The notes under the pieces were generated by a model, which worked only from the letters and a program-made list of their open reading frames with translations, ran no database searches and was not told where the DNA came from. DNA of 43,483 nucleotides from an uncultured Anaerolineales bacterium (GTDB taxonomy: Bacteria > Chloroflexota > Anaerolineae > Anaerolineales > Villigracilaceae): NCBI GenBank assembly GCA_949319575.1, contig CASGHD010000070.1, positions 1-43,483 on the forward strand, read 5' to 3'. The stretch's first letter is position 1. Each line of letters opens with the position of its first letter. Of this stretch, positions 1-43,483 are shown piece after piece. The position numbers and the translations under genes were made by a program.

Positions 1-540
1 GATGAATACGGCTTCACAAAAGAAGACCGCTTGAGATGGGCGCCGTACGCGTTGAAGTATCTTGTCAACAACGCGGATATTTCCTACCTCGGCGATTTGA
101 AATTCGACGATGGAACTCCGCTGTACAACGAACGCGAGTTGAGTCACATGGAGGATGTGAAGCAGGTGACGCGCGGCGCGTTGACTGTCTGGTATGCGAC
201 TCTCGCCATCCTGCTCGCGCTGGGGATTTGGTCAAAGGTTGCCCACTGGGAGCAGGCGTACCGTCAAGGTTTGATGCGTGGCGGATGGTTGATGGTCGGG
301 CTGGCAGTCGCAATCGGTCTGACTGTCATCGTCGGCATTGTCATCAATCCCAATGTCTTTTGGGGATTCTTCACGGCATTTCATAAATTATTTTTTGAAG
401 GCGATTCGTGGTTGTTCCTGTATTCGGACACATTGATCCGCCTCTTCCCCATCCGCTTTTGGCAGGATGCTTTTTTGCTCGCGGCGGTGATTGCGTTGGG
501 CGGAGGCTTGACGTTGGGGACGGGGTTGAAGGGTGAATAA
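1..540 (+). CDS. Integral membrane protein, TIGR01906/DUF1461-like, 5' truncated by window edge
   Basis: Frame is open from base 1 (DEYGFTKEDRLRWAPYALKYL...); several TM segments and FFxxFHxLFFEGDSWLFLYSDTLIRLFP motif typical of the family. Confidence 0.75.
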   Translation, partial: DEYGFTKEDRLRWAPYALKYLVNNADISYLGDLKFDDGTPLYNERELSHMEDVKQVTRGALTVWYATLAILLALGIWSKVAHWEQAYRQGLMRGGWLMVGLAVAIGLTVIVGIVINPNVFWGFFTAFHKLFFEGDSWLFLYSDTLIRLFPIRFWQDAFLLAAVIALGGGLTLGTGLKGE

Positions 541-605
541 CGTACTGCGTGCTTCGTATTTCGTATTACGCGGGAGCGCTCAAAGGTTGTAGATAGCCCA
601 ACAGA

Positions 606-679
606 CTAACCACCGAGACACCGAGTCACGGAGTTTTTTTTAATTGCTTTTCTCCGTGTTTCCGTGACTCCGTGGTTAG
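606..679. repeat. Imperfect intergenic hairpin, 28-nt arms made of ~8-bp sub-repeats
   Basis: CTAACCACCGAGACACCGAGTCACGGAG (606-633) vs reverse complement of 652-679 CTAACCACGGAGTCACGGAAACACGGAG: 23/28 matches. Confidence 0.8.
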
Positions 680-789
680 GGTTTCCTGCCTGTGGCGAAA
701 CCCATCTCATACTTTTAGCGCACCCTATTACGCAGCGCGCAATACGCAGTATGAACTCCGGTGTATAATTTCAGCGAGGAGACTCACCC

Positions 790-1548
790 ATGGCAGATTC
801 GTTATCGCTTGAAAATAAAGTTGCAGTTGTTACTGGCGGTTCGCGCGGAATTGGTCGCGCGGTGGCGCTGGAACTCGCGGCGCGCGGCGCGGCAGTGGTC
901 GTCAACTACAACAAATCCTCCGATGCGGCGGATGAAGTTGTGAAAGCCGTTCAATCCGCGGGAGGCAAAGCCGCCGCGTTTCAAGCGGACGTGTCTGATT
1001 TCAAGCAAGCCGAAGCGTTGATCAAATTTGCGATTGAGACATTCGGCGACCTGAGCATCCTCGTCAACAACGCAGGCATTACAAAAGACACCCTCATAAT
1101 GATGATGTCGGAATCGGATTGGGACTCGGTCATCACCACGAATCTCAAATCCACGTTCAACTGCTCAAAAGCCGCGGTCAAACATATGATGCGAAAACGC
1201 ACGGGACGGATCATCAACATGGCATCGGTGGCTGGGCAAATGGGGAATCCCGGTCAGGTGAATTATTCCGCTTCAAAAGGCGGGCAGATCGCGTTCACGA
1301 AATCATTGGCGCGCGAGGTGGCGGCGCGCAATATCACCGTCAACGCGATTGCGCCCGGGTTTGTGGATACTGAAATTCTGGATGCGATGTCGCCTGAAAT
1401 TCTCGAAGCCGCGCTGAAGTTAGTTCCACTGGCGCGCAAGGGCAAGCCCGAAGAGATCGCCTACGCGGTCGCCTTCCTCGCCTCCGACCAAGCCGCGTTC
1501 ATCACCGGTCAAGTATTGGGCGTGGATGGCGGCATGGCGATGATGTAA
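790..1548 (+). CDS. fabG: 3-oxoacyl-[acyl-carrier-protein] reductase (SDR family)
   Basis: TGGSRGIGRA, NNAG, YSASKGG, and C-terminal ITGQVLGVDGGMAM motifs. Confidence 0.93.
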   Translation: MADSLSLENKVAVVTGGSRGIGRAVALELAARGAAVVVNYNKSSDAADEVVKAVQSAGGKAAAFQADVSDFKQAEALIKFAIETFGDLSILVNNAGITKDTLIMMMSESDWDSVITTNLKSTFNCSKAAVKHMMRKRTGRIINMASVAGQMGNPGQVNYSASKGGQIAFTKSLAREVAARNITVNAIAPGFVDTEILDAMSPEILEAALKLVPLARKGKPEEIAYAVAFLASDQAAFITGQVLGVDGGMAMM

Positions 1549-1578
1549 AGAAGAACAGATGAGTAGAGAGTAGAGAGT

Positions 1579-1620
1579 AGAGACTGGGGACTGGAGTTTA
1601 GTCTCTAGTCCCCAGTCTCT
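1579..1620. repeat. Hairpin with 14-bp perfect arms, preceded by 7-mer (tagagag) tandem repeat
   Basis: AGAGACTGGGGACT (1579-1592) / AGTCCCCAGTCTCT (1607-1620); tagagag units 1563-1580. Confidence 0.85.
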
Positions 1621-1634
1621 GACATGGAGCAACA

Positions 1635-1994
1635 ATGTCTGACTTGAATCCCCTTGATAAAACCACTATCGCTCCCGATGTGCTCGTTACCATCGTGAGA
1701 TTGTCGGCGTTGGGGGTGCCGGGCGTCAGCCGCATGGCAGGCGTCACTGGCGGAGTGAACCGCCTTTTCCGGCGGGGAGTCCACGATGGAGTGCGGATTG
1801 AAGTCGAGGACAATTTGGTTGTTATTGACCTGCATCTCATCCTCAAGAAGGAAGTGAATATCCGCGACGTGAGCCGCGACGTGCAGGAACAGGTGGCGCG
1901 GGCGGTGCAGGAAACGGTCGGCATGGACGTGGGGGCAGTGGATGTGCATGTTGAGAATATCGATTTCGAAGATGGAGAGGCTGGTCTGGCATGA
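1635..1994 (+). CDS. Asp23/Gls24 family envelope stress response protein
   Basis: DVLVTIVRLSALGVPGVSRMAG...GVRIEVEDNLVVIDLHLILKKEVNIRDVSRDVQEQVARAVQETVGMDVGAVDVHVENI; adjacent to nusB. Confidence 0.85.
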   Translation: MSDLNPLDKTTIAPDVLVTIVRLSALGVPGVSRMAGVTGGVNRLFRRGVHDGVRIEVEDNLVVIDLHLILKKEVNIRDVSRDVQEQVARAVQETVGMDVGAVDVHVENIDFEDGEAGLA

Positions 1995-2422
1995 AACTCC
2001 GCACCAGGGCGCGTTCGATCGCCCTGCAAGTACTTTACGAAGTGGATATTGCGAATCATCTTCCGGGTGACGTGTTGAAACTGCGGCTGGAAGAGTTGCC
2101 GCTCCCGGAACACCTTTCGGAATTCTCGCGGAAGATCATCTTCGGCGTGCTTCCGCTCACCTCCAACCTGGACCTGCTCATCTCAAAGTATGCGCCGGAG
2201 TGGCCCCTCGACCAGATCGCGGCAATCGACAGAAACATCCTGCGGATCGCGCTGTGGGAATTTGCGGTCTTTCATGAGACGCCGATCAAGGTAGCCATCA
2301 ACGAAGCGGTGGAATTGGCGAAACTGTATGGCTCCGATTCCGCGCCGCGCTTTGTAAACGGGGTGCTTGGCGCGCTGGCAGATCATCAGCACGAAATTAG
2401 ACAAATCCTTCAAAAGGCATAA
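1991..2422 (+). CDS. nusB: Transcription antitermination factor NusB
   Basis: RTRARSIALQVLYEVD, PEWPLDQIAAIDRNILRIALWEF, PIKVAINEAVELAKLYGSDSAPRFVNGVLG. Confidence 0.93.
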   Translation: MKLRTRARSIALQVLYEVDIANHLPGDVLKLRLEELPLPEHLSEFSRKIIFGVLPLTSNLDLLISKYAPEWPLDQIAAIDRNILRIALWEFAVFHETPIKVAINEAVELAKLYGSDSAPRFVNGVLGALADHQHEIRQILQKA

Positions 2423-2827
2423 ATGGAAATTTTAGGCGTTGGACCTTCGGAGTTCGTTTTTATCGTTCTCATTGCCATTATCGTTCTTGGGCCGAAGAAT
2501 ATGAAACAGGCGGGTCGCACCATTGGTCACCTGCTTAACCGCTACGTGACCTCCGACGCGGGGAAAGTGGTGGCGAACACGTTCAAAGAAATCACCAATC
2601 TTCCACAGCGGTTGATGCGCGAAGCCAACCTCGAAAATTTCGAAAAGGAAATGAACTTGCAGAAAATGATCGCCCCGTCTGCCGGTAAGCGGTCCTCGAC
2701 TTCCACGACTAAAGCGCCTCAGACCAAAAAACAGCAACCTCCGGATCCGCCGCAAGCCATTGATTCGATTTCACAAAACCCCGCTGAAACAACTGAGGAA
2801 CGGGCAGACGATACAAAAGATGAGTAA
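2423..2827 (+). CDS. tatB: Sec-independent translocase TatA/TatB-like subunit
   Basis: Short N-terminal TM helix, VLGPKNMKQAGRTIG amphipathic helix; directly followed by tatC. Confidence 0.8.
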   Translation: MEILGVGPSEFVFIVLIAIIVLGPKNMKQAGRTIGHLLNRYVTSDAGKVVANTFKEITNLPQRLMREANLENFEKEMNLQKMIAPSAGKRSSTSTTKAPQTKKQQPPDPPQAIDSISQNPAETTEERADDTKDE

Positions 2828-3707
2828 TTTTTTTAAAAACGTATGGCGGACGCTGACCTTTCCGTTTGTTCTTCTGTACAGGATCATTCTGTTTCCCTTT
2901 CAAATTCCGTCGCGGGTGTGGAAATTTCTGAATACCGATCCGGATGAAACATCCGAAAAGACGCTGATCGACCATGTGGAGGACTTTCGCGCGCATTTGC
3001 TTTGGATTTTGATCGTCATCGCCCTGGCAGTGGGGGTGTCGTTTTATTTCACCATCCCGTTGATGGAGTATCTCGCAAAGCCGGTTGGAGGACTCGCCAA
3101 GTTGCAGGCGATCGAGGTAACCGAAGAGATCGGCGTATATATGAGGGTGGCGTTGACCAGCGGCTTGACCATATCCATTCCCTTCATTGCCTTTGGTTTT
3201 TGGCGATTCGCCGCGACGGGGTTGAAGGCTCGTGAGAAGAAATTCAGCCTGCTTGCCATTCCGGTTGCAACGCTTCTTTTTGTGGGTGGGGTGTGGATGA
3301 CCCATCGCCTGTTGATTCCCGCCGCCTTGCCGTTTTTGGGCGGTTTTACCGAGATCGCCCAGGTATGGACGGCAAAGGAATATTTCGGCTTCATCACCGG
3401 GCTGATGTTGTGGATCGGGCTTTTCTTCGAATCCCCGCTGGTGATTTTTGTCCTCACTTATATCGGCATCATCCAGCCGAAAACGCTGGCGCGGCAATGG
3501 AGACTTGCCGTTGTGATCATTGCCATCCTCGCCGCCGCGGTTACTCCGACCGTTGACCCGGCGAACATGGGCTTGGTGATGTTGCCGATGACCCTGATCT
3601 ATTTCTTCAGCATCCTCTTGAGCTACCTCGCCGCGGCTCTGCGCGGAAAAGGCGCGCAGGAGGCGGAAAACGCTGAGGAGCTCGGAGCAGGCAGACCCAT
3701 CGGATGA
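2820..3707 (+). CDS. tatC: Sec-independent translocase TatC
   Basis: LIDHVEDFRAHLLWI start motif, six TM segments, FESPLVIF; start set at ATG 2820 overlapping the tatB stop rather than the longer ORF at 2760. Confidence 0.92.
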   Translation: MSNFFKNVWRTLTFPFVLLYRIILFPFQIPSRVWKFLNTDPDETSEKTLIDHVEDFRAHLLWILIVIALAVGVSFYFTIPLMEYLAKPVGGLAKLQAIEVTEEIGVYMRVALTSGLTISIPFIAFGFWRFAATGLKAREKKFSLLAIPVATLLFVGGVWMTHRLLIPAALPFLGGFTEIAQVWTAKEYFGFITGLMLWIGLFFESPLVIFVLTYIGIIQPKTLARQWRLAVVIIAILAAAVTPTVDPANMGLVMLPMTLIYFFSILLSYLAAALRGKGAQEAENAEELGAGRPIG

Positions 3708-3728
3708 AGCAATAGAAAGAGGAGAGAG

Positions 3729-6230
3729 ATGAACGGACGTATTCCCAGATCGTATCGAATGTTGATCGTCATCACAGTGTTGGCTTTGGTCAGCCAGGCA
3801 TGCGCGATATCGTTGATCAAATGGCCCTCGTTTCCAACGGCGGCGGTCAACACCCCGTTACCCTCTGGCTCAACCGTTACGCCCGCGCCGCGCGCCGATG
3901 TGACGTTTACCGTCCGCGTGCCCGACCCGCTCTTGCCGGGGGAAAAAGTTGTCATCCGCGTGTTGGATGAAGTGGCGGGGCTGGCATACAACCCGGTGGA
4001 TTATGAACTCAGCCCGATCGACAGCGTCACATATACAAGGACGTTGCAAATTCCCGATCAGGCGGTGATCCGTTATGTGTACGTTCGTTACCCATCCGGC
4101 GCGGCAGAAGATACGAATCTCGATCACCCCATCCGCTACCGGTTGTTTTATGCCAGCGGGAATACGCAGATCACCGACACCATCAGCAGTTGGACGGATA
4201 AGCCGGTCAACACGCTTTCAGGAAGTATTTTTGGCGCCGTGGTCAACGCCGACACAAACCAGCCCATCCCCGATATTCTTGTAACCGCCGGCGGCGAACA
4301 ATTCTTCACCGACTCGGCTGGGCGATTTCAACTCTCGGGCTTGCGCGCCGGCGCGCACAACCTTGTCGCCTACGCGTTGGATGGCTCGTATCAAGTGTTC
4401 CAACAAGGCGCGGCGGTCGCAGACAACCAGATCACCCAAGCCGCGCAGATCCGACTCAAACAACTGCCGCAAGTGAACGTGACGTTCGTCGTCGCCATTC
4501 CGCAGGGGACTCAAGGGACGCCTCGCATCGCGGGCAGTCTGCTTCAGTTTGGCAACACCTTCGCCAACCTGCGCGGCGGACTCAGTACCATCGCCGACCG
4601 AATGCCGTCCCTGCAACTCGCCGCCGACGGCAGATACACTGCCACGATCCGTCTCCCCGTTGGCGCGGATGTGCAATACAAATACACCATCGGCGATGGG
4701 TATTGGAATTCGGAATTTACCTCCGAAGGGAGATTTGTCACGCGGCGCATCCTCGTTGGCGCTCAGGATATGGTCGTTCAAGATGCCGTTCACTCGTGGC
4801 AAAACGGACCCCCGAACGCGCCCATCCTTTTCGACGTGACCGTGCCCGCCAATACCCCGCCGGGCGATATCATTTACATCCAGTTCTCTCACAACGGTTG
4901 GACGCCTCCCCTCCCCATGCAAAACGCCGGCGCCAACCATTGGACGTTCAAGTTATATGGCCCGCTCCGTGACAGCAATTCGTTCGCATACCGCTACTGC
5001 CGCAACGCGCAATGCGACTCGGCGGACGAATCGCAACAGGTGGGTCCCGCGGCGCATGGGCGCAACATCTCAGCCACCATCACGCCGCAGTTCATCACCG
5101 ACACCGTCAACGCATGGGCTTGGCCCCAGGTTGCCGGGAGCGCCACACTTGTGCAAACAAACATCCCGTCGCGTGGAGCCGGGTTTATGGCGGGCATCGA
5201 AGTTCAGGCGTATTACGATCCCAACGTCCCGCGCTTCAACGATCCCGCGCTTCAAAACATCAAAGGCATCGGCGCGAACTGGGTCGTCTACACTCCCACC
5301 TGGACGTACGAGAGCGTCAGCCCCATTGCCTTCACGCAACAGCCCGGCAAAGACGCGTTTTGGAAAGACACTCTCGACGCGGTTACGCAAGCGCGCGCGC
5401 AGAGTCTCAACGTTGCTATTTTTCCACAACCACGCTTCGACGCGAGCGTCAACGATTTTTGGAGCAAAGCCCCGCGCGATGGAAACTGGTGGAACGACTG
5501 GTTCGATCATTACCGAGTCTTTGCCATTCATTTCGCCGACCAGGCGACGCAATCCGGCGCGCAAGGCTTGATCATCGGCGGAGATTGGATTCTCCCGGCT
5601 CTTCCCAACGGGAAACTTGCCGACGGCTCCCCCAGCGGAGTCCCCGGTGACGCGGACGCGCGTTGGAAATCGATCATCGCGGAAGTCCGCCAGCATTTTC
5701 GCGGAAATCTGCTATTCGCCATCCCGTACAACACAACCGATTTCACGCCGCCGGTGACGGTCTTGCAGGATACGGATGCCGTGTACCTGTTGTGGTTCGC
5801 AAAAATAAGCGCGCTCGCCACCCCCAACAAAACGGATATGATCAACGAAGCCGGACGACTTCTCGACCAGAACATCGCGCCGTGGCAACAGCAGATCGCC
5901 AAGCCGTTCGTGATCGCGCTATCGTACCCGTCTGCGACAAATTCCGCCACGGGATGCATTCCCAGCACAAGCGGAACATGCCTTGATTGGACCGCTCTCA
6001 GCCGCCCCAACGCAGACCTTGCCACGGTGAACATCGACCTGCAACAACAGGTTGATATTTATGATGCGATCTTCAACGCGCTGAACGCGCGTTCCTGGGT
6101 GAGCGGGCTGGTCAGCCGGGGGTATTTTGTCCCCGTTGAGTTGCAGGATAAATCGGCGTCGGTGCATGGCAAACCCGCGCGCGACGTGCTGTGGTATTGG
6201 TTCCCGAGGTTGTTGGGGATTACGCAATAG
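3729..6230 (+). CDS. Lipoprotein with carbohydrate-binding-like/regulatory-like beta domains and a C-terminal TIM-barrel-like (glycosidase-like) region
   Basis: Lipobox-like LVSQAC; GSIFGAVVNADTNQPIPDILVTAGGEQFFTDSAGRFQLSGLRAG; starch-binding-like repeats (VQYKYTIGDGYWNSEF...); C-terminal GIGANWVVYTPTWTYES...GLIIGGDW. Confidence 0.7.
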   Translation: MNGRIPRSYRMLIVITVLALVSQACAISLIKWPSFPTAAVNTPLPSGSTVTPAPRADVTFTVRVPDPLLPGEKVVIRVLDEVAGLAYNPVDYELSPIDSVTYTRTLQIPDQAVIRYVYVRYPSGAAEDTNLDHPIRYRLFYASGNTQITDTISSWTDKPVNTLSGSIFGAVVNADTNQPIPDILVTAGGEQFFTDSAGRFQLSGLRAGAHNLVAYALDGSYQVFQQGAAVADNQITQAAQIRLKQLPQVNVTFVVAIPQGTQGTPRIAGSLLQFGNTFANLRGGLSTIADRMPSLQLAADGRYTATIRLPVGADVQYKYTIGDGYWNSEFTSEGRFVTRRILVGAQDMVVQDAVHSWQNGPPNAPILFDVTVPANTPPGDIIYIQFSHNGWTPPLPMQNAGANHWTFKLYGPLRDSNSFAYRYCRNAQCDSADESQQVGPAAHGRNISATITPQFITDTVNAWAWPQVAGSATLVQTNIPSRGAGFMAGIEVQAYYDPNVPRFNDPALQNIKGIGANWVVYTPTWTYESVSPIAFTQQPGKDAFWKDTLDAVTQARAQSLNVAIFPQPRFDASVNDFWSKAPRDGNWWNDWFDHYRVFAIHFADQATQSGAQGLIIGGDWILPALPNGKLADGSPSGVPGDADARWKSIIAEVRQHFRGNLLFAIPYNTTDFTPPVTVLQDTDAVYLLWFAKISALATPNKTDMINEAGRLLDQNIAPWQQQIAKPFVIALSYPSATNSATGCIPSTSGTCLDWTALSRPNADLATVNIDLQQQVDIYDAIFNALNARSWVSGLVSRGYFVPVELQDKSASVHGKPARDVLWYWFPRLLGITQ

Positions 6231-6250
6231 ACTCTATCGGAAATAAAGTC

Positions 6251-6323
6251 GGACGCTGATACGCGCTGACTCGCGCTGATTCAAAAAGAAAAAAATCTGC
6301 GTTTTCTGCGTTGATCAGCGTCC
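6251..6323. repeat. Imperfect intergenic hairpin with ~9-bp sub-repeats (GACGCTGAT/ACGCGCTGA/CTCGCGCTGA)
   Basis: Left arm 6251-6281 GGACGCTGATACGCGCTGACTCGCGCTGATT; right arm 6294-6323 reverse complement GGACGCTGATCAACGCAGAAAACGCAGATT. Confidence 0.75.
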
Positions 6324-6368
6324 ATGATAGGCTTTTGACTTATTACCGAAAAAGCCTAATAAAAACAA

Positions 6369-6393
6369 TAGGGCGAGTCTTAGACTTGTCCTA
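6369..6393. repeat. Palindromic hairpin TAGGGCGAGTCT-T-AGACTTGTCCTA
   Basis: 12-nt arms around a single central T, all positions pairing if G-U is allowed. Confidence 0.8.
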
Positions 6394-6400
6394 TAAAATC

Positions 6401-6553
6401 GTAACTACTCAGCCTGGGAACATGTCGCTGCGGGGCGCTCTTGGTTTTGCCGAAGCAGTCCCCCAACGCCGGGAGATTGCTTCGTCGGGACCCCGAAAAA
6501 TATCGGTGCAGGCGAGCAAGAGCCTCCTCGCAACGACATGCCTGAGTAGTCAC
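6401..6553. mobile_element. MITE-like element, copy 1 (GTAACTACTCAG ... CTGAGTAGTCAC)
   Basis: Terminal inverted repeats; perfect 8-bp direct repeats ATAAAATC at 6393-6400 and 6554-6561; highly similar to copies at 26052 and 31896. Confidence 0.88.
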
Positions 6554-6563
6554 ATAAAATCAG

Positions 6564-6611
6564 GGCTTTCGCTCGCAGGCGGTCTGCCTTAGCGCAGTAA
6601 AAGCGAAAGCC
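6564..6611. repeat. Inverted repeat GGCTTTCGCT/AGCGAAAGCC upstream of the acylase gene
   Basis: 10-bp perfect arms 6564-6573 and 6602-6611. Confidence 0.7.
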
Positions 6612-6636
6612 TTAAAAATAATACCTGGAGGCTTCA

Positions 6637-9195
6637 ATGTCAAAAACAAAGACCATTCTCAAACGGACAGGCTTGGGGGCTTTAATTCTCGTCGTGCTCC
6701 TCGCTGGAGGCGGCGGCTTTTATTTCAAGAGTTACCTGCCCAATACCGTCGCGCCCAAATCTTTTCCGCAGATCGACGGGGAGATTCAACTCGAAGGGCT
6801 TGATGGACCGGTGGATGTTTATCGCGATCACATGGGCGTTCCTCATATTTATGCAACGACACCGCATGATCTATTCTTCGCGCAGGGATACATCCAGGCG
6901 CAAGATCGCTTCTGGCAAATGGATTTCTGGCGCCACGTTGGGTCCGGCAGGCTTGCTGAAATGTTCCCGTCGCAAGCCGATACTGACGCGTTTCTTCGCA
7001 CACTTGGCTGGCGCGTCACCGCCGAACAGGAATACGAACTACTCGATGCCGAGTCGAAAGCCTTGGTGGAGTCTTATTCCGCCGGCGTAAACGCCTACAT
7101 TCAAGGTAAGGATGCGGTTGAACTCAGCCTCGAATATGCGCTTCTGGGACTGCCCATCCTTGCGCCGGATTACAAGATCGAGCCGTGGACTCCAGTCCAT
7201 AGCCTGACCTGGGGCAAAGCAATGGCGTGGGATTTGCGCGGCAACATGGGGGAAGAAATCGAGCGGGCAGTGTTATTGAAAACGCTCTCACCAGAGCAGG
7301 TTGCCGAGTTGTTCCCAGAATACCCACAAGACCACCCGGTCATTGTCAACAAGATCGGTGGCGAGGCAATTGCCCGCGCCCCAACGCCTGCTGCGGCTTT
7401 CACCCTCCCCGATGGATTACTTGCCTCTCTTCAGAATAACGTTTCATTGTTAGACATTGCGCTTGGTCCGCTAGGGGATGGAATCGGCTCAAATTCGTGG
7501 GCGGTGTCCGGCGACCTTACATCCACCGGGGAACCGCTCCTCGCCAACGACCCCCACCTTGGGATCCAGATGCCGTCCATCTGGCATCAGATTCATTTGG
7601 AGTGCAGAACGGTTTCAGATGCCTGCCCATATAACGTGGCTGGCTTCTCGTTCCCCGGCGTTCCCGGCGTGGTGATCGGGCATAACGAACAGATCGCCTG
7701 GGGCTTCACCAATGTCGGTCCTGATGTTATGGATCTGTATATCGAACGGGTCAACCCCGAAAACCCGAATCAATATGAAGTGAATGGAGAATGGGTCGAT
7801 TTCGAAACCCGCACAGAAATCATCAACGTGGCGGGCGGCGATCCGATCAACCATACGGTGCGGCTGACTCGTCATGGACCCGTGATCTCCGACGATTACG
7901 GCCCCTTGAAAGATCAAGGTGAACCGGGCGACGAAGAATTTGTCCCCTTTAAAGATCGCGCCGGCGTTGAATTACCGGAACAATATGTTGTCGCCCTCCA
8001 GTGGACGGCTCTTTCCCCATCCACGCCTTTCAAAGCCATCTGGGGATTCGACAAAGCGACAAACTGGGATGAATTTCGAGAAGCGGCAAAAGATTTCCAC
8101 GTGCCTCCGCAAAACCTGATCTATGCCGACGTGAACGGCAACATCGCATATCAAATGCCCGGCGACATCCCGATCCGGGCGAAAGGGGACGGCGCTCTTC
8201 CCGTGCCCGGCTGGACGGATGAATACGAATGGACCGGCTATATCCCATTTGAAGAACTTCCCTATACGGTGAACCCGGACGAGGGATATATCGTCACTGC
8301 CAACAACCGGGTTCCGCCGTTTGATTACCCCAATTGGATCACCTACGATTGGGATTACGGGTTCAGGGCGCAGCGCATCGTAGATATGATTCAAAACGCG
8401 CCCGGGAAAATCGACAGCGCGTATATTCAACAAATGCAGGGCGATTCGTTCGACGCGGTTGCCGCCCAGTATGTTCCGATTCTCTTGAATACAGAAGGGT
8501 TGTCTGAAAAACATATCGGCTTGCTAACCGACTGGGATTATCAAGACCGCATCGAATCCTCCGCAGCGGCGATGTTCAATGCCTTTTGGCGTAACCTGCT
8601 TCAAAACACGTTCAATGATGATATGCCCGAGGAGCGCTATTACCCGGACGGCGGATCGCGCTGGAACGAAATTATGCGCCACATGGACGAATCGAGTCGC
8701 TGGTGGGATGATGCGTCCACCACCGATGTTGTGGAAACGCGGGAGGCGATCATCAAGAAATCCTTCGCTGAAGGCGTGACCGAACTGGAAGAGATGTTTG
8801 GTAGCGACACCTCCAAATGGAAGTGGGGAGACATGCACGCGTCCACGTTCCGCAACGGAACGCTGGGCGAGTCGGGCATCGGCTTGATCGAAGACCTGTT
8901 CAACCGCGGACCCTTCCCAACAGGCGGCGGAGAGGCGCTTGTCAACGCCACCGGCTGGTCGGTGCGCGATGGCTACGAGACGAATTGGCTTCCTTCGATG
9001 CGCATGATCGTGGATTTGGGCACATTGAGCAACTCGCTCACAGTGCACACCACCGGTCAATCTGGTCACGCGTATCACCCCCACTACATCGACCTCGCGC
9101 CGCTTTGGGCGAATATCGAATACTATTCCATGCTGTGGGACCAACCCGCGATCGTCGCGGACGCCGAAGGGCATCTGGTGTTGACGCCGAAATAA
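6637..9195 (+). CDS. Penicillin acylase family protein (Ntn hydrolase, S45)
   Basis: N-terminal TM/signal; VYRDHMGVPHIYATTPHDLFFAQGYIQAQDRFWQMD; GDGIGSNSWAVSGDLTSTGEPLLANDPHLGIQMPSIWHQIHL with the autocatalytic Ser in GSNSW. Confidence 0.92.
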   Translation: MSKTKTILKRTGLGALILVVLLAGGGGFYFKSYLPNTVAPKSFPQIDGEIQLEGLDGPVDVYRDHMGVPHIYATTPHDLFFAQGYIQAQDRFWQMDFWRHVGSGRLAEMFPSQADTDAFLRTLGWRVTAEQEYELLDAESKALVESYSAGVNAYIQGKDAVELSLEYALLGLPILAPDYKIEPWTPVHSLTWGKAMAWDLRGNMGEEIERAVLLKTLSPEQVAELFPEYPQDHPVIVNKIGGEAIARAPTPAAAFTLPDGLLASLQNNVSLLDIALGPLGDGIGSNSWAVSGDLTSTGEPLLANDPHLGIQMPSIWHQIHLECRTVSDACPYNVAGFSFPGVPGVVIGHNEQIAWGFTNVGPDVMDLYIERVNPENPNQYEVNGEWVDFETRTEIINVAGGDPINHTVRLTRHGPVISDDYGPLKDQGEPGDEEFVPFKDRAGVELPEQYVVALQWTALSPSTPFKAIWGFDKATNWDEFREAAKDFHVPPQNLIYADVNGNIAYQMPGDIPIRAKGDGALPVPGWTDEYEWTGYIPFEELPYTVNPDEGYIVTANNRVPPFDYPNWITYDWDYGFRAQRIVDMIQNAPGKIDSAYIQQMQGDSFDAVAAQYVPILLNTEGLSEKHIGLLTDWDYQDRIESSAAAMFNAFWRNLLQNTFNDDMPEERYYPDGGSRWNEIMRHMDESSRWWDDASTTDVVETREAIIKKSFAEGVTELEEMFGSDTSKWKWGDMHASTFRNGTLGESGIGLIEDLFNRGPFPTGGGEALVNATGWSVRDGYETNWLPSMRMIVDLGTLSNSLTVHTTGQSGHAYHPHYIDLAPLWANIEYYSMLWDQPAIVADAEGHLVLTPK

Positions 9196-9250
9196 TGGCG
9201 GCAGAGCAGGGTATGGCTTTCTCATTGTCGCTTGACAAAATCTTTTGTCG

Positions 9251-9327
9251 TACACGGATCGCACGGACAACACAGGGCTCTCCGTGAAAAACGGAAAAAA
9301 ATCCGTCAGTTCCGAAAAATCCGTGTA
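9251..9327. repeat. Imperfect intergenic hairpin bounded by TACACGGAT/ATCCGTGTA
   Basis: 9-bp perfect outer arms plus internal CCGT/ACGG words. Confidence 0.7.
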
Positions 9328-9454
9328 CTAAAGAGTCGGCAATCTAGGCTTTGAGAAAGCCATGCAAAATAGGGGCAGGCGCGCAGCTTGCCCCTGTTTA
9401 AGAGCGGCTTCATTGCCGTTTGGCAGGGTTTCTTGTGGTAAAATCTCGCCCGCT

Positions 9455-9976
9455 ATGGTCGAACCCGAAGAACTTCCTGTATTCGAATCGCCGCAGATAA
9501 CGAACGTCATGCACGCGGATGTGAAATCCGTTCACGCGGAATTGGTGCGGATGCGCCAGGCGGACGCAGAGTTCATCCGCGCTGAGGAAGTGGAAATGCA
9601 AAATAGCGCGGCGGCGAACGTGAAGGCAGGTCAGGTCACAGCGCGGCAGTCTGGGTTGGGGATGGTGAACGCAACCGAGGCGCGGTTAGAGAACGCGGCG
9701 GCGGGGTTCGTCCGGGCAGAGAACGCGTCGGTGAGTGGGTATACAGCTGTACTTGGCGCGCGAAGCGCAGATATTCATCACAGCGCGGTGGGGTATCTGG
9801 CGGCGAAGGAAGTCCACGCGGAGGATGTTCGCACGGTTGTCCTGTTGGCGCGGAATGTGAACGGAAATATCACTACCACGCTCGATACGCGCGGAGTTGT
9901 GATCGCCGGGCTGATCGGCGGTTTGTTCGGCGGATTGATGCTGTTGCTGGGCAGGTTTTTGTTGCGGCGAAGTTAA
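9455..9976 (+). CDS. Hypothetical tail-anchored protein with short-period repeats
   Basis: ATG 9455 preferred over ORF start 9362; ~7-8 residue repeats rich in V/A/N (ADVKSVHAELVRMRQADAEFIRAEEVEM...) then C-terminal TM GVVIAGLIGGLFGGLMLLLGRFLLRRS. Confidence 0.55.
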   Translation: MVEPEELPVFESPQITNVMHADVKSVHAELVRMRQADAEFIRAEEVEMQNSAAANVKAGQVTARQSGLGMVNATEARLENAAAGFVRAENASVSGYTAVLGARSADIHHSAVGYLAAKEVHAEDVRTVVLLARNVNGNITTTLDTRGVVIAGLIGGLFGGLMLLLGRFLLRRS

Positions 9977-10006
9977 ATGTAGTAGCGACGCTGGTCGCTT
10001 TGAAGA

Positions 10007-10024
10007 TGACGAATGAATTCGTCA
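10007..10024. repeat. Near-palindrome TGACGAAT-GA-ATTCGTCA
   Basis: 8-bp perfect arms in the intergenic space. Confidence 0.65.
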
Positions 10025-10055
10025 CTACAGAAATTCATTTCATAGAGCGAAGGTA

Positions 10056-10092
10056 ACCCGGAGCGCGGACTTAAGTCCGCAATCCACCGGGT
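10056..10092. repeat. Hairpin ACCCGG...CCGGGT enclosing perfect palindrome GCGGACTTAAGTCCGC, upstream of L25
   Basis: 16-bp palindrome 10065-10080; outer arms 10056-10061/10087-10092. Confidence 0.75.
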
Positions 10093-10114
10093 GAGAGGCG
10101 CTCGAGGAGTAACG

Positions 10115-10789
10115 ATGGAGAAAGTTGTACTAAAAGCGGAAAAGCGGGGAGTGATTGGCAAGCAGGTGAAGGCATTGCGACGCGAGGGAAAACTGCCGGC
10201 CGTGATCTATGGTCGCCACACTGCCCCGATCAACATTAATCTGGAGGCGCATTCTGCTTCGCTGGCGTTGTCGAGAACGACCTCGTCCAGTTTGGTGACG
10301 ATCGACGTGGAAGGCGCCCAGCACCTTACGCTCGTGCGCGAGAAACAGCGCGATTACATCAAGAACCGCTTACTGCACGTCGATTTCCTTGCGGTTTCCA
10401 TGAGCGAAAAACTTCGCACGGCGGTCGCGATCCATTTTGTGGGCGTTTCTGCGGCGGTGAAGGATAACGGCGCGGTGTTGATTCGCAACCTCGAGCAATT
10501 GCACGTGGAGTGTCTACCAGCCGACCTGCCCGAGCGCATCGAAGTGGATATTTCTAGCCTTGCCAAAATTGGCGACGGTATTCGCGTCCGCGATGTAGTC
10601 GTTTCGGATACCGTGCGCGTTCTCGAAGACGCCGATACGATGGTTGCCGTGGCGACCATGCCGAAGGTGGAAGAGGAATCGGCAGTGCCTGGCGCCGAAG
10701 GCGCGGTGGCGGCTGTTACAGCATCCGAACCCGAACTCTCGGTGGAGCGCGGCAAGAAGGAAGACGAAGCCTCCGACGAGAAGAAGTAA
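10115..10789 (+). CDS. rplY: 50S ribosomal protein L25/general stress protein Ctc
   Basis: LKAEKRGVIGKQVKALRREGKLPAVIYGRHTAPININLE and HVDFLAVSMSEKLRTAVAIHFVG; ATG 10115. Confidence 0.92.
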   Translation: MEKVVLKAEKRGVIGKQVKALRREGKLPAVIYGRHTAPININLEAHSASLALSRTTSSSLVTIDVEGAQHLTLVREKQRDYIKNRLLHVDFLAVSMSEKLRTAVAIHFVGVSAAVKDNGAVLIRNLEQLHVECLPADLPERIEVDISSLAKIGDGIRVRDVVVSDTVRVLEDADTMVAVATMPKVEEESAVPGAEGAVAAVTASEPELSVERGKKEDEASDEKK

Positions 10790-10806
10790 ATTTCTTCGCA
10801 ATCAGA

Positions 10807-10865
10807 GTAGGGGCACAGCGGGACGGGTTACCGTCAAATCATTTTACGATCCGCTGTGCCCCTAC
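10807..10865. terminator. Hairpin between convergent genes, possible bidirectional terminator
   Basis: GTAGGGGCACAGCGG (10807-10821)/CCGCTGTGCCCCTAC (10851-10865), 15-bp perfect arms, inner GACGG/CCGTC stem; lacks a strong U-tract. Confidence 0.55.
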
Positions 10866-10871
10866 AATTTA

Positions 10872-11477
10872 TTAATACCCCAACACCTTCAAAAAATCGA
10901 CGGTCATGCGCGCCGTCGCGCCCCAGAGCAACTCGCCATCGTAGGGATGATACGCGATGACGGAACGCTTCTTTTCCCCGATTTCAAATTGCCACCGGTT
11001 GGTCGCGTTCGCCAGCCACCCCAGCGGGATCGTAAAGACCCGCGCCACTTCATGCTCTCCCACGCGGAACACGTTGGGCCATTTCACCACGCCCACCACC
11101 GGCGTAACTCGAAAATAGGAAATCGTAATAAGGTTGGCAAGCCGCCCTAAAACCTTCACGTCGTTGGGTTGTATCCCAATTTCTTCCTCTGCCTCGCGTA
11201 AGGCGGTTTGTTCGGGAGTTGTTTCACCCTCGTCACATGCGCCACCGGGGAAGGAGACTTGTCCCTTGTGCGATTCGACCCGGTCTGTGCGTCGGGTGAA
11301 AAGCAAATGCCATTCATCATCCTGCCGCGCGAGCGGGACGAGCACCGCCGCGCATTTCAATCGCGTGTCCTCGGTGAGTTCAAGTTCCGCGTAGCCATCG
11401 GAGGCTGGACCCGAGGATTGAATCGCCTCGCGCAGTCGTTGGGAGATAAATTCTTCGGTGAGGTTCATTTCGCGCAT
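10872..11477 (-). CDS. NUDIX hydrolase (CoA pyrophosphatase-like)
   Basis: Nudix box GGACDEGETTPEQTALREAEEEIGI; start reset to MREMNL at 11477. Confidence 0.88.
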   Translation of the reverse strand: MREMNLTEEFISQRLREAIQSSGPASDGYAELELTEDTRLKCAAVLVPLARQDDEWHLLFTRRTDRVESHKGQVSFPGGACDEGETTPEQTALREAEEEIGIQPNDVKVLGRLANLITISYFRVTPVVGVVKWPNVFRVGEHEVARVFTIPLGWLANATNRWQFEIGEKKRSVIAYHPYDGELLWGATARMTVDFLKVLGY

Positions 11478-11500
11478 TGTGGGACAAATTGAAATTTGCC

Positions 11501-12046
11501 CTACGCTTCGCCCTCTCTCACCGGGCTTCCACAATACCCGCACTCGGCGGTGATCTCGTCCAGCCACTCCACTTCATCGGGTTTCAGCGCCGCGCCGCAT
11601 TGCGGACAATGGGTGGGCAGAACCGGCTTTTTGCTCGGGGGGATTTGCGTCTCGAACTCGGAGGATTCCGGGGAGATCGATTTCAGCCACGCATCGATGC
11701 CGGCGGCTTCTTCGTTCAACCCGCGTTCCCTCAGTTCCGTGAGGGCGCGGCGTCGCGCTTGAATCAGGCGTTGAAATTGTTTCCGCTCGACGAGCAGGGC
11801 TAACCCGCGTTTAATGGAAGGGATGCCCAACGCTGTTTGCCCGGCATAAATCCGCGCCCTGCCAGCCTGGAGGTGGAAGAGCGGCGCGCGCGGTCCGCCT
11901 CGGGCATCGACGGTTTGAGCGATCTGTTCAAAGAGTTCCCCGGCGCGACCGAACTCGCCCTTGTCAAAAGCGAAATTGGCTTCCTGCAATATGGGCGGGA
12001 TGTGCCCTGCCCCCTTTCGGATTTGGCGGCGAAACATGCGGCGCAT
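11501..12046 (-). CDS. Hypothetical protein, helical/TPR-like N-terminus and C-terminal zinc ribbon
   Basis: CPQCGAALKPDEVEWLDEITAECGYCGSPV with two CxxC pairs; FDKGEFGRAGELFEQIA. Confidence 0.6.
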   Translation of the reverse strand: MRRMFRRQIRKGAGHIPPILQEANFAFDKGEFGRAGELFEQIAQTVDARGGPRAPLFHLQAGRARIYAGQTALGIPSIKRGLALLVERKQFQRLIQARRRALTELRERGLNEEAAGIDAWLKSISPESSEFETQIPPSKKPVLPTHCPQCGAALKPDEVEWLDEITAECGYCGSPVREGEA

Positions 12047-12049
12047 TGG

Positions 12050-12892
12050 CTAAACATCTCCTTTTTCTATTTCCTCGTTGAGCTCCCGCCCGCGTGGGTC
12101 TATGGTGGGTTCGATCTTTCGTCCAAAAACGAGGAAGCCGGTGTGCGCGACCATGCGATCTGTGGGACGCAGGCGCGATGGCTCGGGTTTGAAATATCTC
12201 AATAGGATTTCACACACTTCGAGAAATGCAAAATTGTGCTGACGCAACGTATGCAACGTTTTTTCGATCTGGTTGAACGTGGGGCTCAACGAACAGAAGA
12301 ATCCGCCGGGTTTCAACGCAGCGCGCACTTGGCCAATGTAATCATACGGATTCGGCACATCAAGGAAAAATGAGTCAGCGTCGGTCTCATCGAAACCTTC
12401 GCCGATATCGCGCAGCTTGAAATCCACGCGGGAGTCAAGCCCGAAGCGGGCGAGATTCTTGCGGGCGAGGTTTTGCATATCCGGGCGAACTTCATACGAG
12501 ACGACGCGCCCTTCCGCGCCGATCGCGTAGGCGAGGGCGGTGGTCATCGATCCGGAGCCGGAGCCAGCCTCCATCACGGTTTGACCGGGACCGACGCCCA
12601 TCGTGACGAGGATGAATCCAATATCCTTTGGGTACATGATCTGCGTGGTGCGCGGCAGGTTGGTGAGCAGGTCTGCGAGCGAAGGTTGGAGGAGGAAGAA
12701 CGGCGCGCCAAGGTGACTGAACACCTGCGTGCCCCATGCCTTGCCGATCAGGTCGTCGTGTTGCAAAACGCCGCGATGGGTTTCGAACTTTGCGCCCGCC
12801 AGCAAGTTGAAGATGAAATGTTTGTGCCGCAACCCAACCAGTTGAACAAGGTCGCCGTCGCGCGCGGTGGAGGAATAGGTATTGAGAGGCAT
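12050..12892 (-). CDS. trmI: tRNA (adenine58-N1)-methyltransferase TrmI
   Basis: PKDIGFILVTMGVGPGQTVMEAGSGSGSMTTALAYAIGAEGRVVSYEVRPDMQNLARKNL; FLDVPNPYDYIGQVRAALKPGG. Confidence 0.9.
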   Translation of the reverse strand: MPLNTYSSTARDGDLVQLVGLRHKHFIFNLLAGAKFETHRGVLQHDDLIGKAWGTQVFSHLGAPFFLLQPSLADLLTNLPRTTQIMYPKDIGFILVTMGVGPGQTVMEAGSGSGSMTTALAYAIGAEGRVVSYEVRPDMQNLARKNLARFGLDSRVDFKLRDIGEGFDETDADSFFLDVPNPYDYIGQVRAALKPGGFFCSLSPTFNQIEKTLHTLRQHNFAFLEVCEILLRYFKPEPSRLRPTDRMVAHTGFLVFGRKIEPTIDPRGRELNEEIEKGDV

Positions 12893-12913
12893 GGGAAGAA
12901 TCTTACCATAGCC

Positions 12914-14137
12914 TTATTTCTCCTCGATCTCCACGCTCAAGAGTGTATCCCCCGGCGGGGTGTCGCTTCCCGGTTGCGCGTCGCGAGGGTTAAGCGAGAG
13001 TAAAACCTCCATGCCGGTGAGCAGTTGACCAAAGATGGTGTACTTTCCAATATATTGCGTCGTGGGCGCGTATGTAATGAAGAATTGACCGTCGCTGGCG
13101 TCGGGACCGACGTTGGTCATCCCCACCATACCGGGGCGGTCGAATTGCAAGGACGGATCGAACTCGTTGACGATGTAGTAGCCGGGGTTCCCGTCGCCGG
13201 TGCCGCTTGGGTCGCCGGTCAGCGCGAACAGGTCGGGGATGACGCGATGAAAGGTGATGCCGTTGTACCAGCCGTTGCGCGCGAGAAAGATAAAAGAGTT
13301 CACTGTGATCGGCGCTTTATCCGCAAAAAGTTCGATCACGATATCGCCTCTTTCGGTGCGCAGGGTGGCGATGTATTGCCGATTGGGCTGAACGGTCAAC
13401 GGGGGGCAGGAGGCGAACTGACGCTTGCCCATCAGGATCAACGCGGTGATGTCTCTGAGACTGCCGTGGTCGCGCGGTCCACCGTAGATTTGCCCGTTGA
13501 TGAGGATGAGCGGCGTGCCGGGAATGCCGATGGATTTTCCATCGGCGGCATATTTTTGAACTTGGGCGATAGTCTCCCCGCTTTTGAGATCGGATTTGAA
13601 CTGCTCCACGCTCATTTCCAACGTGGAGGCTTGCGCAGTGACCCATTGTTCGAAATCCACCGCCGGCAGGTTTGCCCAATTTTCGTATTGCGCGAAGAGC
13701 AGGTTGTGCATATCCCAGAACTTTCCCTGTTTGCCAGCGGCTTCGATGGCTTGCATGGCAAGCGCAGACTTGTCGTTGACGTCGACAAGAGGGAATGGGC
13801 GGAAGGTGAACCGCGCCTCCTCTGGGAATTCTTCGAGCAATTGTTTCGCCACATCGACGAAAAATTTACTGCGCGAATCTTGATAGTCGATGTATGCGAT
13901 GAAAGACACAACCGCTTCGCTGGCTCCAACCGAATGGTCGGTCGCGCTCTCCGGCGGAAACAGGGATGGCGACTCGGGTCCCGGCGTGGGTTCGATGTTC
14001 ACTGTGGCGCAGGATGGCTGGGTGGGAAGTACGATGTTTGTCGGCGGGGTGAGGTTGATCGTAGGGGTGACGGAGGCGGGAGAGCACGCGGATGCCAACA
14101 AGCAAAGGAGAAAGAGCGCTGAGATAATTTTCCGCAT
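12914..14137 (-). CDS. Lipoprotein: DsbA/thioredoxin-like domain (no CxxC) fused to cyclophilin-type peptidyl-prolyl isomerase
   Basis: Lipobox LLASAC; FIAYIDYQDSRSKFFVDVAKQLLEEFPEEARFTFRPFPL...SIGIPGTPLILINGQIYGGPR; C-terminal ERGDIVIELFADKAPITVNSFIFLARNGWYNGITFHRVIPDLFALTGDPSGTG. Confidence 0.87.
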   Translation of the reverse strand: MRKIISALFLLCLLASACSPASVTPTINLTPPTNIVLPTQPSCATVNIEPTPGPESPSLFPPESATDHSVGASEAVVSFIAYIDYQDSRSKFFVDVAKQLLEEFPEEARFTFRPFPLVDVNDKSALAMQAIEAAGKQGKFWDMHNLLFAQYENWANLPAVDFEQWVTAQASTLEMSVEQFKSDLKSGETIAQVQKYAADGKSIGIPGTPLILINGQIYGGPRDHGSLRDITALILMGKRQFASCPPLTVQPNRQYIATLRTERGDIVIELFADKAPITVNSFIFLARNGWYNGITFHRVIPDLFALTGDPSGTGDGNPGYYIVNEFDPSLQFDRPGMVGMTNVGPDASDGQFFITYAPTTQYIGKYTIFGQLLTGMEVLLSLNPRDAQPGSDTPPGDTLLSVEIEEK

Positions 14138-14140
14138 AGG

Positions 14141-15415
14141 TTAATTTTTAATCGCCAGTTGCAGTTCCTGGAAGGATGTCATTTGCGCGATGGCGTTGAT
14201 GAAATCTGCCAACGAGGCGCTTTGCTCGCGCAGGGATCGCACGGCGGGACCGACCGGGTCTTCTCCCGCCGCGCCGCCGGGCACATCGGCGTAGGCTCCG
14301 TGAAAGGCAAAGTAAGCCTGATTAAGTTTGCGGAGTAAATATCCGTTTTGCCAGAAGGCTTGTCGGCGTTCTTCCATGTAGGCTTCCGCTTCTTCAATTT
14401 TTCCCTGGGCGAGCAGTTCATCGGTAGTGACGCGCGTCTCGCGCATCTCAGCGCGGAAGTCGAAGGGCGGCGGATCGCTCTGATCGTCAAGGGTGGGAGG
14501 CGCTTGGGGAAAAGCGACCAAGCCGAAATGGGGAGTTGAAGCGAGAAGCTCAGGGTAATATTTTTCGATGAGGAAAGTCCCCACTTCATTGCCAGCGATG
14601 GAGGCAGTCGTTTCGTTCATCGTGCGCAGTTCGGGAGTCGCGCTGTAATTGATTCCCAGCGGGCGGATGTTGAGGTAGTTATGCGTCCATTCGTGCGCGA
14701 TGGTTTCGAGCAACCAGCGCAGGTCGGTGGTTTCGGTGACCATGGTGGGATACACGCCCACGCCGCCAATGGGGACGGTGAGCGTGGAGACATCCAGCGA
14801 ATCTGCCATGTTGTTTTCGAGTGCGATCTGGTCGTCGAGGGAGAGGGTCGGGAGGACTGAAATGTTCGCGATCTGTTCGATCACGTCGCGGCGCGAAACG
14901 ACGAGCGCGAGCGGCGTGGGGGAGGTGTGGTAAAGCACAGGCGGAAATGGTTGACCGCCTGTGGTAAGGTTGAGTTCAGCCAACGCTTCGGAAATTTGAC
15001 CTTGCAGGGTTGCCTCGGCGAGCGGAGCCAGTAGCTCCTGCCGTTTGAGCAGGGAATCTCGGTTGGCTCGAAGTTGCGCGCTGGCAGTTTCTTTGTCGGT
15101 GACGGCAGGGTCGGCGATGATGAGTTCGAGGGAGTACTCGGTCTCCATCAATGTTTGCGTGGTTCGAAGATATTCGAAAACGATCTGTTTGTTCGCGCCG
15201 CGCTCGAAGAGATAGGGTAAGCCGATGGCGTTTTGTTCGAGTTTGATCCATGTGGCGTTCCAGACCCAATTCGGATAATCGAACTCGATCTCGCGCGTGT
15301 ACAGGCGGACGCGATCGGTTTGCCCGGTGAAACGCGGGACATCGCCTGATACCGCAAAGAGAACAAGAAGCATGACGGCGAGGAAATCCAGTATGCGAGC
15401 AATACGATAAAACAT
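14141..15415 (-). CDS. Putative membrane-anchored zinc metalloprotease-like protein
   Basis: N-terminal TM; HEWTH (HExxH) in ETIAHEWTHNYLNIRP followed by NETTASIAGNE. Confidence 0.55.
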   Translation of the reverse strand: MFYRIARILDFLAVMLLVLFAVSGDVPRFTGQTDRVRLYTREIEFDYPNWVWNATWIKLEQNAIGLPYLFERGANKQIVFEYLRTTQTLMETEYSLELIIADPAVTDKETASAQLRANRDSLLKRQELLAPLAEATLQGQISEALAELNLTTGGQPFPPVLYHTSPTPLALVVSRRDVIEQIANISVLPTLSLDDQIALENNMADSLDVSTLTVPIGGVGVYPTMVTETTDLRWLLETIAHEWTHNYLNIRPLGINYSATPELRTMNETTASIAGNEVGTFLIEKYYPELLASTPHFGLVAFPQAPPTLDDQSDPPPFDFRAEMRETRVTTDELLAQGKIEEAEAYMEERRQAFWQNGYLLRKLNQAYFAFHGAYADVPGGAAGEDPVGPAVRSLREQSASLADFINAIAQMTSFQELQLAIKN

Positions 15416-15711
15416 AAGAAAATTATATCAGTATGGATGCGAGAGAGAGACAGCCTCGAGGAGCGAGCGCGCCGCTCTCAAGGTCTGGGTTGCTGACTCT
15501 TTGGCGCATGGATACTTCGACATGGTAAGTGAAAAACGAACCGTCAGCACAGGTTTCGCGAATCGAAAGGACATTTTCTGTTTATCAAAGAGATTTCTGT
15601 GTACTCCGCGCGATTCGTGTGCGGCAAGAGGTTTTATCAGGCGCTCATGGCAGACCTATATAGACGAGAAACCCCAGCATAAAATTTGCGTATACCTCGC
15701 CAGGTTGTTCA

Positions 15712-15739
15712 TTGGCAATTCACATTTGTCGGGTAGAAT
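15712..15739 (+). promoter_or_regulatory. Putative sigma-70-type promoter for exporter operon
   Basis: TTGGCA-N16-TAGAAT upstream of ATG 15774. Confidence 0.5.
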
Positions 15740-15773
15740 TTTCCCGGCTTTAGAAATCTGTTGGAGGAACCTC

Positions 15774-17039
15774 ATGAGTGATTTTTTCAAGAAACGAAAA
15801 TGGCTGTGGATCACATTGTTGGTCCTGATCGTAGGAGTGAGTGGGTATTTCTATCTGCGAAATTCCCAGCCCGACCCTGCCAGCCAGTACCAAACCGCAT
15901 CCATCGAACGGGGGAACCTGGTCGCCACCATCGGCGCGACGGGGACCGTCCGCGCGAAACAATCGGCGATCCTGATCTGGCAGGCGGCAGGCGCTGTGGA
16001 CGTGGTGAACGCGAAAGTGGGCGATAACGTCCCTGTAAATTTTGTGCTCGCCTACCTTGAGAAGACATCCCTGCCGCAGAGCGTCATCCTTGCCGAGGCA
16101 GACCTCGCCAGCGCGCAACAAGCGTTGGACAACCTGACCAATTCCAATACCGCGCTCGCCCAGGCAACCATCACCCTGCGCGACGCGCAAGCAGTGTACG
16201 ACAAAGCCGCCAACTGGCGCAAAGAGTTGAACGGAAAGATTCACATCAAGGAAATTATCTACAAAACATTCGGCAATCGGAAGATTCCGGTCTTGAAGGA
16301 ATATCGCGGCTATGCCGGTGAAGAAGCCATCGCCAAAGCGGACGAAGACCTCGCTCTTGCAAAAGCCAAATTAGACGACGCCCAGCGCGAATTCGACCGG
16401 CTCGCCGGGGGCAACCTGACCGAGATCGCCGCCGCCCAAGCCCGTGTGGATGCGGCTCAAGCCACCATCAATCTGGCTCGCGTTTCCGCGCCGTTTGCCG
16501 CCACTGTGACGGAAGCCAACCCACTCCCCGGCGACCAGGTCGGAGCGGGCACAGCGGCATTCCGCCTTGACGACCTGACCAGCCTGTTTGTGGATGTCGA
16601 AGTCTCCGAGGTGGATATCAACAGCGTGGCAGAGGGTCAACCGGCGACGCTTTCCTTCGATGCCATACTTGACAAGGACTATCACGGCGAAGTGGTTGAA
16701 GTTGCCAAAGCCGGCACGAACGTCAACGGCGTGGTGAACTTCAAGGTCACTATCGAATTGACCGATGCCGATGCAGGCGTCAAGCCCGGCATGACCGCGG
16801 CGGTGAACATCACGGTGGAAGAGATCAACGATGTGATCCTAATTCCAAACCGCGCTGTGCGCTTGCTGGACGGACAACGTTACGTGTATCTACTGGTGAA
16901 TGGCGCGCCGCAGAAAACCGAGGTCAGCCTCGGCTCCTCCTCCGACACGACGAGCGCGCTGGCTGGCGGCGAGGTTTCGGAAGGCGATTCGATCATCCTC
17001 AACCCGCCAGCCGAAGTTGGTGGTCCGTTTGGAGGCTGA
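15774..17039 (+). CDS. HlyD/MacA-like efflux periplasmic adaptor
   Basis: N-terminal [23 protein letters not shown], coiled-coil middle, [34 protein letters not shown]; start at ATG 15774. Confidence 0.9.
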
Positions 17040-17040
17040 C

Positions 17041-17736
17041 ATGGATTGGGTGATTCAAACCCACGATCTGCGCAAGGTCTACCAGATGGGCGAGGTGGAA
17101 GTGGAGGCGTTGCGCGGCGTTTCATTCAACATTCAGCGCGGCGAAGTAGTGGCGATCATGGGTCCCTCAGGCTCGGGTAAATCCACGCTGATGAACACGC
17201 TCGGCTGTTTAGACCGTCCCAGCGCCGGCGAATATGTGTTGGACGGCGAGACGGTCGCCAATTTGAACGACGATCAATTGGCAGATGTTCGCAACCGCAA
17301 AGTGGGCTTTGTCTTTCAAAGCTTCAATTTGCTTTCGCGGCAGACTGCCATTACCAATGTGGAACTGCCATTACGGTATTCCAGTAATTCCAAATATGCC
17401 GGGAACGCAAAAGGCAGGCGCGCCCGCGCGATCGAAGCGTTGAAAGCCGTCGGGTTGGAGAATCGGATGACGCATCGTCCCGCCGAACTCTCTGGCGGAC
17501 AGCAACAACGCGTGGCAATTGCGCGCGCCATTGTCAATGACCCCGCCATCATCATGGCAGACGAGCCAACGGGCAACCTCGATTCGAAAGTCGGCAAGGA
17601 AATTATGAAGTTACTTCTCGACCTGAACAAAGAGAGCGGAACTACGTTGATTATCATTACGCACGACCCGACGATTGCCGAGCAAACCCAGCGTGTCATT
17701 CGCTTGCGCGATGGATTACTGGAGAGCGGCTCATGA
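17041..17736 (+). CDS. ABC transporter ATP-binding protein, MacB/LolD type
   Basis: Walker [10 protein letters not shown], signature [15 protein letters not shown], Walker [13 protein letters not shown]. Confidence 0.95.
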
Positions 17737-18986
17737 GCATCGCGCAAGCCTTCCTGGAAGCGCTCGAATCGATCAGCGGGAACAAGCTGAGGTCTGGCCT
17801 GACCGTGTTGGGGATTGTGATCGGCGTCGCCGCGGTGATCGCCATGCTGGCGGTGGGAAACGGCGCGGAGGCGTCCATCACCGGCTCGATCAGCAGTATC
17901 GGCACGAATTTGTTGTTCGTTTTTCGCGGCAGTCCTGAAAGTCAGCAGGAGGCGCCAGATCGTAGCAGCGCCCAGAACGACCGCCCATTGACTCTTGCCG
18001 ATGCCTCGGCGTTGGCAGACCCGTTCGCCGCGCCGTCGGTGGCGATCGTTGCGCCGGCGATTCAAGGCAACGGGATGATCACTTTCGCGGGCGAAAACGC
18101 ATCGACCACCATCACCGGTGTCACGCCGGAATATTTCGCCGTTCGCAATTTGGAACTTTCGGAAGGCGAGTTTATCAATCAGGAGCATCTACTCGGGCGC
18201 ATGTCTGTTGTTGTGCTCGGACCTGAAGCCGCCGATGCAATTATGGGTCGGCACGACGGCATTGTGGGCGAATCGATCCGCATTGAGGGACAGCCGTTCC
18301 GCATTATCGGCGTGTTGGAGGCGAAAGGCGGCGGCGCGTTCGGCAGTGAAGATAACAGCGCCTACCTCCCGTTTACCACCGCGCAGGCGCGCCTGCTTAA
18401 GCGCAATGCGCGCGATGAAGTGGATGTGATCTTCGTGCAAGCCACAAGCGGGGAAACAGTTCCGCAAGCCTCGGAGGAGATCGCAAACATTTTGCGCCAG
18501 CGGCACCGCACGCCCATCGGTAGCGACGATTTCACCGTGTTTACCCAGCAGGATTTCCTTCAAACATTCGGCGCGATCACCGGCGTGCTTACGATCTTTC
18601 TGGGCGGCATCGCGGGAATTTCCCTGCTCGTGGGCGGCATTGGCATTATGAACATCATGCTGGTCTCGGTCACAGAACGCACGCGTGAGATCGGTTTGCG
18701 CAAAGCGCTCGGCGCGCGCCGGCGCGATATTCTGATTCAATTCCTCACCGAGTCATCCCTGCTGAGTCTCATCGGCGGGATCATCGGCATTATTCTCGGT
18801 TGGTTGATCTCTTATGCCGTCGGGCAGATCGCCGCGGCGAACGGCACAGACTTTATCCCGCTGGTCACAACGGATGCGGTCGCGCTTGCCACAATCTTTT
18901 CGGCGGCCGTGGGGTTATTCTTCGGCATCTATCCCGCTAATCGCGCGGCGAGCCTCGAACCTGTCGAAGCGTTGCGGTATGAATAA
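17733..18986 (+). CDS. ABC transporter permease, MacB/FtsX type
   Basis: [80 protein letters not shown]. Confidence 0.94.
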
Positions 18987-18992
18987 ACTTTG

Positions 18993-19044
18993 AATCTTCG
19001 CTAATCGTCGCGAATGGTTTCCTTCACGGCGATTAGCGAAGATT
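18993..19044. repeat. Inverted repeat AATCTTCGCTAATCG/CGATTAGCGAAGATT
   Basis: 15-bp perfect arms (18993-19007, 19030-19044) downstream of permease gene. Confidence 0.85.
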
Positions 19045-19113
19045 GGCTCTACCGTTTTTATCGGGAAACCCTTTTCAAATACAAAGGCTTGCATTAACGG
19101 TTCGTCTTTCGCT

Positions 19114-19204
19114 CACCGTGTCGAAAAGACACGACGGTCACAAAGGAAAAACCCAAGGAATGTAGGCTTTTTTCCCCTTTGTGTACTTTGTATCCTTCGT
19201 GGTG
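19114..19204. repeat. Imperfect intergenic hairpin (CACCGTGTC...CACAAAGG / CCTTTGTGTACTTTGTATCCTTCGTGGTG)
   Basis: Degenerate inverted repeat of CACAAAGG/CACGAAGG-type words. Confidence 0.6.
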
Positions 19205-19282
19205 AGGCTCTTTCCCGTTAAGTACGGAAGCCCCCGAAGATTGGCGGATAAATTGCTCTTCCCCACGTGATAAAATCCATGT

Positions 19283-20224
19283 ATGACACAATTCAAAATC
19301 CTCATCACTGACGGACTCGACCAAAGCGGATTGGATATCTTGCGCTCGCAAGCGGAAGTGGATAACCGCAAAGACATTTCAGCGGACGATCTCCTCAAAG
19401 CGATTCCCGAATACAACGGACTCATCGTTCGCGGTCGGACGAAGGTAACTGCCTCGGTGTTGGATGCGGCTATCCGCCTAAAAGCGATCGGCCGCGCCGG
19501 CGTCGGCGTGGACAATATCGACCTCAACGCGGCAAAAAAGCGCAACGTCACCGTTGTCAACGCGCCCATGTCCACTTCGATCGCTGTCGCCGAATTGACC
19601 TTTGGGTTACTGCTCGCCCTCGCCCGCGAAATTCCCCGCGCCGATGCGGGCATGAAACAAGGCAAATGGCTCAAAAAAGAACTCGAAGGCGCGGAGTTGA
19701 ACGGAAAAACCCTCGGCGTGATCGGTTTTGGGCGCATCGGCATGGAGTTGGGCAAGCGCGCCGCCGCTTTCGGCATGAGCGTCGTTGCCTACGATCCGTT
19801 GATCTCGGAAGATGAAATTGCAAAACGCGGCGCGGAACCGGTTTCGATTCAAGACCTGTACGCGTGGTCTGATTTCATTTCCCTCCATTTGCCGCTCAAC
19901 GTGCAAACACGGGACATGATCGGTCCGCTGGCGTTTTCGCAGATGAAGAACGGCGCGCGCATCGTGTGCGCGGCGCGCGGAGGGATCATCGACGAAGCCG
20001 CGTTGGTCGCCGCGCTGAACAGCGGCAAGGTCGCCGGCGCCGCGCTGGACGTGTACGCGGTGGAACCTCCCGGGGAAACTGAAGCAGTCCTCCACCCGAA
20101 AGTGATCGCCATGCCGCATATTGGGGCGCAGACCGCCGAAGCGCAATCCCGCGCGTCGGAGGATATCGCCAACGAGGTATTATCCGCCTTGCTGGATAAG
20201 CCTCTACGATGGAAGGTCAATTAG
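19283..20224 (+). CDS. D-3-phosphoglycerate dehydrogenase-like 2-hydroxyacid dehydrogenase without ACT domain
   Basis: GRAGVGVDNIDL, TLGVIGFGRIGMELGKRAAAFGM, CAARGGIIDEAALVAAL, MPHIGAQTAEAQ; 313 aa. Confidence 0.88.
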   Translation: MTQFKILITDGLDQSGLDILRSQAEVDNRKDISADDLLKAIPEYNGLIVRGRTKVTASVLDAAIRLKAIGRAGVGVDNIDLNAAKKRNVTVVNAPMSTSIAVAELTFGLLLALAREIPRADAGMKQGKWLKKELEGAELNGKTLGVIGFGRIGMELGKRAAAFGMSVVAYDPLISEDEIAKRGAEPVSIQDLYAWSDFISLHLPLNVQTRDMIGPLAFSQMKNGARIVCAARGGIIDEAALVAALNSGKVAGAALDVYAVEPPGETEAVLHPKVIAMPHIGAQTAEAQSRASEDIANEVLSALLDKPLRWKVN

Positions 20225-20240
20225 AAGTTTAGGAGTTTCC

Positions 20241-21737
20241 ATGTCTGAAAAACTCAACCGTTTGAAAGAAATACTTGGGGAGGTTTCCGATCTTGGCAGA
20301 GCCTCGTCGGTGCTGGATTGGGACCAGCAGGTAAACATTCCGCCGCTGGGCGGCGATGCGCGCGGTCAACAACTGGCGACGCTCGGAAAGATCAGGCAGG
20401 AGAAATTCACATCCGATGAGGTGGGGCGTTTGATCGATGATCTGAAACTCGAGTTTGCCGGCGTAGATTCAGAGGATGCCGCGATGATCCGCGTTGCCGC
20501 GCGAAACTACGACAAGGCAAAACGCGTCCCGCCGTCTTTCGTGGCGGAACAGGCAGTGGCCACCTCCAAGTCGTTTGAAGCCTGGGTGGAGGCAAAGGGA
20601 AAATCGGACTATTCGATCTTCCTGCCGCGTCTGCAAAAAATGGTGGAACTTGTTCACAAGTATATTTCGTTTTTCCCGCCTGCCGATCATCCCTACGACA
20701 CCCTGCTCGATGATTACGAACCCGGCATGAAGACCGCCGATGTGAAAGCCATCTTCGACGGGTTGCGTCCCAGGCAAGTGGAGTTGATCAAAGCCATTGG
20801 CGAGGCGCAACAAGTGAAGGATGATTTTCTGCATAAAAAATATGCCGAGAAAAAATTGTGGGATTTCGGCGAAGAGATCATCAAGGCATTCGGCTATGAT
20901 TTTAATCGCGGCAGGCAGGATAAAGCCGCGCATCCGTTCGAGACCACATTCAGCGTGAACGACGTCCGCATCACCACGCGTTTCGAAGCCGGCAATCCGT
21001 TGGCGATGATCTTCAGCACCATGCACGAAGCGGGGCACGGAATGTACGAGCAGGGCGTGAACCCGGCCTTCGAGCGCACAGCATTAGAGAGCGGCGCCTC
21101 GCTTGCCGTTCACGAGTCGCAATCTCGCATGTGGGAAAACCTCGTCGGGCGGTCGCTTCCGCTCTGGGAACATTTCTTCCCAAAACTCAAAAAGACCTTC
21201 CCCGCGCAACTCGATGGCGTCGGACTCAGGGCATTCTACAAAGGGGTCAACAAAGTGGAACCTTCGCTCATTCGCGTCAATGCCGATGAAGCCACCTACA
21301 ACTTGCACATCATGCTCCGCCTCGATCTCGAGATCGCCATGGTCGAGAACAAGGTGGAGCTTAAACACCTGCCGGAAATTTGGAACACAAAAATGCGGGA
21401 ATACCTCGGTGTCACCCCGCCGAACGACGCGCAGGGCGTGTTGCAGGATATTCACTGGTCAGCCGGGCTGATCGGTTACTTCTCCACCTACGCATTGGGC
21501 AATCTTGTTTCCGCCCAGTTATGGGAGAAGATCAACAAAGACCTCCGCAACCTCGACGACCAGTTCCGCGCCGGCAAATTCGACGCCCTGCTTGGCTGGC
21601 TTCGAGAGAACATCCACCAATATGGCCACAAATATGATCCGCAAGACCTCGTTCAGCGCGTCACCGGCTCAACGATCACACCAGAACCCTACATCCGCTA
21701 CCTGACGAAAAAATACAGCGAGATCTACTCCTTGTAA
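20241..21737 (+). CDS. Carboxypeptidase M32 (Taq carboxypeptidase family)
   Basis: HEAGHGMYEQG (HExxH), HESQSRMWENLVGRS, SAQLW; start ATG 20241 rather than ORF start 20121. Confidence 0.93.
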   Translation: MSEKLNRLKEILGEVSDLGRASSVLDWDQQVNIPPLGGDARGQQLATLGKIRQEKFTSDEVGRLIDDLKLEFAGVDSEDAAMIRVAARNYDKAKRVPPSFVAEQAVATSKSFEAWVEAKGKSDYSIFLPRLQKMVELVHKYISFFPPADHPYDTLLDDYEPGMKTADVKAIFDGLRPRQVELIKAIGEAQQVKDDFLHKKYAEKKLWDFGEEIIKAFGYDFNRGRQDKAAHPFETTFSVNDVRITTRFEAGNPLAMIFSTMHEAGHGMYEQGVNPAFERTALESGASLAVHESQSRMWENLVGRSLPLWEHFFPKLKKTFPAQLDGVGLRAFYKGVNKVEPSLIRVNADEATYNLHIMLRLDLEIAMVENKVELKHLPEIWNTKMREYLGVTPPNDAQGVLQDIHWSAGLIGYFSTYALGNLVSAQLWEKINKDLRNLDDQFRAGKFDALLGWLRENIHQYGHKYDPQDLVQRVTGSTITPEPYIRYLTKKYSEIYSL

Positions 21738-21806
21738 ATTCGGCTGTTGATTATTGAGACAAGTCCAATGACACATGATTGGGTCATTGGATTTGTTCAT
21801 GAATCC

Positions 21807-22718
21807 ATGAAAATTCGACTCCTAACCCTCGCCTCTCTTCTCGGACTGTTGGCTGGTTGCGCCACCCCGGCCTTAAGCCCCATCCCGACTTCGATTCCGC
21901 CCGACCATCTTCCCACCGTCATTGCTCAAACTGCGGAAGCGGCAAACCTCGCCGCCACCGAAACCTTCATGGCGTCGCTTCCCACGCTGGCGCCGACTCA
22001 ATCTCCCGCGCCCACGTTAACCATCACCCCAGGTCCATCTCCCACCGCAACCAGCATCCCCGGGCATGATCTTGCGGAGATCGAGATCGCGTCGCCGGGT
22101 CCCTTTTCGAAAGTGGTATCGCCGATCACCCTCAAAATGGATATCACCACCGGCAAAAGCGAAATTGTGCAGGTGGACCTTTTTGGCGAGGATGGTCGTC
22201 TCGTCACCCGCCTGCTCAAAAAGAATGTGCCCACCTCCAATCATGGCATCCAGCAAACTATCAAGGTTTCCTTTGAGATCCCCGGCGCGGCGGAAGTGGG
22301 GCGGCTTACCGTCAGCACGTTCGATGAATTCGACCGCGCGCAAGCGGTGAACTCCGTTCGATTGTTGTTGCTCTCTTCGGGTGAAAATGAAATCACCACA
22401 CCGGGGAATCCTTCCGAGCCGATTCGAGTTTTTTCCCCCGCCAAAAAGGATTCCGCATCGGGCGGCGTCCTCGCTGTTCGCGGGGATGTCTGGCCCTTCA
22501 GTTTGGAGCCGATCATCCTCGAGTTGATCACGCCAGATGGGAAATCGCTGGGTCTGCGCGTGCTTAACATCGAACAAACAACCCCGCAGTTGTTCGAAAC
22601 GACCATCCCATACCGGGTCTCGGAGCCGGTCATTGCCCGCCTGACCATCCGCCAGGAAGACGATCGCATTCCCGGTATGTTTTACGTGTACACGCAGGAA
22701 GTTCTGCTCAACCCGTAA
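21807..22718 (+). CDS. Hypothetical lipoprotein
   Basis: MKIRLLTLASLLGLLAGCATP lipobox, Pro/Thr-rich linker, beta-rich domains. Confidence 0.6.
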   Translation: MKIRLLTLASLLGLLAGCATPALSPIPTSIPPDHLPTVIAQTAEAANLAATETFMASLPTLAPTQSPAPTLTITPGPSPTATSIPGHDLAEIEIASPGPFSKVVSPITLKMDITTGKSEIVQVDLFGEDGRLVTRLLKKNVPTSNHGIQQTIKVSFEIPGAAEVGRLTVSTFDEFDRAQAVNSVRLLLLSSGENEITTPGNPSEPIRVFSPAKKDSASGGVLAVRGDVWPFSLEPIILELITPDGKSLGLRVLNIEQTTPQLFETTIPYRVSEPVIARLTIRQEDDRIPGMFYVYTQEVLLNP

Positions 22719-22719
22719 C

Positions 22720-22748
22720 TTGCCAATTCGCAATACGGTGTGTATAAT
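22720..22748 (+). promoter_or_regulatory. Sigma-70-type promoter for tRNA-Pro
   Basis: TTGCCA (22720-22725)-N17-TATAAT (22743-22748). Confidence 0.8.
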
Positions 22749-22771
22749 TCGCACGCTTTGCACTATTGAGG

Positions 22772-22831
22772 CGTGACGCAGACCGGTAGAAAGTGGCGCT
22801 ACAAGCGCCAAGGTCTACATTCACTCTCACG
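22772..22831 (+). other. tRNA-like hairpin relic in the tRNA-Pro leader
   Basis: Shares CAGACCGGTAGA with the tRNA 69 bp downstream; stem TGGCG-CTACAAG-CGCCA; ends CGTGA/TCACG can pair. Confidence 0.45.
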
Positions 22832-22835
22832 AAAT

Positions 22836-22909
22836 CGGGGTGTGGCTCAGACCGGTAGAGCGCACGGTTCGGGTCCGTGAGGTCCCGAGTTCAAATCTCG
22901 GCACCCCGA
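22836..22909 (+). tRNA. tRNA-Pro(CGG)
   Basis: Complete cloverleaf by eye: CGGGGTG/CACCCCG acceptor, GCTC/GAGC D stem, CACGG-TTCGGGT-CCGTG anticodon arm, CCGAG-TTCAAAT-CTCGG T arm, discriminator A, no encoded CCA. Confidence 0.95.
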
Positions 22910-22910
22910 C

Positions 22911-22941
22911 AAAAAGACTCCCAGCAATGGGAGTCTTTTTT
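22911..22941 (+). terminator. Rho-independent terminator after tRNA-Pro
   Basis: AAAAAGACTCCC-AGCAAT-GGGAGTCTTTTTT. Confidence 0.92.
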
Positions 22942-23079
22942 ATAGACCCGGGGTTTCAAGCAATCTGTCAGGAGATCGTGCCGCAAAGTTCACTTTGCGA
23001 TTGTATGGCGAAAGAAAGCAAGCGAAGGGCAAGATAAATCCTGGGCTACTGTATGGGGTGAGTGATAAAATCGCTTCCT

Positions 23080-23901
23080 ATGGCAGATCACACAGCGCTC
23101 GAACTTGACACGATTCTCTATCATTTGGGGCAGGCTGGCTCGCGGCTGGCGGAGATCGGCGCGGCGGAGGGGGCGGCGGGCAATATCTCGGTGTGCCTGC
23201 GTCAGCCGCTGGATGTTGGCGCGCAATTCCCTCAAACGCAGGAGATTGAATTGCCTCACGCCGCCCCTGAGTTGGCTGGGATGATGCTGGTCGTCAGTGG
23301 ATCAGGCAGAAGGTTGAGAGAGATCGCCGAATCCCCGTTGGGGAATCTCGCTTGTGTGCTCATCCACCCCGGTGGGCGGAGAGGCAAGATGCACACATCG
23401 CCTCAGCGGCAGTTCCAGCGGGTCACCAGCGAGTTCAATTCGCATCTCGGCGTCCACGCGGATCGGATGCGCCTCACGGACATCCCCTTGCATGCCGTCA
23501 TCCATGCCCAGCCCGTCCATCTCACGCACCTCAGCCACCTGGAAGAATATCAGGATGAAAAAACGCTCAGCCGGCGGTTGCTCCGCTGGCAACCTGAAGC
23601 CATCCTCAACATGCCGGAGGGGATTGGGGTGGTCCCGTTCCTGTTGCCTGGTTCTGCCCAGCTGGTAGTGGAGACCAAACTCTCGCTTCGGACTCATCGC
23701 ATTGTGATCTGGGCGCGGCATGGGGTGATGGCGCGCGCAGATCATTCGATTCTGCGCGCTTCCGACCTGATCGAATATGCCGAGACGGCGGCTCACTACG
23801 AAACCTTGAACCGGCTTGCCGATTCGCCGGGCGGCGGTCTTAGCCCGGAGGAGATCCGGGAAATCGCCAAATCGTGGAATGTGACGCAGTCTGTTTTTTG
23901 A
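23080..23901 (+). CDS. Class II aldolase, rhamnulose-1-phosphate aldolase-like
   Basis: GAAGNISVCL, MLVVSGSGRRLREIAESP, HTSPQRQFQRVTSEFNSHLGVH, HAVIHAQPVHLTHLSH, RIVIWARHGVMARADHS. Confidence 0.75.
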   Translation: MADHTALELDTILYHLGQAGSRLAEIGAAEGAAGNISVCLRQPLDVGAQFPQTQEIELPHAAPELAGMMLVVSGSGRRLREIAESPLGNLACVLIHPGGRRGKMHTSPQRQFQRVTSEFNSHLGVHADRMRLTDIPLHAVIHAQPVHLTHLSHLEEYQDEKTLSRRLLRWQPEAILNMPEGIGVVPFLLPGSAQLVVETKLSLRTHRIVIWARHGVMARADHSILRASDLIEYAETAAHYETLNRLADSPGGGLSPEEIREIAKSWNVTQSVF

Positions 23902-23910
23902 CGCGTTTCC

Positions 23911-23939
23911 TTGTCAGTGCGGGCGTTTGAGTCTATACT
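23911..23939 (+). promoter_or_regulatory. Sigma-70-type promoter for CBS-domain gene
   Basis: TTGTCA (23911-23916)-N17-TATACT (23934-23939). Confidence 0.7.
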
Positions 23940-23976
23940 TTGAACAATCTTCCAAGAAAGGAAAGGAGAGTGAACC

Positions 23977-24414
23977 ATGGCTACCGTACAGGATATGATC
24001 CGAAAAAAAGGCGCGGAAATCTTCTCAATTTCCCCCTCGGCGAGCGCACTGGAAGCCCTGAAATTGCTGGAAAAGCACAATATGGGCGCGGCGCTGGTCA
24101 TGGAAGGCGGCGAAGTGAAGGGGATTTTGTCTGAGCGGGATTGTGTTCGTAAATTGGAACTTTCCGGGAAACAGGCGCAGAATACGCGGGTCGATGAGAT
24201 CATGACGGGGAAGGTCATCACCATTGAGGCGGACGAGGAACTCGAAGCCTGTATGTCTTTGATGCTGGAGAAAAACATCCGTCACCTGCCCGTGTATTCC
24301 GGCGGAAAACTCACGGGGCTGATCTCGGTGCGCGATGTGCTTCGTGAAGTGGTGGAAGTGCAGAAGTCGATGATTGCTCAATTGGAACATTACATCACCG
24401 GAGGGGGACGGTAA
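23977..24414 (+). CDS. CBS domain-containing protein
   Basis: Paired CBS motifs: HNMGAALVMEGGEVKGILSERDCVRKL and KNIRHLPVYSGGKLTGLISVRDVLREVV. Confidence 0.92.
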   Translation: MATVQDMIRKKGAEIFSISPSASALEALKLLEKHNMGAALVMEGGEVKGILSERDCVRKLELSGKQAQNTRVDEIMTGKVITIEADEELEACMSLMLEKNIRHLPVYSGGKLTGLISVRDVLREVVEVQKSMIAQLEHYITGGGR

Positions 24415-25925
24415 TGATCCTGCCTGAATGGACGATCTCCGACCTGAAGCAGAAATTCGAGTCTGGCGAGTTGACGGCGCGTCAGGCGGCGGATTTGTAT
24501 TTGTCGCGCATCGAGGCGGTGGATAAGAACGGGCCGCACATCAATTCGATCATTGAATTGAACGCGGACGCGCTGGAGATCGCCTCTGCGTTGGACGCCG
24601 AGCGGGAACGGGGAAAAGTGCGCGGCGCATTGCACGGAATTCCCGTTTTATTGAAGGATAACATCGACACTCACGACAAAATGCAAACAACTGCCGGGTC
24701 GCTTGCCCTCGAGGGCAATTATGCCGGGCAGGACGCGTTCATCGTGAAGCAACTTCGCAAGGCAGGCGCGGTGATCCTGGGCAAGACTAACCTGAGCGAG
24801 TGGGCAAACTTTCGCGGCAAGAATTCGGTGAGCGGGTGGTCCTCGCGCGGCGGGTTAACGCGCAACCCCTACGCGCTGGATCGTTCGGCGTGCGGGTCAT
24901 CCTCCGGGTCGGGGGCGGCGGTGGCGGCGAATCTTGCTGTGGCGGCGGTGGGCACGGAAACCGACGGTTCGATCATCTGCCCGGCGCAAACGAACGGGAT
25001 TGTGGGGATCAAACCCACGTTGGGTCTGTTAAGCCGTAGCGGCATCATTCCGATCGCGCATAGCCAGGATACCCCGGGACCCATGGCGCGGACAGTTGCC
25101 GATGCGGCGCTTTTGTTGGGGGCGATGACGGGAGTCGACGCTGGCGATTCAGCCACGCGTCCGAGTAAGAAGCGGGCTTTGTCTAATTATTCCAAGCAAC
25201 TCGATCTCGATGGACTCAACGGCGCGCGGATCGGTGTTGCGCGAAACATGGCGGGGACGAATCCGCGCGCGCTCAAAATTTTGGAAAACTGCATCGATGT
25301 GATGAAACATCTCGGCGCGATCGTGATCGACCCTGCCGATGTGAAAAACTTCGATAGGTTCGCGGAAACCGAGCGCGAGGTTTTGTATTACGAATACAAG
25401 GCGGGCTTGAACGCGTATTTGAAATCGCTCGGCGCGGAGGCGCGCGTCCATTCGATGGAAGATGTGATCAAGTTCAACGAAGAGAACAGCGATCTCGTCC
25501 TGCCGTATTTTGGCCACGAGCGGATGACGACCGCATTGGAAAAAGGCTCGCTGAAAGATAAAAAGTATAAGGATGCGTTGAAAAGGAATTTGCGCTTGTC
25601 TCGCAAAGAGGGGATCGACGCAACCGTGAAGAAATATAAACTTGATGCGATTGTAGTTCCCTCGGGCGGACCGGCGTGGATGATCGACCTTGCCAATGGC
25701 GACGCGCCGAATTGGGATATGGAGTCGACCTCTCCTGCGGCAGTGGCGGGCTATCCGCACATCACGGTGCCTGCGGGATATATGTTTGGCTTGCCTGTGG
25801 GACTCTCGTTCTTTTCTACGGCTTGGCAGGAGCCGACGTTGATTCGGCTTGCCTACGCTTTCGAGCAGGCAACCCAGTATCGCAGGCAACCGAGATTCTT
25901 GCCAACGGCGAATTTGACCGTGTAA
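24414..25925 (+). CDS. Amidase (amidase signature family)
   Basis: GIPVLLKDNIDT, GSSSGSGAAVAANLAVAAVGTETDGSIICPAQTNGIVGIKPT, SQDTPGPMARTVADAALLL. Confidence 0.93.
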   Translation: MILPEWTISDLKQKFESGELTARQAADLYLSRIEAVDKNGPHINSIIELNADALEIASALDAERERGKVRGALHGIPVLLKDNIDTHDKMQTTAGSLALEGNYAGQDAFIVKQLRKAGAVILGKTNLSEWANFRGKNSVSGWSSRGGLTRNPYALDRSACGSSSGSGAAVAANLAVAAVGTETDGSIICPAQTNGIVGIKPTLGLLSRSGIIPIAHSQDTPGPMARTVADAALLLGAMTGVDAGDSATRPSKKRALSNYSKQLDLDGLNGARIGVARNMAGTNPRALKILENCIDVMKHLGAIVIDPADVKNFDRFAETEREVLYYEYKAGLNAYLKSLGAEARVHSMEDVIKFNEENSDLVLPYFGHERMTTALEKGSLKDKKYKDALKRNLRLSRKEGIDATVKKYKLDAIVVPSGGPAWMIDLANGDAPNWDMESTSPAAVAGYPHITVPAGYMFGLPVGLSFFSTAWQEPTLIRLAYAFEQATQYRRQPRFLPTANLTV

Positions 25926-26051
25926 GGGGAAGGCAGTAAGTCACCCACGAATTCTTGAACGACTTTTTATGGTGAGTGAATAACCGATGTTACGCGATTG
26001 AAATTGATTCGGTACTCGTATTGCGGCATTTTGCTCTTTTCCAAAATAATC

Positions 26052-26206
26052 GTAACTACTCAGCCTCGGGACATGTCGCTGCGAGGCGCTCTTGGTTTTG
26101 CCGAAGCAGTCTCCCAATACCGGGAGATTGCTTCGTCGGGACCCCGAAAAAACATCGGGACAGGCGAGCAAGGGCACTCCTCGCAACGACATGCCTGAGC
26201 AGTTAC
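26052..26206. mobile_element. MITE-like element, copy 2 (GTAACTACTCAG ... CTGAGCAGTTAC)
   Basis: Nearly identical to copy 3; 11/12 matching terminal inverted repeats; flanks AAATAATC and GTTTATTG do not match. Confidence 0.82.
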
Positions 26207-26315
26207 GTTTATTGTTCGGTTTAATGGTTAATCCGCAGCATGTCGCTCTTGCGCAAGGGCAATGTGAACGGCGAGACGCAGAGGCGGTGAGAACACCCTT
26301 TTTTCGTGAAGGCTG

Positions 26316-27011
26316 TCAGTTTTTTTGATACACATCGATCTTGCGCTTCCGCGCATACGCTACCCACGCGAGATAAAAACCAGCGACTGTCAGTATCGCC
26401 ACCGCCCAAAACGCGGTCGGTAAATTCAACCCGCACGCGCCAACCATCACGGTGAAAATTGTTGAAACAGTTCTGCCCAAAAAATTGGCGATGAAGAATT
26501 GCCTTGCAGGGATAGATGCCAGCCCCGCCACATAGCACATCGCGTCGGAAGGAAAGATCGGCAAATTGAACGCAAGAAAATAAAACAGGATGCCTTGATT
26601 CTTCGAGACCGACTCCCAACGATCGATCGCCTGTTGCGTTGCGAGTCGGTAGGCGAGAGGTCTCCCGTAGCGGCGGGCGAGATAAAACGCAACCTGACTG
26701 CCAACCACCGCAACAGGGATGGTGACGAGCAGGGATTTCCAAAACCCGAACGCATAACCGCCCGCAAACACGAGCGCCTGCCCGGGGATAAAGGCGACGA
26801 TCAATTGCAACACCAACAGCGCGGAATAGATGACGATTCCCCAATTCCCATAGCCTTCAATAAAACGGGCAACGGCGTCACGGTTGCTGATCCACGCGAA
26901 GAAATTGCCGAGTGGCGCGCGCCACCACCAGAACAACAACGCGCAGACGCCGACGACGAGGATCGTTTTCCATTTTCGATGAATAAGATCCGTAACCCGG
27001 TTTGGCTTCAC
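26316..27011 (-). CDS. TVP38/TMEM64 family membrane protein
   Basis: FIPGQALVFAGGYAFGFWKSLLVTIPVAVVGSQVAFYLARRYGRPL; FNLPIFPSDAMCYVAGLASIPARQFFIANFLGRT. Confidence 0.88.
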   Translation of the reverse strand: MKPNRVTDLIHRKWKTILVVGVCALLFWWWRAPLGNFFAWISNRDAVARFIEGYGNWGIVIYSALLVLQLIVAFIPGQALVFAGGYAFGFWKSLLVTIPVAVVGSQVAFYLARRYGRPLAYRLATQQAIDRWESVSKNQGILFYFLAFNLPIFPSDAMCYVAGLASIPARQFFIANFLGRTVSTIFTVMVGACGLNLPTAFWAVAILTVAGFYLAWVAYARKRKIDVYQKN

Positions 27012-27142
27012 TAGTTATCTCCAATCCATAAGTTCGATGCCTCGTGAGTATACTCGAACGAAATCCGCCTCGTGATTTTCATCCTCCAAACGTCACTGTA
27101 CCGCTACAATAAATTTCGGCTATACTTCTGCTTGGAGATTTT

Positions 27143-28816
27143 ATGGCAGACCACAACCTCACTCCCCTCAAACCTGCAATCGAATCCTACATCCCAATGG
27201 GCCGCTCGGGGCTGTTGCCAGCCCTGCACGCGGCTCAAAAAATTTATGGCTGGATCCCCGAGCCTGTCGCGGCAGAGATCGCCCGGTCATTGCGCGTGCC
27301 TCTTGCCGACGCGCATGGCGTGATCGAGTTTTACTCCCTCTTCTACAACGAACCGACGAGCCGTCATGTGATCCGAGTGTGCGCGGATGTGGCATGCGCG
27401 CTCAAAGGCGCGGATCGCGCGCTGAATCAACTATGTTCTCAACATGGACTCAGACCGGGTCAAACGACGGGCGACCTGTCTCTAACCATCGAGCCGAGTC
27501 CCTGCTTGGGGCTGTGCGAACACGCGCCAGCGGTATGGACGATGGACAATGGGCAATCGACCATCGGAGATGGAACGAAGGCAGATACCCAGCCAGCGTC
27601 CATGGTCTATGGTCCGATTCGCATGCTCACCGCCAACTGCGGAAACGGCACAACTTCGCTTGAAAAATACGGCGAATATGACGCGCTCAAAAAAGCGCTG
27701 GCGATGAAACCCGAAGATGTTGTTGCCGAGGTGAAAGCCTCGGGCTTGGTGGGGCGCGGCGGCGCGGCATTCCCAACCGGCGTCAAATGGGAAGGCGCGG
27801 CAAAAGCGGCAGGCGGGGAAAAGTACGTCATCTGCAACGCGGACGAATCAGAACCGGGCACATTCAAAGACCGAATCCTGTTACTCGACGATCCGCACCG
27901 CACCATCGAGGGGATGTGTATTGCCGCCCATGCCATCGGCGCGACGAAGGGATATATTTACATCCGCGGCGAATATCTATATATCGTGCCGGTCTTCGAA
28001 GACGCGCTGAACGAGGCGCGTTCCGCCGGTTACCTCAACGAACAATTTGATATCGAGATCCGTGTCGGCGCGGGCGCGTACATTTGCGGCGAAGAGACCG
28101 CGCTATTTGAGTCCATCGAAGGCAAGCGCGGCTTTCCGCGTATCAAGCCGCCCTTCCCAACGACTCACGGCGTGTTCGGCAAACCAACTGTAATAAACAA
28201 TGTCGAATCGCTTTGCAACATCCCATTGATCATTGGGCTGGGTTCTGCCGAATATCGCAAGATCGGCACGGAGAAATCGCCGGGACCCAAACTCTTCTGC
28301 GTCTCCGGCGACGTGACAAAACCTGGCTTGTACGAAGTCCCCTTTGGCGTAACATTACGCGAACTGCTCGAGATGGCTGGCGGCGTTGCCAACGATAAGA
28401 AGTTGAAATCCGTTTTATTCGGCGGCGCGGCAGGCGCGTTTGCCGCCTCTGAACACCTCGATGCGAAAATGACCTTCGAAGACCTGCGCGCGGCTGGCTT
28501 GCCTCTTGGCTCCGGCGTGGTGATGGTCTTCGACGAAACGCGCGACATGCGACAGGTGTTGCAGAGTCTCGGTCACTTCTTCGCGCACGAATCCTGCGGC
28601 AAGTGCTATCCCTGCCAGATGGGCGCGCAACGCCAAATGGAAATTTTAGACCGCGTTGCGACAGGAAAGCCTCTTGAAGGCGATTTGATCCGCCTGCAAG
28701 ATGTCGGCTGGACGATGACGGACGCCAGCCTGTGCGGCTTGGGTCAAACGGCGGCAAGCGCGGTGTTGTCCGCAATGAAATTGTGGCCCGAGCTGTTCGC
28801 GGAAAGTGGAAAGTAG
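27143..28816 (+). CDS. NuoE-NuoF fusion, NAD-dependent formate dehydrogenase/NADH dehydrogenase-type flavoprotein subunit
   Basis: N-terminal [2Fe-2S] thioredoxin-like domain (CADVAC...CLGLC), then [64 protein letters not shown]. Confidence 0.92.
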
Positions 28817-28833
28817 AGAGTCTGAGAGGAATT

Positions 28834-29526
28834 ATGGCAATCACGCTGGTAATGGATGGCAAGGAACTAACTGTCGAAGACGGAAAGACATTGCTTGATG
28901 TCGCGCGCGAGATGGGTAAAGATGTTCCTACCATCTGCTATCACGATGCGACAACGGCGAATGGGCTATGCCGAATGTGCGTCGTGGAAGTGGAAGGGCA
29001 GAGAGCGCTCCAGCCGGCGTGCGTCGTCCAGGCGGGGGCGGGGATGAAGGTCCACACGCGAAGCGAGAAGGTCATCCGCGCGCGCAAGACGATTCTTGAG
29101 ATGCTCGACTCCACAATGGACTTGTCCGAAGCGGACGAGATCCAAACGATGATGAAGGACTACAACACAGACGCGAACCGCTTCCCCGATGCCGAACGCC
29201 GCGAGTCGGAAATCAAAGACGATAACCCGATGTACATCCGCGATTACTCGAAATGCCTGCTGTGCTGGCGGTGCGTGCAAGTCTGCGCGGAGGACGCGCA
29301 GTACACGTATGCCATCAACTTCGAAGGGCGCGGATTTGAAACGCAGATCGGCACATTCTTCGATAAAACCATCCCTGAAACAACCTGCGTGCTGTGCGGT
29401 CAATGCGTGGCGGTTTGCCCCACAGGCGCGTTGAAACCCAGGCGCGAATATTTGCTACAACAGGGGATGAGTCCGCAGGAGATCAGCGTGTTGAATACCG
29501 GTAGAAAAAAGAGAAAAGCAAGATAA
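28834..29526 (+). CDS. 2Fe-2S/4Fe-4S iron-sulfur subunit (NuoG N-terminal-like) of formate dehydrogenase
   Basis: [48 protein letters not shown]; start ATG 28834. Confidence 0.9.
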
Positions 29527-29594
29527 CCGCAAAGACCGCGAAGACCGCGAAGAAGAAACAAAAGAATCTTTGCGTTCTTCGCGCGCTTAGCGGT
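29526..29594. repeat. Imperfect intergenic hairpin with ~9-bp sub-repeats (ACCGCAAAG ACCGCGAAG ACCGCGAAG)
   Basis: 28-nt arms, 23/28 matches by eye, between Fe-S subunit and fdhA. Confidence 0.75.
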
Positions 29595-29606
29595 GAGGAG
29601 TATTTG

Positions 29607-31823
29607 ATGATCAAACCCGACCGAATCGTCACAACCACCTGCCCTTACTGCGGGGTGGGGTGCAATTTGAAACTGCACATCAAGGATGACTTTATCTTCA
29701 AAGTCACCTCGCCGTTTGATTCGCCCGTCAATCAGGGGAACTTGTGCGTGAAGGGGCGCTTCGGCTACGACTTCATCTATCACCCCAAGCGCGTCACCAC
29801 ACCTCTCGCGCGACGTTACCTGCTTGAAGGCAAACCGAAACCCGAAGGACGCGAACAAGTCTTCGCTGTCAGCACGGATGGCGCGCCGATCCCCAATTCT
29901 CAAATCTCCAATCTCTGGGACTGGGTCGAAACCGATTGGGAGACTGCATTAAACATCACCGCCGATACCCTCGCGCGTATTTACAAACGCGATGGCTCCG
30001 ACGCGATGGCGGTCTATTGTTGCGCCAAAGCCACCAACGAAGATAACTACCTCCTGCAAAAAATGTGGCGCGCGTTATTCCGCACGAATAATGTGGATCA
30101 CTGCACGCGGCTATGCCATGCGGGAAGCGTGGTTGCTCTGCTCCAGGCGTTGGGAACGTCGGCGATGAGCAACACAGCCTCGCAGGTGGCGTTGAACGAT
30201 GTGTTCATCGTCACAGGCTCGAACACGGGCGAGAATCATCCGATCATTGCTTTGCAAATGAAAGAAGCGGTCAGGCAGAACGGCGCAAAGTTGATCGTCA
30301 TCGATCCGCGCCGCATCGACCTGGTGGATTTCGCCGAGTTGTGGCTTCCGCTCAAGCCCGGCACGAACGTCCCCGTCTTTTCCGCGATGGCGCATGTGAT
30401 CGTCAAAGAGAATTTGATCAATCCAGATTTCATCGCCAACCGCACTGAAGGCTTCAATGAATTCATCGAGTCGCTTGAAAAGTTCACGCCCGAATTCGCG
30501 GAGGAGATCTCCGGCGCGCCAGCCGAGGATATTCGCAAAGCCGCGCGCATGTACGCGAAAGCAAACAACGCCGCAATCTATTGGGGCATGGGCATTTCGC
30601 AACTTTCGCACGGCACGGCATCCGCGCTTGGTCTGGTAAATCTCGCGTTGCTCACCGGTCACATCGGGCGCGATGGCACTGGACTGAATCCCTTGCGCGG
30701 ACAAAATAACGTGCAAGGCGCAAGCGACATGGGCGCGATGCCGTTCTTCTATCCCGGCTATCAACGTGTAGACAATGAAGAGCACGCCGCAAAATGGGAA
30801 AAATTATGGAACATCGAACCCAATGGGCTTCCGCGCAAACTTGGCCTCACCACCACCGAAATTTTAAGTCACGCGCATGAGGGCGGCGTGCGCGCGCTCT
30901 TCATTATGGGCGAGAACCCGATGATGTCTGAGCCGAATCTCAACGAGACGCGCAAACACATGCAAGAGTTGGAGTTCCTCGTTTCGCAGGATATTTTCAT
31001 CAACGAGTCTGGAGCGTTTGCGGATGTCTTTCTGCCTGCCACCCCGTTCGCCGAAAAAGATGGGACGTTCTCCAACACCGACCGACGCGTGCAACGCGTG
31101 AGGACGGCGCAACCTCCGCGTGGGGATTCGCGCCCCGACTGGAAAATTCTCTGCGACTTGGCGTTGCGCCTCGAATCCCGATTGGGAGTTGCTACAAGCC
31201 ATTGGGCATATTCCCACCCCGAGGAGATCCTGCGCGAGGCGGCAACCTTGAGCAAGGATTATGCCGGTATCACCTATGAGCGTATCGACAAAGTCGGCTT
31301 GATCTACCCCGTGCCGACACTCGATCACCCCGGCACCCCGACGCTGTTCAAGGAATCCTTCCCGCGGGGCAAGGGGAAATTCATCAGCGTGGATTATGTG
31401 CCGGTGAAAGAACCTGTGGATGACGAGTATCCGTTCATCCTGACGACCGGTCGCGTGCTCGAACACTGGCACGGCGGCACCATGACGCGCAACTCAGTGG
31501 TTGACGAAGTCTACCCGGAGGCGCGAGTCGAGATCCACCCTGCGGACGCGGAGATGCACGGCATTGCGAATAACATGCCCGTGCACGTGACCTCCCGCCG
31601 CGGCGAAATCGTCCTGCGCGCCACCGTCACCGAAAAGACAACGGTGGGCGTGGTGTTTATTCCCTGGCACTTCCACGAAGCCGCCGCGAACTTGCTCACC
31701 AACGACGCGCTCGACCCGCAGGCGTTGATTCCCGAGTTCAAGGCGTGCGCGGTGCAGGTCTTCCCCGCAAGGGAGGGGGAGTTGGCGAATCCGGAGAATG
31801 TTTTGGCGAGGGGGAGGTATTAA
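29607..31823 (+). CDS. fdhA: Formate dehydrogenase catalytic subunit (molybdopterin oxidoreductase), Cys type
   Basis: CPYCGVGCNLKLHI...GNLCVKGRFGYDF; CAKATNEDNYLLQKMWRALFRTNNVDHCTRLCHAGSV; C-terminal RVLEHWHGGTMTR. Confidence 0.93.
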   Translation: MIKPDRIVTTTCPYCGVGCNLKLHIKDDFIFKVTSPFDSPVNQGNLCVKGRFGYDFIYHPKRVTTPLARRYLLEGKPKPEGREQVFAVSTDGAPIPNSQISNLWDWVETDWETALNITADTLARIYKRDGSDAMAVYCCAKATNEDNYLLQKMWRALFRTNNVDHCTRLCHAGSVVALLQALGTSAMSNTASQVALNDVFIVTGSNTGENHPIIALQMKEAVRQNGAKLIVIDPRRIDLVDFAELWLPLKPGTNVPVFSAMAHVIVKENLINPDFIANRTEGFNEFIESLEKFTPEFAEEISGAPAEDIRKAARMYAKANNAAIYWGMGISQLSHGTASALGLVNLALLTGHIGRDGTGLNPLRGQNNVQGASDMGAMPFFYPGYQRVDNEEHAAKWEKLWNIEPNGLPRKLGLTTTEILSHAHEGGVRALFIMGENPMMSEPNLNETRKHMQELEFLVSQDIFINESGAFADVFLPATPFAEKDGTFSNTDRRVQRVRTAQPPRGDSRPDWKILCDLALRLESRLGVATSHWAYSHPEEILREAATLSKDYAGITYERIDKVGLIYPVPTLDHPGTPTLFKESFPRGKGKFISVDYVPVKEPVDDEYPFILTTGRVLEHWHGGTMTRNSVVDEVYPEARVEIHPADAEMHGIANNMPVHVTSRRGEIVLRATVTEKTTVGVVFIPWHFHEAAANLLTNDALDPQALIPEFKACAVQVFPAREGELANPENVLARGRY

Positions 31824-31829
31824 CAAAGA

Positions 31830-31862
31830 AACTCGGAGAGGTTAGAACTCTCCGAGTTTTAA
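31830..31862 (+). terminator. Rho-independent terminator after fdhA
   Basis: AACTCGGAGAG (31830-31840)/CTCTCCGAGTT (31848-31858) followed by TTTT. Confidence 0.85.
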
Positions 31863-31895
31863 TTTAAGAGCGTGAGTGCGAATGATAAATTATTC

Positions 31896-32050
31896 GTAAC
31901 TACTCAGCCTCGGAATATGTCGCTGCGAGGCGCTCTTGGTTTTGCCGAAGCAGTCTCCCAATACCGGGAGATTGCTACGTCGGGACCCCGAAAAAACATC
32001 GGGGCAGGCGAGCAAGAGCCCTCCTCGCAACGACATGCCTGAGCAGTTAC
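31896..32050. mobile_element. MITE-like element, copy 3 (GTAACTACTCAG ... CTGAGCAGTTAC)
   Basis: Terminal inverted repeats; perfect 8-bp direct repeats AATTATTC at 31888-31895 and 32051-32058, the latter containing the stop codon of the neighbouring minus-strand CDS. Confidence 0.9.
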
Positions 32051-32052
32051 AA

Positions 32053-32703
32053 TTATTCAACCTTATTTTGCGATGTTTTAATCAATTGAACAAATTGTTC
32101 ACCCGTAATTTTATTGTAGAAAAGCGCCAGCGTACTAAATATGAGGATTATCAATCCAACTGCCACACTAGCCACTGCAATAAAATTATTGGGAAATAAA
32201 TATGCCGTGCCCACAATAAGGGTAAGAACCACAAAAGTGACAGATAGTAAGTTTTTGGAAAGCCTTGTAAACTCATTTGTAAAACCAATTGTTTCTACTG
32301 CTTCCTTACGCTCCTCGTTAAGCCTATTTCCGATGTTTTCCACTTTCTCTTTCAGAACAACCAGTCGCTCGCTCTTAAACCACACATCTTTTGCTCGACC
32401 AGTCATAAGGGCAGCTCGAACAGCATCCCCGTTGTTGGAGCTAGTCGTCGCAATGCAAGGAATTCCAGTCTTATTTAGACTGAACATAGCAGACAAACCC
32501 GAGTCGTCATTGATTTTTGTTTCGTCAAGTTTAATGTCTACTAAGGCGATTTCAATTTTTATCCCCTTGTTGTCAATAACCTTATTGACTTCAGAAAGGG
32601 TTTTAGCCTTCAAAATTTGAAAATCTGAACCTAGCCCATCTTCCATGGTTTCTAGCCAATCTTTGTCGTCATCAACAATTAAAGCAATAGGCTTTTCTGG
32701 CAT
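32053..32703 (-). CDS. Receiver-domain protein with coiled-coil linker and two C-terminal TM helices
   Basis: ALIVDDDKDW, IALVDIKLDE, CIATTSS, VWFKSE receiver motifs; hydrophobic helices LLSVTFVVLTLIVGTAYLF and FIAVASVAVGLIILIFSTLALF. Confidence 0.8.
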   Translation of the reverse strand: MPEKPIALIVDDDKDWLETMEDGLGSDFQILKAKTLSEVNKVIDNKGIKIEIALVDIKLDETKINDDSGLSAMFSLNKTGIPCIATTSSNNGDAVRAALMTGRAKDVWFKSERLVVLKEKVENIGNRLNEERKEAVETIGFTNEFTRLSKNLLSVTFVVLTLIVGTAYLFPNNFIAVASVAVGLIILIFSTLALFYNKITGEQFVQLIKTSQNKVE

Positions 32704-32722
32704 TGATAAGTAGTCTCCTTGA

Positions 32723-33580
32723 TTATGATCTAATTGCTATTTGAGATGCGAACTCTTCTATATCTGTATTATTCAATTCGAAAACCGCCCCTCCAAGAGT
32801 TGGAATCGGCTCATAGATTAAGCGCTCTGAGATCATACTGTTTATTCCAAAGGTTTCTTTTAATCGATGATCCGATATGGTTTTTTCAATTAAGCTCATC
32901 ATATCATCGTGTTTGCCAATCCAGGTAGCAATTGGTGCTCCCAACGCCTTGCTCCAAAACCGAATTTGTAAAACTGTAAATTGAAGAACTTTTAACAACC
33001 TCGCTTCACTTTTATCAACTAATAATGGATGGTATCCACTAAGCATGTATTTAGCAAAAACATCTAGGTTTTCCCCAGTTATTTTTGGGGAATCTTTGGC
33101 ATCGACGGTAGTCAAAAATTTATTAAGAACACTTTTCGTAATATTTAATGATTCAAAAGGCATTCTTCGAAGTGGACGGTTGAATCTTGCTTCCGCGTCT
33201 TCTCCAGCCTCACGGATTGCTTTAATGATTTCGGATAACGGCTTGGCTTTGTCAATAAAATCCCATACTTTAATTTTCCGAAATGCCTCCCGGAGATCGT
33301 CTTTTTCTCCATGTGATGTATAGACTATGATATTTGTTTCTTCGTTCATCCCGGAAATAATGTGTGCAAGCTCTAAGCCCTGTTCATTTGTTACGTCGTT
33401 CTCGTTCAGTCTTTTATCCAGCAAAGCAACATGGTAGGTGTTTTTCCTCAACAGATCCATTGCTTCTTTGGTGGAGGAAGCAAAATGTAAAATGTACCCT
33501 AATGAAGATATGCTGTCTTGAATATCTTGTTGCCAATCTTTATCATCTTCAACGTAAAGAATTCTTTTTTTTAGTATCAT
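32723..33580 (-). CDS. Response-regulator receiver domain with uncharacterised C-terminal domain
   Basis: ILYVEDDKDW, VALLDKRL, IIVYTSHGE, VWDFIDKAKP; ~150-residue C-terminus with no DNA-binding motif recognised. Confidence 0.8.
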   Translation of the reverse strand: MILKKRILYVEDDKDWQQDIQDSISSLGYILHFASSTKEAMDLLRKNTYHVALLDKRLNENDVTNEQGLELAHIISGMNEETNIIVYTSHGEKDDLREAFRKIKVWDFIDKAKPLSEIIKAIREAGEDAEARFNRPLRRMPFESLNITKSVLNKFLTTVDAKDSPKITGENLDVFAKYMLSGYHPLLVDKSEARLLKVLQFTVLQIRFWSKALGAPIATWIGKHDDMMSLIEKTISDHRLKETFGINSMISERLIYEPIPTLGGAVFELNNTDIEEFASQIAIRS

Positions 33581-33618
33581 GTCTCACCTTTATTATGCAA
33601 TTTGATTATAATTAATAA

Positions 33619-36600
33619 TCAATTAACCTTCAGGTGGACTAAAAACTTTGCCCCCACGCCACCTCGGCCGGGGATTGGAGGATCAATTTTCCCGCCGATC
33701 ATTTGAACATATTGATTGGTTAGGGCGAGCCCAAACCCGCGACCTTTCAAGCCTGTAGCTGATATTGGTAAAAGAACCATATCGGCATCAGCTTTTGAAA
33801 CTCCTTTGCCAGTGTCTTCTACAGAAATTATAATCCATTCCCCGCTTATATCTTCGACTTCAATATAGATACTTCCTCCTTCAGGCATGGCATCCATACT
33901 GTTTGTTATTAGGGTGTGAAATACATTCTTTAAGTGCTTAGTGGCAGTGACATTAAAGTCTATATTGTTTAATTGAACAGAATTGATCAGTGACACCTTT
34001 TCAGGTATTTCGATCTCGATCAATGCGTTTTCGATCATATCTCTAAGTGAAATACTTTCTAAGGCAACTAACGTTGATTTTGCTTCATCAAGGGTTTTTT
34101 GAACCATAATGGTTGCGTTTGATGCGATTTCCGTTATTTTAGATAGTCGATTTGTTATTTCAGTGTTATTTGATAACGCTATGCCTTGATTATTCTCAAT
34201 CAACTCGACTTGGTGCTGGATTTTTGACAACGGAGATTTCATCTTATGCGAAAGATCGCTAGTTGTGAATCCCATATAGACGAGCCTTTTCTGCTCAATA
34301 TTTTCTGCATTCTTGATGGCTATTGTGCACAATGATGCTAACGAAATAACTAACTCAACATCATCCTCTTCGTAATGATAAGGCTTCTCGCTTTCTAAAT
34401 TGATTACACCTATTACTTTATCGCCGTCCAAGATTGGAACTACAAGTTCAGATACTTCGTCGCCTGGAAACGCATCTAAAAATAGGTGTCTCAAAGGATG
34501 CGTGGACACATTGTCTATATTGATAATTTTCTTCTCTCGAACAGATAATCCGACTACGCCATCATCAAAGGATTGAATCAATGGCCAGTCCTCTTTCAAA
34601 TTTTCCTTTGCTACAATCCTAATCTCGCGTTTTCTTTCATCGGACAAACTTATGGTTCCTTTGGTTGTTTCTGTGATGTCAAGCGCTTGCCTGAGGATTG
34701 TTGAGAATAGTTTTTCTTGATCGTCGATGGAGAGTAGGTTGTTCACAGTATCAATTAGCGCTTTTCGTTGGATCGCAATTCTCTGAGTTCGCTCAAATTC
34801 GATTGCATTGCTTACTACTATTACAGCCTGCCCTGCTAATGTTTCCATAAATTGCTGGTCATCTTCTGAGAAGGCGGACTCTTTGCTGCTCTCAAAATTC
34901 ATAACCCCTATAGGTACGCCTCCCAAGATCAGGGGTATATCCATCTCTGAAATTGTTTTTTTAGCAACCTCAATAAAAGTTTTACTCCATTTGGGATCTT
35001 TCCTAACATTGTTTATTCGTATTGTGCGCTTTTCTTTGAATGCAACATTTGCGATTCCTTCAGACTTATCTAATGCGACGATCAAGTCTTGATTTGTTGG
35101 TTCAATATCCCCTATTATTGCTTTTGGCTCAAGAGCATTAAGTTTTTTGTTGTGCAATAAAACAAGACCTGTATCAGCTTGGATATATTTTGCCGATAGA
35201 TCAAGAATTGTTTTGAGGATGTCGTCGCTATCTAGAAACTTGCTACTTATAGCTCGGTCGATATTGCGAAGGTCTTCTAGTTCACTTAACCTGCGGTCGC
35301 GTAAACTCCGGAAAAGCCTCGAGTTTCTAATAGCTATGGCGGCATAAGTTGCAAGGCTTCTGATTACCCACTGTTGAGCAGAGTCAAACTTTTGTTCGGA
35401 GCGATAATTGATAAACAAAACCCCAATAGACTCCGCGCCTGCTTTTAGAGGAATTGCTGCCGTAGACTTAACTTTTTCTGCATCTGGAAACTTCCCCCCT
35501 TCTTGGTAGTTCTTTTCTAATTTAGTATACAACTCGGGGCTTTTGCCTGCAAAAATTGGTTCGATTTGCTGACTAACTTTGTGGACAATTGCGGCAGGCG
35601 TTGCTTCGCCCACGCGTAATGTTACTTGAGGATTGAAAAATCTTCCTCTGTGAAGAGGTGAAAGATATCTTTCCTCTGATTGAAGATAAGGGTAAAGCGT
35701 AATTAAATCTGCTTGTGTAGCGTTAAAAATTCGATCAGCCACTTCCTCGATAATATCAGTGTTTGGATCCAAATCGGCAGTCAAGATTTGACCTGATGAA
35801 TCTAGCTCACGCAGGTCATTTAGCAATCGATAGTTATTCAAGGCAAGCGCTATGTGATTTGCTAGTAGATCTAAAATTTGTCGATCTTCACCGTCATAGT
35901 AATTTGCCTTCCGGTGCTGCACGCTTAATACCCCTAGTGGTTTGTCTCCGATTTTGATTGGAACAAAGATGCCCGATTTTTCCTTTGCCGCTGTCTTTGC
36001 GACATGGTATACCTTTACGCCAGCAGGCAGCCCGCCTTTGCGAAAATCACCAGATGCGATAACCTGCAAATTACGAAGGACCCAAGCAGTCGCCGATGAT
36101 CTCCTGAGCGAATAATTCTGCCGAATCCTGCGCTTACCTTCATCAACTAGATACAGATCGACTTTGTCCTTCCTAAAGTCATAACTGACAAGAGAAAAAT
36201 AAAAACTGACATCTAATATCCCTTTTATGTGCTCAAAAACACTTTCAAACATTTGTTGGATGTTGTCGAAATTTTCATTGATGTCCTGCCCAATTTTTGC
36301 AATTTCGCGATATCTGCGAATGAACCAGGTGGATTGCAATTCGGACGAGGCTAATTCAGCGAACAATCTGAGGTCGTTTATAAAAACGCTGCTAAATTTT
36401 CTGGCTTTTCGATAATCCAGGTACATGACCGCCAACGGCTTATCGTGTCTCTTTGTATATAGGCTTATGCCAATTACCGATATAATTCCCTCTGCTTTGA
36501 CTTTGGGGCTCTGGTACTTTTCGGGCAAAATATTCAACGCTAAGATTTTGCTGTGCAGTATTCTTTTTGTGAGGCCTTCTTTTCTTGGATAATCGAATTT

Positions 36601-36810
36601 CAGGTTAGGGGCGGCTAATTTTCCCTTGTAAATAGGAGTGTCCTTTAGAAACAAGCCTGTTATAGGATTCATAGGGAATATTACACATAAGTCAGGCGAA
36701 AAATATTCTTTGGCAGTTTTGGCTATTCGATTGAGAATATCAGTTAAATCCCCCGGCTCTTTCGATTCTGCTCTCAAACTTTGAAAAAGGTTAGTGAGAT
36801 CGTGCTTCAT
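33619..36810 (-). CDS. Sensor histidine kinase with about five tandem GAF domains
   Basis: Repeated GAF patterns (e.g. IPLILGGVPIGVMNFESSKESAFSEDDQQFMETLAGQAVIVVSNA); H-box DLSHKMKSPL; N box HTLITNSMDAM; VEDTGKGVS; GRGFGLAL. Confidence 0.87.
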   Translation of the reverse strand: MKHDLTNLFQSLRAESKEPGDLTDILNRIAKTAKEYFSPDLCVIFPMNPITGLFLKDTPIYKGKLAAPNLKFDYPRKEGLTKRILHSKILALNILPEKYQSPKVKAEGIISVIGISLYTKRHDKPLAVMYLDYRKARKFSSVFINDLRLFAELASSELQSTWFIRRYREIAKIGQDINENFDNIQQMFESVFEHIKGILDVSFYFSLVSYDFRKDKVDLYLVDEGKRRIRQNYSLRRSSATAWVLRNLQVIASGDFRKGGLPAGVKVYHVAKTAAKEKSGIFVPIKIGDKPLGVLSVQHRKANYYDGEDRQILDLLANHIALALNNYRLLNDLRELDSSGQILTADLDPNTDIIEEVADRIFNATQADLITLYPYLQSEERYLSPLHRGRFFNPQVTLRVGEATPAAIVHKVSQQIEPIFAGKSPELYTKLEKNYQEGGKFPDAEKVKSTAAIPLKAGAESIGVLFINYRSEQKFDSAQQWVIRSLATYAAIAIRNSRLFRSLRDRRLSELEDLRNIDRAISSKFLDSDDILKTILDLSAKYIQADTGLVLLHNKKLNALEPKAIIGDIEPTNQDLIVALDKSEGIANVAFKEKRTIRINNVRKDPKWSKTFIEVAKKTISEMDIPLILGGVPIGVMNFESSKESAFSEDDQQFMETLAGQAVIVVSNAIEFERTQRIAIQRKALIDTVNNLLSIDDQEKLFSTILRQALDITETTKGTISLSDERKREIRIVAKENLKEDWPLIQSFDDGVVGLSVREKKIINIDNVSTHPLRHLFLDAFPGDEVSELVVPILDGDKVIGVINLESEKPYHYEEDDVELVISLASLCTIAIKNAENIEQKRLVYMGFTTSDLSHKMKSPLSKIQHQVELIENNQGIALSNNTEITNRLSKITEIASNATIMVQKTLDEAKSTLVALESISLRDMIENALIEIEIPEKVSLINSVQLNNIDFNVTATKHLKNVFHTLITNSMDAMPEGGSIYIEVEDISGEWIIISVEDTGKGVSKADADMVLLPISATGLKGRGFGLALTNQYVQMIGGKIDPPIPGRGGVGAKFLVHLKVN

Positions 36811-36848
36811 TTTTGTCCTTCCTAATCAGCTGTCAACTCAGTGCCTTA

Positions 36849-36877
36849 ATCTTATTACTGTTTTTTCAATTCCGCAA
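36849..36877 (-). promoter_or_regulatory. Putative promoter of the kinase operon
   Basis: On minus strand TTGCGG-N17-TAAGAT, about 38 bp upstream of the kinase ATG. Confidence 0.4.
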
Positions 36878-36912
36878 TATCACATAATGTTACAGAATCA
36901 TAGATGATGAGT

Positions 36913-38382
36913 TTAGTTTTCGTTACTGCTTTTCCCATCCACCATGCACCAAATTCTTCCATCCCGCGCCAGCAGCGCGTCCGCTTTGGCGGGACCCCAC
37001 GAGCCGATATCGTATGCGGCGAGGGGTTGCGTGGTGGATTTCCACGCTTCGAGGATCGGGTCAATGAGTCCCCAGGCGGTTTCCACTTCGTCGGCGCGCG
37101 TAAATAAAGAGGCGTCGCCTGTTATCGTGTCGAGCAAGAGGCGTTCGTACGCTTCGGGGATCGCCGTCTTGCCGAACGAGTCCGCGTAGTGGAATTCCAT
37201 GTCCACTGGGCGTGTCTCCGAGATCGTATCGGGGACCTTCGCCTCGAAGCGCCAATGCACGCCCTCGTCGGGTTGCAAAAAGAGGACGAGCATGTTCGGG
37301 TTTAGTCCGCCGTCCGATGCGTTGAACAATAAGTGCGGCGGCTCTTTGAACTGGATGGTGACCTGACTCGTTTTCTCTTTCAGCGCTTTGCCCGACCGCA
37401 GATAAAACGGGACTCCCTGCCAGCGCCAATTGTCCACTTGCAGTTTGAGCGCGGCAAACGTGGGAGTTTTGGAATCGGGGCTGACGCCGTCCTCTTGCAA
37501 GTATCCCTTGTATTGCGCGCGGACAGCGTTCTGCGCGACCGCCTCCGAGTTCATCGGGCGGATCGAACACAGCACTTTGACCTTTTCATTTCGCAGGGCG
37601 TTCGCTTCGAACGACGAGGGCGGTTCCATTGCCACCAACGACATCAATTGCAAAAGATGATTCTGGAACATGTCGCGCATCACGCCGACGCCGTCGTAAA
37701 AACGTCCGCGATGCTCCACGCCGACTTTTTCCGCGACGGTGATCTCCACATGGTCAATGTAGTTGCGATTCCATAACGGCTCGAAGATCGTGTTTGCAAA
37801 GCGCGTGACCAAAATATTTTGCACGGTCTCTTTGCCGAGGTAATGGTCAATGCGATAGATCTGATTTTCGTTCAGCGTTTTGTGAATTTGCTCATTGAGT
37901 TTGCGCGCCGAGTCGAGGTCTATGCCGAACGGTTTTTCGATGACGACGCGCCGCCAGCCGTCGCGTTCCGTCATTTGTTCGGTGAGACCGAGCAGGTCAA
38001 TGATACTGGGAAAAATTCCCGGCGGCGTTGCCATGTAGTACACGCGGTTTGCCGTGCCGCCTTCCCATTTGCTCATGGCTTCGCTGAGTTTTTCGAAATC
38101 GCCGAGTTGGTCGTATTTGCCTTGCAGGTAAAAAAGATGCGGCGCGAAATCTGCCCACTGTTCTGGTTTGACCTCGCGCGAAGCAAATTTTTTGATACCC
38201 TCTTCGAGATGCGCTCGAAATGCTTCGTCGGTGTATGCAGTCCCGCCGTAGCCGATGATGCGGAATTGTTTGGGCATCCGTCCCTTGCGGAAAACATTAA
38301 ACAGGGATGGGATGAGTTTGCGCTGAGTCAAATCGCCCGACGCGCCGAAGATGATGATGGAAGTTGGAAGTCCGTTTGCCAT
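36913..38382 (-). CDS. zwf: Glucose-6-phosphate 1-dehydrogenase
   Basis: IIFGASGDLTQRKLIPSLFNV, RIDHYLGKETVQNILVTRFAN; start reset to MANGLPTS at 38382. Confidence 0.95.
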   Translation of the reverse strand: MANGLPTSIIIFGASGDLTQRKLIPSLFNVFRKGRMPKQFRIIGYGGTAYTDEAFRAHLEEGIKKFASREVKPEQWADFAPHLFYLQGKYDQLGDFEKLSEAMSKWEGGTANRVYYMATPPGIFPSIIDLLGLTEQMTERDGWRRVVIEKPFGIDLDSARKLNEQIHKTLNENQIYRIDHYLGKETVQNILVTRFANTIFEPLWNRNYIDHVEITVAEKVGVEHRGRFYDGVGVMRDMFQNHLLQLMSLVAMEPPSSFEANALRNEKVKVLCSIRPMNSEAVAQNAVRAQYKGYLQEDGVSPDSKTPTFAALKLQVDNWRWQGVPFYLRSGKALKEKTSQVTIQFKEPPHLLFNASDGGLNPNMLVLFLQPDEGVHWRFEAKVPDTISETRPVDMEFHYADSFGKTAIPEAYERLLLDTITGDASLFTRADEVETAWGLIDPILEAWKSTTQPLAAYDIGSWGPAKADALLARDGRIWCMVDGKSSNEN

Positions 38383-38393
38383 AGTGGTTTCCC

Positions 38394-38536
38394 ATGTCGT
38401 TGCGAAGTCGTCCTGAGCGGAGCGTAGCGAAGTCGAAGGATCGCCCGAAGCAATCTCATGCAACATGCAAAAGATTGTTCACATGCAAACAGGAGATTGC
38501 TTCGTCGCTCCCGCTGGTCGCTCCTCGCAACGACAT
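38394..38536. repeat. Long palindromic element related to the MITE core, between gnd stop and zwf start
   Basis: ATGTCGTTGCGA...CTCGCAACGACAT ends, inner GAAGCAATCTC/GAGATTGCTTC, same words as internal part of copies 1-3 but without GTAAC ends. Confidence 0.82.
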
Positions 38537-39444
38537 TAATCTGCTTTCTTTATCGCGTGCCCGCCGAATTGATTTCGCAACGCCGATAACATGCGCGCGG
38601 TGTAGTTTTCTTCATCGCGGCTGGCGAGTCGCATTTGCAGCGCGAGAGTCAGCACGGGCGCGGCGATATTCAAATCAATGGATTCAAACACTGTCCATCG
38701 CCCTTCGCCTGAATCAGCCACCCAGGGTTTGATCCCCGAAAGATCCGCGTCCTCGTCCAATGCGCGCGCGGCGAGGTCGAGCAGCCACGAGCGGACAACG
38801 CTCCCATCCTGCCAAATGTGCGATACCTGCGCGAGGTCAATTCCAAATTCATCCTTCGCCTTCATAATGCTGAATCCCTCCGCGAAAGATTGCATCATGC
38901 CGTATTCGATTCCGTTGTGAACCATCTTGACGAAATGACCCGCGCCATGCGGACCGACCCGTCCCCAGCCTTTATCGGCGGCGGGAGCCAGCGTCTCGAA
39001 GATGGGACGCATCTTTTCCACGACTTCGGGCTTGCCTCCAACCATCAGGCTGTATCCCTCCTTCAAGCCCCACACCCCGCCGCTTGTGCCGCTGTCAATG
39101 AATTCGATGCCCTTCGCTTCGAGCAGCGCCGCGTGACGAATGGAATCTTTGTAGTTCGAGTTTCCGCCGTCAATGACCACGTCGCCCTTCGACAGCAATT
39201 CTGATAATTCTTGAATCGTATCGTCCGTTGGCTTCCCCGCGGGGATCATCGTCCACACCACGCGCGGCGCTTTGAGTTTGCTCACCGCTTCTTTCAATGA
39301 ATTTGCGCCGTCCGCGCCGATTTTTTTCGCCTCCTCAACATTCGCGGCTGCGCGATCATACCCAACCACGCGATGCCCTCCACCGATGAGACGCGTCGTC
39401 ATGTTCAACCCCATCTTCCCCAGTCCGATCATTGCGAGTTCCAT
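38536..39444 (-). CDS. gnd: 6-phosphogluconate dehydrogenase, short (decarboxylating) type
   Basis: MIGLGKMGLNMTTRLIGGGHRVVGYDR, DGGNSNYKDSIRHAALLEAKGIEFIDSGTSGGVWG, KMVHNGIEYGMMQ. Confidence 0.93.
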   Translation of the reverse strand: MELAMIGLGKMGLNMTTRLIGGGHRVVGYDRAAANVEEAKKIGADGANSLKEAVSKLKAPRVVWTMIPAGKPTDDTIQELSELLSKGDVVIDGGNSNYKDSIRHAALLEAKGIEFIDSGTSGGVWGLKEGYSLMVGGKPEVVEKMRPIFETLAPAADKGWGRVGPHGAGHFVKMVHNGIEYGMMQSFAEGFSIMKAKDEFGIDLAQVSHIWQDGSVVRSWLLDLAARALDEDADLSGIKPWVADSGEGRWTVFESIDLNIAAPVLTLALQMRLASRDEENYTARMLSALRNQFGGHAIKKAD

Positions 39445-39461
39445 AATATTTCCTCTTTCTG

Positions 39462-39494
39462 AGACCTCACAGGTTTTTAAAACCTGTGAGGTCT
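39462..39494. terminator. Perfect hairpin AGACCTCACAGGTTTT-T-AAAACCTGTGAGGTCT with a T-run on the plus strand
   Basis: 16-bp perfect arms; T-run orientation opposes the flanking minus-strand genes, so terminator role is uncertain. Confidence 0.6.
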
Positions 39495-39500
39495 TTTATA

Positions 39501-40265
39501 TTATCCTTCACAAATCTTCAACCCCTTCATCTTCCTCGGCAACTTGCCCGCCGCGGACTCATCCACTAGCCAAATCAATTCGCCATCCTTCGGATCAATC
39601 CGTTGCGCGGGATACAACTCAGGATTATATCTTTCGCTTAGCACATGCGCCAAAGTTTCAGCCTTCTTCTCGCCCGTCGCCATGAAAACGATCATTCGCG
39701 CTTGGTTGAAGACGAGTTGAGTCATCGTCACGCGGTTGGCGGGGCGATCTTGATAATTCGCAGTGACGGCAATGACGGTTTCGCTCGTTTGAACAGGTGA
39801 GTTTGGAAACAATGACGCCGTGTGTCCATCCTCGCCCATGCCGAGATAGACGAGATCGAAGCGCGGAAAATCAAGATTCGAATCGGCAAATGATTTCAAC
39901 GCCTCAGCATATTTCTTCGAGGCGGTTGCTGGATCAAGTTCGCCCAACACGCGATGGATATTATTTTCAGGGATCGCCACCTTGCTCAAAAAAATCTCGT
40001 TGGCTTGGTGAAAATTACTTCCCGCGTCATTCGGCGGGACGCAACGCTCATCGCCCCAGAAGACATGCACTTTGCTCCAATCAATTTGATCGCGAGATTC
40101 GGATGCGAGCAATTGAAAGAGGCGTGTCGGTGTGCCGCCTCCGTTCAGCGCGACGAGGAAGCGATTTCGCTCACGAATGGATTGATTTGATTCCTCGATG
40201 AACAAATTCGCCGCATGGCGGCTGAGTCTTTCAGAATCTTGGAAGATGCGGAGCTCGGGTTTCAT
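39501..40265 (-). CDS. pgl: 6-phosphogluconolactonase
   Basis: LVALNGGGTPTRLFQLLA, VHVFWGDERCVPPNDAGSNFHQANE, YLGMGEDGHTASLFPNS; start MKPELRIF at 40265. Confidence 0.93.
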   Translation of the reverse strand: MKPELRIFQDSERLSRHAANLFIEESNQSIRERNRFLVALNGGGTPTRLFQLLASESRDQIDWSKVHVFWGDERCVPPNDAGSNFHQANEIFLSKVAIPENNIHRVLGELDPATASKKYAEALKSFADSNLDFPRFDLVYLGMGEDGHTASLFPNSPVQTSETVIAVTANYQDRPANRVTMTQLVFNQARMIVFMATGEKKAETLAHVLSERYNPELYPAQRIDPKDGELIWLVDESAAGKLPRKMKGLKICEG

Positions 40266-41146
40266 ACATTTGACCATGCCATGTGTTTGGCAAGCGTGCG
40301 GCGCGCGGCGTGTTCGATCTCGGCGAGCGAATGTTCGTGGTTGTTCCCTTGAATGATCTCGCCAAACGTCACTCGCGGCGTGAGGTCGAAGAGTTGTTTG
40401 CCGCTCAACAATTGCCGCGAAAGTTGATAGACGAACGCCAGCCGCTGACGGTTCGAGCGATCCCTGCGGAACCACGTGATGGGGTTCTTCATGGCGGCGG
40501 GCGCGATGACGCCGCTGACGATGGTGATGAGAATTTGCAGGTTCGCCACATGCTTCAAAAAGATTTCCAAACTGCGCGACCAGTGATGGAACTCGCCGTC
40601 CGCGTTTGGCATGAACGCGGGTTCGGCTTCGATGTCGCCGCGCGGGAAGAGGAGAAGCCCGCCTCCGTTCTGTAAATGGCGGATCGATTCACGCACGACC
40701 TGCATTCTGCCGGTCGTATCGCTTACTGGCGGCGCAAAAATGAATCCCTCGCAGGAATTGGGCATGTGCCTGAGATATTGGATATCGCCGACGATGAATT
40801 TCAGGTCGCGCCGCGTGGAGTGCGCTGTAATGACGACTGCATCAATCGAGCCGGGATGATTCGCGGCGATGACGAACGGTCCGCTGGCGGGGATGTTCTC
40901 GACGCCGCGCGCATCGTGCGATTTGACGAAGCGCGGCAGGAACCAACGCGCTCCGGCGGCGTGACCTCCCTCGCCGACGACGCGGTCCAAGTCCATGGCA
41001 ACGGTTGTGGCGGAGCGGGCGGCTCTGCCGAAGATGAGTTCGACGAGTCTGCGGGAGCGCGGCGTGTGTTTGAGCGCAAAAGTTTTGGTCAACTCGAAGA
41101 GCATGCCTTCATAAAATAGGTCGGCGTTCGATGCGGGTTGGGTCAT
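40262..41146 (-). CDS. 1-acyl-sn-glycerol-3-phosphate acyltransferase-like (PlsC family)
   Basis: FVIAANHPGSIDAVVI (HxxxxD-type motif), LLLFPRGDIEAEP. Confidence 0.78.
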   Translation of the reverse strand: MTQPASNADLFYEGMLFELTKTFALKHTPRSRRLVELIFGRAARSATTVAMDLDRVVGEGGHAAGARWFLPRFVKSHDARGVENIPASGPFVIAANHPGSIDAVVITAHSTRRDLKFIVGDIQYLRHMPNSCEGFIFAPPVSDTTGRMQVVRESIRHLQNGGGLLLFPRGDIEAEPAFMPNADGEFHHWSRSLEIFLKHVANLQILITIVSGVIAPAAMKNPITWFRRDRSNRQRLAFVYQLSRQLLSGKQLFDLTPRVTFGEIIQGNNHEHSLAEIEHAARRTLAKHMAWSNV

Positions 41147-41327
41147 CGTTGAAGAGCGGCGGGAGGAGAAAAAATAAAAAGGGAGAGAAAAGTTGGCTAG
41201 GTCGAATCAGCCGTCCCCTGAGAATGACGCGGTTTTTGAATCAAGTAAAAAACTTTTAGCCACAGAGAACACCGAGTCCTCTGAGAAAACATCTCGAAAT
41301 CTCTGCGAGAGCTGCGACTCATCTGCT

Positions 41328-41356
41328 TTGACAATTCATTTGAGTTTGTTTACAAT
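41328..41356 (+). promoter_or_regulatory. Sigma-70-type promoter for EF-G-like gene
   Basis: TTGACA (41328-41333)-N17-TACAAT (41351-41356). Confidence 0.8.
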
Positions 41357-41401
41357 CATGCGACTTGCATCACATCCCAACTGCAGAGGAAGGGTCTTAC
41401 G

Positions 41402-43483
41402 ATGAAAGAGTATACCACCGAGTTTCTTCGCAACGTTGCGCTGGTATCGCACGGCGGCGCGGGGAAAACCATGTTGGCAGAATCGTTTTTGCGCGCAACG
41501 GGGGCAACCACACGGCTTGGGAAAGTGGAGGACGGAACAGCGGTCTCCGATTATGACGATGAGGAACACCGTCGAAAAATTTCAATTTACTCCAGCGTTA
41601 TCCCCATCGAACATCGCGATCACAAAATCAATATCATAGACGCGCCGGGCTACACCGATTTCGTGGGCGAAGCAATCTCCGCTTTGAGCGTTGCCGACGG
41701 CGCGATCATTTTGGTGGACGCGGTTTCGGGCATCGAAGTCGGCGCGGAGTTGGCGTGGCGTTATTGCGACGAGTTCAACCTGCCGCGATTTTTTGTGATC
41801 AACAAGATGGATCGCGATAACGCGGATTTTCAAAAGACGTACGATGCCATCAAAGATTTTGTGGAAGCGCATGGCAAGCGCGTGGTGCAAGTTCACATTC
41901 CCATCGGCGAGAAGCAAAACTTCAAGGGTGTTGTGGATGTGATCGGCATGAAGGCGTACATCGGCGACGGAAAAATCATTGAAGATATTCCCGCTGAATT
42001 AAAAGAAGCGGCGGACGCGGCGCATTTTTCAATGGTGGAGGACGCGGCGGAGGGGGAGGATGAACTGATGGAGAAATATTTAGAGAACGGTTCTCTCTCG
42101 GACGGGGAGATGGTGCGCGGCTTGGAAGATGTTGTCTACAATGGAAGTTTTGTGCCGGTGTTCTGCGCGGCGGGCGCGCGCGAGATCGGGACGATTGCCC
42201 TGCTCAACGACATCATTGACTTGATGCCGCCTCCCGCGCACGGACCGAAACGAGTCGCGCAAGGTAAAGATGGCGAAGAGGTGTTGAAGTCGTCGGATAG
42301 TGAACCGCTCGCCGCGTATGTGTGGAAGACGACCGCTGATCCGTTCGTCGGCAAGATGACATACTTCCGCGTTCTGCAAGGCTCTATCCAAGCCGACGCG
42401 CATGTGTGGAATCAAAACAAAAATGCGGATGAGCGTATGTCGGGTTTGCATTTTCAGCGCGGCAAGGAAGTGATCCCGGCGAAGGTTGTCCACGCGGGCG
42501 ACATTGCCGCCGTTTCAAAATTATCCGTGACCGCGACAGGCGATACGTTTTGCGACAAGGGACATCCGCTCACGGTTGCCAAGCCGAAATTCCCCGCCGC
42601 GTTATATCGCGTGGCGATTGCTCCGAAAACTCAAGCCGACGCCGCGAAGATTTCACCGACGTTGACGAAATTGTGCGAAGAAGATCTGACCCTCATTTGG
42701 CAGAACGATCCCATCACTCACGAAACCGTTTTACAAGGCATGGGCGACCAGCACATTGATGTGGCGATCCATCGCGCGCAAGCAAAATTTCAAGTGGGAC
42801 TAGGAACTCACCAGCCGCGGATTCCATACCGCGAGGGAATCACGCGCAAAGCCAGCGCGCAATATCGTCACAAAAAGCAGACCGGCGGCGCGGGTCAATT
42901 CGGCGAGGTGCATTTGCGAATCGAGCCGTTGCCCTCCGCTGATTTTGAATTCGACGATGAACTCGTGGGGATGAATCTTTCCAAGTCGTATTTGGCTCCC
43001 ATCGAAAAGGGAATCAAAGCCACCATGGAGCGCGGCGCGTTCGCGGGTTACCCGATGAGCAATGTAAAGGTCATCGTGTATGACGGCAAGGAACATGAAG
43101 TGGATTCCAAACCTGTCGCGTTCGAGATCGCAGGGCGCGAAGCGTTCAAACTCGCCGTGCAGGAAGCGGGTCCCGTGTTGTTCGAGCCGATCATGAACGT
43201 GCGCGTCACAGTCCCGGATGCGAACATGGGCGACGTGATGAGCGACCTCAACACCCGCCGCGGACGCGTGCAAGGCACAGACTCGGAGCGCGGCAACACG
43301 GTCATCGTGGCGCACGTGCCGATGGCGGAAATGACGCGCTACACCACGCAACTCCGCTCGATCACGGGCGGGCGCGGCTATTTCACGATGGAATTGGATC
43401 ATTACGATGTTGTCCCGACTCACGTCGCGGGCGCGATTATCGAAGCGCATAAGAAGGAGATGGAGGGGAAGAAGGAGGAGTAG
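41402..43483 (+). CDS. Elongation factor G-like protein (EF-G2 type)
   Basis: VSHGGAGKTMLAESF P-loop, DAPGYTDF, NKMDRD, later EF-G domains (GGAGQFGEVHLRIEPL; GGRGYFTMELDHYDVVP); stop at window end. Confidence 0.9.
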   Translation: MKEYTTEFLRNVALVSHGGAGKTMLAESFLRATGATTRLGKVEDGTAVSDYDDEEHRRKISIYSSVIPIEHRDHKINIIDAPGYTDFVGEAISALSVADGAIILVDAVSGIEVGAELAWRYCDEFNLPRFFVINKMDRDNADFQKTYDAIKDFVEAHGKRVVQVHIPIGEKQNFKGVVDVIGMKAYIGDGKIIEDIPAELKEAADAAHFSMVEDAAEGEDELMEKYLENGSLSDGEMVRGLEDVVYNGSFVPVFCAAGAREIGTIALLNDIIDLMPPPAHGPKRVAQGKDGEEVLKSSDSEPLAAYVWKTTADPFVGKMTYFRVLQGSIQADAHVWNQNKNADERMSGLHFQRGKEVIPAKVVHAGDIAAVSKLSVTATGDTFCDKGHPLTVAKPKFPAALYRVAIAPKTQADAAKISPTLTKLCEEDLTLIWQNDPITHETVLQGMGDQHIDVAIHRAQAKFQVGLGTHQPRIPYREGITRKASAQYRHKKQTGGAGQFGEVHLRIEPLPSADFEFDDELVGMNLSKSYLAPIEKGIKATMERGAFAGYPMSNVKVIVYDGKEHEVDSKPVAFEIAGREAFKLAVQEAGPVLFEPIMNVRVTVPDANMGDVMSDLNTRRGRVQGTDSERGNTVIVAHVPMAEMTRYTTQLRSITGGRGYFTMELDHYDVVPTHVAGAIIEAHKKEMEGKKEE

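What the first reader, a model, noticed from the sequence alone, without database searches (positions are those of the whole stretch)
6393..6561. Non-autonomous element with GTAA ends and perfect 8-bp target duplication (copy 1), IS66-like signature
Seen: GTAACTACTCAG...CTGAGTAGTCAC bounds 153 bp flanked on both sides by ATAAAATC. Three copies occur in the window and none carries a transposase. Established knowledge (from memory): IS66-family ends typically start GTAA and generate 8-bp duplications. Inference: this is a MITE mobilised by an IS66-type transposase elsewhere in the genome.
Basis: partly seen in the sequence, partly recalled or inferred. Interest (0 to 1): 0.72.

Follow-up and report, generated by a model that had tools for sequence, protein, structure and literature searches.

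The report
IS66-mobilised MITE carrying a hairpin
This is one of at least 57 copies, in this bacterium's genome, of a small gene-less jumping DNA piece that borrows the ends recognised by IS66-type jumping genes; it is an ordinary kind of element, with the twist that only the tips resemble IS66 and the middle is an unrelated hairpin repeat.

Summary
Observation and interpretation both hold. The 153-bp unit at 6401-6553 has inverted ends GTAACTACTCAG/GTGACTACTCAG and a perfect 8-bp duplication. The source genome has 57 complete copies with both flanks; 39 have exact 8-bp duplications (0.75 expected by shuffling), and three empty sites carry the target once. So this is a MITE family probably mobilised in trans by an IS66/ISBst12 transposase. 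The core is a palindromic REP-like repeat that also occurs alone. A second, unrelated core uses the same ends in this genome, and order-level relatives carry other hairpin cores, some terminator-like, between the same ends. No intact IS66 was found in the host assembly, so the family may be stranded there. Any function of the cores is untested.

The parts
6393..6400 (.). left target-site duplication ATAAAATC
6401..6553 (+). MITE copy 1 (153 bp)
6401..6412 (+). terminal inverted repeat GTAACTACTCAG (IS66/ISBst12-type end)
6423..6538 (+). palindromic REP-like core TGTCG(C/T)TGCGRGG...CCTCGCAACGACA; the same kind of repeat also occurs without the GTAAC ends elsewhere in the genome
   Evidence: folds with z = -4.5
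6542..6553 (-). right terminal inverted repeat (GTGACTACTCAG read on the minus strand)
6554..6561 (.). right target-site duplication ATAAAATC
26052..26206 (+). MITE copy 2 (155 bp); flanks AAATAATC/GTTTATTG, no target-site duplication
31896..32050 (+). MITE copy 3 (155 bp); exact duplication AATTATTC at 31888-31895 and 32051-32058

Best explanation
The unit is a MITE, a non-autonomous element mobilised in trans by an IS66-family transposase of the ISBst12 (single-ORF) group. The transposase recognises the 12-15 bp ends (GTAACTRCTCAG), moves everything between them and inserts it at AT-rich sites with an 8-bp stagger that becomes the target duplication. The passenger between the ends is not IS66 sequence: in the main family it is a palindromic REP-like repeat, presumably captured between two IS66 ends and then amplified. 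Shown here: the ends, duplications, empty sites, matching IS66 elements in relatives and an IS66 relic in the host. Inferred: the transposase's identity and recognition in trans, the capture step, and that activity in this host has ceased or depends on an IS66 missing from the assembly.
For: 57 complete copies, 39 with exact 8-bp duplications. Symmetric AT-rich target, 73% A+T with RA...TY edges. Three empty sites with a single target copy: an uninterrupted second copy of the disrupted sequence in the same genome, 97% identical across the junction, and two same-genus genomes at 88-89%. IS66 elements with the same or nearly the same ends: L086, 1559 bp, GTAACTGCTCAG at both ends, duplication CATTATTT; L091, 1604 bp, GTAACAACTCAG, duplication GATTTTTA; L088, 1636 bp, and L097, 1569 bp, with GTAACTACTCAG at both ends; L095 in the same genus (one end seen). 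L086, L095 and L097 are assigned to IS66 by Pfam and NCBIfam. Host relic at C50:8678-8909, 85% identical to L096 up to its terminal repeat. ISDge4 (ISBst12 group) has ends GTGACTACTCAGCA and GTAACTGCTCAGCA with 8-bp duplication CCTCGATG in an observed transposition (PMC12898284); GTGACTACTCAG is exactly the right end of window copy 1.
Against: No intact IS66 transposase is found in the host assembly. Several genomes with many of these ends (G057, G018, G001, G038, G042) also lack a PF03050 hit, and in G040 the IS66 found has a variant end, GTAACCGTTCAG. Similarity to IS66 is confined to about 12-15 bp. About a fifth of the copies (11 of 57) lack a recognisable duplication (two or more mismatches).
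Confidence: 0.92

Rival explanations
1. The unit is a REP/REPIN-type palindromic repeat spread by a Y1 (RAYT-like) transposase, and the GTAAC ends are incidental.
For: The core is palindromic, REP-like and also occurs alone, without GTAAC ends, in this genome and its relatives. Six Y1-transposase matches occur in the genome.
Against: Exact 8-bp duplications directly outside the GTAAC ends are not expected for HUH/Y1 transposition (from memory). Different cores share the same ends and 8-bp duplications. No copy of the core's exact ends flanks the Y1 genes; one near-match (TGTCATTGCGAGG) lies near one of them. This could still explain how the core itself arose.
Confidence: 0.04
2. The unit is mobilised by another DDE family with 8-bp duplications (for example ISL3, IS256, ISAs1) rather than IS66.
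For: Other families also make 8-bp duplications (from memory). No intact IS66 is in the host assembly.
Against: Near-identical ends are found on IS66 elements in the same family and in published ISDge4, and an IS66 relic with such an end is in the host. No element of another family with these ends was met, though other families were not searched systematically.
Confidence: 0.03
3. The repeat persists because it serves the host (terminator, RNA-stability hairpin, protein-binding site) and transposition is only its history. This is compatible with the best explanation for how it got there.
For: Strong hairpins. A marked intergenic bias: 21% of exact-duplication copies fall in an open frame of 150 codons or more against 92% of random window positions.
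Against: Intergenic bias is also what selection against gene disruption, plus an AT-rich target preference, would give. There is no expression data, and nothing in Rfam matched.
Confidence: 0.1

Closest known systems
IS66 family, ISBst12 group (for example ISDge4 of Deinococcus geothermalis, PMC12898284)
   Same: 12-bp ends nearly identical (GTGACTACTCAG / GTAACTGCTCAG); 8-bp target duplication
   Different: The MITE has no transposase gene and no internal IS66 sequence
Bacterial MITEs such as MITEPsy1 (PMC3189936) and MITECca01 (PMC9769881)
   Same: Short, transposase-less, multi-copy, ends shared with a known IS family
   Different: Those papers link their MITEs to ISPsy2 (MITEPsy1, listed as 'IS5?') and ISCca4 (IS982); this one is linked to IS66 and carries a palindromic repeat that also exists independently
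REP / REPIN and CGTC-tagged palindromic repeats (PMC3733652, PMC3116915)
   Same: The core is a high-copy palindrome forming strong hairpins
   Different: Here it is enclosed by IS66 ends and flanked by 8-bp duplications; assignment of the core to a described REP family was not tested

Membership tests
MITE (general) | short, terminal inverted repeats, no transposase, multi-copy | tested here: met
   132-235 bp, 57 complete copies, no coding capacity for a transposase
MITE (general) | target-site duplication of constant length; empty sites | tested here: met
   39 of 57 exact 8-bp, 46 with at most one mismatch; three empty sites
IS66-derived MITE (ISBst12 group) | ends shared with IS66-family elements | tested here: met
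   L086, L088, L091, L095, L097; ISDge4
IS66-derived MITE (ISBst12 group) | 8-bp duplication, as in IS66 | tested here: met
   IS66 copies L086, L091, L102, L103 also have exact 8-bp duplications
IS66-derived MITE (ISBst12 group) | cognate intact transposase in the same genome (usual but not required) | tested here: inconclusive
   no PF03050 match in the host, only a decayed 3' remnant; the assembly is 91% complete in 227 contigs, so absence is not proven
IS66-derived MITE (ISBst12 group) | moved in trans by an IS66 transposase | not testable with these tools
   needs a transposition assay
REP/REPIN mobilised by RAYT | repeat flanks a Y1 transposase gene; no target duplication | tested here: not met
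   no copy of the core's exact ends near any of the six Y1 matches, one near-match near L154's gene; 8-bp duplications present

The most novel reading that the evidence does not exclude
ISBst12-type IS66 ends act as a minimal, 12-15 bp packaging signal that has repeatedly and independently captured unrelated hairpin sequences in this order of bacteria: the REP-like and the 164/234-235-bp cores in the host, terminator-like hairpins in G055 and in one unit of G040, and a different hairpin core in G040. They spread to high copy number, in some hosts as insertable transcription terminators.
Probability: 0.5. Interest if true: 0.55.

Novelty: new member of a known kind. Interest (0 to 1): 0.4.

Why it matters
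MITEs are common. What is useful here is a well-supported case (duplications, empty sites, near-identical copies) that ties a high-copy family to the little-studied ISBst12 group and suggests that about 15 bp at an end can suffice for IS66-type transposition. The recurring use of the same ends by unrelated hairpins suggests a route by which palindromic repeats become mobile, a question left open for some REP families in PMC3733652.

Tried and rejected
The PF03050 search of the host found nothing, but a search with an alignment of relatives' IS66 proteins found a relic. Descent of the core from IS66 by internal deletion was rejected: beyond about 15 bp at the ends no similarity was seen. RAYT mobilisation was rejected for the whole unit. 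Rfam gave no match to the MITEs. A literature search for pieces of the core sequence gave only hits that looked like chance. No paper in the held library described an IS66 MITE with such a core, which is weak evidence because subscription journals and ISfinder are not held.

Full report
Observation. The sequence reads as described. In the source genome the 12-bp end occurs 91 times exactly against 0 for its reversed control, and 177 times with at most one mismatch against 12. Many contigs start or end inside a copy, so the true copy number exceeds the 57 complete copies with both flanks that I could tabulate. Of these, 39 have exact 8-bp duplications and 46 at most one mismatch; random re-pairing of flanks gives 0.75 and 1.6 on average (one search lists a 58th row, a chance pairing of 126 bp in L068, left out). 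None of the 39 extends to nine bases. Targets are AT-rich (73%) with a symmetric preference for RA at the left and TY at the right. Copies 1 and 3 in the window have perfect duplications, copy 2 has none.

Transposition is shown by empty sites. The copy at C89:15603-15779 interrupts a sequence whose second copy, at C27:8921-9313, is intact: 97% identical without a gap across the junction, with AATCGCCA once. The copy at C156:8681-8833 is absent from two same-genus genomes, whose DNA runs through the site with GATTTGTT or GATTTGTA once.

Which transposase. Of 149 genomes of the family, 50 have IS66 matches. Several fetched elements end like the MITE: L086 (1559 bp, duplication CATTATTT), L088, L091 (one base different, duplication GATTTTTA), L097, and in the same genus L095, a contig that starts at GTAACTACTCAG. 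The complete ones encode one long ORF of about 500 aa. Of the three proteins scanned (L086, L095, L097) all match DDE_Tnp_IS66, the two full-length ones also zf-IS66 and DUF6444, and NCBIfam names all three IS66 family transposase. One ORF places them with the ISBst12 group, whose member ISDge4 has been seen to transpose with an 8-bp duplication and ends GTGACTACTCAGCA and GTAACTGCTCAGCA (PMC12898284). The host itself has no PF03050 match, but a profile of these proteins finds a broken 3' end of tnpC at about C50:8678-8909 that stops at CGGTGTAGTTAC, 85% identical to L096 over 233 bp including its terminal repeat; a MITE copy starts 26 bp further on. The variant end CTGTGTAGTTAC, which L096 has, also occurs on some MITE copies (L005, L128).

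Anatomy. One end has 3 bp, the other about 10 bp, between the 12-bp repeat and the core. The core, TGTCGYTGCGAGG...CCTCGCARCGACA, folds strongly (z = -4.5) and exists without the ends at several places in the host (L133-L137, L139, L140) and in relatives (L074, L077, L078). Size classes of 132, 153-156 and 176-181 bp reflect differences inside the core. The 164- and 234-235-bp units (L047, L046, L120, L132) have a different core altogether, with exact duplications in L047 and L120. So the ends are what the units share.

Beyond the genus. The ends are abundant in G055 (331), G040 (128) and G057 (105), with controls of 0-1. Units read from G055 (111-117 bp, one of 185) and G040 (110 and 122 bp) have 8-bp duplications in most cases and cores unrelated to the host's by eye. 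The three folded examples are strong hairpins (z from -6.4 to -14.5). The G055 units and the 110-bp unit of G040 have A and T tracts around the stem, and the scan of L163 reports terminator-like sites on both strands. The link of those families to IS66 rests on the shared ends: PF03050 hits in G055 and G040 do not carry exactly these ends, and G057 has none.

Context. Copies avoid genes: 7 of 34 fall in an open frame of 150 codons or more, against 92% of random window positions. Nearest-neighbour identity has a median of 98%, pointing to fairly recent spread.

Conclusion. A MITE family moved by an IS66/ISBst12-type transposase is the best reading. It is a new member of a known kind, with a recurrent hairpin-capture theme that deserves a survey.

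Noticed in passing
L046 195-429, L132 1795-2029, L120 934-1167, L047 961-1124: A second MITE type in the same genome with the same GTAAC ends but an unrelated core.
   Followed up: partly
L159-L167, L176-L178 (G055) and L172 (G040): High-copy units with the same ends whose cores are near-perfect hairpins flanked by A and T tracts, like bidirectional terminators.
   Followed up: partly
window 38447-38535: A stand-alone degenerate copy of the REP-like core without GTAAC ends, beside the 5' end of the glucose-6-phosphate dehydrogenase-like ORF (36913-38466, minus strand).
   Followed up: no
L194 (G000:C50:8678-8909): Decayed IS66 3' end with its terminal repeat, 26 bp from a MITE copy.
   Followed up: yes
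window 26044-26214: Copy 2 lacks a target duplication; rearrangement after insertion or an assembly join are possible.
   Followed up: no
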